Program-made: the position numbers and the translations under genes
Source: a virus
IMG/VR virus record: IMGVR_UViG_3300027733_000105
Location: 1-39,567 of that record
Length of the DNA: 39,567 nt
Strand: one strand, 5' to 3'
Notes under the pieces: generated by a model
Database searches by the model: none
What the model was told of the DNA's origin: nothing
The model's input: the letters and a program-made list of their open reading frames with translations, nothing else
Shown: in pieces, positions 1-39,567 of the stretch
Layout: every line of letters begins with the position of its first letter
Position numbering within the stretch: position 1 is the stretch's first letter

Positions 1-149
1 AGATTTTCGGATCCATCAACGGCAAGATTAGCCATTCGCACATCGGAAAGAGTTGATTTCAAAACCCAACTGCCACCGCCTAGTGCTAATTTAGTCCAGC
101 CATAAGCTCCGGCAGATGCACCTGCTTGTGTTGAAACTACTGGTGACAT
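1..149 (-). CDS. Tail fibre / beta-propeller protein, N-terminal part (cut by window edge)
   Basis: An ATG at 149 opens a frame that runs off base 1 after 49 codons. The peptide starts MSPVVSTQAG and is rich in Gly, Ala and Ser, with a segment GWTKLALGGGSW typical of phage tail-surface proteins. The last two bases of the frame (CT) need one more base. If the window is circular, the base at 39567 completes a Leu codon and the frame continues without a stop into the 38418-39567 gene. I read it as the N-terminus of that protein, which would total about 432 residues. It follows the fibre gene at 159-1010 in the same late unit. Function is inferred from context only. Confidence 0.7.
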   Translation of the reverse strand, partial: MSPVVSTQAGASAGAYGWTKLALGGGSWVLKSTLSDVRMANLAVDGSEN

Positions 150-155
150 TATTCT

Positions 156-180
156 CCTTTACGCAAACTTTGTTTGTGAT
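156..180. repeat. 25-bp repeat, copy 1 (shared fibre C-terminus)
   Basis: These 25 bases are identical to 35193-35217. They cover the last codons, the stop codon and 3 bases beyond the stop of two tail-fibre genes. Both proteins end with SQTKFA, and similarity continues over about 110 residues upstream. Confidence 0.85.
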
Positions 181-1010
181 CCAAGAACCACATATGTTGG
201 TGTTGCTGCTGTCTTAATAATAGTAAAGACATAAATATCAGTGCTTGATGCGTTTCCAGCAGCAGGTGCGGTTCCACCTTGCCACTTTGGAGTGACGGCT
301 GTGGTATCAATTTGAATTACGTTTGGATAATAAGCAGTTGCTCCGTTGGTATTCATCCAAACAACAGTGACCGCATCGCCCGTATTCAAAAAAGTATTTA
401 ATGAAACAGTTGCAGAATATCTAATGTTAAGAGTGTGGTTTGCTGTTGCGTTTGTGGTGTAGTACCAAACTGAAGCAGTTCCGACATTTAGGTTAATGGT
501 TCCAGTTGCCGCAGAGGCAACAATATTTGCATTTTCGTTTAAGCCTCTTACCCTAGAATCAACAACGGTTCCAGTTGCAACGTTAGATCCATTTAGACCA
601 TTGATGATTGCAGTATTAATAGTTGGACTTGTTCCAAATACTAAAAGACCTGAACCAGTTTCATCTGTTACAGCAGCAGCAAGGTTGGCACTAGATGGTG
701 TGCCAAGGAATGTGGCAACACCAGTTCCAAAAGAGCTGATCCCTGTTCCACCGTTAGCAACAGATACTGGAGTTGATAATGCTACAGTGCCAGTGCTTGT
801 GATTGTGCCACCGGTAAGACCAGTGCCAGCAATAATACTTGTAACTGTTCCATTTTGTGTGTACCCAAGAGTTGTCCAGTTAGCAGAACCGGTACCAATT
901 TTTAATTTGCCGGTATCAGTCTCGTACCCTATTTCACCAGCAGCTAACGTTGGATTATTAGTAGTCCAGTTCGCCGCAGTGTCGCGGCGGTTCTGTAAAC
1001 GTGATGTCAT
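159..1010 (-). CDS. Tail fibre protein with Mtd-like N-terminal domain
   Basis: The 283-aa protein probably forms part of a tail fibre that contacts the host. Residues about 5-42 (RRDTAANWTTNNPTLAAGEI, then GYETDTGKLKIG) match the short N-terminal trimerisation module seen in Bordetella phage Mtd and many fibres. The middle is Thr/Gly/Ser-rich and repetitive, with the fibre signature VANGGTGISSFGTG near residue 85. The last 110 residues (WYYTTNA to SQTKFA) are paralogous to the C-terminus of the 35196-36113 protein. It lies in the late unit just after the collagen-like fibre. No reverse transcriptase or template repeat is present, so despite the Mtd-like start there is no sign of diversity generation. 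Confidence 0.8.
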   Translation of the reverse strand: MTSRLQNRRDTAANWTTNNPTLAAGEIGYETDTGKLKIGTGSANWTTLGYTQNGTVTSIIAGTGLTGGTITSTGTVALSTPVSVANGGTGISSFGTGVATFLGTPSSANLAAAVTDETGSGLLVFGTSPTINTAIINGLNGSNVATGTVVDSRVRGLNENANIVASAATGTINLNVGTASVWYYTTNATANHTLNIRYSATVSLNTFLNTGDAVTVVWMNTNGATAYYPNVIQIDTTAVTPKWQGGTAPAAGNASSTDIYVFTIIKTAATPTYVVLGSQTKFA

Positions 1011-1024
1011 TTATCTTCCTTTAC

Positions 1025-2266
1025 CTAGTATGTCACGATTGAAGCGCCAGCGTCAATAACGTAAGTCCAGGATGTCGTGGTAGAATCTCCTGAATCATAC
1101 ACTACATCTGGAATAATTGGTGATGAACCGCCATCAAGATAGTCAACTACCGGATCGCCTGTACCGTTAGGACCAGAAGGACCAGAAGGACCGGATGGGC
1201 CAGTAGCTCCTGTAGTACCAGTTGGACCACTGGGACCTGAAGGACCTGAAGGACCAGACGGACCTGACGGGCCTGTAGCCCCAGGTACCGTAGAGGCAGC
1301 TCCAGTAGGACCAGAAGGCCCTGAAGGACCTGACGGACCGGAAGGACCTGTAGGACCGCTAGGTCCACTAGGACCGGTTGGTCCAGTAATACCAGTTGAT
1401 ACAACTGCAAGAATCAACGGATGGTTGTTTGCAAAGTTTGTTGTTCCAGTACCGGCTGAAGTAACTAAAGTTACTGGGATTTCTATATAATTAACCTGTA
1501 TTGTTGGTGTGGTAGATACTGTCCATTTTTGATAATTTGCAGAATTGTTTTTATCTTGGACAATTAAAATATCATTAGTTTTAATTAAACCTAAGAAGAT
1601 GTCAATATCAACACCATCTTGGTTAATGTGGTTTACATTTATCTGGGTGGCAGATATCTGCGTAGCATTGTTCCAAAGTAAGTCGCTGGTTCCAGGATTA
1701 CCTGTTGTGGCAGTTGTGTCTGCTTTGTAATCATAATAGTTAGCAGATCCACCATCTGCTCCGCTAGGTCCACTCGGACCAGAAACTGTAGATGCTGCTC
1801 CTGTAGGACCGCTAGGACCGCTAGGTCCGGTAGGTCCTGTTGCCCCAGTAACACCTGTGGCTCCAGTTACACCAGTAGGACCAACAATACCTTGTATGCC
1901 TTGTGGGCCGCTAGGACCGCTAGGACCGCTTGGACCAGAGGGTCCTGTAGCACCTGTTACACCTGTGGCTCCAGTGGCTCCAGTAACCCCTGTAGGGCCT
2001 GTAGCGCCTGTTACGCCAGTAGGACCGGTAGCACCTGTAACACCTGTAGCTCCAGTAGGACCTGAAGGTCCACTAGGACCGGAAGGGCCAGAAGGACCGC
2101 TAGGTCCGGTTGCACCGGTAGCTCCTGTAAAACCAACAGGTCCTGATGGACCGGATGGACCGCTAGGTCCGGTAGCTCCGCCAGTTCCTTGTGGACCTTG
2201 ATCGGCAGCAAAAGTTACTGATACTTGTGGAGTGATTGACTCAACGACAATTACTGTTTGGGTCAT
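1025..2266 (-). CDS. Collagen-like tail fibre protein
   Basis: The 413-aa protein consists of two blocks of Gly-X-Y repeats (mostly GPSGPSGP and [12 protein letters not shown]), at about residues 25-170 and 290-370. These flank a globular insert at about 175-290 ([17 protein letters not shown] onward). The C-terminal 40 residues are again non-repetitive and acidic. Collagen-like triple helices are common in phage fibres and would give a rigid trimeric rod. The ATG overlaps the stop of 2263-2601 by 4 bp, so the two are probably translationally coupled. The repeated DNA creates long open frames on the other strand, which I treat as shadows. Confidence 0.9.
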
Positions 2267-2601
2267 ACAGTCACCCCTGGAGTTACGATAAACTTGCCTT
2301 CTAAAATTCTAGTTATTACTGAGCCTGAATCAAATACCATATCGTAGGCATAACGTTGTGGAGTTATATCTGTTTGGGTAGCAGACAAAGTTACAGTCAC
2401 TCTGCCGTTAGCAGCATCTATTACGATTTCCCCACTGGTATTGGTTACAACTAAGGTTGTTGTGTTAGCTCCTACGAATGGACGGATAGTCATAGTTATT
2501 GCGTATCCAGTCAGATTCCAAGGAGTTGAATCGTTCTTAATTACAAACTGAAAGTTAAATGTGGTTGCTTGATCTGCAACTAGGTTATATTTTGCACTCA
2601 A
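2263..2601 (-). CDS. Baseplate/fibre-base structural protein (BppU-like N-domain)
   Basis: The 112-aa protein is all-beta in appearance, with the pattern [18 protein letters not shown], then [15 protein letters not shown]. That pattern is common in small phage proteins related to the baseplate upper-protein N-terminal domain, which anchors fibres to the particle. Position immediately before the collagen fibre gene fits a fibre-attachment role. The start is TTG, overlapping the stop of the preceding gene as TTGA. Family assignment comes from pattern memory and is moderate. Confidence 0.6.
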
Positions 2602-2888
2602 GAGGATACCTGCCGTAGTGCTGTTACAGGTTCTGCGCCAGTGGTTGATGCCAGATAGTTACATACTCCAGCAAGGTCTAACCAATTTGCGCGGCTTAGT
2701 CCTGCTATTTCATTTAATACTCCAACAGTATCGCCAACTGTTAAGGTGGTGCTGCGAGCAGCAGCCCAAGCCTTGGCTGCACCGGCAGTATCTTTGTACG
2801 CAGAAAGTGCTGGATAGGAGGCACCGCCGTTGGCGAGCCTATTAAGTTCATCTACAAATGTTGAACCAGCAGTACCGTATGTTGGCAC
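2598..2888 (-). CDS. Small virion-associated protein, unknown function
   Basis: This 96-aa protein starts MPTYGTAGSTFVDELNRLAN and is rich in Ala, Leu and Thr. Short proteins of this kind occur beside fibre genes in aquatic phages, but I cannot name a function. It starts with GTG preceded by a GAGGT-type ribosome site and overlaps the next gene by 4 bp. The tight coupling to the fibre genes suggests a structural or assembly role. Confidence 0.6.
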   Translation of the reverse strand: MPTYGTAGSTFVDELNRLANGGASYPALSAYKDTAGAAKAWAAARSTTLTVGDTVGVLNEIAGLSRANWLDLAGVCNYLASTTGAEPVTALRQVSS

Positions 2889-2896
2889 CTCTTACC

Positions 2897-3055
2897 TCAC
2901 TTCTTGTTGGATCGTTTTGCTGCTGCGTTATCTACTAAGTTTGGATAAGGTCTACCTGCAGCCTTAGCTCTTGCTTTAGCAGCAGTCTTTTGCTTTGAAG
3001 TTAATGGTGTTGATTTCTTCTTAGGGTTTGGTGTATCCCAAAATGCTTTCTTCAT
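2897..3055 (-). CDS. Small lysine-rich protein
   Basis: A 52-aa frame begins ATG at 3055 (MKKAFWDTPNPKKKSTPLTS) and ends TGA at 2897. It is highly basic, with a Lys/Ala-rich centre (KQKTAAKARAKAAGRPYPN). Its ATG overlaps the TGA of 3052-3330 as ATGA. It belongs to a run of tiny basic genes between the capsid and fibre genes, which probably encode DNA- or capsid-binding accessory peptides. Confidence 0.75.
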   Translation of the reverse strand: MKKAFWDTPNPKKKSTPLTSKQKTAAKARAKAAGRPYPNLVDNAAAKRSNKK

Positions 3056-3330
3056 TTGCAACTACAATCCCAAGCCCGTAGCGACTTGTTGATTCTTGAG
3101 TTCGGATCTCCAGCAGTTTTGCTAGAAGTATTCTTTGCCTTCATTCCGCACATACGACCGCAAAAAGATTTGCGCCTTGCTGCGGATTTAGGAGATTTAG
3201 CAGCCTCAGCCTTTTTGACTGGAGGCTTTAGGTTCATCCCCTGCGCTTTAGCAGAGGCTCTACCCTTGGCGTTAAGACCGCCTTTAGGATTCTTACCTTC
3301 GGCTCTTTGCCACGCTGGAGATTTAGCCAT
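3052..3330 (-). CDS. Conserved basic phage protein with CxxxC motif (DUF6321-like)
   Basis: The 92-aa protein begins MAKSPAWQRAEGKNPKGGLN and contains SFCGRMCGMKAK followed by GDPNSRINKSLRAWDCSC. This combination matches a widespread small family in marine and freshwater phages that I recall as DUF6321. Two cysteine pairs (near residues 57/61 and 89/91) could bind a metal. Function is unknown. The DUF number is from memory. Confidence 0.75.
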   Translation of the reverse strand: MAKSPAWQRAEGKNPKGGLNAKGRASAKAQGMNLKPPVKKAEAAKSPKSAARRKSFCGRMCGMKAKNTSSKTAGDPNSRINKSLRAWDCSCK

Positions 3331-3491
3331 TACTTCTTTTTACCCATTTTCTTAGGCTTAGACTTACCAGCCTCTGATAGCGCAATAGCGATTGCTTGCT
3401 TTTTGGATTTTACGACTGGACCTTTTTTGCCTGAGTGTAAAGTACCAGTCTTGAACTCGTGCATTACCTTTTGAACTTTGGTCTTCTTCAT
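3330..3491 (-). CDS. Small lysine-rich protein, DUF6496-like
   Basis: The 53-aa frame starts ATG at 3491 (MKKTKVQKVMHEFKTGTLHS) and ends TAA at 3330, sharing bases with the next ATG (TAATG). The core VMHEFKTGTLHSG, then SKKQAIAIALSEAGK, is typical of a small phage family (DUF6496-like) with a conserved KQAIAIALSEA helix. It ends KKMGKKK, the same tail as the 3604-3744 protein. Role unknown; the charge suggests nucleic-acid or capsid contact. Confidence 0.75.
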   Translation of the reverse strand: MKKTKVQKVMHEFKTGTLHSGKKGPVVKSKKQAIAIALSEAGKSKPKKMGKKK

Positions 3492-3607
3492 TTTTTAGGA
3501 CCGTAAGCGCCGGTCTGTAGTGAATCATAATTTGGGTACGAAGGAACATCACGAGCAGGAATCATCTCGCCATCTTCTACCTCAATAACTGGCATTGGTT
3601 TCATCAT
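3488..3607 (-). CDS. Tiny acidic-to-neutral protein, unknown
   Basis: A 39-aa frame starts at the double ATG at 3607/3604 (MMKPMPVIEVEDGEMIPARD) and stops at 3488, with 4-bp overlaps on both sides. The arrangement supports a real gene in the chain, although the protein has no recognisable family. It has Pro and acidic residues first and a Tyr-rich end. Confidence 0.6.
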   Translation of the reverse strand: MMKPMPVIEVEDGEMIPARDVPSYPNYDSLQTGAYGPKK

Positions 3608-3744
3608 TTCTTTTTACCCATCTTCTTCTTAGGAGCGGCTTTCTTTGCAGAACCATATTCCATCTTACGAGCCTTTGGTCCTTCTTTGGCTTCGTGCATT
3701 TTCATCATTTTTGGAGATGAGTATTTTTCACCTTTTACTGACAT
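3604..3744 (-). CDS. Small lysine-rich protein with KKMGKKK tail
   Basis: The 46-aa frame runs from ATG 3744 (MSVKGEKYSSPKMMKMHEAK) to TGA 3604. Its C-terminus (APKKKMGKKK) repeats that of the 3330-3491 protein, also at DNA level, suggesting local duplication. It is strongly basic and Met-rich. Its ATG shares a base with the stop of 3744-4004. Confidence 0.65.
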   Translation of the reverse strand: MSVKGEKYSSPKMMKMHEAKEGPKARKMEYGSAKKAAPKKKMGKKK

Positions 3745-4004
3745 TAGTAACCTTCCTCTATTGGATCGTCTTCTTCGGATTCATCTAGTTCATAATCATC
3801 GTCATCTACTTCTTCATCTTCTTCTTCAATCACTGTATGTCCAGGAAAACCCCACTCTGGGAGCTGACTGGCAGTTAGATCAAAGGCTTCTTTGCGGGTA
3901 AACCCGACCTTTACATAGGCTTCCAATAACTTATGCGCCTCGTGCGCCATAGACAACATCGGGTTTAATGGCTCCGCCATCAACACGACTTCTTGTTCAG
4001 TCAT
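3744..4004 (-). CDS. Small protein with acidic C-terminal tail
   Basis: The 86-aa protein has a helical N-terminal half (MLSMAHEAHKLLEAYVKVGF, then TRKEAFDLTASQLPEW) and a very acidic tail of about 28 residues dominated by Asp and Glu. Acidic tails of this kind occur in capsid-assembly and DNA-mimic proteins. Position between the capsid genes and the basic peptides fits a late structural or assembly role. The family is not recognised. Confidence 0.65.
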   Translation of the reverse strand: MTEQEVVLMAEPLNPMLSMAHEAHKLLEAYVKVGFTRKEAFDLTASQLPEWGFPGHTVIEEEDEEVDDDDYELDESEEDDPIEEGY

Positions 4005-4019
4005 TGGATTGCCTTTCTT

Positions 4020-4304
4020 TTATGGTTTGAAAGTTAGTGTAGTTCCGTCAAATGCTTTGCCAGCGTCATTTGATAATGACACGGCTTTGTCAATATCTTT
4101 CTTGCGGGTAGAGCGTGGCTCGATACCCTGTGCCGTTGCATCATAATAGGACTGCAACTCTGCCTGATCCTTCTTTTGCCAGGTTCTATCTAATGTTATG
4201 TTTTTACTACCAAATACCCCAATAGCCTGAATTGTCTTACTTTGTAAACATTCAACATAAGAATTGTGGTCTTGGGTTTTGCAACCAGATGTACAGTTAC
4301 TCAT
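4020..4304 (-). CDS. Conserved actinophage protein, unknown function
   Basis: The 94-aa protein starts MSNCTSGCKTQDHNSYVECLQ with three early cysteines (residues 4, 8, 19). Small proteins with CKTQDH near the start occur beside capsid genes of actinobacterial phages. The rest is helical and charged. Its ATG shares a base with the stop of 4304-4630. No biochemical role can be named. Confidence 0.65.
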   Translation of the reverse strand: MSNCTSGCKTQDHNSYVECLQSKTIQAIGVFGSKNITLDRTWQKKDQAELQSYYDATAQGIEPRSTRKKDIDKAVSLSNDAGKAFDGTTLTFKP

Positions 4305-4630
4305 TATGGGATCACCGTTAGGTAAGCGCTGTAACCTGCATTTATCAATACAGTAGCCTGAGCTTGAGAGACAACGTATTCGTGTCCACCTAAAAAGTAA
4401 TAACCTGCTTCAGCCAACTGATCTTGACTTGGAGTTTGAATCTCAGTTACTGTTGTTCCAGTAACAAGTAATGAATACCCGCGAGGTATGTCTGTTATGA
4501 ACGGATTGATAGTTCCGGTAGAAGTTCCACCAGTTACTGGACGACCAGCCAACCTTGAGTAAGGTGTGAACTCTCGATTTGCTCCCCAGGTTTCCCAACG
4601 CCAAGGAGTTACTAATGTGTAATCCGACAT
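4304..4630 (-). CDS. Head-proximal structural protein, unknown
   Basis: This 108-aa protein (MSDYTLVTPWRWETWGANRE) appears mostly beta and lies directly after the major capsid gene, a usual place for head-completion or decoration proteins. A good AAAGGA ribosome site precedes the ATG. The family is not recognised, so the structural role is inferred from location. Confidence 0.6.
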   Translation of the reverse strand: MSDYTLVTPWRWETWGANREFTPYSRLAGRPVTGGTSTGTINPFITDIPRGYSLLVTGTTVTEIQTPSQDQLAEAGYYFLGGHEYVVSQAQATVLINAGYSAYLTVIP

Positions 4631-4649
4631 TATTTCCTTTCATAAGGTT

Positions 4650-4674
4650 GGGCAGGGGCTTATGCACCCTGCCC
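4650..4674 (-). other. Hairpin downstream of the major capsid gene
   Basis: GGGCAGGG (4650-4657) pairs perfectly with CCCTGCCC (4667-4674) around a 9-nt loop, 16 bases past the capsid stop. There is no T-run, so it is more likely a 3'-end stabiliser or partial terminator that raises capsid mRNA relative to downstream genes than a full terminator. Confidence 0.6.
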
Positions 4675-4689
4675 TTCCATAAGCGGTTA

Positions 4690-5865
4690 TTAGCCGTTTG
4701 TTGCTGAGGACTCAATACGATATAGAGCAGCCTCACGAAGACGGTTGAATCCACCGAAGTAGTACCAACCGATTGTGCGGAAGCGACGAAGTGCATCAAT
4801 CTCAGGTCCAATAACGGTTGAGATGTCAGAGGCTTGTGCTTCTGCTAGTGCTTCACGACCGGCAATAACTGCGCGGTAGTTGTTTGTGAATGTTACAGTA
4901 CCGGATGTAGCAGCAGTTGTAACTGTGCTTGAACCGATTAGAACTGTAAAGGTTGTTGATGATGGAACAGTTAGGATTGTTGCGGTTCCTGTAACAGCAG
5001 TGAACGGAGCCACTGTGTTAGAGAAGGTAACAACCTGTCCAACGCCAAGACCGTGTGCAACTGCTGTGGTTACTGTAACAGTACCTGAAGCGATTGCGAG
5101 GTTGGTGATGGTAGTAGTTGTGCTAATACCAGCAGCCAAGTTTAGGCCGTTAAGAACGCGAGCGGTTTCAACAATGTAAGCGCCTTCAATTACGCCAACT
5201 GCACCAGCCACGAATGGGGTACGGTCAACATACTTGGTCAACTCTTGGAATCCGCCGGTGCCTGATTCTGCACGAAGATCCGCTGCTTGACGTGGGTGTA
5301 CATATGCTGCATAGAGTTCGCCCATACGAGGCAAAGCCTTGTTGGTACGAAGTTCTGTGACTGCTTGACGAATTTTTGCTACAGTCATAATGCTTGTGGT
5401 TGGAACAACTGTTGCTGAAGAGGTAGCAGAGCCACCATAAAGAGCATTTGTTCCTGCACAAAGTACTTGACCTACAACATTGTCAATGCTGTCTGCTGCG
5501 TTGTAAGCGATGATGTCAGCAAGAGCTGAATCTACATCGTTGAAAGAAGTTAGGTTTAACTTCTTGGTTGTGCTTACGGCTGAGCCGTACTCGTTTAGTG
5601 TTACGGTAACTTGTGATGGGTTACCTAATGCGATGCTTGAAACATCTGATGCTTCTGTCAAAGTAGAGGTGGCTTGTGCCAAGTCTGAGTAAATTGAGAA
5701 GACTACTGATGATCCAGGCATAGCCTGTTGTACTGGCTTAACATCTGCAAGCGCTCTCATAACTGGAATGGAGCGAAGCGCCATTCTTACATACTGATCG
5801 TATGCTGTCTGTACGAGGTTGCTAATTGCGGATGTGCCAGTAAGCGTACCTGTAGGTACTGCCAT
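4690..5865 (-). CDS. Major capsid protein (N4 gp56-like) with inserted beta domain
   Basis: The 391-aa protein should form the icosahedral shell. Features of the N4 gp56-like capsid family are visible: VTVTLNEYGSAVSTTKKLNL (about 86-105), GELYAAYVHPRQAADLRAE (182-200), GVIEGAYIVET (224-234) and a C-terminal FRTIGWYYFGGFNRLREAAL. Residues about 245-328 form a Thr/Val-rich segment with AVAHGLGVGQVVTFSNT that interrupts the conserved core. It resembles a small beta-barrel module found inserted in phage structural proteins and may be exposed on the capsid. The scaffold gene sits just upstream. Start ATG with AAAGGA site. The HK97-type fold is inferred. Confidence 0.88.
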   Translation of the reverse strand: MAVPTGTLTGTSAISNLVQTAYDQYVRMALRSIPVMRALADVKPVQQAMPGSSVVFSIYSDLAQATSTLTEASDVSSIALGNPSQVTVTLNEYGSAVSTTKKLNLTSFNDVDSALADIIAYNAADSIDNVVGQVLCAGTNALYGGSATSSATVVPTTSIMTVAKIRQAVTELRTNKALPRMGELYAAYVHPRQAADLRAESGTGGFQELTKYVDRTPFVAGAVGVIEGAYIVETARVLNGLNLAAGISTTTTITNLAIASGTVTVTTAVAHGLGVGQVVTFSNTVAPFTAVTGTATILTVPSSTTFTVLIGSSTVTTAATSGTVTFTNNYRAVIAGREALAEAQASDISTVIGPEIDALRRFRTIGWYYFGGFNRLREAALYRIESSATNG

Positions 5866-5889
5866 TTGACTATCCTTTCATTAGTTGGA

Positions 5890-6363
5890 TTAGAGTCCAG
5901 ATTCCCTAATGATTGCATCCAAATCTTCCTTGCTATTAGCGTTCATTAGACGGCGATGTATATCTTCGGAGTGGCTAGGTGTAATACCTTGCTCAACTGC
6001 TTTCGTCATACGCTGATAGTCAGAGGCTATCTTTGGATCTACATTGGGTGTCTGAGTTGGTGCTTCGACTTGAAAACCAAACACATCTGCGTTGTCTTCA
6101 AGCCATTTTGATACAGACTCTTCAGTAGGGTCTATATCCGATGGAATAAATTTAGCAACTTTGCTACTTACTCCGCGAGTTTCGAGGACATCTTTAACTG
6201 CACGTTCCCGTTGGGCTTTATTTAGATTTTCAAACTGTGCTTTTATATCAGACAGTTCTTTTTCTTTTTGCTTGTTGGCTTTACGTAACTGTTTGACCAG
6301 ATCGTTATTAGCCTCTGGAGTCGTATAGTCATCGTCATCATCTTCGTACTCGTAGTTGGACAT
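5890..6363 (-). CDS. Capsid scaffolding protein
   Basis: I choose the ATG at 6363 (MSNYEYEDDDDDYTTPE, 157 aa) because GAGAAGGA lies at the right distance before it; an upstream ATG at 6381 has no such site. The protein has an acidic start, a charged coiled coil (about 20-55, LVKQLRKANKQKEKELSD) and an acidic middle with a helical end. Low complexity, charge and position directly before the capsid gene are typical of phage scaffolds, which direct shell assembly and then leave. Sequence families of scaffolds are poorly conserved, so context carries much of the weight. Confidence 0.8.
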   Translation of the reverse strand: MSNYEYEDDDDDYTTPEANNDLVKQLRKANKQKEKELSDIKAQFENLNKAQRERAVKDVLETRGVSSKVAKFIPSDIDPTEESVSKWLEDNADVFGFQVEAPTQTPNVDPKIASDYQRMTKAVEQGITPSHSEDIHRRLMNANSKEDLDAIIRESGL

Positions 6364-6490
6364 AGTTAGTCCTTCTCCCATTTTCTCTAGTTGGATTCGA
6401 TAGCCACGTATTCACCTGGGGTAGCGGTACGGCTCTATCTATCGGTCTTATTACACTCTCCAGTGCCGATCGATCTGGAGCAGGTCTATG
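6364..6490. other. 127-bp intergenic gap with inverted repeat
   Basis: This is the longest gap within the left part of the late unit. CTCCAG (6458-6463) and CTGGAG (6475-6480) form a 6-bp inverted repeat just past the stop of the 6491-7738 gene. No T-run follows on either strand. The gap could hold an internal promoter for scaffold and capsid, but I see no convincing -35/-10 pair. Confidence 0.4.
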
Positions 6491-7738
6491 TTAGAACGCG
6501 CCTGCGCGTCCCTGATTTAGTGCAGAGCTAGATAATCCGCTTTGTCCACCAAAGGTTGCTTGTTCAAGTCCTGAAATATTTTGACGTTTACGTCTTGATT
6601 CTACTGCTCCACCAGTGCTAAATACTTCTTGCTCGGCAGTGGTCTGTGTATAAGGTGTCTGACCATAGATACTTGATAACTGACTACCGCGTTCTAAGCC
6701 GCCAGCAATCTGTTGGTATCCGGCTCGCGCTTGTGCTTGGTCAACACCAAAACTTGCTAAGTATTGAGCATCTGCTAAGTTTGTGGTTAATCCACCACCA
6801 GCCATACGCGCTGCTCCACCAATTTCGGCTGCCTGTACTTGACGTTGAATATCGGGCAAAGCTTTTTTTGGATCTAAAATGTATGCAAGCAAGTTAGACT
6901 TATTAACTCCTGGGTAGAATTGTTCTAATGTTGAAAGAACTTCAGGAGAAGCGTTCTGAACTCTATTAACTCCAAGTTGGATACGGTCTTCTAACTCAGC
7001 AGGAGATACATCTCCAGCAATAAACTTTTCTAACTCTGGTTGACGACCAGCAGTGCCAGTCTTATAGAATGATTCTGGCAAACCATACTGACGCATTAAG
7101 CGTTGATAACTATCTTCTAAAGTTACATACTCTGCTTCGCTCAAAGAGCGATATCCAGCTTTAATTCTATCTGTGTTTGCACCAAAACGTGCTTGATAGG
7201 TAGGTGTTTGTCTTAGTCTTAAAGTAAACTCTGCTGGACTTACACCTTCCACTGCTAATGCTTGAGTATCTCCTACTAGATCTTGCAATCCATAACGGGT
7301 AAACTCTTCTTTAAGAAGATCAAAAGCAGATTTACGTTCTACTTGAGCTGCTGCTGAAGCTGCTCCTTTTCCAAGGACTGCCATTGTTCCATCTTCAAAT
7401 ACGGCTACATTCTCACCTTTGTCATTAACAATAGTGTTAATAACTTTTTTGCCACCAACACCACCACCAGATATCTCTGAACTTATAGTTCCTGGTATGC
7501 CTTGAAGTTGTGCTTCGGCAGCGGCTAGACCTGGAGCATAACTTTGATTTGCTCCAACGCTATAATCTGCTGCGCTTAAACCTTGCATCGCTTGCATATT
7601 ATCAGTGCCAGTTTCAGCATTAACCAGTGGGCTATTGTATAAACCACTTGCTTTTTGCAAAGCCATATCTCTTTGATCGTAATAACGAATATATTCAGGT
7701 GAACCTATAGTAAGTCCACTAGCCGCATCAATAGCCAT
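6491..7738 (-). CDS. Virion protein, probable ejection/internal protein
   Basis: The 415-aa protein starts MAIDAASGLTIGSPEYIRYY. It has a Gly/Ala-rich N-terminal third and a helical centre with LRQTPTYQARFGANTDRI, then LSEAEYVTLEDSYQRLMRQY and YGLPESFYKTG. That pattern recurs in minor virion proteins of actinobacterial phages. The C-terminus is Gly/Ser/Gln-rich. It follows the 1589-aa protein in transcription order and precedes scaffold and capsid, like the internal virion protein cluster of podoviruses. A role in DNA ejection or head-tail completion is inferred from position. Confidence 0.65.
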   Translation of the reverse strand: MAIDAASGLTIGSPEYIRYYDQRDMALQKASGLYNSPLVNAETGTDNMQAMQGLSAADYSVGANQSYAPGLAAAEAQLQGIPGTISSEISGGGVGGKKVINTIVNDKGENVAVFEDGTMAVLGKGAASAAAQVERKSAFDLLKEEFTRYGLQDLVGDTQALAVEGVSPAEFTLRLRQTPTYQARFGANTDRIKAGYRSLSEAEYVTLEDSYQRLMRQYGLPESFYKTGTAGRQPELEKFIAGDVSPAELEDRIQLGVNRVQNASPEVLSTLEQFYPGVNKSNLLAYILDPKKALPDIQRQVQAAEIGGAARMAGGGLTTNLADAQYLASFGVDQAQARAGYQQIAGGLERGSQLSSIYGQTPYTQTTAEQEVFSTGGAVESRRKRQNISGLEQATFGGQSGLSSSALNQGRAGAF

Positions 7739-7740
7739 AG

Positions 7741-9090
7741 TTACCCCTGGAATCCGAAGTCTTTAAGAACAGTCCTAGCAATAGAAGATACGTCTTGACG
7801 AGCGTTGTCAGTGTATTGCCAACGTGCATCTTTACGTAGAGATCGTTGATAGTCATATAAGGACATTTCCTTGTCTGGTCCTATTGCCATACGAAGCGTA
7901 GGATCATTTAATTTAATCGTTTCAGGATTAACTTCTAATGTAGCTGCCATCATATTTCTATATGGGTTGTAGATGGTTTCTAAATCAATACCTTTATCAA
8001 TCAGTGAAGCAACGCGATCTGGCAAACCAATCTTTGCAGTATCACGAATGATCTGCTTGTAGGTTTCGGTAGATTCGCCTTGAGCAATCTTTTGCAGCCA
8101 GCCTTGTAGGTTGGAACCAAACTGTTTGTTAAGGTCTAGTCCATTGGCAGATGCAGTCTGCTGTAACTCTGTAAGACTTACTCCGGCAGCACCACCAAGG
8201 GCTGCGCCAGGTGTATATTTGATCTTGCCTCTAACTGCTGCTCCGACTATAGATCCGCTGGTTTCATTTGCTAAATCATAAACTTGAGTAGCAAGCATAT
8301 CCAGATCTGTTGCATCTAATGACGCGCCTCTTTTAACAGCCTCATCTGCAATTATCTGTTTTGTCTCGCCAAGTCCACGACCATACTCTGTAGTCTGTGC
8401 CAACTCTTCAGCGTTGCCACCTTTTTTTAATAAATCTTCATATTGTTTTTTATAGAACTGACGTTGACGTATAGGTCCAGAGTTTTTTGCCCACCAGGTT
8501 GTAGTCTGTAATTCATTTAAGAATCTTTGTGGGGTGTAATCATCTTTAGTAGATGCTGTGCCTTTAGTTGCAGCAATCATAAGGGCTTTAAGATCTGGAT
8601 CTTCCTTAAAGATGGCATCTACAGGACCATATTGACTTTGAACCAAAGCAAAGATCTCATCAATATTTGCTGGTTTTGCTTTATCAGGAGCAGATGGAGC
8701 CACTGCTTTTTTCTTTGCCGCAGGTTTTGTAACACCTGTGCCGGTTGCGGCAGGAGTTGCAGCAGGAGTTGCAATAGGAGTTTTAGTTATTGCACCAGGT
8801 TTTGCAATAGCGTTTGGTCCTACTTGAGGAGTAAAAGTTCCAGGAGGTATTGGTTTGGTGCCTTTTTCTTTACCAGTTAAACGAATCTGTGCTTCTCTAA
8901 TAGCTTTTTCTGATGGATCTTCTTCTGGTGTTGTGCTTTGTAAATCTTTTATTTCTTTGTTAAACTTATCAAGTTGGCGTTGTGCGTATTCTCTATTAGG
9001 ATTAGAAGGATCATTTGCAGCTTTTTTTGCAGCAGTAATAGATACTTGAAGATCTTTTATCCGTTTTTTAATTTCTCTTTCAGTAGCCAT
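7741..9090 (-). CDS. Virion protein with coiled coil and Pro/Ala linker
   Basis: The 449-aa protein opens with a charged coiled coil (about 1-55), then a low-complexity Pro/Thr/Ala/Lys linker (about 80-135). A helical C-terminal domain of about 300 residues includes RFLNELQTTTWWAKNSGPIR and KDARWQYTDNA. The domain style matches proteins coded beside ejection proteins. It shares one base with the upstream gene and is 2 bp from the next. No enzymatic motif is seen. Confidence 0.6.
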   Translation of the reverse strand: MATEREIKKRIKDLQVSITAAKKAANDPSNPNREYAQRQLDKFNKEIKDLQSTTPEEDPSEKAIREAQIRLTGKEKGTKPIPPGTFTPQVGPNAIAKPGAITKTPIATPAATPAATGTGVTKPAAKKKAVAPSAPDKAKPANIDEIFALVQSQYGPVDAIFKEDPDLKALMIAATKGTASTKDDYTPQRFLNELQTTTWWAKNSGPIRQRQFYKKQYEDLLKKGGNAEELAQTTEYGRGLGETKQIIADEAVKRGASLDATDLDMLATQVYDLANETSGSIVGAAVRGKIKYTPGAALGGAAGVSLTELQQTASANGLDLNKQFGSNLQGWLQKIAQGESTETYKQIIRDTAKIGLPDRVASLIDKGIDLETIYNPYRNMMAATLEVNPETIKLNDPTLRMAIGPDKEMSLYDYQRSLRKDARWQYTDNARQDVSSIARTVLKDFGFQG

Positions 9091-9755
9091 TAGGACACAC
9101 CAATCGCTTGCTTAAATACATCATAAAATGATTTGACCTTTTGCGCTCTTGCTTCATCGGTGCCAGCAATTTCATTTATTAAAAACTGTTGTTCGTTTAT
9201 TCCACCAGTGGTTTGTGAAGTGGTAGTAGCAGAACCACCAGTAGTTACGGTGGTTGTAGGAGCAGCCGCTTGCGCTTTTTGTAGCGCTTGAGTATATCTA
9301 TTCAACTCTGCTTTACTTGGTCCACGACCAACCTGGTCTTGCATAACAGCAGTGACAAGTGCTTCTGCTGTGGTTGAATCAGATAATCTAACACTCTTGG
9401 ATACTCTTGGTCCACCAGCGCCGCCTGCACCAGAGTCAGATACTGCTGATAAGTAACCAAATAACCCTGTTGAACTTGGATTAAATTTATTGTAAAGAAT
9501 AAAATCTGCATTGGCTTTTAGAAATTGATCTCTTAAATCATTAGTTGGTTTACTTGTTACCTTTACAGAGTAACCTGCTTTTTTTAATGCACTAGATAAT
9601 GTCTTTAGAGTATCTGGTTGATATTTGTAAAATTCAGCAATAACTTGTTCATAGTTAATTGCAGGAGCATTGGTAGTTATAGTTGATTGACCGGAGTTAG
9701 TTCCGCCACCTTGCCAGGCTGTAGGTCCCATCATCGCAGGATCTTGTTTTTTCAC
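9090..9755 (-). CDS. Virion-associated protein, unknown
   Basis: This 221-aa protein starts with GTG (MKKQDPAMMGPTAWQGGGTN) after a GGAG site. A disordered N-terminus precedes a helical segment (NYEQVIAEFYKYQPDTLKTL, about 35-54). It continues with a Gly-rich loop, a helical stretch ending GPSKAELNRYTQALQKAQAA, and a Thr/Ser linker. It sits between two large virion proteins, so it is probably part of the same ejection or internal complex. No family recognised. Confidence 0.55.
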   Translation of the reverse strand: MKKQDPAMMGPTAWQGGGTNSGQSTITTNAPAINYEQVIAEFYKYQPDTLKTLSSALKKAGYSVKVTSKPTNDLRDQFLKANADFILYNKFNPSSTGLFGYLSAVSDSGAGGAGGPRVSKSVRLSDSTTAEALVTAVMQDQVGRGPSKAELNRYTQALQKAQAAAPTTTVTTGGSATTTSQTTGGINEQQFLINEIAGTDEARAQKVKSFYDVFKQAIGVS

Positions 9756-9763
9756 CTATACTC

Positions 9764-12700
9764 CTAATCTAACAATCTGGAAAATAAAATGTCATATGCT
9801 GCTTTAGCATTAGAGTTTGTTTTTGATATATCTTCTAATTGAGATATGGTTGAGGCTAATGCTGAATCTTGCAACTGTGATCCAACTGATCCAAGTAGCG
9901 CAAACTGCGCTCTTTGTTCAACATATCCGTTGTAGATACCTAGCATTTGTTTTAAGCTGTCGTAAGCCTTTGGTCTAACGTTTCTAATCTCTGGGTTGTC
10001 AAGCATAATTGACAGATCCTTTAGAGCATTTTGACGCTTGATAGCCTTCTCGCCACCTTGAGCCAACTCTTCTTGAATTAACGGATGAGTTGCTTTCCAT
10101 TCAGTTGACCAAGACTGCCAGCGATCACGAAGATCTTTTTTAGTATATGGATCAAAAGCATTTTTAATAGCATCTAAGTAGTTTGATCTATTGCTATAGT
10201 AGGTCTGTAAAGATGCGGCAGTTTGGATCTCACGAGTAAATTCATCTACACGCTTGCTTGGTCGTAATCCCATAGTTGACATTGTTTGATACGCATCCCA
10301 AGAAAAATCTCCTTGGTATGGTATTAAGAAAGCTGCGCCTTCTGGATATTGCTTAAACAATCCCTTGTTGTTGTCAACAAACGCACCAGACTCTTCTGCA
10401 TAGCGCACTAGCGCTACAGTCTTACGGTCTGATTCTGAAATGGTATATGGAATCTGCTTAGGGAATAGTTCTATCCACCGTTGAGTAGTAGCATCTATAT
10501 CGCCGTTGTTGTCAGCAAGCATTTGATTAAAGACTTGCTTAAAACTTTGGCTTCCGTTATCTCTTACCCATTCAGCCATATCTGATTTAAGAGCTATCTG
10601 TGGGGAAGCAGGTAATACAAGTCCAGAGAAAGCACGAAGAGCAAGAACAGTAACAGTTGCATTTTTAAGTTTGAGTCTGTAATCTTCTAATTCACCAACA
10701 GTTGGTGGAATCAGTACGCCATTCTCGTCAACTTGCTGTGGAATACCGTGACCTGAAGCCTCTAGGTAGGTTACTGCCTTACGAGATGCAGAGGCATATT
10801 GCCCATCTCTTTCATCTCTATTAAGTAAGGCATAGACTTTATTGACGTGTGCAGGAAGTAATGCGGAAATCATTGGTTGGTTTTCTGCATATTTACCAAG
10901 TGATGCACCAACTACTGTGTCTACCCACGCTGGATTGTCAAATGCAACATTCATTACATTCTCAAATGTTTTTATGCCAACAGCGGCTAATGGACCAGCA
11001 AAGGTAGGGAATATAGAATCAACATTAAGAGATGGAGTAACCATATTAAGTTTTGCGCCAAACTCAATAGGCATCGGTGTCTTAAATGAGGGTGCTATAC
11101 CAAATGCAATAAGCATACCCTGCATAGCCTTATAGGATACAGCAGTTCCTGGGTAGATAAAATACTTTTGACCTTGATCGTCCTCTTGTATCCAACCAGA
11201 GTGTGCTATTCCTTCATAGGTAAGGGAAGCACGAGCAATAGATTCTGGGTTATAGCGTACTGCCTTGTAGACACGGCGAGAAAAGTCTTCAGTTGCCCGA
11301 TAGAATCGTGCAAAGTTTCTAACATTGAAAGCAAGTTGTGTTTGAATCAACGGATTATCTACAAAAGATAGTACGCGCATCTTAGCGCGTTCTTCTGCAA
11401 TCTCTGCAATTTTCTTTTTGGCTATAGTTTCAGCTTTAAGTAACTTAGCAGGATCTGTAATACCTTTAGTATGTGCTGCGATATAAGCATCGTAGAATCC
11501 AGTTTCTTTCATTTGCTTACGAACTTGGACTATCTCCTGGAATACCATTGGTTCACGGGAGAAGCGAGCATTTTGCTCACCCATCCAATCCCAACCGCGT
11601 GACATCAGAGATGCTGTGTAATTATCGCTATCTGATACTGGAATAAGTTTAGGACCAAGAATTGATGGTGGCATATTGATAGGCTCTGTAGGCAAATCAC
11701 TAAGGTTAAGTTCTCCACTTATTTTGTAAGATTGAGTTGTATCATCCCAAACTCTTACTTTGTTAAGAAAATCTGTATTAAGAGTTAACTTATCATCATT
11801 TTTAGTAAACAATTGTTTAGCAGAATCAAAAACTGCCTTAGCGTGAATATCAATGTTTCCATTTATTCCTGGTGAGTATAAACGAAACCTGCTTGCCACA
11901 TTTGGATTCTCTGTTAACCAAGTTTTAATAAGAGATAAAGCCTTTACTTCATCATCTAAATTAGCAACAGCAATTCTTCCAAGTCTATCATTAGCAAAAA
12001 AGTTTACTTGCATCATCCAGGCTATAAGAGATGTATCATCATAGGTATTAGGTGTGATATTTTCATATCCTGCACCTTTTAGTTTACGAAGTTTTCTAGG
12101 TAAATTAACTTTAAGTTCTGCGGTTCTACCATAACGGCGTTGGTCTGCCAACGCACGAGTAGCAAAGTCTGTTCCGGTAAAAGAGTTCTTTCCACCTTCT
12201 ACAACATCAGCAAGTGCGTTATCTAAATTACCATAACGAATATGCTCTGCTAATATCTCAGCATCTTCTTTACCAAAGGTAATACCAACACGAGCAAGTT
12301 TAGATTCAGTTACTGCTGTAGCAAATATTTCACGAATCTGAACAACATCACCTTTAGCTGCTGTAACAAGCGCAGTAAAACGGTCACGATCTGCTCCACG
12401 TGCTATACGGTTAATTACTCCAAGTGGATCTGCTGATATTCGATTGATGATGTTTCCGTCAGCATCGTATTTGGCAAAGGTACGAACCTTGGTTGAGAGT
12501 AAACGTCCCTTGGCTAATCCCCAAGGTGAACTGCCAATAGCAAGGTGAACCATTAAGTCTTCAGTAGCGTTACGCACTGCATATCGTGGCCCTGCTAAAG
12601 TAAGAAATGACCAGTAAGAGGTCATCTTGTTTACCCAATCTGCGTGAGCAAGGTTTCCAAATACTTTTAATAAACCATCTCTGGTTGCCAAACGATCAAT

Positions 12701-14533
12701 ATCTGAAATACTAGGTGCGCTAACAAGTGAGGTTAATTGAGATGGAATAACTGCCATTGATTCACCATCAGGGCCAAACTTAGATGGATTGTATAATTCT
12801 TTCATACCATTAGGAAGTAATCGTTCGCCATCTGCTGCATACTTTGCTGGATTCTTACCAGTAGCAGCACGTACAAGATCATCTCCACCGGTGGTAACTT
12901 TTAATCCTCTGAAGTCAGAGATAGTTTGCCATAAACCGTAGAATATTTCCTTGCGAGTTCCTTCATCTGCTGCGTCAAAAGCCTCGCGTACTGCCTTAGA
13001 GTAATACTGTGGCATATTAGTACGGGCTAATTGATAAATCTTTTCAGAAGCGTCTTTACCAAGCACATCAAAGAATCCATCGTTGAAAAGTGGTACATAA
13101 GTAAACTTTTGTTTGAAACGATCTAAGCGATACTGTACTTGCTCTGTAGAAAGTCTAGCCATACCTGTTGGTTTAACTTTTTTTAAGCCTTTAACAACTT
13201 CTATTCGGCCTGCTTCGGTTGTAAGTTTTTCAGCAATACCGTCATTTGTTACTACACCAAAGTATAATGCCTCAACAAGTTTAGATCCTACTTTATCAAT
13301 ATCAAATACTTTGTTTAATGTTGTAAGTGTAGCAATACGAGCTTTGCGAGATACGTCTAGACGTGGAATAAGCACACGAGGACGGCTTGGTTGTCCCTTT
13401 AGAATCTCAACCATTTGTTCAGAGTTTTTGAAGTAAGCCTTAGCAGTTAAAGCATTTGATACTGGAACTGATAATTTGTTCATCTCATCAATTACTGCTG
13501 GACCAAACTCCGGTGCAATAGTTTTTAATCTATTACGAGCAGCAACTGCGGCATCATTTTCTCCTGCTTTTTGAGCAGTGCGAAGTTTAGAAAGTTCAGC
13601 ACCGTATTCATCCCAGAAGTTAGCTACCTTTGGTTCTGCAAATACTTCATCTAAATTACGTGGATTTAATGGTCCTACTTGCCACCATCTAGTTTTGCCA
13701 GCGGTACCAAGAACTACATCCAAAGAATACTTAGCAGCATTAACCGCTTTAACTACCTTACCAGCCGCAAGGGTTGGATCAGAAAATACTCTATAAGCAG
13801 CATCAACAGTACCGGATACTGCACGATAATAAAATCCAGATCCTTCTAATTGCTTAGGTGTAACTAAATTTGCAATTTGCCGACCAGGAGAATACTTTGC
13901 AGCATTAACTGCATCTAATATGTTTTGAAATTTATCTTCTTCTGAGCTTTTTCCGGCAATAGACGCGGCATAGGCTTGTTGCGATGGAGTTAATGTTTGT
14001 CCTTGAGTAAGTTTTGCTAAAGGAGTGCCAGCAGCTACTGCCATAGCAACTGTTACTTCATCATCGCCAAATTCATTTTTAGCATTAGTAATGCGATTTG
14101 GATTAAATACCTTGTTGCCATTATCATTAGCTATATCCCAAGCATTACCAGCACCAAATATAGGTTTGTTTTGATCTAAAGCTATTGCTTCTGTGCGATA
14201 AAGACGAAGCATAAGGTCAGATGCTTCACCCATTACCTTAAATGGAAATACCACAGCCTTTTTGGCTGCTCCTATTACATTACCAGCATAATGAAATGCA
14301 GTTCCAATAGGATTGTATTCTTTAGTTACAGTTGGATCTTCATTACCAAATGTTTGAACTAAAGATTGTTGTTGACCTGCTGGAAGATTATTGTATTGCT
14401 GTTGAGCAACCGCTGATGGTAATTGAGTTAATTGATTATGTACGGCAAAGGCTTTAGAAAGAGCGTTGATACTTTCTAATTCTTTTCCTGTAACACCTGC
14501 GGCTGATGCCGCTGCTTTTAGATTAGAAGCCAC
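9764..14533 (-). CDS. Giant internal virion / ejection protein (1589 aa)
   Basis: The largest gene of the window (12% of it). The 1589-aa product is predominantly helical, with amphipathic stretches (for example NVIGAAKKAVVFPFKVMGE near residue 90) and no signal peptide. The region near residues 1040-1120 contains QLAFNVRNFARFYRATEDF and RVYKAVRYNPESI. The 500-1000 stretch is Lys/Arg and Asp rich without catalytic motifs I can name. Size and position between portal and scaffold match the large ejection proteins of podoviruses (T7 gp16 type) rather than a siphovirus tape measure, because no tail-tube gene is adjacent. It begins with GTG, sharing one base with the upstream stop. Confidence 0.65.
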   Translation of the reverse strand: MASNLKAAASAAGVTGKELESINALSKAFAVHNQLTQLPSAVAQQQYNNLPAGQQQSLVQTFGNEDPTVTKEYNPIGTAFHYAGNVIGAAKKAVVFPFKVMGEASDLMLRLYRTEAIALDQNKPIFGAGNAWDIANDNGNKVFNPNRITNAKNEFGDDEVTVAMAVAAGTPLAKLTQGQTLTPSQQAYAASIAGKSSEEDKFQNILDAVNAAKYSPGRQIANLVTPKQLEGSGFYYRAVSGTVDAAYRVFSDPTLAAGKVVKAVNAAKYSLDVVLGTAGKTRWWQVGPLNPRNLDEVFAEPKVANFWDEYGAELSKLRTAQKAGENDAAVAARNRLKTIAPEFGPAVIDEMNKLSVPVSNALTAKAYFKNSEQMVEILKGQPSRPRVLIPRLDVSRKARIATLTTLNKVFDIDKVGSKLVEALYFGVVTNDGIAEKLTTEAGRIEVVKGLKKVKPTGMARLSTEQVQYRLDRFKQKFTYVPLFNDGFFDVLGKDASEKIYQLARTNMPQYYSKAVREAFDAADEGTRKEIFYGLWQTISDFRGLKVTTGGDDLVRAATGKNPAKYAADGERLLPNGMKELYNPSKFGPDGESMAVIPSQLTSLVSAPSISDIDRLATRDGLLKVFGNLAHADWVNKMTSYWSFLTLAGPRYAVRNATEDLMVHLAIGSSPWGLAKGRLLSTKVRTFAKYDADGNIINRISADPLGVINRIARGADRDRFTALVTAAKGDVVQIREIFATAVTESKLARVGITFGKEDAEILAEHIRYGNLDNALADVVEGGKNSFTGTDFATRALADQRRYGRTAELKVNLPRKLRKLKGAGYENITPNTYDDTSLIAWMMQVNFFANDRLGRIAVANLDDEVKALSLIKTWLTENPNVASRFRLYSPGINGNIDIHAKAVFDSAKQLFTKNDDKLTLNTDFLNKVRVWDDTTQSYKISGELNLSDLPTEPINMPPSILGPKLIPVSDSDNYTASLMSRGWDWMGEQNARFSREPMVFQEIVQVRKQMKETGFYDAYIAAHTKGITDPAKLLKAETIAKKKIAEIAEERAKMRVLSFVDNPLIQTQLAFNVRNFARFYRATEDFSRRVYKAVRYNPESIARASLTYEGIAHSGWIQEDDQGQKYFIYPGTAVSYKAMQGMLIAFGIAPSFKTPMPIEFGAKLNMVTPSLNVDSIFPTFAGPLAAVGIKTFENVMNVAFDNPAWVDTVVGASLGKYAENQPMISALLPAHVNKVYALLNRDERDGQYASASRKAVTYLEASGHGIPQQVDENGVLIPPTVGELEDYRLKLKNATVTVLALRAFSGLVLPASPQIALKSDMAEWVRDNGSQSFKQVFNQMLADNNGDIDATTQRWIELFPKQIPYTISESDRKTVALVRYAEESGAFVDNNKGLFKQYPEGAAFLIPYQGDFSWDAYQTMSTMGLRPSKRVDEFTREIQTAASLQTYYSNRSNYLDAIKNAFDPYTKKDLRDRWQSWSTEWKATHPLIQEELAQGGEKAIKRQNALKDLSIMLDNPEIRNVRPKAYDSLKQMLGIYNGYVEQRAQFALLGSVGSQLQDSALASTISQLEDISKTNSNAKAAYDILFSRLLD

Positions 14534-14952
14534 TAAAGACCTCTTGAGAGCATCTGCTGATACATAACAGCAGTCTCACCTGTTGGGTCAAATGGAATCA
14601 TTTTTGCTAAAGTATCTGATAGTTTTACGGTTGAGGTCTGCATACCAAGTATATTAGATCCAGGTCCTGGTCCAATATCTACACCTGTTGTTATAGGTTC
14701 ATTTGGTCGTTGAGTTGGTGCGCTAAAAGGAATTGCTTGTGGTTGCATACCACCGGCACCACCGGTAGCTGAAAGTGGAGCGCCTGCTTGAATAGCGGCT
14801 GTCTCAACACCTTCGCCGTAACCGGAAGATGGAATATCTCTTTGTGGTTGACGCATATCGCCAGGACCACCATCTGTACGTTGTGAAAACTTACCTGGAC
14901 CAGAGAAAGTTGCTGGATTATTAGGCTTTTGGTATCCGCCTTTACCTGCCAT
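14533..14952 (-). CDS. Gly/Pro-rich small virion protein
   Basis: The 139-aa protein is largely disordered (AGKGGYQKPNNPATFSGPGK start, many Gly, Pro, Gln). Its ordered C-terminus (TVKLSDTLAKMIPFDPTGET, then AVMYQQMLSRGL) probably binds a partner. It is coupled to the 1589-aa gene by a one-base stop/start overlap, which suggests a stoichiometric partner or chaperone of that protein. Function unknown. Confidence 0.55.
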   Translation of the reverse strand: MAGKGGYQKPNNPATFSGPGKFSQRTDGGPGDMRQPQRDIPSSGYGEGVETAAIQAGAPLSATGGAGGMQPQAIPFSAPTQRPNEPITTGVDIGPGPGSNILGMQTSTVKLSDTLAKMIPFDPTGETAVMYQQMLSRGL

Positions 14953-15152
14953 TATTCCTCCTTCATCATTTGTTCTAAATCTTCGTGCATCTCATCTATG
15001 CGAGATGCAAGTTCTGTTTCAAAGTCAGTGTGTTGATTTAATAGCCAGAGCAGTTCCTTAAAGAAACCTGCAATTGACATTGTTATATTAAAAAAGAATA
15101 CTATTGACAACATTCCAAAATGAATAGGACGTACCGGACGATTCATCTGCAC
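14952..15152 (-). CDS. Small membrane protein with coiled coil
   Basis: The 66-aa protein has one transmembrane helix at about residues 12-38 (FGMLSIVFFFNITMSIAGFF), then a charged helix of about 25 residues rich in Glu and Asp. The layout resembles small holin- or spanin-like proteins, or a membrane anchor used during ejection. It lies amid virion genes, far from the lysis genes at 32.3-33.2 kb, so an ejection or assembly role is equally possible. Confidence 0.55.
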   Translation of the reverse strand: MQMNRPVRPIHFGMLSIVFFFNITMSIAGFFKELLWLLNQHTDFETELASRIDEMHEDLEQMMKEE

Positions 15153-15180
15153 CCTCCGGTACGGTCTATCAATTTCATTA

Positions 15181-15312
15181 TTAAGCCTTTGTTCCTTTGC
15201 GACCTGCTGGAGTAATTCCGAAGTATACTTTTCCGCCTGCTGGCTTAGAAGTATCCATTTTGCCTTCGACTGGCTTACTTACAGATGCCGGTGCTTGTGA
15301 TCCTTTATTCAT
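15181..15312 (-). CDS. Tiny basic protein, unknown
   Basis: A 43-aa frame starts ATG 15312 (MNKGSQAPASVSKPVEGKMD) and stops TAA 15181. It has one of the best ribosome sites of the window (AGGAGG, 5 bases before the ATG) and fills the gap after the portal gene, which supports it despite its size. The peptide ends with a Gly/Lys-rich segment (VYFGITPAGRKGTKA). Family not recognised. Confidence 0.65.
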   Translation of the reverse strand: MNKGSQAPASVSKPVEGKMDTSKPAGGKVYFGITPAGRKGTKA

Positions 15313-15326
15313 ATTCCACCTCCTAG

Positions 15327-17069
15327 TTATGCTGCGCCACCAATGGAGGCTAGTAGTTGTGCTATATCGGGACGAGATTGTGGGCCAGCAGCAGGGGTTG
15401 CACCTTGAGAGGGAGGAACCTGCGAGGCAGCGGTGGGAACCATACCTGCTGCTGGAACTTGTTCTGCTCCCATAGGCGGCATCTCTGGTGCTGGCGGTGG
15501 AGCAAATGCTTTTTCTACTACAGTTTCTAACTGTTGACCTTTTTGACGGCCTGCGATAACTGCTGCGATACGAGTGATAGCTTCTGTAGGATCTTGTCCT
15601 GCTGCTGCCATCTGTGGAATAGATTGTGCGTACTGTGCAACTGCTACTCGCAGTGAGTCACGCATCTCTTCAATATCAATTCTTTGTTCTTCTTGGGTTA
15701 CATTCATATCAATTGGTAGTTCACGACGAGCATAGTCGCGGGAAACTAACTTATCGCTACGCATTTGTAGTAATGCGATAACTGCGCGGTTAGGGTCCAT
15801 ACCAGACATAATGCCGTAGCGAACATCAATAGCGTAATCTTTATTGATGTCCCTTGATGGCACATACTTTAGGATGTATGGAGTTCCATCATCAATACCA
15901 CGAATAGTTTTTTGCATTGAACCAAAAACTACTTCATCTACTTCTAGGCAGAGTCCAAGCAATTCAGTAAACAACCGAGCAAATTGGGCTTGCGCAGATT
16001 TAATCTGCGTATCAAAGCCTTCTTGTAGCGCCTGGACTCCACGACCTGTAACGACAGATGCGTTGATCTGTCCTGAACGTGTTTCTGGATAACGAGCGCC
16101 GAGACGAAGCTCGCGCTCAAGTACACCAGACTCAGCAAATACACCCTGCGGAAGTTCCAATGGAACTCGGCGGATTAACTGTGGGTTTGCTGAACGAAGA
16201 ATAGCGTCAGGTCCAAGTGCTAACTCCTGCACATCCTGTGGAATAGCAATCGGTGCTTGAATAGATTTTTCTGCTGCTTGAATTTGTAAGACTGCAAAAC
16301 GAGCGCGAGCAAGTTGTACTGCTAGTACATCATCAAACTGTCCACGAGCCTCACCGTCAATGGAGAAACGCTGTGCCACACGAGCCATACACTTACCAAA
16401 TTGGTTTGGTGTATTAGCAAGAACTAAGTTGTTACGACTTGGAAGGAAGATCATATCTTGCTCTTTGTCGTGGTAACGAACCATATCAATATAGGTTGCG
16501 CTTTGTCCGTACTGTTGGCGTGGAAGAATATCTTTTGCAAACTCTGGATACATAGCAGCCAAAGTCTCAGGGTCCATCTGGACCACTTGAGTTAGAGATA
16601 CAGTGCGACCGAAGCGGTCCATTTCTGGGTAAACGCCAAATGGATTAAGCAAACGGATCTTTGGTGTATTTGTTTCGTAATCTACTTCAATAATACCAGG
16701 TAACATACCGTAGGTATTAAACCAATCTGCACCGGAGTACATTTGGATCTGTAGTTCTGAGGAACTAGAGTAATAGTTTACAATCCGAGTGCGGGTATCT
16801 GCACTTTTTCGAGCAGCATCAGAGACCATATTGGATGCAGAACAGTTGAATGATGGCAGAGGTGCCATCGCTTCAGCTAGATCACGAGCAGCAACATCAA
16901 TAAAGTTTGCGACTAAAGGTTTTGGATAATCCTCAGAGAACATCGCTGGATAAACTTTACCAATATCGCCTTGACGTACTGATAGTACGTCACGCATCCT
17001 TTGGTCACGAGCAGCATAGCGCGTTTGAAGACGCGATACCTTTGCTGCTACTTCTTTTGCTGTTAACAA
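15327..17069 (-). CDS. Portal protein
   Basis: The 580-aa protein should form the dodecameric ring at the DNA-entry vertex, where terminase docks and the tail attaches. It lies two genes after the large terminase. Portal features include the N-terminal helical start (residues 1-40), KPLVANFIDVAARDLAEAMA (about 49-69) and a wing region with RLLNPFGVYPEMDRFGRTVS. A helical stem/crown segment has SGQINASVVTGRGVQALQEG, and the C-terminal tail is Pro/Ala/Met-rich. The start is TTG at 17069 with AAGGA about 6 bases before it. Length is normal for podovirus-type portals. Confidence 0.88.
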   Translation of the reverse strand: MLTAKEVAAKVSRLQTRYAARDQRMRDVLSVRQGDIGKVYPAMFSEDYPKPLVANFIDVAARDLAEAMAPLPSFNCSASNMVSDAARKSADTRTRIVNYYSSSSELQIQMYSGADWFNTYGMLPGIIEVDYETNTPKIRLLNPFGVYPEMDRFGRTVSLTQVVQMDPETLAAMYPEFAKDILPRQQYGQSATYIDMVRYHDKEQDMIFLPSRNNLVLANTPNQFGKCMARVAQRFSIDGEARGQFDDVLAVQLARARFAVLQIQAAEKSIQAPIAIPQDVQELALGPDAILRSANPQLIRRVPLELPQGVFAESGVLERELRLGARYPETRSGQINASVVTGRGVQALQEGFDTQIKSAQAQFARLFTELLGLCLEVDEVVFGSMQKTIRGIDDGTPYILKYVPSRDINKDYAIDVRYGIMSGMDPNRAVIALLQMRSDKLVSRDYARRELPIDMNVTQEEQRIDIEEMRDSLRVAVAQYAQSIPQMAAAGQDPTEAITRIAAVIAGRQKGQQLETVVEKAFAPPPAPEMPPMGAEQVPAAGMVPTAASQVPPSQGATPAAGPQSRPDIAQLLASIGGAA

Positions 17070-17078
17070 ATTAGTTCC

Positions 17079-17477
17079 TTACTTAGTATTTCTTTTAGCT
17101 TGTGCTTGTACACGACGATTAGTACGTGATGCTTCTCCGTATGGCTGCGCTGCTTTGCGTGCAAGAACTCTTCCAACTTTTTGTTCTTTTTCGCCCATTG
17201 CTATTTTATCATAAGTGACTTGTTTGTCACTTGCATACTGAGGTGTTCTTAGTTCTTTGTAGCCTGCTGTTACGTTGGATCTTCCACTTTTTACAATTGC
17301 TTTGGCTTTATCTACTGCGCCTTTTTTCTTTACTAAATTTGTTGCTGTTGCATTTGCAGTAGTAGGCTTTGCTTTTTGTTTTGGCATATTTGCTTTAACT
17401 TCTTTAGCAAAATTAGGATTTGCCTTTAACAATCTAGAAAAAGGCGTATTTACTGCTGCTTTCTTTGGTGCTACCAT
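17079..17477 (-). CDS. Very basic small protein between terminase and portal
   Basis: The 132-aa protein is rich in Lys, Ala, Arg and Asn (MVAPKKAAVNTPFSRLLKAN start; RRVQAQAKRNTK end), with a high positive charge and no hydrophobic core that I can see. It is encoded 9 bp before the portal gene and 14 bp after the terminase. It could be a DNA-binding accessory of packaging or an internal head protein. The family is not recognised. Confidence 0.6.
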   Translation of the reverse strand: MVAPKKAAVNTPFSRLLKANPNFAKEVKANMPKQKAKPTTANATATNLVKKKGAVDKAKAIVKSGRSNVTAGYKELRTPQYASDKQVTYDKIAMGEKEQKVGRVLARKAAQPYGEASRTNRRVQAQAKRNTK

Positions 17478-17491
17478 TTTATTCTCCTTGG

Positions 17492-19360
17492 TTAGATGAA
17501 TTGTTTCTTTTGGTCTTGTTGTGCTTCTAGCAGGTCTTCTATATTTACTACTGCGCGTTTACTTAACTCTGCCCTAGACAAAAATGGGTTTTTCATATGG
17601 TGTACGTTGTTGTTACCATAATTGATAATCTCTCTTGCTCTAATCTCACAGAACCAAAGAGCCATCACCATATCTGTCTTACCTTTTGTGGTGGGCGACC
17701 AAGTAACTAACTGCTCAATCATTGACTTGATGTTCTCAGTCTGGTCACTCGGTAGATGTATTAAGTTATCTCGATGGTGTTTACCATCTTCCTGCTTAGT
17801 GCCAAACAAGGTGGACATAGATGCCACACCAAAGCCGGAATCCCATTTATTATTACCAGTATGGTGTTCTCTTAATCTCACACCACGATTAGCTAGGTAT
17901 TGCCTGATACCTTCATCTTGAGTAAGGAAAGCCTGAAAGGCGTTCTTCTCAACTATCCACTCACTGGGTGCGTAGGTAACAGTCCAATCAAATATGATCT
18001 GGCGAATCTGGGCCGGAGTAGGCCGCGTAATTTTAATTGTGTCAACAATGTATCTCTTATATGTAGTGCGATCAATTGCATAGCAGACAACTGCGGTATC
18101 TCCTACCATAGCAGGATCTAATCCACATACCGTTACAAAACCATTGGTAGACTTAGGATGACCTGGATGACCAGGGGTCAATGGTCCAGACTTACGCATA
18201 CCATCAATAGAACCACGCACAGATACCGGATCAAAGATTGCATCATCGGATATATCTTGTTGCTGGTAAACTAAAGCCCAAGTAGATGTATCCATCTGCT
18301 GGCGTTCATTCCACAAGTTTTGACCATTCCATCTAGGATATAGTCCAGTCTCTGGGTGTTTATCTTCTTCGGTCTGTCCATCAAAAGGTGCATCGGTATA
18401 AGGCCAAAGAGTTTCCCACTTAGCAGGATCATCATCTGTTTGAAGTAGAGCTGGCATAGCCAGGTAAGTCCAAGGAACTATTCCGCCAGGGTAGCGATCT
18501 TCGTTGCGTAGCTCACGATACAGATCAATAGCAGATACGCGGGTACCGACAATAATTAATTTACCGGTAGGGTTGAGACGGGATCTAACATCCTGGTTCA
18601 ACCATTTAATCTGGCGTTCAAAGTCATTAGCATTAGATAAGGTAACTGCGTCATCTACAATAATCATATCTGCACGTTTACCGTAGATCTGACCGCCGAT
18701 ACCAACGGCTTCTATATTGGGATCCTTCTCAGATGATTCCCGCAGTTCATCACCAAAGGTGACGCGAGTTGCCTGCCAAGAGGCACTCTTAGTGTTAAAC
18801 CCTACGCCAGCAGCGTAAGCTGCTTGTAAGTTTTCATACATAGGATGAGTCAGTCGTTGCTTGATGGCGTAGAGAAAGTCAGCAGCCAGACGTTGAGTCT
18901 GGGATACTATAAGTATTCTAAAGTTTGGGTTCTGGCAAAGCATCCAGGTTACATAGTCCACAGTGATAGTCATAGACTTCGCGTGGTTTGGTGGGATGTT
19001 TAATAAGATACGACTGGCTTGACCCTTTTCGTATTTCATAGCTGGATGGAGCCAAGATGGCTCACGTCCCTGGATCACATCTATTAAGTTCTTCTGATGT
19101 GGAAAAGTCTGGGAGTGCAAGAAGCGCTCCCTGAAAGATACGAAGTCTAGGTCCATTACATCTGTGGATGCAAAGACCTTATCCCGAAGTCCTAGCCTGG
19201 TGCGATCGGCTTTGTCTGCAAAAGCTCTATCGGTGCGCCGGTAGTATTCATATGACTTAATAGATTTGCCCGCAGATTTGCAAGCCTCTTCTACTGTCAT
19301 ACCTTCTGCCACGCAAGTTAAAATAATTCGCTTGGCTATGTCGGCTGTATTTTCAGCCAT
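17492..19360 (-). CDS. terL: Terminase large subunit with N-terminal helix-turn-helix
   Basis: The 622-aa motor protein packages and cuts phage DNA. Residues 1-60 resemble the helix-turn-helix of small terminase or transposase-type proteins (MTVEEACKSAGKSIKSYEYY at 21-40). The ATPase follows, with a Walker A variant PPNHAKSM (123-130), adenine-side strands near 148-155 (RILIVSQ) and Walker B MIIVDD (232-237). The nuclease domain starts at GLDPAMVGD (413-421, metal-binding Asp415). ATG with AAGGAG site. No separate small terminase gene is visible, so the N-terminal HTH may take over DNA recognition. It is the first gene of the late unit and its ATG is 10 bp from two DnaA boxes. Confidence 0.93.
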   Translation of the reverse strand: MAENTADIAKRIILTCVAEGMTVEEACKSAGKSIKSYEYYRRTDRAFADKADRTRLGLRDKVFASTDVMDLDFVSFRERFLHSQTFPHQKNLIDVIQGREPSWLHPAMKYEKGQASRILLNIPPNHAKSMTITVDYVTWMLCQNPNFRILIVSQTQRLAADFLYAIKQRLTHPMYENLQAAYAAGVGFNTKSASWQATRVTFGDELRESSEKDPNIEAVGIGGQIYGKRADMIIVDDAVTLSNANDFERQIKWLNQDVRSRLNPTGKLIIVGTRVSAIDLYRELRNEDRYPGGIVPWTYLAMPALLQTDDDPAKWETLWPYTDAPFDGQTEEDKHPETGLYPRWNGQNLWNERQQMDTSTWALVYQQQDISDDAIFDPVSVRGSIDGMRKSGPLTPGHPGHPKSTNGFVTVCGLDPAMVGDTAVVCYAIDRTTYKRYIVDTIKITRPTPAQIRQIIFDWTVTYAPSEWIVEKNAFQAFLTQDEGIRQYLANRGVRLREHHTGNNKWDSGFGVASMSTLFGTKQEDGKHHRDNLIHLPSDQTENIKSMIEQLVTWSPTTKGKTDMVMALWFCEIRAREIINYGNNNVHHMKNPFLSRAELSKRAVVNIEDLLEAQQDQKKQFI

Positions 19361-19369
19361 TAGTCTCCT

Positions 19370-19390
19370 TGTGGATAAACCTGTGGATAA
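19370..19390 (-). promoter_or_regulatory. Two perfect DnaA boxes
   Basis: TTATCCACA, the classic bacterial DnaA box, occurs twice on the minus strand (19378-19370 and 19390-19382), in direct orientation with 3 bp between. They are 10 bp upstream of the terminase ATG. They could load host DnaA at a phage origin or let DnaA regulate late transcription. Confidence 0.75.
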
Positions 19391-19468
19391 CCGGCTGCAA
19401 TTAGTTTTGCACCAGAGGGAAAATGGCTACAGAGGGATCATTGGAAAAATGATATAGCTATCCGCACT

Positions 19469-19487
19469 AAAAAACGCCGGAGGCGTT
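19469..19487 (-). terminator. Left-facing intrinsic terminator in the late leader
   Basis: On the minus strand AACGCC (19487-19482) pairs with GGCGTT (19478-19473) around a 3-nt loop and is followed directly by a T-run (19474-19469). It stands about 110 bp before the terminase ATG, so leftward transcripts starting to its right would stop before the late genes unless antiterminated. Confidence 0.7.
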
Positions 19488-19517
19488 ATTAGGGGTTATT
19501 ACCTCCTACGCCATAGG

Positions 19518-19638
19518 GGCTACGGAGGTTACACCGTAGTAGCCTTAATCGGGGGCTACAGCCCCAATCGTTACACTTCTGGGGCGTTCCGCCCCCTACT
19601 TATACTAAGGCGGGAAAAATACCCTATTTCCCGCTTTT
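19518..19638. other. Row of four hairpins
   Basis: Four inverted repeats follow each other. TACGG/CCGTA with flanking GGC/GCC spans 19518-19544. GGGGC/GCCCC has a TACA loop (19552-19565). GGGGCG/CGCCCC has a TTC loop (19581-19595). GCGGGAAA/TTTCCCGC is followed by TTTT (19610-19638). The last looks like a weak right-facing terminator. Together with 19469-19487 this makes five structured elements in 170 bp. Confidence 0.65.
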
Positions 19639-19657
19639 GGAAAATAAATCTTTAGAA

Positions 19658-19673
19658 TGTGATGTAACTCACT
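19658..19673. promoter_or_regulatory. CRP/GlxR-like palindrome
   Basis: TGTGA (19658-19662), 6 bases, TCACT (19669-19673) matches the CRP-family consensus TGTGA-N6-TCACA at 9 of 10 positions. It lies in the AT-rich part of the control region. Actinobacterial CRP homologues (GlxR, Crp) recognise this motif. Binding here is untested and such a match can arise by chance. Confidence 0.35.
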
Positions 19674-19788
19674 ATCTAAATACGGACATAGTAGTACATA
19701 CAGCCCCCCCATTTAGTGTAGATATTTATTGTGGGAGTACCGCACAGGGCTACGCACAATTCAACAATAGGCGGGTCGTTGCCGGTAG

Positions 19789-19942
19789 GCGGGGCGGTAT
19801 TTTTTGGCGGTAATGCGGGGCGGTACGGGGCAGATCGGGGCGGATCGGTGGCGATCGGTAAGAATAAAGAGCGGGGCGGGCAGGCTATCCGGCAAGGCTC
19901 CCCCGTTAAGTAATAGCTACCTGACAAGGTAACGCGGGGCGG
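19789..19942 (+). repeat. G-rich short repeats (iteron-like)
   Basis: The 9-mer GCGGGGCGG occurs four times (19789, 19815, 19871, 19934). Between copies two and three, GATCGG recurs at exact 10-bp steps (19833, 19843, 19853), one per DNA helical turn. The repeats fit iterons for an initiator protein or packed regulator sites. The G-tracts could also form quadruplexes. Confidence 0.6.
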
Positions 19943-19998
19943 ATCTCCTCCTCCTTCTACCCTTCAACAAGGCGCGGATATTGATCCTCCTCCGATAG

Positions 19999-20027
19999 TT
20001 GAACTCTCACCGGATATGCTCTACCCT
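19999..20027 (+). promoter_or_regulatory. Early promoter P1
   Basis: TTGAAC (19999-20004), a 17-bp spacer, TACCCT (20022-20027). It shares design with P2 and P3 (TTGANY, 17 bp, TASCCT) and lies 42 bp before the first early gene. A TANNNT -10 with a TTGA -35 suits a sigma-70-type holoenzyme of an actinobacterium. Confidence 0.65.
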
Positions 20028-20056
20028 GATCCTAGTGAGAGATCCTCTCTCATAAG

Positions 20057-20065
20057 TAAGGGGTA
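20057..20065 (+). promoter_or_regulatory. Ribosome-binding motif TAAGGGGTA, copy 1
   Basis: Exact 9-mer 4 bases before the ATG of 20070-20471. It recurs four more times before early genes and differs from the AAGGAG sites used by the late genes. Confidence 0.75.
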
Positions 20066-20069
20066 AATA

Positions 20070-20471
20070 ATGAGCCAAAAACTAGAAGAGATCGGCCTAG
20101 CGTTAAGAGATCTAAACGCGCCACGATCAAGAAGAGAAGAGATCAAGCAGGAGCGCGAGAGATCCCGCGCCTATTTATTAGAGCTATTCAACGCGCAAGA
20201 GATCCCTACCGTGTCCACTATTATTCGCCACGTTAGCTCCTCCGGTATGTCTAGGGATATCTCCCTAGTGAGCGTTAATGATCGCGGGCAGATAGTTAAT
20301 CTCGCGTGGCATATAGATAAGGTCTGCACCGTCGGAGCGTTGAAGGAGCGCAACGGTTCGCGGGTTATCCGCGTTAATGGCGCGGGTATGGATATGGGGT
20401 TCCATATTGTCTACTCTCTCTCCTCCGTACTTTACGGGGACGGCTATAAGCTCCGGCAAGAGTGGATATAA
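20070..20471 (+). CDS. Conserved phage protein with GMDMGFH motif
   Basis: The 133-aa protein has a charged helical N-terminus (1-45), then IIRHVSSSGMSRDISLVSV (about 50-68) and GAGMDMGFHIVYSLSSVLY (about 103-121). The pair of motifs RHVSxSGMSR and GxGMDMGFxxVYxLSxxLY defines a widespread small phage and prophage family of unknown function. It is the first gene of the early unit, served by P1, where host-takeover proteins usually sit. The base composition is rich in GATC (seven sites in 402 bp). Confidence 0.75.
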   Translation: MSQKLEEIGLALRDLNAPRSRREEIKQERERSRAYLLELFNAQEIPTVSTIIRHVSSSGMSRDISLVSVNDRGQIVNLAWHIDKVCTVGALKERNGSRVIRVNGAGMDMGFHIVYSLSSVLYGDGYKLRQEWI

Positions 20472-20570
20472 ATAGCTATTTATTAGCGCGGGAGGGCAGA
20501 CCCTACCGGAGGCGCAACGCCTCCCTCGCGCACTATCTGGCAAGGAGCCGGATTAGATAAGGGGTAGAAG
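20472..20570 (+). promoter_or_regulatory. Structured leader between early genes
   Basis: GGAGGCG (20508-20514) pairs perfectly with CGCCTCC (20518-20524) around CAA. Flanking GCGCG (20486-20490) and CGCGC (20527-20531) can extend the stem. The leader ends with a TAAGGGGTA ribosome motif. I see no -35/-10 pair, so this is probably an RNA processing or translation-control leader. Confidence 0.5.
20558..20566 (+). promoter_or_regulatory. Ribosome-binding motif TAAGGGGTA, copy 2
   Basis: Exact 9-mer 4 bases before the ATG at 20571. It is the main reason for accepting the 48-aa gene that follows. Confidence 0.7.
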
Positions 20571-20717
20571 ATGATAGTAGAGAGAGTGCGCCATTCTGGC
20601 GCGATAGTAATCTCCGATCTAATCGGAGGGTATCTCGTAACGCGATCCTATTACGGCTACACGCGACGCGACGCCATCCGCCTATTTAAGGAGAGAGAGG
20701 GGGCGGGAGATGAATAG
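20571..20717 (+). CDS. Small early protein, unknown
   Basis: A 48-aa frame (MIVERVRHSGAIVISDLIGG) ending TAG at 20717, with the repeated ribosome motif upstream. The protein has a short beta-type N-terminus and an Arg-rich helix (GYTRRDAIRLFKEREG). It overlaps the next gene by 8 bp. No family recognised; a small DNA- or protein-binding role is possible. Confidence 0.65.
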   Translation: MIVERVRHSGAIVISDLIGGYLVTRSYYGYTRRDAIRLFKEREGAGDE

Positions 20718-20841
20718 ATCTCTAACGATCCTCACCCTATCTCTAGGTTATGCGGTAGTGATCCCGCTATTGATATCTATGGCGAGGGAGTTCCATCGAG
20801 AGGGTATGGCAAGAATTAAAGCGGGAGAGGGGAGGGGCTAA
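20710..20841 (+). CDS. Tiny membrane protein
   Basis: The 43-aa frame (MNRSLTILTLSLGYAVVIPL start) has one transmembrane helix at about residues 4-24, then a basic, Gly-rich tail. It is translated from an ATG inside the end of the previous gene. Early membrane peptides of phages often alter the host envelope or exclude other phages, but nothing specific can be read here. Confidence 0.6.
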   Translation: MNRSLTILTLSLGYAVVIPLLISMAREFHREGMARIKAGEGRG

Positions 20842-20843
20842 CT

Positions 20844-20945
20844 GTGAGCGCGATCAAGAATTACTTTATGGATATTTATGAGATGGATATGGATCAATTG
20901 ATGGATCTAGTAGGAGATGGAGATCCAGAAGGGATCTTAGGTTAA
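20844..20945 (+). CDS. Tiny acidic protein
   Basis: A 33-aa frame starting GTG (SAIKNYFMDIYEMDMDQLMD after the start residue) and ending TAA at 20945. GAGGGG lies 7-8 bases before the GTG. The peptide is acidic and helical. The following promoter dyad begins 7 bp after its stop. Small size limits confidence. Confidence 0.5.
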   Translation: MSAIKNYFMDIYEMDMDQLMDLVGDGDPEGILG

Positions 20946-20969
20946 GCCTACACGCTCCTTCTCCGGTAG

Positions 20970-20998
20970 TTGACTATCGGAGGAGGGGAGCGTAGCCT
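20970..20998 (+). promoter_or_regulatory. Early promoter P2 inside paired dyads
   Basis: TTGACT (20970-20975), 17 bp, TAGCCT (20993-20998). The -35 is centred in an inverted repeat: CTCCGGTAG (20961-20969) pairs with CTATCGGAG (20974-20982) leaving TTGA as the loop, extended by CGCTCC/GGAGCG (20953-20958/20987-20992). A second repeat, CGTAGC/GCTACG (20991-20996/21003-21008), covers the -10. It serves the clamp-like gene. Confidence 0.75.
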
Positions 20999-21041
20999 TA
21001 ACGCTACGATCCTCTTCCAGATAGGGAGAGGGCGATAACCA

Positions 21042-21050
21042 TAAGGGGTA
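21042..21050 (+). promoter_or_regulatory. Ribosome-binding motif TAAGGGGTA, copy 3
   Basis: Exact 9-mer 4 bases before the ATG of the clamp-like gene at 21055. Confidence 0.75.
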
Positions 21051-21054
21051 AACT

Positions 21055-21660
21055 ATGAATGATACTATGCAAGAGAGTAAGAAGGCTACCGATACTATTA
21101 GCGTGAAGGCTACGGTATTAAGAGAAGTATTAGAAGGGGCAGGATTACACGCGAGTAAGGATAGTAGCCTTCCCACGCTTAACGCGGTAAATATAGAAGC
21201 GGGAGAGGGCAAGATAATCGCTCGCGCTACCGATAGGTATCGCTTAATTAAGGGAGAAGTAGCGGGAGAGGGAGATCTATCCTCTAGCCTTATCCCACTA
21301 TTAGATATTAAGCGTGTTATCACGCTAATTAAGGAGGAGAAGTGGGAGCGGGAAGTTCAATTATCCCGCGTAGGAGATCTCCTAAGTGTTACCTATAACT
21401 CTAATACACTTACGATCCTTCTATGCTCCGGTACCTTCCCGCCTAGCGATCACCTATTCCCCGATATCAGTAATCCTTCACCTATCGGTGAAGTAATGCT
21501 TAATCCGGCTCTACTGGCAGATTATGGCAAGATAGCTGGCAAGAAGGAGGGAATTAAGTTGATCTTTTCTGGAGCCGGTAAGGCGATTACCGTAGAATTA
21601 CCTGAAAATAAGAATATCAAGTGGAGCGCGTTGATTATGCCTATGAGAATATCCTCTTAG
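21055..21660 (+). CDS. DNA polymerase III beta-clamp-like protein (two-domain)
   Basis: The 201-aa protein resembles the bacterial sliding clamp. SLPTLNAVNIEAGEGKIIA then ATDRYRL (about 38-64) matches the conserved start of a clamp domain, and SALIMPMRIS (190-199) matches the C-terminal signature of DnaN. A full bacterial clamp has three domains in about 370 residues; this one has room for two. It could form a PCNA-like trimer of two-domain subunits, or bind and redirect host clamp-loader or polymerase. It has its own promoter and ribosome motif. Because no DNA polymerase is seen in the window, it may recruit host Pol III to phage DNA. Confidence 0.75.
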   Translation: MNDTMQESKKATDTISVKATVLREVLEGAGLHASKDSSLPTLNAVNIEAGEGKIIARATDRYRLIKGEVAGEGDLSSSLIPLLDIKRVITLIKEEKWEREVQLSRVGDLLSVTYNSNTLTILLCSGTFPPSDHLFPDISNPSPIGEVMLNPALLADYGKIAGKKEGIKLIFSGAGKAITVELPENKNIKWSALIMPMRISS

Positions 21661-21744
21661 CGCGGGAATATCTTTCACTAGAGAGATCTAGTGGAGGGTA
21701 TTCTCCTTCTAATAGTTAGCTGGAGAATAGATAAGGGGTAAATA
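21661..21744 (+). promoter_or_regulatory. Leader RNA with two exclusive hairpins
   Basis: CACTAG (21676-21681) pairs with CTAGTG (21688-21693), extended by GAATA (21666-21670) with TATTC (21699-21703). The same TATTC is part of TATTCTCC (21699-21706), which can instead pair with GGAGAATA (21722-21729) next to the ribosome motif at 21732. The two folds exclude each other, the usual logic of an RNA switch or attenuator. No promoter pair is seen. Confidence 0.45.
21732..21740 (+). promoter_or_regulatory. Ribosome-binding motif TAAGGGGTA, copy 4
   Basis: Exact 9-mer 4 bases before the ATG at 21745. Confidence 0.75.
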
Positions 21745-21957
21745 ATGAGTAATGAATACTGGAATAAGTATTATACCTCCCTAGTAGGAGCGAGAATACT
21801 CGCCTATTGCGGTATGGAGGGAGAGGAGGGAGAAGGCTTCCCTACCTTCACCGTTAGGTTCGCTAATGGAGATACGGGGCAGATCGAGATCTCCCAAGAT
21901 CCAGAAGGTAATGGCGGAGGGTTTATTTTTGGACTTCTAGCTCCGGAGCGTGTCTAA
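21745..21957 (+). CDS. Small early protein, unknown
   Basis: A 70-aa protein (MSNEYWNKYYTSLVGARILA) with an acidic middle and a beta-type second half (FPTFTVRFANGDTGQIEISQ). The length and the strand pattern with a GD turn suggest a small beta-barrel, but I cannot name a family. It is coupled to the next gene by TAATG. Confidence 0.7.
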   Translation: MSNEYWNKYYTSLVGARILAYCGMEGEEGEGFPTFTVRFANGDTGQIEISQDPEGNGGGFIFGLLAPERV

Positions 21958-22292
21958 TGGAGATAATTCACGATCATATAAGTAATGACGCTCACCGTAA
22001 GATCACCGATACCTATACTCTAGGAGCCTATCGCGTGAAGGTTTACACTTATCACGATAAGAATAAGAAGGCTTACTGGAGCATTATCAGCGAGTGTACC
22101 GTTGAACCTAGTGGCACTACGGGGATCTACTTCGAGAAGTCTAGACCGCAGATAGATCTTAATAAGCTAATCAATAGTGCTATCGCGAGCCGGTATAACT
22201 ATCAGCACCTAATCTCTCACCATAATAAGGCTCTTCATATGGTTAGAGAGCTAATAGATCAACTACTGGAGAAGGAGAAGGTAAGCGCATAA
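21957..22292 (+). CDS. Early protein, unknown
   Basis: The 111-aa protein (MEIIHDHISNDAHRKITDTY) has a beta-type first half with Tyr and His (GAYRVKVYTYHDKNKKAYWS) and a helical second half (ASRYNYQHLISHHNKALHMV). It shares a base with the preceding stop and ends before promoter P3. Family not recognised. Confidence 0.65.
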   Translation: MEIIHDHISNDAHRKITDTYTLGAYRVKVYTYHDKNKKAYWSIISECTVEPSGTTGIYFEKSRPQIDLNKLINSAIASRYNYQHLISHHNKALHMVRELIDQLLEKEKVSA

Positions 22293-22316
22293 GATTACAC
22301 GCTAGGGCTAGGGTAG

Positions 22317-22345
22317 TTGATTATCCTAGCCTTAGAGCGTAGCCT
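22317..22345 (+). promoter_or_regulatory. Early promoter P3 inside paired dyads
   Basis: TTGATT (22317-22322), 17 bp, TAGCCT (22340-22345). As in P2 the TTGA is the loop of a hairpin: GGCTAGGGTAG (22306-22316) pairs with TTATCCTAGCC (22321-22331). The second dyad CGTAGCC/GGTTACG (22338-22344/22349-22355) covers the -10. The stems differ from P2 in sequence but keep pairing. Confidence 0.75.
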
Positions 22346-22390
22346 TATGGTTACGACCAGCTCCCAGAGAGGGAGAGGGAGAGATCAGAG

Positions 22391-22399
22391 TAAGGGGTA
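22391..22399 (+). promoter_or_regulatory. Ribosome-binding motif TAAGGGGTA, copy 5
   Basis: Exact 9-mer 3 bases before the ATG at 22403, supporting the short gene that follows. Confidence 0.75.
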
Positions 22400-22402
22400 G
22401 AT

Positions 22403-22558
22403 ATGAATACTTATAGGTTCAGCGTAGAGAAGTATTATGTAGTTAAGGCGATTAGCTTTGATGAAGCGGTCGAACTACTTAATGATAAGAATGAATATAC
22501 CTATCTGGTAAATGAAGAGTGGCAACTATTAAGTGAAGAAGAGGAAGTGAGTGCGTAA
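22403..22558 (+). CDS. Small early protein, unknown
   Basis: A 51-aa frame (MNTYRFSVEKYYVVKAISFD) with an acidic end (EEEEVSA). The layout of a short strand pair followed by a helix (FDEAVELLNDKN) resembles the 62-aa protein at 28092-28280. It is the first gene after P3 and is joined to the next by TAATG. Confidence 0.65.
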   Translation: MNTYRFSVEKYYVVKAISFDEAVELLNDKNEYTYLVNEEWQLLSEEEEVSA

Positions 22559-22725
22559 TGGGAGAACTAGAGCAATTCTTAATCGTAGAAGCAGAGTGGG
22601 TGTTGGAGAGATTAAGCACCGGCACAGAGAGTAACGACCGTAATTACTACCAGGGCAGACTAGATCAGCTCGCACAAGTGAGGCGATTATTAAACCTACC
22701 GCAAGTAATGAGAGAGAGGGTATAA
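22558..22725 (+). CDS. Small helical early protein, unknown
   Basis: The 55-aa frame (MGELEQFLIVEAEWVLERLS) is almost entirely helical, with the segment YYQGRLDQLAQVRRLLNLP. It looks like a small helical-hairpin protein that could bind a host partner. It starts at the TAATG overlap with the previous gene and ends 3 bp before the next. Confidence 0.65.
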   Translation: MGELEQFLIVEAEWVLERLSTGTESNDRNYYQGRLDQLAQVRRLLNLPQVMRERV

Positions 22726-22728
22726 GTA

Positions 22729-22920
22729 ATGAGTGAGCAACAATTTGGCTTAATCGTAGTAATAGAGCGCGGGGAGAAGTGGAGTAGCGTATCCATATTC
22801 GACCCGCTAGATGAAGCGTTGGATAAGTTACCGATCGCTACCGGAGAGGGTTCGCATTGGCGAACCGCTATGGGAGAGGCGTTAGGCAAGATCGAACTAC
22901 CGGAGAAGGAGGGCGAGTAA
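22729..22920 (+). CDS. Small early protein, unknown
   Basis: A 63-aa protein (MSEQQFGLIVVIERGEKWSS) with two beta strands followed by a helix (PLDEALDKLP), then SHWRTAMGEALGKIELPEKE. It is tightly packed with its neighbours. The family is not recognised. Confidence 0.65.
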   Translation: MSEQQFGLIVVIERGEKWSSVSIFDPLDEALDKLPIATGEGSHWRTAMGEALGKIELPEKEGE

Positions 22921-23126
22921 TGGATACGACAGACATATTGAAAGCTCTAAGCACAGAGGAGAGGGAGTGCGAGATATGCGGATCTAATAGTTGGCGCATA
23001 TTACACGCAGGAGATGAGAGTAATTGTGAGTGCGAAGGCGAGTGCTTGCGTGTATGCGATAACCTGTTACTAGATGATGACGGGTGTGATGGAGTGGCAA
23101 TTCTAATAGAGGGGGAGGGTAAGTAA
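22920..23126 (+). CDS. Cysteine-rich small protein, probable metal binder
   Basis: I start at the ATG at 22920, which shares a base with the previous stop, rather than at an ATG 63 bp upstream that lies inside that gene. The 68-aa protein has seven cysteines (17, 20, 36, 38, 42, 46, 56), with CEIC followed by CECEGEC, suggesting one or two zinc sites. It is acidic overall. It begins a run of four adjacent cysteine-rich genes. Confidence 0.65.
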   Translation: MDTTDILKALSTEERECEICGSNSWRILHAGDESNCECEGECLRVCDNLLLDDDGCDGVAILIEGEGK

Positions 23127-23278
23127 TGGCTAAGAAAAGTAAACCTGTATGTATGAAGTGCCTAAGTAATGAAGCGTTATACATAACGCTAGGTAATGGT
23201 GAGCGTTTGCCTAGTTATACAATGAAAATCGGTATAGGAATAGTCTGTAATGGATGTAAAAATAAGGAGGTAGCGTAA
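23126..23278 (+). CDS. Zinc-ribbon small protein
   Basis: The 50-aa frame (MAKKSKPVCMKCLSNEALYI) carries CMKC near residue 9 and CNGC near residue 41, a classic four-cysteine zinc-ribbon spacing. It starts at a TAATG overlap and ends at another. AAGGAGG near its end serves the next gene. Such ribbons often bind nucleic acid or RNA polymerase. Confidence 0.7.
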   Translation: MAKKSKPVCMKCLSNEALYITLGNGERLPSYTMKIGIGIVCNGCKNKEVA

Positions 23279-23409
23279 TGTACCTTGAAGATGATGAAGC
23301 AAGAGGTAAAGCTGATACCTGTAACGATTGCGGTAATGAAGGTAAGTGGTGTAGCTGTGGAGAAGATCCAGATCGAACCTATAAAGAAGGATTGGAGGAA
23401 GGCAAATGA
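23278..23409 (+). CDS. Small Cys-rich acidic protein
   Basis: A 43-aa frame (MYLEDDEARGKADTCNDCGN) containing CNDC and CSC (WCSCGEDPD), enough for one zinc site. An AAGGAGG site lies just before the ATG. It overlaps the next gene by 4 bp (ATGA). Function unknown. Confidence 0.65.
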   Translation: MYLEDDEARGKADTCNDCGNEGKWCSCGEDPDRTYKEGLEEGK

Positions 23410-23540
23410 ACGATTCAATAAGTTGGAGTGAATTAGCAGAACTTACTCACACTACTCAGGTTGAAAGATTTAACTGGTGTAGTTGCGAGGATAATGAAGG
23501 TAATGAAAACCCTTATACCGATTGTCCAGTAAATGAGTGA
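23406..23540 (+). CDS. Small Cys-containing acidic protein
   Basis: The 44-aa frame (MNDSISWSELAELTHTTQVE) holds NWCSCEDNEGNENP and a later DCP. The WCSC-E-D segment repeats that of the preceding protein, so the two may be diverged copies. It overlaps the next gene by 8 bp. Confidence 0.6.
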   Translation: MNDSISWSELAELTHTTQVERFNWCSCEDNEGNENPYTDCPVNE

Positions 23541-23730
23541 TCCAACGGCAGAATATCTGCTATCCAGAGGTATGTTGCACCAACGTAATGCCGTTAAGTC
23601 TATGGCAGAAGGCGATAAGGAGCGTTCAATTACCGAGCTGATGAGTATGGTTCACTATCTGACACTAGGCACTACGAAGGCGAGGGATAATGCGCCAGAT
23701 ACTAATACCACCAGCAACGCTTCAGTATGA
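23533..23730 (+). CDS. Small helical protein, unknown
   Basis: A 65-aa protein (MSDPTAEYLLSRGMLHQRNA) dominated by helices, with a Thr/Asn-rich tail. Tandem helices with spaced Leu and His suggest a TPR-like helical pair, but this is weak. Its last 41 bp overlap the next gene in another frame. Confidence 0.6.
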   Translation: MSDPTAEYLLSRGMLHQRNAVKSMAEGDKERSITELMSMVHYLTLGTTKARDNAPDTNTTSNASV

Positions 23731-23923
23731 AATTGTAGGAGAGGGCGATAAGCCTCTTTGGAGAGGGCTAAACCCTGCTGATGCGATAGAGATATTCAAT
23801 CGTAATCGTGAGGTAAAGATCGTAGTAACTGCGTGGCCTAGCGACCACTTAGCTCCACCTAGCGACACTATTGACCTGACTCATATAGTCCGGCAAGCCA
23901 TAGCGCAAGGGAGGGCGAGATGA
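23690..23923 (+). CDS. Small early protein, unknown
   Basis: The 77-aa protein (MRQILIPPATLQYEIVGEGD) has a beta start followed by NPADAIEIFNRNREVKIVVT and a C-terminal helix (VRQAIAQGRAR). The start within the previous gene is not certain; a later start would shorten it. Family not recognised. Confidence 0.55.
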   Translation: MRQILIPPATLQYEIVGEGDKPLWRGLNPADAIEIFNRNREVKIVVTAWPSDHLAPPSDTIDLTHIVRQAIAQGRAR

Positions 23924-24003
23924 TAATTCTAAGTATGGGAGTAGTAATAACTTTAGTAATTGGCTGGCTTTTACTGGAGGTAGAAGATAAGATCAAGGGA
24001 TGA
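23920..24003 (+). CDS. Transmembrane micropeptide
   Basis: A 27-aa frame (MIILSMGVVITLVIGWLLLE) that is one transmembrane helix plus a short charged tail. It overlaps both neighbours by 4 bp (ATGA) and precedes the lysozyme-like gene, so it could be a small holin-like or regulatory peptide. Its existence rests on the overlap architecture. Confidence 0.5.
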   Translation: MIILSMGVVITLVIGWLLLEVEDKIKG

Positions 24004-24428
24004 CCAATAAACTAAGGCTAGTGCTGGCGTTATCGCTGGCACTAGCAACAATTACTGTGTTGCTTCCCCACGCTACTCAACCGGAGAGGGAGAGGGAAAT
24101 CCCTCCTGCAAAGATTGTTAAAGAATCCAAACACGATACACCAGAGGAAAGGAAGGCTAATGAGAGAACTGCCAAGTTATTTGCGAGTGCTGGATGGGGG
24201 TGGAGAGGGCGAGAGTGGGTCTGCCTCAAGTCCCTTTGGACCGCTGAAAGTAGGTTTGATTCAAAGTCAGACAACCCAAGATCAAGCGCTTTCGGAATTG
24301 CTCAACGACTTAGAGAGAAGGATAGACGAGCTGAGATTCAAATTCTTCACGGTCTTAGATACATTCAACATAGACATCAAACCCCGTGTAGAAGCTGGAA
24401 CTTTTTTTCCAAGCACCGATGGTATTAA
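24000..24428 (+). CDS. Lysozyme / lytic transglycosylase-like protein with membrane anchor
   Basis: The 142-aa protein has a signal or anchor helix at about 5-23 (LRLVLALSLALATITVLLPH). A compact SLT-type domain follows: EWVCLKSLWTAESRFDSKSD with the likely catalytic Glu83, then NPRSSAFGIAQ, GLRYIQHRH and the end motif TPCRSWNFFSKHRWY. These are hallmarks of the goose-lysozyme or transglycosylase fold that cleaves the glycan chains of peptidoglycan. It lies in the early unit, away from the late lysis cassette, so it may act in the infected envelope or as a second lysin. A second long frame runs through most of it. Confidence 0.8.
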   Translation: MTNKLRLVLALSLALATITVLLPHATQPEREREIPPAKIVKESKHDTPEERKANERTAKLFASAGWGWRGREWVCLKSLWTAESRFDSKSDNPRSSAFGIAQRLREKDRRAEIQILHGLRYIQHRHQTPCRSWNFFSKHRWY

Positions 24429-24435
24429 AGAATGA
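24160..24435 (+). CDS. Candidate overprinted gene within the lysozyme frame
   Basis: In the +1 frame of the lysozyme gene, an ATG at 24160 has an AAAGGAAGG ribosome site 3 bases before it. It opens 91 codons (MRELPSYLRVLDGGGEGESG start) that end in an ATGA overlap with the methyltransferase start. The C-terminal half looks like a normal helical protein (LSELLNDLERRIDELRFKFF). The lysozyme frame is clearly coding, so this would be a true overlapping gene. I recognise no family, and it could be a fortuitous frame. Confidence 0.35.
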   Translation: MRELPSYLRVLDGGGEGESGSASSPFGPLKVGLIQSQTTQDQALSELLNDLERRIDELRFKFFTVLDTFNIDIKPRVEAGTFFPSTDGIKE

Positions 24436-25145
24436 AAGTCGTATCTCTATTCGCCGGAGTTGGTGGCTTTGATCTAGCAGCGCAACGCGCTGGCTTTGAG
24501 ATCGTAGGTCAGGTTGAGATAGATAAAAAGTGTCAGGAAGTTTTACGCCGTCGCTTTCCTGAAGCGTTACTACACGATGACGTAACCACAGCTACTCAAT
24601 GGGCAAAGGAGAATGATTTAATTGGACAAGTTGATATCGTCTGCGGGGGATTTCCCTGCCAAGATGTCAGTGTCGCTGGCAAGCGAGCTGGAATTGCGGG
24701 AGAACGAAGTGGATTATTCTACGACGCAATACAATTTGCGAGGGAAGTCAAAGCACACACAATCATTTTGGAAAACGTCCCAGGACTTCTATCAAGCAAC
24801 GAAGGACGCGATTTCGGAGTCGTCATCTCTGAAATGGCCGACGCAGGGTATAGCCACATCGAGTGGAGAGTTCTGGATTCGCAATTCTTTGGAGTCCCCC
24901 AACGCCGTCGTAGAGTGTTCATTATCGGAAGTTCTAGAAACCCAAGTGGAACCCCGATTCTCGTTGAGCGCGAAGGCTTGCGAGGGGATACTCCGAAGAT
25001 CAAGTCGCAGGGAGAAAGTCCTACCACCAGCACTTTACGAAGCTTTGGTCAAACAGGTTTCGCAAAATACTCCGAAGGAGTAACAACACTTACAGCTACA
25101 ACCTACAAAAGACCGGAAGATAATGTTGTGGTTCACCAAAAGTAG
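24432..25145 (+). CDS. C5-cytosine DNA methyltransferase, catalytic part
   Basis: The 237-aa product holds the catalytic half of a Dcm-type enzyme that transfers a methyl group from SAM to C5 of cytosine. Motif I is FAGVGG (7-12), motif IV GGFPCQDVS with catalytic Cys76, motif VI ENVPG (114-118), and motif VIII GVPQRRRR (154-161). The frame stops at 25145 inside what should be the target-recognition region. Motifs IX and X are found in the next frame (25123-25524). Methylation would protect phage DNA from host restriction. The two parts may act as a two-subunit enzyme, as known for M.AquI, or be joined by a +1 frameshift. Confidence 0.85.
   Translation: MKVVSLFAGVGGFDLAAQRAGFEIVGQVEIDKKCQEVLRRRFPEALLHDDVTTATQWAKENDLIGQVDIVCGGFPCQDVSVAGKRAGIAGERSGLFYDAIQFAREVKAHTIILENVPGLLSSNEGRDFGVVISEMADAGYSHIEWRVLDSQFFGVPQRRRRVFIIGSSRNPSGTPILVEREGLRGDTPKIKSQGESPTTSTLRSFGQTGFAKYSEGVTTLTATTYKRPEDNVVVHQK
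24664..25083 (+). CDS. Conserved overlapping gene inside the methyltransferase
   Basis: The +1 frame within the methyltransferase is open for more than 450 bp. Its translation ends with LSEVLETQVEPRFSLSAKAC, then EGILRRSSRREKVLPPALYE. I recognise this motif (RFxLSxKACxGILRRxxRRxKxLPxxL) from small phage and prophage proteins that are encoded in an alternate frame of Dcm-type genes. The middle also has KWPTQGIATSSGEFW. The start is uncertain: ATG 24664 gives 139 aa, while a TTG at 24622 would add 14. Function unknown; recognition is from memory. Confidence 0.6.
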   Translation: MSVSLASELELRENEVDYSTTQYNLRGKSKHTQSFWKTSQDFYQATKDAISESSSLKWPTQGIATSSGEFWIRNSLESPNAVVECSLSEVLETQVEPRFSLSAKACEGILRRSSRREKVLPPALYEALVKQVSQNTPKE

Positions 25146-25524
25146 AAGAGCGCAGTCAGATACTGATTACGAAACTTGGATTGAAGGAGGGGTAATGCCT
25201 ACGCTTAACTCATTTGATAATGGTGACGTAAGAACCACTATTATCATTTTTCACCCACATAGATCTGACGGGGCAAGGATTCAAGGAGATACCATCAACA
25301 CCTTAACAAGTTTTATGGGAACAGGAGGATTGAATACACCTATGATATCAACTGATACTGTAAGAAGGCTGACACCAACTGAGTGTGAAAGGCTGCAAGG
25401 ATTCCCTGATGGTTGGACTGATGAGCAAACTGACTCTCATCGTTACAAGCAAATGGGTAATGCTGTAACAGTAAACGTTGCTGAATGGATATTTAACAGA
25501 GTATCTGATACGATAGGTTTATAG
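25123..25524 (+). CDS. C5-cytosine DNA methyltransferase, C-terminal part
   Basis: The 133-aa frame holds the end of the target-recognition domain and motif IX (RRLTPTECERLQGFPDGW, 81-98) and motif X (MGNAV, 111-115). It overlaps the catalytic part by 23 bp in the +1 frame. An ATG with GGAAG 4 bases upstream allows separate translation. The sequence SRRAQSDTDYETWIEGG normally follows directly after the catalytic part in one-piece enzymes, so the split point lies at the AAAA run near 25138-25141. It is the last early gene, 38 bp before the terminator. Confidence 0.8.
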   Translation: MLWFTKSRRAQSDTDYETWIEGGVMPTLNSFDNGDVRTTIIIFHPHRSDGARIQGDTINTLTSFMGTGGLNTPMISTDTVRRLTPTECERLQGFPDGWTDEQTDSHRYKQMGNAVTVNVAEWIFNRVSDTIGL

Positions 25525-25562
25525 TGTTGTAGCGTTAAACCCTTTCCGCTCCACTATAAAAT

Positions 25563-25599
25563 AAAGGCTCCGTTTGCTACCCCTTTCGGAGCCTTTTTT
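25563..25599. terminator. Bidirectional terminator between convergent units
   Basis: AAAGGCTCCG (25563-25572) pairs with CGGAGCCTTT (25587-25596) around 14 bases. The plus strand continues with a T-run (to 25599). On the minus strand the stem is followed by TTTATTTTA. It ends the early unit from the left and the replication unit from the right. Its right edge overlaps the stop codon of the FmdB-like gene by 2 bp. Confidence 0.88.
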
Positions 25600-25774
25600 A
25601 ATTCTCTGTAGAGTAGAACCCTGGGCCATTAAACTTGATCTGTGGTGAGTGCCAGACACGCGACATAAGTATCCCGCAATCTCTACAGGTAGGAGATCCA
25701 GCTTCACTATCAAAGGATCGTTCAACCTCTAATCTGCTAGCGCAGAAGTCACATCTGTATTCATACACTGGCAT
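25598..25774 (-). CDS. FmdB-family zinc-ribbon protein
   Basis: The 58-aa frame runs from ATG 25774 (MPVYEYRCDFCASRLEVERS) to TAA 25598. CDFC (about 8-11) and CRDC (30-33) form a zinc ribbon. The ending SPQIKFNGPGFYSTEN is diagnostic of the FmdB-type putative regulatory family, which is frequent in actinobacteria and their phages. Function in phages is unknown, with transcription control suspected. A longer frame in the same stretch (25519-25725) runs through the terminator and is rejected. It is the last gene of the replication unit and overlaps the preceding gene by 14 bp. Confidence 0.8.
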   Translation of the reverse strand: MPVYEYRCDFCASRLEVERSFDSEAGSPTCRDCGILMSRVWHSPQIKFNGPGFYSTEN

Positions 25775-26156
25775 CTAACTGCACTCCTGATTCTAATGGC
25801 AGGAAACCTACCACCTTATCTATCTTAGATTTGTTATTGAAATCTGTGGTTACGGGCAAGTACTGTGTATCCCAAGTGATAACCATATCGGGAGTGAGAT
25901 GAAAAGCCCAGACACCCTCCGGTGTGGAGTTGATATACCAAGGAGCAAGATCTCTTGCTCTAGCTGCAAGGATCAAGTTGTCATACTTAGATTTTTCAAT
26001 CAGCAAGGTAGGGTAATGAGTACGCCTAGATTTTAATTCGATATACATCTTGAACTGTTCAGTAGTGCAATCGAAGGTATCGTAAGTGCCTTCAGACTTG
26101 ACAAGATCTGGATAGTGACTATCTTTGAGATACTGGAATAGCTCTGCCTCTTTCAT
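25761..26156 (-). CDS. PD-(D/E)XK nuclease-like protein
   Basis: I use the ATG at 26156 (MKEAELFQYLKDSHYPDLVK, 131 aa), which overlaps the previous stop as TAATG, instead of a TTG 9 bp upstream. Residues 26-42 (DTFDC, then MYIELKSRRTHYP) show the spaced Asp and E-x-K of the PD-(D/E)XK nuclease core, followed by a Lys and Tyr helix (LLIEKSKYDNLILAARAR). Such small nucleases in phages act as resolvases or DNA-processing enzymes. The assignment is by motif only. Confidence 0.65.
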   Translation of the reverse strand: MKEAELFQYLKDSHYPDLVKSEGTYDTFDCTTEQFKMYIELKSRRTHYPTLLIEKSKYDNLILAARARDLAPWYINSTPEGVWAFHLTPDMVITWDTQYLPVTTDFNNKSKIDKVVGFLPLESGVQLDASV

Positions 26157-26794
26157 TATTGCCAAGGGTTATCTCCGCCTAGTATTCTTTGAAGTGAGCG
26201 CAAGGCGCTCTCGCAACGGCGATCTGCTGTTGAGGTAGAACATTCAAACCGTTCAGCAACCTTCTCTAAGGTTAGATTCTCGTGATACCTAGCCGCTAGT
26301 AAGATCCGATCCTTCTCTTCCATCAGTTCATACCCACGCTTGATATCAATCAGCATAGCCAGTAATCCTCTACCCTCTGCTGGTGCAGAAGTGTGCCTTG
26401 GAGTACCATCATCTACTAACTGTTGCGCTTGTTCTAAGATCGCACCATCAAAGATATGACTAAGGATATGTGGCAACATCTGTGCCAAGGTAGAAGTTTC
26501 ATAAAAATATTCATCACCGGATACATAGCCAGACTTAGCTGCCTTCTCCTTGCGAGCATAACGCTCGCACATTCTCTTTAACTGCCACCATAACCGGCGT
26601 TCATTATGCTTACGGATCTCTGGATCTGGCTCGGAAGTAGCATCTACTATCTGTTGATGGCGAGAGGTGGCCCAAGCCCAAGCCTCTTGCATCATATCAT
26701 CGCGTTCAGTCCACTTATTATATCTACGATAGACAGTTAGAACTACACCGTAGATAGCCTCCGACACCCCTTCTGGAAAGGGTTTGTCAGTCAC
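26156..26794 (-). CDS. Sigma-70-like factor
   Basis: The 212-aa protein resembles ECF-type sigma factors. An N-terminal helical part has ERDDMMQEAWAWATSRHQQI (like region 2). The C-terminal helix-turn-helix (about 160-205, with LTLEKVAERFECSTSTADRR then CESALRSLQRIL) looks like region 4. Proteins of this type occur near primase genes in actinophages. It may direct host polymerase to phage late promoters, which would explain why late transcription could differ from the early TTGANY/TASCCT promoters. The linker has extra residues, and region 2 is weak, so it might be a sigma-derived regulator. Confidence 0.65.
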   Translation of the reverse strand: MTDKPFPEGVSEAIYGVVLTVYRRYNKWTERDDMMQEAWAWATSRHQQIVDATSEPDPEIRKHNERRLWWQLKRMCERYARKEKAAKSGYVSGDEYFYETSTLAQMLPHILSHIFDGAILEQAQQLVDDGTPRHTSAPAEGRGLLAMLIDIKRGYELMEEKDRILLAARYHENLTLEKVAERFECSTSTADRRCESALRSLQRILGGDNPWQ

Positions 26795-27215
26795 AATCTA
26801 TACCTGAATCCTTTGTAACTTTCACCAGAGACAGGATCTTAATTGCTAAGAAATCTATGTAGTTGCTGGCATCTGCCAGCTCTTCAACTAACTCACGCAC
26901 TGTATCTTCAAGCGTGTATCGCTCAAACTTTTGACTGCCACGACCTGAGTATTCTCTAGCACCAACGCCAGAGATACGACTTGATCTAAGTGAGGCAAAG
27001 GATTCAACAAAGGACACTAGATCTTCAGTTGATACTCCATCATTACGAAAAGTTAATACCGCAGGATGGTCTGCTAGTGGCGCACCGGTGGAATCTGTAT
27101 CCATAATTGTCCTTGCTCTAGGTCTGCTTGGATTACTATAAAGCCCAATCCATTCAGGATTCTGATCGCCTCCATCATCACTCGCTTTTGTTCCACTGAA
27201 ATCCCAATCGCTCAC
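26787..27215 (-). CDS. Conserved actinophage protein, MazG-like C-terminus
   Basis: The 142-aa protein starts with GTG at 27215, 7 bases after AAGGAG. The N-terminal part (EWIGLYSNPSRPRARTIMDT, then GAPLADHPAVLTFRNDGVS) is common in actinophage proteins. The C-terminal helix pair (TLEDTVRELVEELADASNYI, then DFLAIKILSLV) resembles MazG/dUTPase-type all-alpha nucleotide pyrophosphohydrolases with an EExxD pattern. Nucleotide hydrolysis is a possibility only. It overlaps its neighbours by 8 and 38 bp. Confidence 0.6.
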   Translation of the reverse strand: MSDWDFSGTKASDDGGDQNPEWIGLYSNPSRPRARTIMDTDSTGAPLADHPAVLTFRNDGVSTEDLVSFVESFASLRSSRISGVGAREYSGRGSQKFERYTLEDTVRELVEELADASNYIDFLAIKILSLVKVTKDSGIDCD

Positions 27216-27885
27216 GAGTGCGCTCCTTACCTTCTTGCAGGTAACAATCCGTTATGTCCATTCCTGCCGGTAATAGTATAATGGTAGTGTTCTGTAATTC
27301 ACCTGCGACACGCTTGGCAAAGTCTTGCCCAGGATTAGATCCATCATCTTTCAAATCATTATCTCCAACAACTAAAATACTTTTGTACCCCTCTAACATC
27401 TTTACATAATGTGGCTTCCAACTAGCTACCCCAGGACACCCTACTGCTGGTATATCTAATAACTCGGAGCAAACAATCGTATCTAACTCACCCTCGCAAA
27501 GAACTATGGTATCTGAATCCTTATCTATATCTGTAACGTTATAGAGATGGGTCTTCTGTCCAGTAGGTGAGCCATATTTTGGTGAACCATCATCTAATCT
27601 GCGGAACTTATATCCAGCTACTGTTCCAGATAGAGTTACATAAGGAATTGATAGCCATCCCTGATGGCCTTCGTGTCCTGGATGGTTGTTGATAATAGTT
27701 CCAAGCCACTTGTTATCTGCTACCTGGCTAGAGATCCCACGTCCTTCTAAGTACTCGGTTGTTCTTTGATCCCGACCCTCGCAGTATTCCAGTGCCCGAC
27801 TTCTCAATGATTCTACCTGCGATAAGTTTAGCATCCTTAAAATCCACTCCCTCTTTAATTTTAATAAGCGCGATTGCATCCCCAC
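27178..27885 (-). CDS. Toprim-domain primase part
   Basis: The 235-aa frame contains the catalytic Toprim domain of a DnaG-type primase: IVLCEGELDTI (acidic motif Glu131, EGELD 131-135) and LVVGDNDLKDDG (DND 175-177). A start like YLEGRGISSQVADNKWLG (45-61) is seen before Toprim in many phage primases. It would make RNA primers for lagging-strand synthesis. The frame overlaps the zinc-finger part by 158 bp in the +1 frame, so the true start is unclear: MGMQS at 27885 or MLNLS at 27837. The first 30 or so residues may not be made. Confidence 0.8.
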   Translation of the reverse strand: MGMQSRLLKLKREWILRMLNLSQVESLRSRALEYCEGRDQRTTEYLEGRGISSQVADNKWLGTIINNHPGHEGHQGWLSIPYVTLSGTVAGYKFRRLDDGSPKYGSPTGQKTHLYNVTDIDKDSDTIVLCEGELDTIVCSELLDIPAVGCPGVASWKPHYVKMLEGYKSILVVGDNDLKDDGSNPGQDFAKRVAGELQNTTIILLPAGMDITDCYLQEGKERTRERLGFQWNKSE

Positions 27886-28090
27886 CCTGAGCGCAAGTAT
27901 GACAGAAGTAAACCTGTTTAACTGTATCTATCACTGCACTCTTGCGAGTGTCTTCGTGTAAGAAGCAGCGCACACTTACATTCTTTCCCTCTTTTGTTTC
28001 CCCACCGTAATAAGCGACAACAGGCTCTATTGGTATAGATTCCCTAGAAGAAAAACTTCTTTTACTACGGCGTATCCTAAAATCATTCAA
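27728..28090 (-). CDS. Primase zinc-finger (CHC2-type) part
   Basis: The 120-aa frame begins MNDFRIRRSKRSFSSRESIP. It holds the zinc-binding motif VRCFLHED (Cys42, His45) and VYFCHTCAQGGDAIALI (Cys63, Cys66) of DnaG-like primases, which recognises the template. Its tail from about residue 85 overlaps the Toprim frame. Together with 27178-27885 it makes a two-gene primase; either the parts act as separate chains or a +1 shift joins them. Start ATG, 1 bp from the preceding gene. Confidence 0.8.
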   Translation of the reverse strand: MNDFRIRRSKRSFSSRESIPIEPVVAYYGGETKEGKNVSVRCFLHEDTRKSAVIDTVKQVYFCHTCAQGGDAIALIKIKEGVDFKDAKLIAGRIIEKSGTGILRGSGSKNNRVLRRTWDL

Positions 28091-28091
28091 C

Positions 28092-28280
28092 TTATTCTTC
28101 TTCTGTTACTGGTTGTACTTCCAACTCGATACCGGATACAAACATCTCGTAGCTTCTTACAGCAGTAGGATATTTTAAGTAGCCTCTAAACTTTTCCTCT
28201 GCCTCATCTGATGAGTTAGCAAGGACAACACCTTTATAGACTACTCGTTCCCTACCAATAACTTCATACTTATTTAGCAT
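28092..28280 (-). CDS. Small protein, unknown
   Basis: ATG 28280 gives 62 aa (MLNKYEVIGRERVVYKGVVL), with GAGGAAG upstream; a TTG 21 bp earlier would overlap the previous gene more. The pattern is strand, strand, helix (ANSSDEAEEKFRGYLKYP), then an acidic tail. Similar short proteins are common in actinophage replication clusters. Function unknown. Confidence 0.65.
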   Translation of the reverse strand: MLNKYEVIGRERVVYKGVVLANSSDEAEEKFRGYLKYPTAVRSYEMFVSGIELEVQPVTEEE

Positions 28281-28377
28281 CTTCTGCTTCCTCTTCGACA
28301 ACTTCTACTTCTGGTTCTGGTGGTACTACTGCTTGTAGTATCTCAGTTGTTGTGATGATTCCCTCTGGTACTGGCAT
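28270..28377 (-). CDS. Tiny acidic protein
   Basis: The 35-aa frame starts ATG 28377 (MPVPEGIITTTEILQAVVPP) with AAGGAG 5 bases before it. A longer frame beginning at 28452 lies inside the previous gene and lacks a ribosome site. The C-terminus is a run of Glu, Val and Asp. Gene reality is supported by the ribosome site and packing. Confidence 0.5.
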   Translation of the reverse strand: MPVPEGIITTTEILQAVVPPEPEVEVVEEEAEDAK

Positions 28378-28379
28378 TA

Positions 28380-28724
28380 TTACTCCTTGTTTCCATAACC
28401 TGCATCTCGTAGCAGGTTGACTAATTGTTCTACTGTCAACATACATACCCAATCACTGATGGACTTCTCACCTTGACCGTTCAGACGTAGCACAGCGATA
28501 CGGATATCCCCATCCTTAGCCCTGTCCTTCATCTGTCGCATCGTTTCCGCAGGTGAGAAGCCTGTGCGAGCTTTGACCTCCCAGTCAATACCCACAGTAC
28601 CAGTGACATCAGAGCCTGACCTTCCGGCTCCAGTGCTTTCAGCAAAAGGAAAACCGTTCTCCACTAAGTACATAGCAAGTACTTTTTGGGAGCGATAGCC
28701 TCTATGCTTACGAGCCTGACTCAC
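28380..28724 (-). CDS. Holliday-junction-resolvase-like nuclease (PD-(D/E)XK)
   Basis: The 114-aa protein starts with GTG (SQARKHRGYRSQKVLAMYLV after it). GAGRSGSDVTGTVGIDWEVK shows the catalytic pattern Asp39 with Glu49-x-Lys51, followed by ARTGFSPAETMRQMKDRA. This matches small Hjc-like nucleases found in many actinophages, which resolve branched DNA before packaging. It overlaps the preceding gene by 4 bp (GTGA). Confidence 0.7.
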   Translation of the reverse strand: MSQARKHRGYRSQKVLAMYLVENGFPFAESTGAGRSGSDVTGTVGIDWEVKARTGFSPAETMRQMKDRAKDGDIRIAVLRLNGQGEKSISDWVCMLTVEQLVNLLRDAGYGNKE

Positions 28725-28939
28725 GCCAACTCTTTCTCAATATCCTGAATAGTTGGACAAGGATAAAGACGAGTACATCCTTCACAGATATATTCATTCT
28801 TTGTTGGCACCCAATCAGGTATTTTATGTGGCTTATGCAACTCTATTACTGCACGAAGAGCAAAGTATGGAGTTTCTGGAGTACGACTATTCATATACTG
28901 CTCACTGTTTACAATAAATAACAGTTCATCGTGTGTCAT
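28721..28939 (-). CDS. Small CxxC protein, conserved in actinophages
   Basis: The 72-aa protein (MTHDELLFIVNSEQYMNSRT) has a helical start with RAVIELHKPHKIPDWVPT and ends with ICEGCTRLYPCPTIQDIEKE, three cysteines able to bind a metal. The combination ALRAVxELHKP and CxxCxxxYPCPT is a common actinophage pattern. Function unknown. Confidence 0.65.
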   Translation of the reverse strand: MTHDELLFIVNSEQYMNSRTPETPYFALRAVIELHKPHKIPDWVPTKNEYICEGCTRLYPCPTIQDIEKELA

Positions 28940-29190
28940 CTGGCTCGCTTTATCCTTTGAATAGATCGGGTAAGTTCTTTTATCTTATCAAGATTATTTA
29001 CACCATCTTCTTCCAGAAGGGTATAAATCTTTTGATTCATTAACTGTATTGTCTGCTCAATAGTTTTCACAATCGTTTCTACCTCCTGTTCAATCTCCAA
29101 CGCTACAGCCTCTCTAATAGATTGCTCTGGATCTTTATAGAAAGATGCCTGAGCATTACAAAGGCTGCAAGGATGGAATACTTCTGACAT
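28936..29190 (-). CDS. Small coiled-coil protein with CxxC start
   Basis: The 84-aa protein begins MSEVFHPCSLCNAQASFYKD. A long coiled coil follows (about 25-75; ALEIEQEVETIVKTIEQTIQ) with a basic end. A single CxxC could pair in a dimer to bind zinc. It overlaps the next gene by 4 bp and the previous by 1 bp. Confidence 0.6.
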   Translation of the reverse strand: MSEVFHPCSLCNAQASFYKDPEQSIREAVALEIEQEVETIVKTIEQTIQLMNQKIYTLLEEDGVNNLDKIKELTRSIQRIKRAR

Positions 29191-29357
29191 TACTTCTTCT
29201 TCGCTACCTTCTTGACTGGCTTTGCATCTTCAAGTTCTTCTGCCCATAACTCAAACTGGTGCATCATAATAACCTCGTGTAGTTTTAATTTAACGTAGGT
29301 AACAAGCTGCCATACTGCTATTAGTGCAACACCGGTCCAAAATAATTCTAAGTTCAT
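29190..29357 (-). CDS. Small membrane protein
   Basis: The 55-aa frame (ATG 29357 to TAA 29190) has a transmembrane helix at about 3-22 (LELFWTGVALIAVWQLVTYV). An acidic segment and a Lys-rich tail (PVKKVAKKK) follow. It overlaps the helicase stop (ATGA) and the next start, so it is in the operon. It could tether the replication complex to the membrane, which is speculation. Confidence 0.6.
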   Translation of the reverse strand: MNLELFWTGVALIAVWQLVTYVKLKLHEVIMMHQFELWAEELEDAKPVKKVAKKK

Positions 29358-30184
29358 AACTCTCCCATCGCTGAATGTCTATAACTTCTACCTTGCGAAT
29401 CGGAATCTCCGATCTGACAAGTCGAATAGTTTACAAATAAGGAAGCGTAATCACTTCCATCAGCAGAGTGTGGTCCAAATCTGTTCTTGACTGGAGCAAC
29501 TCTTAATATAGATTCCATTGGATTAAAAGCCAACGTAACTATCAGTGAAGGTAACTGTGAGATCTTACCGTGAATAGCCCGTCTAGGTGGTGGCATATCA
29601 GACTTACCAAACTCACTTTGTTCGCTGGTGTGATGAAGCACCAGTAAGCAAGCCTCGGTAGTACGAGCAAGGTGATGGAACTCAGTCATAATTGTCCGAA
29701 GTCCAGACCACTCGTTCTCTTGTTCTGCTACCACGTTAGACAAGTTATCTACAACTATTAACTCTGGTGGCATACCGTAAAGTTCTATGTATGCCTTAAC
29801 TTCCAGCTCGATATCATCCAGACTAGGTGACGGATTAAATACCCAACGGATATTACCGAGCTGACTTAATTGATAGCGATAGAAGTTTGAAGTTAACTCC
29901 AAGTTCTGCTCTACCATCAACTGACTGTGGTTACTTAGATGTGCTGCTGATCTAATTGCAACTGTAGTTGTATCAGTATCAGCAGAAAAGAATAAGGTTG
30001 GAACTTTGGTTTTAATTGCATAGATCAAAGCGAACATAGATTTACCAGCATTTGGTTGCGCTGCAACCATACAGACCTGTCCCCTACGGAACTTGATCTG
30101 CTTGGCTGCTAGTGAGCGCCACGCATCGGGAAGAGGCACAGCTTTTGACTGCGTACCTTTCCACGCTCGCTGCAAATCAAGCAA
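29354..30184 (-). CDS. RecA-fold replicative helicase / DnaB-like ATPase
   Basis: The 276-aa protein is a RecA-type ATPase: Walker A AQPNAGKS (42-49), Walker B ELIVVDNLSN (Asp146) and a sensor-like LLVLHHTSEQ (179-188). The size fits a minimal DnaB/RepA-like helicase core without the N-terminal domain, as in many phages, and it lies near the two primase parts. It should unwind the fork or, alternatively, act as a recombinase-type ATPase. The start is TTG at 30184 with GGAGGG 5 bases upstream, overlapping the WhiB gene by 8 bp. Confidence 0.8.
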   Translation of the reverse strand: MLDLQRAWKGTQSKAVPLPDAWRSLAAKQIKFRRGQVCMVAAQPNAGKSMFALIYAIKTKVPTLFFSADTDTTTVAIRSAAHLSNHSQLMVEQNLELTSNFYRYQLSQLGNIRWVFNPSPSLDDIELEVKAYIELYGMPPELIVVDNLSNVVAEQENEWSGLRTIMTEFHHLARTTEACLLVLHHTSEQSEFGKSDMPPPRRAIHGKISQLPSLIVTLAFNPMESILRVAPVKNRFGPHSADGSDYASLFVNYSTCQIGDSDSQGRSYRHSAMGEL

Positions 30185-30458
30185 ATTTACCCTCCAACGA
30201 CTTAAACTTTATCCCTGTTTTCTTACGTATCATACTTCGTTCATACTCTGTAGCCCCACCCCAGATACCAAAGGATTCGTGCCTTACTCCCCAGTCCAAA
30301 CAATCTTTCTGGAACGGACAGTTACCACATACTTTTTTAACAGTTGCCAATTGTCTAAATCCGTACTTGGTTGTCGCACCAACTGTTTGATCTGCGTAGA
30401 AAACATCCGTACCCATTTCTCTACAGGGTGGGTTTTCAAATTCCCAAGGTGGCAACAT
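30177..30458 (-). CDS. WhiB-family Fe-S transcription regulator
   Basis: The 93-aa protein has the four Fe-S ligands of WhiB proteins: Cys12, and Cys44, Cys47, Cys53 in VCGNCPFQKDC. The turn FGIWGG (63-68) follows, then a basic tail (MIRKKTGIKFKSLEGK). WhiB proteins bind the primary sigma factor and DNA and occur only in actinobacteria and their phages, where they can block host WhiB2 and superinfection (as with WhiB of TM4). It is cotranscribed with the helicase. This gene is the strongest host marker in the window. Confidence 0.92.
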   Translation of the reverse strand: MLPPWEFENPPCREMGTDVFYADQTVGATTKYGFRQLATVKKVCGNCPFQKDCLDWGVRHESFGIWGGATEYERSMIRKKTGIKFKSLEGKFA

Positions 30459-30469
30459 ATTTACCCTGA

Positions 30470-30847
30470 CTACAGGTAAATGTTTTTACATTTGTCCGTT
30501 GACTCTTTAGGAGCCGCGCACATATAACCTCTCCAAGGTCCCTTATTTCCTACACCTTCACGATAAGTCATTCCTCCGTGACGGCAATCTGGTGCATTAG
30601 CAGCAGCACTAGCAGAAGCTACTGACAGTGCTGATGCTGGTGCTGTAGGTGCTATTGATGATGCTGGTCTAAGTGATGCCACTCCACGTAATGATTGTGA
30701 TGTTGACATAATTAGAGTAGCAAGATCTTGAATGGTAGTTAGATGTTGTTCAAGTTCTGCTTGATTAGCAGCATAGATATTTATCATATCTCCATCTTTT
30801 TCCCACTTAAAGTTAATCTGTAACTTTGTGCTTGGATCACTCGCCAT
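30470..30847 (-). CDS. Conserved actinophage protein with Cys/His C-terminus
   Basis: The 125-aa protein (MASDPSTKLQINFKWEKDGD) has a beta-type N-terminal part, a helix with LTTIQDLATLIM, and an Ala/Ser/Pro linker (about 60-88). Its C-terminus CRHGGMTYREG, then PWRGYMCAAPKESTDKC has three Cys and one His spaced for a zinc site. The pattern is frequent next to Cas4-like nucleases in actinophages. It may bind single-stranded DNA, but I cannot show it. Confidence 0.65.
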   Translation of the reverse strand: MASDPSTKLQINFKWEKDGDMINIYAANQAELEQHLTTIQDLATLIMSTSQSLRGVASLRPASSIAPTAPASALSVASASAAANAPDCRHGGMTYREGVGNKGPWRGYMCAAPKESTDKCKNIYL

Positions 30848-31811
30848 CTAAATCATTTCCTCCCGTTTGTTTAACCGACTTGACTTCAAGCCGGAGACTT
30901 TCTTTACCTGTCTTTGTTGGTAGAAAACCAAGTAACTTTTCTACTTCATCAGAATCCACTGTACGCCTTCCGGCGATTGGTGTCCAGATAACTTGAATAC
31001 CATCATCTGTAACTCCAGTGTGGCCTTCTAACAGAACCTTAATCTCATCCTTAACCTTAGTCAACTCTTTTATCTTTTGATCTGTATCAAGGTATTGAAC
31101 TGCTGCATTACTAACGCTGTACTCAGCTAAGCGCACCATAGGTGCTTCATCTTTTTTTATACCGGTACAACCAACCTCACCAGATTCATCATAGAACTTA
31201 CAGTAGAACCGGCAGTAAGAAACTGCATCCTTCTCTGGTGCTGGAACTGTATCTGTTGCTTTGATTTCATCCAACCAGGCAAGTGCTTCTAGCGCGATTA
31301 ATTCGTTATATGGTTCTGAGTACATAATTACATCGCGCTCATCACCATCACGGGAGATAGCCACCAGTGCTACTGTGTCAACAGGATTACCTGCACCGTG
31401 TTTCATCAGGTATCCGTATGTCTGGACTTGCCAGATCTGTTGCTTGCTTGGGAAGTATCCTAGTGTCTTGGACTTTACTGTCTTCCAATCCACAATCATC
31501 TTTTCTTCAGGTATGTAGCAGTCAACGTGCGCTTTCATACCATTGAAAGCTACCTCAGTTTCAAGCCAAAACTTTATACCCTGCGGATCTGCCTTACTTA
31601 AAGCTGCTTCTATCTCAGTGTGGATAGCAGTACCCATAATCGCTGCGAGTTTAAGGTCATTGGTGTTAGTTTCAGGTTGTGAATTTAACCGATAGAATAC
31701 TTTTCTACGGCACGAACCTAACTCCGATGGACCGATCTCTGGTTGTAGTGATCTGGCGCGACCGGAATCTTTGTTCCGTAGCGCCGTGATTAGCTCATCT
31801 ATTACATTCAT
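30837..31811 (-). CDS. Cas4/RecB-like exonuclease with Fe-S cysteines
   Basis: I place the start at ATG 31811 (MNVIDELITALRNKDSGRAR, 324 aa) because AGGAGG stands just before it; an upstream start at 31871 lacks a site. The PD-(D/E)XK core is visible: GTAIH (His64), HVDCY (Asp97), VDWKT (Asp108, Lys110) and QVQTYGYL (about 128-135). Cys34 together with Cys200, Cys204 and Cys215 fits the Fe-S cluster of Cas4/AddB nucleases. It should process DNA ends for recombination-linked replication. It is the first gene of the leftward replication unit. Confidence 0.8.
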   Translation of the reverse strand: MNVIDELITALRNKDSGRARSLQPEIGPSELGSCRRKVFYRLNSQPETNTNDLKLAAIMGTAIHTEIEAALSKADPQGIKFWLETEVAFNGMKAHVDCYIPEEKMIVDWKTVKSKTLGYFPSKQQIWQVQTYGYLMKHGAGNPVDTVALVAISRDGDERDVIMYSEPYNELIALEALAWLDEIKATDTVPAPEKDAVSYCRFYCKFYDESGEVGCTGIKKDEAPMVRLAEYSVSNAAVQYLDTDQKIKELTKVKDEIKVLLEGHTGVTDDGIQVIWTPIAGRRTVDSDEVEKLLGFLPTKTGKESLRLEVKSVKQTGGNDLDGE

Positions 31812-32033
31812 TGTTCCTCCTAAGAGCGAGTGTACTCCCACCAGAGAAGTAATCCAAAGATTGTGTGTCACCCTCGGCGTGTCGCTTCGGAGAATGTGTG
31901 TACAATACGAGCCATAGGCGAGTTACAGTACAGGGGTGGCTTGAGGCCACCCATACGGTACCGTCTAGAATGGCCTAAATCGCCCTGCTTTAAGGCGTGT
32001 CGGGCCGTTTTCTCAACGAGGTAGGGTGATTGT
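31812..32033. other. Divergent gap of 222 bp
   Basis: The gap lies between the leftward nuclease gene and the rightward 32034 gene. It holds a hairpin (GGGTGGC and GCCACCC around TTGAG, about 31935-31953), a palindrome ACGGTACCGT and a candidate rightward promoter. A leftward promoter for the replication unit is expected here, but I found no convincing hexamer pair. TTGAGA near 32017 followed after 17 bp by TTAAAG is the best leftward candidate and is weak. Confidence 0.45.
31941..31971 (+). promoter_or_regulatory. Possible promoter of the isolated zinc-ribbon gene
   Basis: TTGAGG (31941-31946), 19 bp, TAGAAT (31966-31971), 62 bp before the ATG at 32034. The -10 is good; the spacing is long. 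It differs from the P1-P3 type. Confidence 0.35.
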
Positions 32034-32258
32034 ATGGGTAAGGATATTTGGGAGGCTCACCTCCCTGATAAACGGGGAATTGATCTCCGAGGTACTCCTA
32101 CTCATAAATGCGTATGTGGTAATGGACTTTTTGTAATGATCGGTGCTTTCGAGGATAGTGAATTAGCCTTCTATTTCCTTGATGCCGAGTGCCTTAACTG
32201 TGGGAATCTGGTGACTCTACCTACTCCAGTGGACTATGACCAGGACTCACTAATTTAA
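32034..32258 (+). CDS. Isolated zinc-ribbon protein
   Basis: The 74-aa protein (MGKDIWEAHLPDKRGIDLRG) has CVCGNGLFVMIGAFEDSELA, then FYFLDAECLNCGN, a CxC plus CxxC zinc ribbon. The form is common in actinophages and followed by a PTPxDY-type end (TLPTPVDYDQ). It is the only rightward gene between two leftward units and is closed by its own hairpin, so it looks like an independently expressed cassette. Function unknown. Confidence 0.75.
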   Translation: MGKDIWEAHLPDKRGIDLRGTPTHKCVCGNGLFVMIGAFEDSELAFYFLDAECLNCGNLVTLPTPVDYDQDSLI

Positions 32259-32263
32259 GGCAT

Positions 32264-32300
32264 AAAAAAAGAGGGCCGCCCCTTACGGGAACGGCCCTTT
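32264..32300 (-). terminator. Terminator of the late unit
   Basis: AGGGCCG (32272-32278) pairs with CGGCCCT (32292-32298), with inner pairing of CCC and GGG. On the minus strand the stem is followed by TCTTTTTTT, a strong left-facing terminator 16 bp beyond the holin stop. On the plus strand the follow-up is only TTT, so it may also slow transcription of the 32034 gene. Confidence 0.85.
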
Positions 32301-32315
32301 GCCTCGCAGTAAAAC

Positions 32316-32510
32316 TTATACTTTGCTGTAGTGCTTAGCTTTCTTGTCTAATGCCTTCATTCCTGGACCAGCAAATGAAGATAAAAATACAGTGGCATAT
32401 GCCTTTGGATCTGTAATTCCAGCCATATACAAAGCAATACAAGATGCTACGCCAGCCCGTAGGTAGGACATCAACATAGCCTGCGCTTTGTCTTTAGTAA
32501 CTTGAGTCAT
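32316..32510 (-). CDS. Putative holin
   Basis: The 64-aa protein (MTQVTKDKAQAMLMSYLRAG) has a hydrophobic helix at about 13-34 (LMSYLRAGVASCIALYMAGI) and a second weak one at 38-52, with a basic tail. The pattern SYLRxxVAxxxALYxAGxTDPKA is familiar from small holin-like proteins of aquatic phages. Holins open the inner membrane for the endolysin, whose gene lies just upstream. It is the last gene of the late unit. Confidence 0.65.
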   Translation of the reverse strand: MTQVTKDKAQAMLMSYLRAGVASCIALYMAGITDPKAYATVFLSSFAGPGMKALDKKAKHYSKV

Positions 32511-32512
32511 TA

Positions 32513-32956
32513 TTAGCCTTCCTTTTTAGGTAAAGGTTTTACCTTAGCCTTTACTTTATTTATTACCTTCGCCTTACCAAGCCAAGGAAACCAAGGAGAT
32601 GTATCTGTACCAGCGGTATCTTTGATTGATATGTGAAGATGTACTGGATGTGCGTAACCGTCAAAGTCACGATCACCCTTTTCCTTGGACCAGATGCGAC
32701 CTTGGAAAATCAAGTACTTGACCCTTGGGTCACTCTGTAATTCTACAAATGCTTGCTTGCAATCAATACCATCTTTAGGATCGTGGGTTAGATCGCAGGC
32801 ATAGCCTGAGTTATGATCTGAGTTAGGATTTTTGGATAAATGGGCCTTGCTTGGCAGCAAACCATCTGATGCCTTCTTGCGCTTTGGTTTCAATGCTGTC
32901 GCTTGACGAAGTACAGCTATCGCTGCTGGTTGTGCTGCTCTTGCTAGTGGTATCAT
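32513..32956 (-). CDS. Endolysin, M15-type peptidase
   Basis: The 147-aa protein carries SDHNSGYACDLTHDP with His48 and Asp55 and, later, HPVHLHISI with His106. This is the HxxxxxxD ... HxH zinc-peptidase signature of the M15/VanY family (D-Ala-D-Ala or L-Ala-D-Glu cleavage). The N-terminus lacks a signal peptide, so it needs the neighbouring holin. The C-terminal Lys-rich tail (AKVINKVKAKVKPLPKKEG) may bind the wall or nucleic acid. ATG with GGAG site. It complements the lysozyme-like protein at 24000. Confidence 0.8.
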   Translation of the reverse strand: MIPLARAAQPAAIAVLRQATALKPKRKKASDGLLPSKAHLSKNPNSDHNSGYACDLTHDPKDGIDCKQAFVELQSDPRVKYLIFQGRIWSKEKGDRDFDGYAHPVHLHISIKDTAGTDTSPWFPWLGKAKVINKVKAKVKPLPKKEG

Positions 32957-33171
32957 TTTTTCTCCAGTAGTAATCGGTAGATGTCATCAACTCTGTTCTC
33001 TAATCTTTCTAATCTGGCTGTGTTTTTTGTAACGGAGTCCTTCATACTTGACCCGCCATTGGGACGAAGTTCCATTAGGAAAGATTTTACCATCCATCGG
33101 ATTCCCATACTTACGGTAGCCAGTACACCTAAAAGTCCAGATACAAACATTACCCAGTCAGTAGCGCTCAT
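32953..33171 (-). CDS. Membrane protein with coiled coil (lysis-associated)
   Basis: The 72-aa protein has one transmembrane helix (about 6-26, WVMFVSGLLGVLATVSMGIR) and then a coiled coil (about 45-70; NTARLERLENRVDDIYRLLL). The design is typical of phage spanin or holin-accessory proteins encoded before the endolysin. It overlaps the endolysin ATG by 4 bp and the upstream gene by 1 bp. Confidence 0.65.
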   Translation of the reverse strand: MSATDWVMFVSGLLGVLATVSMGIRWMVKSFLMELRPNGGSSMKDSVTKNTARLERLENRVDDIYRLLLEKK

Positions 33172-35093
33172 CAGACTGTTCTAACTGTTACTAATAAAAT
33201 ACCGCCAAATCCACTAAATCTTTTATCCGTTGGAGTTTTATTCATAAAGTCCATCTCTTCAATCAATCCGATGTAAACTTCTCCGGTACGGAAATCCTCA
33301 ACTCTTACTGTATTGCCTTGGCTTTCCAAGGTCTCTATGTCGTACAGTCTGTCGTAGGCTCTTCCGTCATAACCAACCTCATTACCAAAGGCATCTGATT
33401 CGTGGTCATAACAGGCTAAAGGGTATTGAATTAAGCGCTGGCGTGGTACGCCAGGTAATGATTTAAGTTGATAGCCAGTAAGTAAAGGTCCTAGTAAGGT
33501 GTTAGTGCTTGATCTACTTATCGTAAACTTAAAGCCTAGATACTGTTGACCACCGGCAGGGTATGGAATACCTATCTCGCTTACACCAGATCCCTGTGCA
33601 AAGGAACCAATATTGTATTCAACACCAGCACTATCAACGGAGTTGATCTGAAAAGCACCATTTGTATTATCAATCTTAGGTAACAGCAACTTGAATATCT
33701 TATTTTCTAATGTGTTATATCTGATGTAACCAGTTTGTAAATAGCCACTAGCTACCAATGATGTTGTTGATTCAGCCCAGACATTATTACCTGTAGTAAA
33801 TGCTATACGATCTGAGTTGCCAAAAAAAGCAATTTGAGTAGCAGCAGCACTAACACCGGTAGCAATCAAGTCCCAAGCATAAGGAAATACTATTGCATTA
33901 CCAATAACTGTGGATAAATCTATGCGAAGCAACCCTGCTTCGCCATCTACTGTAGTAGTTACATAAGCAAAACGATCAGCAAAAGAAACATCATTACAAG
34001 CAGCATCGCTGTAAAGTAATGGACCGTAGGAGATATCTCCCTCTGCGGATACCACACCTACTCGCACTCCCTTGCTAGTAGCAAGGACTGCATAAGTTCC
34101 AAGGTAAACATCAAAGCCGTTAATACGTTCACCTGCTGGTAGATCTACAGTAACTGTAGGTGTTCTAAGGGTTGGAAATCCAAGTGTGTTGGCTACGGCT
34201 GTATCTAAAGTAATCTTAAAGATGGAACTTGAGGTTCCATTAGGATCATATCCTGCTACATAGATAGCAACCGGTCCCTCAGCGATAGCAGACCATACCC
34301 AAGATGTGTTTGGATGAGTGTATAAAGCGGTAGGTAATGCGGCAGAACCCGAAGCATTAGCATTTAATTCGTACAATATATTTTGTCTGGCTAAGAATAA
34401 ACGTTGTTTAACATAACGCATAGTAGCTCTGGTTGTAGAAGGAGCATCGTAGATCTCAGAATCTGTTGGGCTTGCTCCTACTAAACCTCTATGTACTTTT
34501 GTACCGTTAATAAAGTAATAGTTAGATCCATCATTAGTAAGTGAAAAAATGGTTGATGGTGTACCAGCTTGGGCAATAGTAGAAGAAACAGCAGCAGAGG
34601 TGATCTTCTTTAATGCAGTTCCATCTGTGATGTAGATACAGTCATTAGTGCCATCATTGACACCAATCAATTGACCTGCCGCAGCACCACTATAAAATAC
34701 TGCTGTGTCATTAAGAAGGGTTGCTTGACCCTTTGTCCATACATCTAAACCTTTAGACTCAGTAAATTGGAATCGCAAAGATTCATCCTGAGCTGGCTCA
34801 AAATACTTAATCCCCGCTCCTAAATGGAACGAGGATTGGGATCTAAACCACCAGCCAGTGAGCGACTGCTCACCCGCTTCTCGCGTTTGATCGTATTGTT
34901 GTTTCTGATACTTAGCAGTTACTCTGCGGTAAGGAGTCTCATCACTGGTACTCATAAAAAATGGCAGAGTGTTAATTGCTACATCGTAACCAAAGTCAGA
35001 AGGTAAGTATGAGACAGATGATGAAGGATTTGACAATGGAAAAGCAATATCGCGGTAGGCACCACTTTCAGTAATATCATTACCGTAAGCCAT
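33171..35093 (-). CDS. Tail tubular / nozzle-type protein (B-like)
   Basis: The 640-aa protein starts MAYGNDITESGAYRDIAFPL. It is beta-rich, with repeating segments suggestive of a beta-propeller (LFLARQNILYELNANASGS, SVTVDLPAGERINGFDVYLG). The passage LRFQFTESKGLDVWTKGQAT (near 105-124) is found in minor tail proteins of aquatic podo- and siphophages. Size, propeller character and position downstream of the A-like gene support an analogy to T7 gp12 (nozzle). This is inferred from architecture. Confidence 0.6.
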   Translation of the reverse strand: MAYGNDITESGAYRDIAFPLSNPSSSVSYLPSDFGYDVAINTLPFFMSTSDETPYRRVTAKYQKQQYDQTREAGEQSLTGWWFRSQSSFHLGAGIKYFEPAQDESLRFQFTESKGLDVWTKGQATLLNDTAVFYSGAAAGQLIGVNDGTNDCIYITDGTALKKITSAAVSSTIAQAGTPSTIFSLTNDGSNYYFINGTKVHRGLVGASPTDSEIYDAPSTTRATMRYVKQRLFLARQNILYELNANASGSAALPTALYTHPNTSWVWSAIAEGPVAIYVAGYDPNGTSSSIFKITLDTAVANTLGFPTLRTPTVTVDLPAGERINGFDVYLGTYAVLATSKGVRVGVVSAEGDISYGPLLYSDAACNDVSFADRFAYVTTTVDGEAGLLRIDLSTVIGNAIVFPYAWDLIATGVSAAATQIAFFGNSDRIAFTTGNNVWAESTTSLVASGYLQTGYIRYNTLENKIFKLLLPKIDNTNGAFQINSVDSAGVEYNIGSFAQGSGVSEIGIPYPAGGQQYLGFKFTISRSSTNTLLGPLLTGYQLKSLPGVPRQRLIQYPLACYDHESDAFGNEVGYDGRAYDRLYDIETLESQGNTVRVEDFRTGEVYIGLIEEMDFMNKTPTDKRFSGFGGILLVTVRTV

Positions 35094-35190
35094 TGTTCTC
35101 CTTTGATTTCATCTGTTCATCTAATGGGTCAGACCTATACTCCCAAGTAGGGATATCTTCTGTTGTGCAATTACCTGTCAGTAAAGACAT
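35080..35190 (-). CDS. Tiny protein between fibre and tail genes
   Basis: A 36-aa frame (MSLLTGNCTTEDIPTWEYRS) from ATG 35190 to TAA 35080, overlapping the next gene's start by 14 bp and preceded by AAAGG. It fills an otherwise empty 100-bp gap. Acidic with one Cys. No family recognised; existence is supported by the ribosome site and packing only. Confidence 0.45.
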   Translation of the reverse strand: MSLLTGNCTTEDIPTWEYRSDPLDEQMKSKENNGLR

Positions 35191-35192
35191 TA

Positions 35193-35217
35193 CCTTTACG
35201 CAAACTTTGTTTGTGAT
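35193..35217. repeat. 25-bp repeat, copy 2 (shared fibre C-terminus)
   Basis: Identical to 156-180. It marks the end of the paralogous C-terminal domains of the two fibre genes. Confidence 0.85.
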
Positions 35218-36113
35218 GCAAGAACAGAGTATGTAGGAGTACCGGATAGTTTTGTAATGTTGTATGTGTAAACATCTACTGAAGAAGCGTTACCCGCTAT
35301 TGGTGCTGTGCCACCCTGCCATTTAGTAGTAACACCAGTAGTAGTACCATCAATTTGTACCGCAGTATTGTAGTAAGCAGTTGCTCCGTTGGTTACTGAG
35401 AATACAACAGTTACTGAATTGTTGGTACTCATAAGAGATGCAAGAGTGGTGCTTGCATCCCCCCGAACGTTTACTACAAAGTTTCCGCTTGCATTTGTGG
35501 TGTAATAAAGAACTGCTTGTGTTTTGTAATCATAATTGACAGTACCGGTAGCTGCTGTTGCAGATATTGTGTTAATCTCCTGTGGAGATTTTAAGGTTGC
35601 ATAATTGCTATTTGGAGAAGTAAGGGTTTTGTTTGTAAGGGTATCTGTTGTAGCCTTACCGACAAGAGTGTCAGTTGAGGTAGGTAATGTAAGAGTTCCA
35701 GTGTTGGTAATTGTTGATATCACAGGTGCTGTAGAAAATGTCTTAGCGCCAGTAATTGTCTGTGAACCAGAGGTTGTTACAGCGATAACTACTGTATCTT
35801 CAAAGTGTTGGGCATCATTACCAGTAAATACGTGCTGAACGGTTGCTCCAGCATTATGTGCGATACCAGCAGTACCAGCTCGCGCTCTTGTAATAGTAAG
35901 AGTATCGCTAGATACGGAAGTTACATAAACAATTTCTTCACTGGAAGTATCTGGATCAATAGCCAAAGCAAAGGTATCACCTGTTGTTAAAGTTATACCG
36001 CCCATTAAGGTAGTGCCAGTGCCAGAGGCAACTGTCATAGAAGTTACACTAGAGTTTATGGAACTCGCTAATGTAGTATCAATAGAGATTGTCGAGTATT
36101 GTCTGGATGCCAT
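35196..36113 (-). CDS. Tail fibre protein 2
   Basis: The 305-aa protein has an N-terminal beta region (VTSMTVASGTGTTLMGGITL, then SSDTLTITRARAGTAGIAHN) of the kind used in phage fibre heads. A fibre repeat zone follows (TITGAKTFSTAPVISTITNT, TLTNKTLTSPNS). The C-terminal 110 residues are shared with the protein at 159-1010, including KWQGGTAP and SQTKFA. The shared end may be a receptor-binding or trimerisation tip. Late unit position between the A-like and B-like tail genes. Confidence 0.78.
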   Translation of the reverse strand: MASRQYSTISIDTTLASSINSSVTSMTVASGTGTTLMGGITLTTGDTFALAIDPDTSSEEIVYVTSVSSDTLTITRARAGTAGIAHNAGATVQHVFTGNDAQHFEDTVVIAVTTSGSQTITGAKTFSTAPVISTITNTGTLTLPTSTDTLVGKATTDTLTNKTLTSPNSNYATLKSPQEINTISATAATGTVNYDYKTQAVLYYTTNASGNFVVNVRGDASTTLASLMSTNNSVTVVFSVTNGATAYYNTAVQIDGTTTGVTTKWQGGTAPIAGNASSVDVYTYNITKLSGTPTYSVLASQTKFA

Positions 36114-36119
36114 TTCTAC

Positions 36120-37016
36120 CTACTTTGTATAGTGAAGACGGATTGGGTATTTGTCTTGTAACTTTAATGCTTCCTCGTTTAAGCGGTTTTGGTAAACCGC
36201 ATAGATATAACGAGATGATGAGGTTCCAGCAGTTGAAGGGATCTTGCTATCTTGAGAATCTGCTTCCGCAGAAGTAAGATTGATGCGACCTGAATCAATA
36301 TATGAAAGCAACTTATAGGCTGCGCCTAAAGTAATAACATCTCTACAGGTTTCGGGCAATCCTGAAACATCTGTAAAATCATCAGTAGATGAATCTAAAT
36401 TGGTAGGTGTAGTTGTGTAGTAAACTTGGACTGTGCGTCCTGGTTGGATATTCTCATAGATATTTACAGTGTTCTGTGTATTAAAGGTAGAGATATTAGC
36501 CATCGGATCTATTCGCCATTTGTTAACTGGTAGCCACTCTTGGCTAGAACCTGTGGTTTGCCAAGAGATATAAAGGATTGATTGTAAATCATCAGGTAAC
36601 GGATAGGTAGTTTGTGCTGCGTTAAAGGTAAAGGTAGTAGATGTTACTGCCCAGAGTTTAGGATAGACACTGTTGATAGTGTCATTGATAGCCTGTTTAA
36701 CCATCATTCTAGGAAAGGTAGGGCTTAGAGTTATCTGTGCATACTGTGCGTGTGGTGCAGGTGTGGAGTTTTGAAAGCCACGACCAAAGCCTGGAGCAGC
36801 GTTTAATGTGTTAGTTGCTTTAGCAAAATTGTCAATCCAGATGAGTTCATCATCAATCTCAATAATACCTTTTGCTAAGTTAGATGAAGAGCCAACCTGA
36901 ATAGCGGTATCAGTGGTGGTGATAGCAGCGTTTAGATAAGTAATACGATCTTGACGCAGAGTGTAGCCTGCTAGGTTTGATCGTACCTCATCTATCATAT
37001 CCGATAGTGTTGCCAT
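36120..37016 (-). CDS. Tail tubular / head-to-tail adaptor-type protein (A-like)
   Basis: The 298-aa protein starts MATLSDMIDEVRSNLAGYTL and contains RMMVKQAINDTINSVYPKLW (about 102-121), YPLPDDLQSILYISW and ETCRDVITLGAAYKLLSYID (about 222-241). The helical core with a strand insertion is characteristic of tail tubular A (gp11-like) or gatekeeper proteins that close the portal. A beta module (TDTAIQVGSSSNLAKGIIEI) is inserted at 35-55. Family assignment is moderate. Confidence 0.65.
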   Translation of the reverse strand: MATLSDMIDEVRSNLAGYTLRQDRITYLNAAITTTDTAIQVGSSSNLAKGIIEIDDELIWIDNFAKATNTLNAAPGFGRGFQNSTPAPHAQYAQITLSPTFPRMMVKQAINDTINSVYPKLWAVTSTTFTFNAAQTTYPLPDDLQSILYISWQTTGSSQEWLPVNKWRIDPMANISTFNTQNTVNIYENIQPGRTVQVYYTTTPTNLDSSTDDFTDVSGLPETCRDVITLGAAYKLLSYIDSGRINLTSAEADSQDSKIPSTAGTSSSRYIYAVYQNRLNEEALKLQDKYPIRLHYTK

Positions 37017-37018
37017 TG

Positions 37019-38071
37019 TTACCTTTCATACCATCCGTTGTTCCAGAGTGTTAATAGCCTTGTAAAATACTTTTCATACTGCGGTTGTATTGCCTCTAAT
37101 GAGTAATTCTGTACAGCTCTACGGTGAATTACATTTGGATCTAATGTCCACACGTTATCCACAGCCTTGCAGAACTCATCAAAAGTTCTACATCTATATC
37201 CTGTTACCCCGTGTAGATTGGTTTCTACAAAGGCACCCCAGTCAGTAGTGATTGTCGGAGTCCCAGTAAAGTGTGCCTCTGGCACAATGTTTCCAAAAGG
37301 CTCTATGTAAAGCGTTGGTGCCAGCAAAGCCTGCGCTTTGCCCATCAGTTCGGCTCGTTTAGCAGCACCGACTACTCCAACATACTCCACACCTTTAGGT
37401 GGATCTCCAGGTCCTGCCATTACTAACGTCTTGCCAAGTTCTTTAGCAACTTGGACTGCTATATCTACCCCTTTACGAGGGATGATTCTTCCGACATAGA
37501 GTAAGTAATCTTCTTTATCCAGACAAAGTGGGAACTCTTTTTTGTCAAAGTATCCAGGAATGACAGTATCAAAGAACTGTCCATCTACTTGCGTCGGATC
37601 TTTGAATCCTGCGTAGTTGCTGTGCATCCAAGAGTAAGACTCCCAGACTCTGTACTTAGCAAAGGTAGCTCCGTAGCCAATACCAAACTCTACCGAGATG
37701 TACTGCGGTAGTGCTTCAGCAATCTGCCTATGAGCCGTCCCACCAATAAAGCAAAGGAAGTCTTTTTCTTCTGCCCTAGCGCTGATCTCAGCGATAACAT
37801 TCTTAGTAAAGTGTTGCCAGTGTGGCAACTTTGTATCAAAGGACGCGCTGGTGTAGTGCTTTCCATTTAATGATTCCTCACGCATCTGCTCATCTATACA
37901 GGTAACTAGCTCCGTACAGGGAGCATCGTTATATTCTCCGGCGTATAGATAGACAGTATGACCTGCCTCATACATCATCTTAGAAAATAGTCTTACCTTT
38001 TGGGTAAAGGCACAAGACATATACTCAGTAGTAGTTTGAGCGTGTGGCAGACCAACAACGTGAAATCTCAT
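37019..38071 (-). CDS. Glycosyltransferase, GT4-like
   Basis: The 350-aa protein has the GT-B fold signatures of family 4: LLYVGRIIPRKGVDIAVQVA (about 186-205), LVMAGPGD and the EX7E motif in IEPFGNIVPEAHFTG. The N-terminal half (MRFHVVGLPHAQTTTEYMSC start) is the acceptor domain. It would transfer a sugar from an activated donor to protein, DNA or cell-envelope glycan. Position between the tail genes and the fibre gene suggests it decorates virion proteins or modifies the host surface. Acceptor unknown. Confidence 0.8.
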   Translation of the reverse strand: MRFHVVGLPHAQTTTEYMSCAFTQKVRLFSKMMYEAGHTVYLYAGEYNDAPCTELVTCIDEQMREESLNGKHYTSASFDTKLPHWQHFTKNVIAEISARAEEKDFLCFIGGTAHRQIAEALPQYISVEFGIGYGATFAKYRVWESYSWMHSNYAGFKDPTQVDGQFFDTVIPGYFDKKEFPLCLDKEDYLLYVGRIIPRKGVDIAVQVAKELGKTLVMAGPGDPPKGVEYVGVVGAAKRAELMGKAQALLAPTLYIEPFGNIVPEAHFTGTPTITTDWGAFVETNLHGVTGYRCRTFDEFCKAVDNVWTLDPNVIHRRAVQNYSLEAIQPQYEKYFTRLLTLWNNGWYER

Positions 38072-38088
38072 ACCCGCTACTATAGCGC

Positions 38089-38409
38089 TTATCCTGCTGT
38101 TAGCAGTAGTGCTTCCTCTGAGGTAAGAAGTTGATTCATTATTACTTTTTCTTTAATTTTCATAATTTTATTAACTTTTTTTTCATCTTCTGTTAAAGGT
38201 CTAATTTCAAAAGTTGCTTCCCAGTTGCCAGCCTCATTTAATACTGGTGTATTTTCAAAATAAGTTTCTTCTAGGTGGTTAATCTCAGGCGGATTAACAC
38301 TTACCTCGCAGATATAATCAGGCAGTTCTTCCATTGTTATTCCTAACAAAAGCAAATCTCCTGAATAAAGAGGATAATCATTTGTTTGAGTATTGATAAA
38401 CGGTCCCAT
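38089..38409 (-). CDS. Possible fibre-associated or chaperone protein
   Basis: The 106-aa protein (MGPFINTQTNDYPLYSGDLL) has a mixed first half and a charged helical end (RPLTEDEKKVNKIMKIKEKV). It directly follows a fibre gene, the usual position of fibre-assembly chaperones, and its style resembles such small proteins in cyanophages. Assignment is by context. Confidence 0.5.
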   Translation of the reverse strand: MGPFINTQTNDYPLYSGDLLLLGITMEELPDYICEVSVNPPEINHLEETYFENTPVLNEAGNWEATFEIRPLTEDEKKVNKIMKIKEKVIMNQLLTSEEALLLTAG

Positions 38410-38417
38410 TTTGCTCC

Positions 38418-39567
38418 TTAGATTATGACTGTTTTAGACGTTGAAAGTGCAGTTCCATTTGTAAAAGTAAGAGTAGGAGTTGCAGTTGTGACAGAAGAAT
38501 AGTAAGAAATAGTAGGAGTAGTGGTAGTCCTGCTTAATGTTCTCGCCGCATCAGTATAGGTAGATGCGCTGTAGTTAATAGTTGTACCGCCAACAGTATA
38601 AGAACCTGTTTTACTTCCATCAGTAGGAAGTTTGAAAATATAAGTAACTCCATTACTGCTAGTGTCAAACATTTGTATCCATACAAATTTATCCGCAGAA
38701 TCTACAGCAATCATATTTGAATTGTAATATGGTGAGTTGACTATACCTATGCCAACTCCTGATATGTCAAATTCTCTTTGCCAGACTACTAAACCGTCAG
38801 ATTGATTTCTTTTAACAATTACTGTTCTATAATATCCACTAACATACGATTGATAAACAGAATATAAATAAGTACCGCCAAACGCATTTCCCCCAAAACC
38901 GCCACCTGCTGTAACCGTTAATCCTCTTGCCCAAGTAGTTGCTGTTCCGCTAGACAAACTTAATTTTCCTGCACCAGCATTAGTAGTGTCAGCAGAGCCA
39001 AACCCAAAAAGTTCGCCAGAACTATTAAAGTAAAGACCCTTAGTTAAATCCGTTGCAGTATTGGCCCAAACAAGAGTTGAACCAGAACTGGTCAAGTATC
39101 CTGATGAACCAAGGCCATAAGCCGTTGCAAAACCATTTGAAACAGCACATTGGTAAACTTGCGTAGCATAAGTAGTTCCGTATGAACTACCAAAATTGGC
39201 AGCGCTGTCCATAATAGTTAACATTGGCCCAAGGTTGCTTGGATCTGTTGATTGCAACAACAAATAATTACCACTAGGGCTTACACTAAAACCTCTACCA
39301 GTTGAGTTGTTAGCAGTTGACGACCAACTTCTTTGAAGCACTTGTGCTCCAGCAGCAGAAACAAAAAAAACATAATTTTTTGTTTCTGCACCTGAGTTAC
39401 TGTAAATACCAAAAGCAATATTCCCAGTGTCAAGAACTCCTAGACCGCCAGAATATGAATTAAAATATGATCCAGGAGCAGTAAATTGTTTAGTCCATTG
39501 GAACACACCACTGTAATCTACTTTTGCTAAAGTGGGTGTATAGGTTCCGGCAGCACCAGGGTTAGTA
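38418..39567 (-). CDS. Tail fibre / beta-propeller protein, main part (open at window edge)
   Basis: The frame is open from the window edge at 39567 to the stop at 38418 (382 codons plus stop). A GTG at 39506 is only an internal codon; upstream residues NPGAAGTYTPTLAKVDYSGV fit the same fold. The protein is Gly/Ser/Thr-rich with repeating blades (GVFQWTKQFTAPGSYFNSYS, LVWQREFDISGVGIG, SSGELFGFGSADTTN), as in beta-propeller adhesins, and ends with a fibre-like strand region. Joined across the ends with 149..1 it makes a protein of about 432 residues. Probable receptor-binding surface. Confidence 0.75.
   Translation of the reverse strand, partial: TNPGAAGTYTPTLAKVDYSGVFQWTKQFTAPGSYFNSYSGGLGVLDTGNIAFGIYSNSGAETKNYVFFVSAAGAQVLQRSWSSTANNSTGRGFSVSPSGNYLLLQSTDPSNLGPMLTIMDSAANFGSSYGTTYATQVYQCAVSNGFATAYGLGSSGYLTSSGSTLVWANTATDLTKGLYFNSSGELFGFGSADTTNAGAGKLSLSSGTATTWARGLTVTAGGGFGGNAFGGTYLYSVYQSYVSGYYRTVIVKRNQSDGLVVWQREFDISGVGIGIVNSPYYNSNMIAVDSADKFVWIQMFDTSSNGVTYIFKLPTDGSKTGSYTVGGTTINYSASTYTDAARTLSRTTTTPTISYYSSVTTATPTLTFTNGTALSTSKTVII

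Follow-up and report, generated by a model that had tools for sequence, protein, structure and literature searches.

A clamp-related phage protein of one and a half domains, predicted to keep the client pocket of the bacterial sliding clamp and to lack its ring-closing parts

Analysis of the window (the whole stretch of virus DNA considered here, 39,567 nucleotides or 39.6 kb, with about 43% GC) revealed genes for terminase, capsid and tail proteins, a WhiB-like regulator, a sigma factor, a glycosyltransferase, a toprim primase, a DnaB-like helicase, an exonuclease and RusA. The presence of a WhiB-like regulator suggests that the host is an actinobacterium, and the virus is one that infects actinobacteria of fresh water. 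Genomes of 39 kb with 44.8% GC that carry whiB, sigma-70 and glycosyltransferase genes have been described for E7 and F5, the first phages of Ca. Nanopelagicales to be cultured (PMC10202952). The window resembles E7 and F5 in size, GC content, whiB, sigma factor and glycosyltransferase, a likeness by description and not by sequence. No near DNA relatives of the window were found among cultured phages.

The original prediction had described a clamp-like product of 201 residues, and an ORF of this length was found at exactly the predicted position (Table 1). It is preceded by a Shine-Dalgarno motif, and the same AAGGGG motif precedes the ATG of the next gene at 21745. A first scan of IMG/VR yielded 24 confirmed relatives and a second one 117. 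Of these 117, the best 80 were kept and, after removal of duplicates, gave 69 distinct proteins, every one of them 194 to 218 residues long; the most strongly conserved segments were ATDRYRLIEG, FNPA..ADY(A/G)KIAGK and WRALLMPMR. The dN/dS values of eight pairs of family members (0.04 to 0.22) indicated purifying selection. On the evidence of the Shine-Dalgarno motif, the dN/dS values and the constant length of its relatives, the ORF is a real gene, hereafter called the mini-clamp gene. A full-length clamp split by a frameshift was ruled out by this constancy of length and is also contradicted by the nature of the absent stretch, which is the N-terminal half of domain III. No cellular homologue or prophage copy of the mini-clamp was detected when a single genome of each bacterial species was scanned with phage-specific peptide patterns, which are blind to ordinary DnaN.

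Table 1. Positions of the mini-clamp gene, its predicted parts and neighboring genes in the window
Feature	Position	Strand	Basis or remark
Terminase large subunit	17492..19360	-	phrog_38, 1.1e-66; one edge of the variable island holding the mini-clamp gene, by synteny
Shine-Dalgarno AAGGGG	21043..21048	+	Read directly from the sequence; 6 bases upstream of the mini-clamp ATG
Mini-clamp gene	21055..21660	+	ATG-initiated ORF, 201 aa
Complete clamp domain II (aa 13-140), two units	21091..21474	+	PF02767; predicted strands and helices
Pocket TDRYRL (aa 59-64 = E. coli 172-177)	21229..21246	+	71-sequence alignment
Pocket P129, L134 (= E. coli P242, V247)	21439..21456	+	No variation at either residue in 71 sequences
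C-terminal half of domain III (aa 146-198), one unit	21490..21648	+	Model, Foldseek; LIMPMR at end
Helix NPALLADYGKIAGK (aa 150-163)	21502..21543	+	N150 = E. coli N320 of pocket subsite II
C-terminal pocket LIMPMR (aa 193-198 = E. coli 360-365)	21631..21648	+	M195, P196, M197 invariant
Conserved ORF, 142 aa	24000..24428	+	phrog_15428; homologue in 67/84 loci; opposite island edge
Toprim DNA primase	27178..27885	-	phrog_849, 1.1e-31
DnaB-like replicative helicase	29354..30184	-	phrog_243, 1.3e-72
WhiB-like regulator	30177..30458	-	phrog_472, 3.9e-15

The deduced protein has significant homology to clamps, as had been predicted. Its sole Pfam match was PF02767 (28.1 bits, E 2.8e-6, above the cut-off), with residues 17 to 129 aligned to profile positions 2 to 115 of 116. 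It was also matched by a PHROG processivity-factor family (1.9e-13) and by phrog_12598 (7.6e-17, residues 11 to 199), and a profile of the mini-clamp family matched solved beta clamps with values down to 1.8e-14. The DnaN equivalog TIGR00663 scored 38.6 bits, below its cut-off of 137.65, and this match was confined to positions 123 to 253 of 367. The signature that had been read as the start of a clamp proved to be something else: the N-terminus aligns with the point where domain II begins (around E. coli residue 126, reached at residue 13 of the window protein). The three domains of a beta sliding clamp were not found, PF02767 being the only domain matched and the models showing one and a half domains, and neither were the two complete domains of a PCNA-like subunit, as the models contain three half-domains. 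The core that marks PHROGs 12598 and 3007 as the mini-clamp class, namely domain II followed by the C-terminal half of domain III, was present. The protein is clamp-related, yet it is not a two-domain clamp.

AlphaFold2 models were generated for the window protein from 71 rows that included its relatives (pLDDT 89.5, pTM 0.86) and for a divergent member of the family (L024, 36 to 37% identical; pLDDT 87.7, pTM 0.87), and both had the same fold layout. Each model comprises three units in the order b-a-b-b-b / b-a-b-b-b / (b)-a-b-b-b. One beta-alpha-beta-beta-beta unit is half a clamp domain, and three units therefore amount to one and a half domains. In the model of the window protein, the first unit of domain II consists of E13-18, H19-30, E44-50, E53-59 and E63-70, the second of E75-81, H82-93, E100-106, E109-114 and E117-122, and the half of domain III of H151-161, E168-170, E178-181 and E188-194. 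Foldseek matched the model to the E. coli clamp (TM 0.79 to 0.80) and other solved clamps with a native-like arrangement of domain II and the C-terminal half of domain III. The alignments to the E. coli clamp covered about 248 columns for 201 residues, corresponding to a gap of about 60, and further structure matches were likewise long-gap alignments. The short clamp of Salmonella phage STGO-35-1 gave a similar, weak Pfam pattern, with PF02767 from position 18 to 116 of 116 followed by PF02768 at just 71 to 121 of 121. It is very probable from these models that the protein consists of a complete domain II and the C-terminal half of domain III, and that domain I is absent together with the N-terminal half of domain III. 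The monomer prediction showed neither a single domain nor three domains, outcomes that would have spoken against the original prediction, but the two of three clamp domains that had been expected were not seen either. These two-domain subunits had been proposed to form a PCNA-style trimer. The length of the protein indeed falls between one and two clamp domains. However, each model has three half-domains and not four; three subunits would provide 4.5 domain equivalents and not six, a number that four subunits would provide, and the ring-closing parts of the bacterial clamp are absent. The two-domain trimer was rejected because both models show three half-domains, and a PCNA-style trimer is regarded as very improbable.

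The pocket of the E. coli clamp comprises 18 residues, and its dimer interface includes I78, R103, F106, I272, L273, E298 and E304 (PMC11139829). The window protein was mapped onto the E. coli clamp by ungapped blocks, with a constant offset across the domain II block and with the C-terminal blocks hand-anchored on N320, V336 and VVMPMR. All 18 pocket positions lay within the retained segments (E. coli about 126 to 253 and 312 to 366), and all seven listed dimer-interface residues lay in deleted segments. The pocket columns had a median entropy of 0.05 bits versus 1.39 bits for the other 169 columns (p = 5e-6), and the entropy was below 0.75 bits at 15 of the 18 positions. In TDRYRL, the residues T, D, R61, R63 and L were invariant in 71 sequences and residue 62 was Y or F; D156, Y157, K159 and I160 were invariant in the helix of residues 150 to 163. 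Compared with bacterial DnaN (TIGR00663; PF00712/PF02767/PF02768), the mini-clamp shares the fold, domain II, the C-terminal half of domain III and the pocket, but it is without domain I, the N-terminal half of domain III and any listed dimer-interface residue. Judged from the models, the parts that close the bacterial ring are gone and the client pocket is retained.

Four lysines on helices 2 and 3 (K86, K93, K159 and K163) were invariant or near-invariant in the window family and may contact DNA. Their conservation would suit a closed ring of four subunits, perhaps held together by two kinds of two-fold interface, in which four times three half-domains would give the 12 found in beta dimers and PCNA trimers. 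Such a tetramer is nevertheless unlikely, since the elements of the beta-clamp dimer interface are all missing and the two ends of the subunit would not be natural partners in a clamp.

The original observation that no DNA polymerase of family A, B or C is seen in the window was confirmed by a search, with no profile of its own for protein-primed PolB (PF03175), of the window and of 17 other clamp-bearing records, several of them 39.5 to 41.6 kb long; none was detected. A helicase was present in 16 of these 18 records. The genomic setting of the mini-clamp gene was compared among contigs whose terminase was 79 to 99% identical and which had at least 5 kb at the syntenic place (n = 27). The mini-clamp gene was found there in eight contigs, and the remaining contigs carried other small ORFs between the terminase gene and the 142-aa gene. 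The gene is accessory and lies in a variable island; with this distribution, a core replication gene was excluded. In the records of 10 clamp-less relatives (six of 38 to 42 kb, their completeness being unproven), the family profile and PF02767 revealed no clamp anywhere, which disposed of a substitute clamp. No family A polymerase was detected in these 10 records, and a helicase was present in seven. Since most close relatives do without the gene and are themselves without a recognised family A polymerase, replication of the phage does not require the mini-clamp. The 142-aa ORF at the edge of the island resembles transglycosylase PHROGs.

Short phage clamps have been annotated before, and their kind is known. 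Profile alignment revealed the same one-and-a-half-domain core in proteins annotated as short "DNA polymerase III sliding clamp" and assigned to PHROG 12598: Mycobacterium phage Tortellini gp57, Rhodococcus phage REQ2 Orf51 and Gordonia phage Matteo gp40 and Ewald gp44, of which the best is about 26% identical to the window protein. Unlike the window protein, these carry lysine-rich tails or an FtsK-gamma domain. The lysine-rich stretches are C-terminal in REQ2 and Tortellini and N-terminal in Matteo, with net charges of +13, +7 and +9 (lysine-rich mini-clamps L101:36591-37391, L102:5998-6699 and L103:5914-6654), and in Ewald gp44 (L106:4025-5074) the core is fused to an FtsK-gamma DNA-binding domain at residues 268 to 327. 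The short clamp of STGO-35-1 belongs to PHROG 3007, as does that of the Dhillonvirus coliphage TheodorHerzl (Bas14, bas14_0007); these proteins have 172 to 179 residues, and their pocket is nearly identical to that of the E. coli clamp, an enterobacterial sequence unlike that of the window protein. A tblastn search with the STGO-35-1 protein matched 279 cultured phage records, mainly of enterobacterial and Vibrio phages and including Dhillonvirus coliphages. Actinophages also carry the mini-clamp layout. Phage clamps of full length (PHROG 947), for example those of Arthrobacter phages Persistence and Pippa, share the clamp fold and pocket motifs but differ in having 358 to 422 residues and all three domains. 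A truncated version of a cellular protein might be a functionless, decaying remnant of a captured host clamp. This reading is scarcely credible given the 69 distinct proteins of constant length, their dN/dS values, the near-invariant pocket and the identical truncation in phages of unrelated hosts.

In PHROGs and in many RefSeq records (for example, NC_041888, NC_070798 and NC_054648), families 12598 and 3007 are labeled "RusA-like Holliday junction resolvase." Pfam analysis of the window, REQ2, Tortellini, Matteo, STGO-35-1 and Ewald proteins revealed clamp domains and no RusA domain, and the RusA label found no support.

The pockets of mini-clamps follow those of host clamps. In comparison with E. 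coli DnaN, 15 of 18 pocket positions were identical in the Bas14 protein versus 22% of positions elsewhere, and 14 of 18 in the STGO-35-1 protein versus 27% elsewhere. At E. coli positions 174 and 175, the residues of actinophage mini-clamps are R and F/Y, like those of the mycobacterial clamp (TDRFRLA). The correspondence could be due to selection for the same clients or to plain inheritance from a host clamp. The Bas14 mini-clamp gene (L190:5007-5525) stands alone on the opposite strand amid late structural genes.

Taken together, the favored interpretation, to which we assign a probability of about 0.5, is that the mini-clamp is a ring-less mimic of the host clamp pocket that captures host clamp clients. 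The three contiguous half-domains would together form the cleft in which clamp-binding motifs (CBMs) dock. During infection, the mini-clamp would offer the clients of the host clamp, candidates being the clamp-loader subunit delta, Pol III alpha (DnaE1) and repair or translesion polymerases, a rival docking site away from the host ring. Host replication or repair would be held back, or factors would be freed for the phage fork, which would have its own helicase and primase and no recognised polymerase. We infer that the mini-clamp binds CBMs, that it is monomeric and that its effect is that of a decoy rather than a helper. No strict CBM was seen in the ORFs of the phage itself (0.57 expected), so phage-encoded clients with such a motif were discarded, and it is probably proteins of the host that act as clients. 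For a monomeric clamp mutant, binding by delta is about 50-fold tighter than for the dimer (PMC11139829), and on this basis a ring-less pocket could compete well and draw the loader and polymerases off the host fork. Hijacking of host clamp-binding proteins had been named as the alternative in the original prediction, and it fits best: the pocket is the most conserved part, the phage has no strict CBM and the gene is accessory, although CBM binding itself is deduced from the pocket. Against client capture, conservation of the pocket would be expected of any working clamp, the helix lysines would suit a DNA-bound role, and the lysine-rich tails or FtsK-gamma domain of the cultured relatives point to DNA tethering.

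The latter points belong to the main rival, an open, non-encircling factor like herpesvirus UL42, which would bind DNA through the helix lysines or a basic part and tether the host polymerase through the pocket, with no need of a clamp loader. A helicase-primase set together with the lack of a recognised polymerase of its own, the conserved lysines of helices 2 and 3 and the basic additions of the REQ2, Tortellini, Matteo and Ewald proteins would all agree with such a factor, and UL42, acting as a monomer, and UL44, acting as a C-shaped dimer, are precedents (PMC9690074). This reading is possible but doubtful. Proteins of the window family carry almost no net charge (median -1) and have no tail; most close relatives have neither the gene nor a family A polymerase that could be recognised, and the helicase is kept in most of them; and Bas14 encodes its own Pol I besides the mini-clamp. 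UL42 and UL44 could act in a similar way, with a clamp fold and without a closed ring (PMC9690074), but no test applied here related them to the mini-clamp, and they serve their own viral polymerase, a partner of which no family A, B or C representative was found in the window or in the 17 relatives. As for pocket mimicry, other phage proteins act on the same host node: Twort gp168 and G1 gp240 act on DnaN and N4 gp8 on delta. Gp168 has been described as a binder of the DNA channel of the clamp, whereas the mini-clamp would mimic the clamp itself. A literature search, which did not cover the viral-replicase survey of Kazlauskas and Venclovas, so that a prior description is possible, found no description of a phage clamp of one and a half domains unable to form a ring.

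Cellular sliding clamps are closed six-domain rings. If phages discarded the ring and kept the pocket, the pocket alone would be useful, and the mini-clamp would compete with clamp-client interactions as a naturally occurring, gene-encoded protein, at a node that is pursued for antibiotics. We tentatively propose, with somewhat less assurance than for the window protein, that mini-clamps are a widespread phage class of ring-less, host-like pocket mimics that would switch or redirect replication in the host by capturing polymerases and the clamp loader. The proposal is directly testable, as the laboratory coliphage TheodorHerzl (Bas14) carries a mini-clamp. The present assignment also corrects the label of proteins widely annotated as RusA-like resolvases, under which the design goes unrecognised in hundreds of cultured phages.

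Three further observations were made. At positions 33171 to 35093 (minus strand), the window encodes a 640-aa protein that matched a single unknown PHROG (phrog_11667, E 4e-239) and no Pfam family. Two overlapping plus-strand ORFs in different frames (24432 to 25145 and 25123 to 25524) share the parts of a C5-cytosine methyltransferase, matching PF00145 positions 1 to 163 and 269 to 322; this may reflect a two-subunit enzyme, a frameshift or decay. PHROG 6615, annotated as "DNA polymerase" (214 positions), matched the start of domain II of full clamps at positions 14 to 73 and domain III at positions 64 to 212, and, judged from these profile matches, it could represent another type of shortened clamp.
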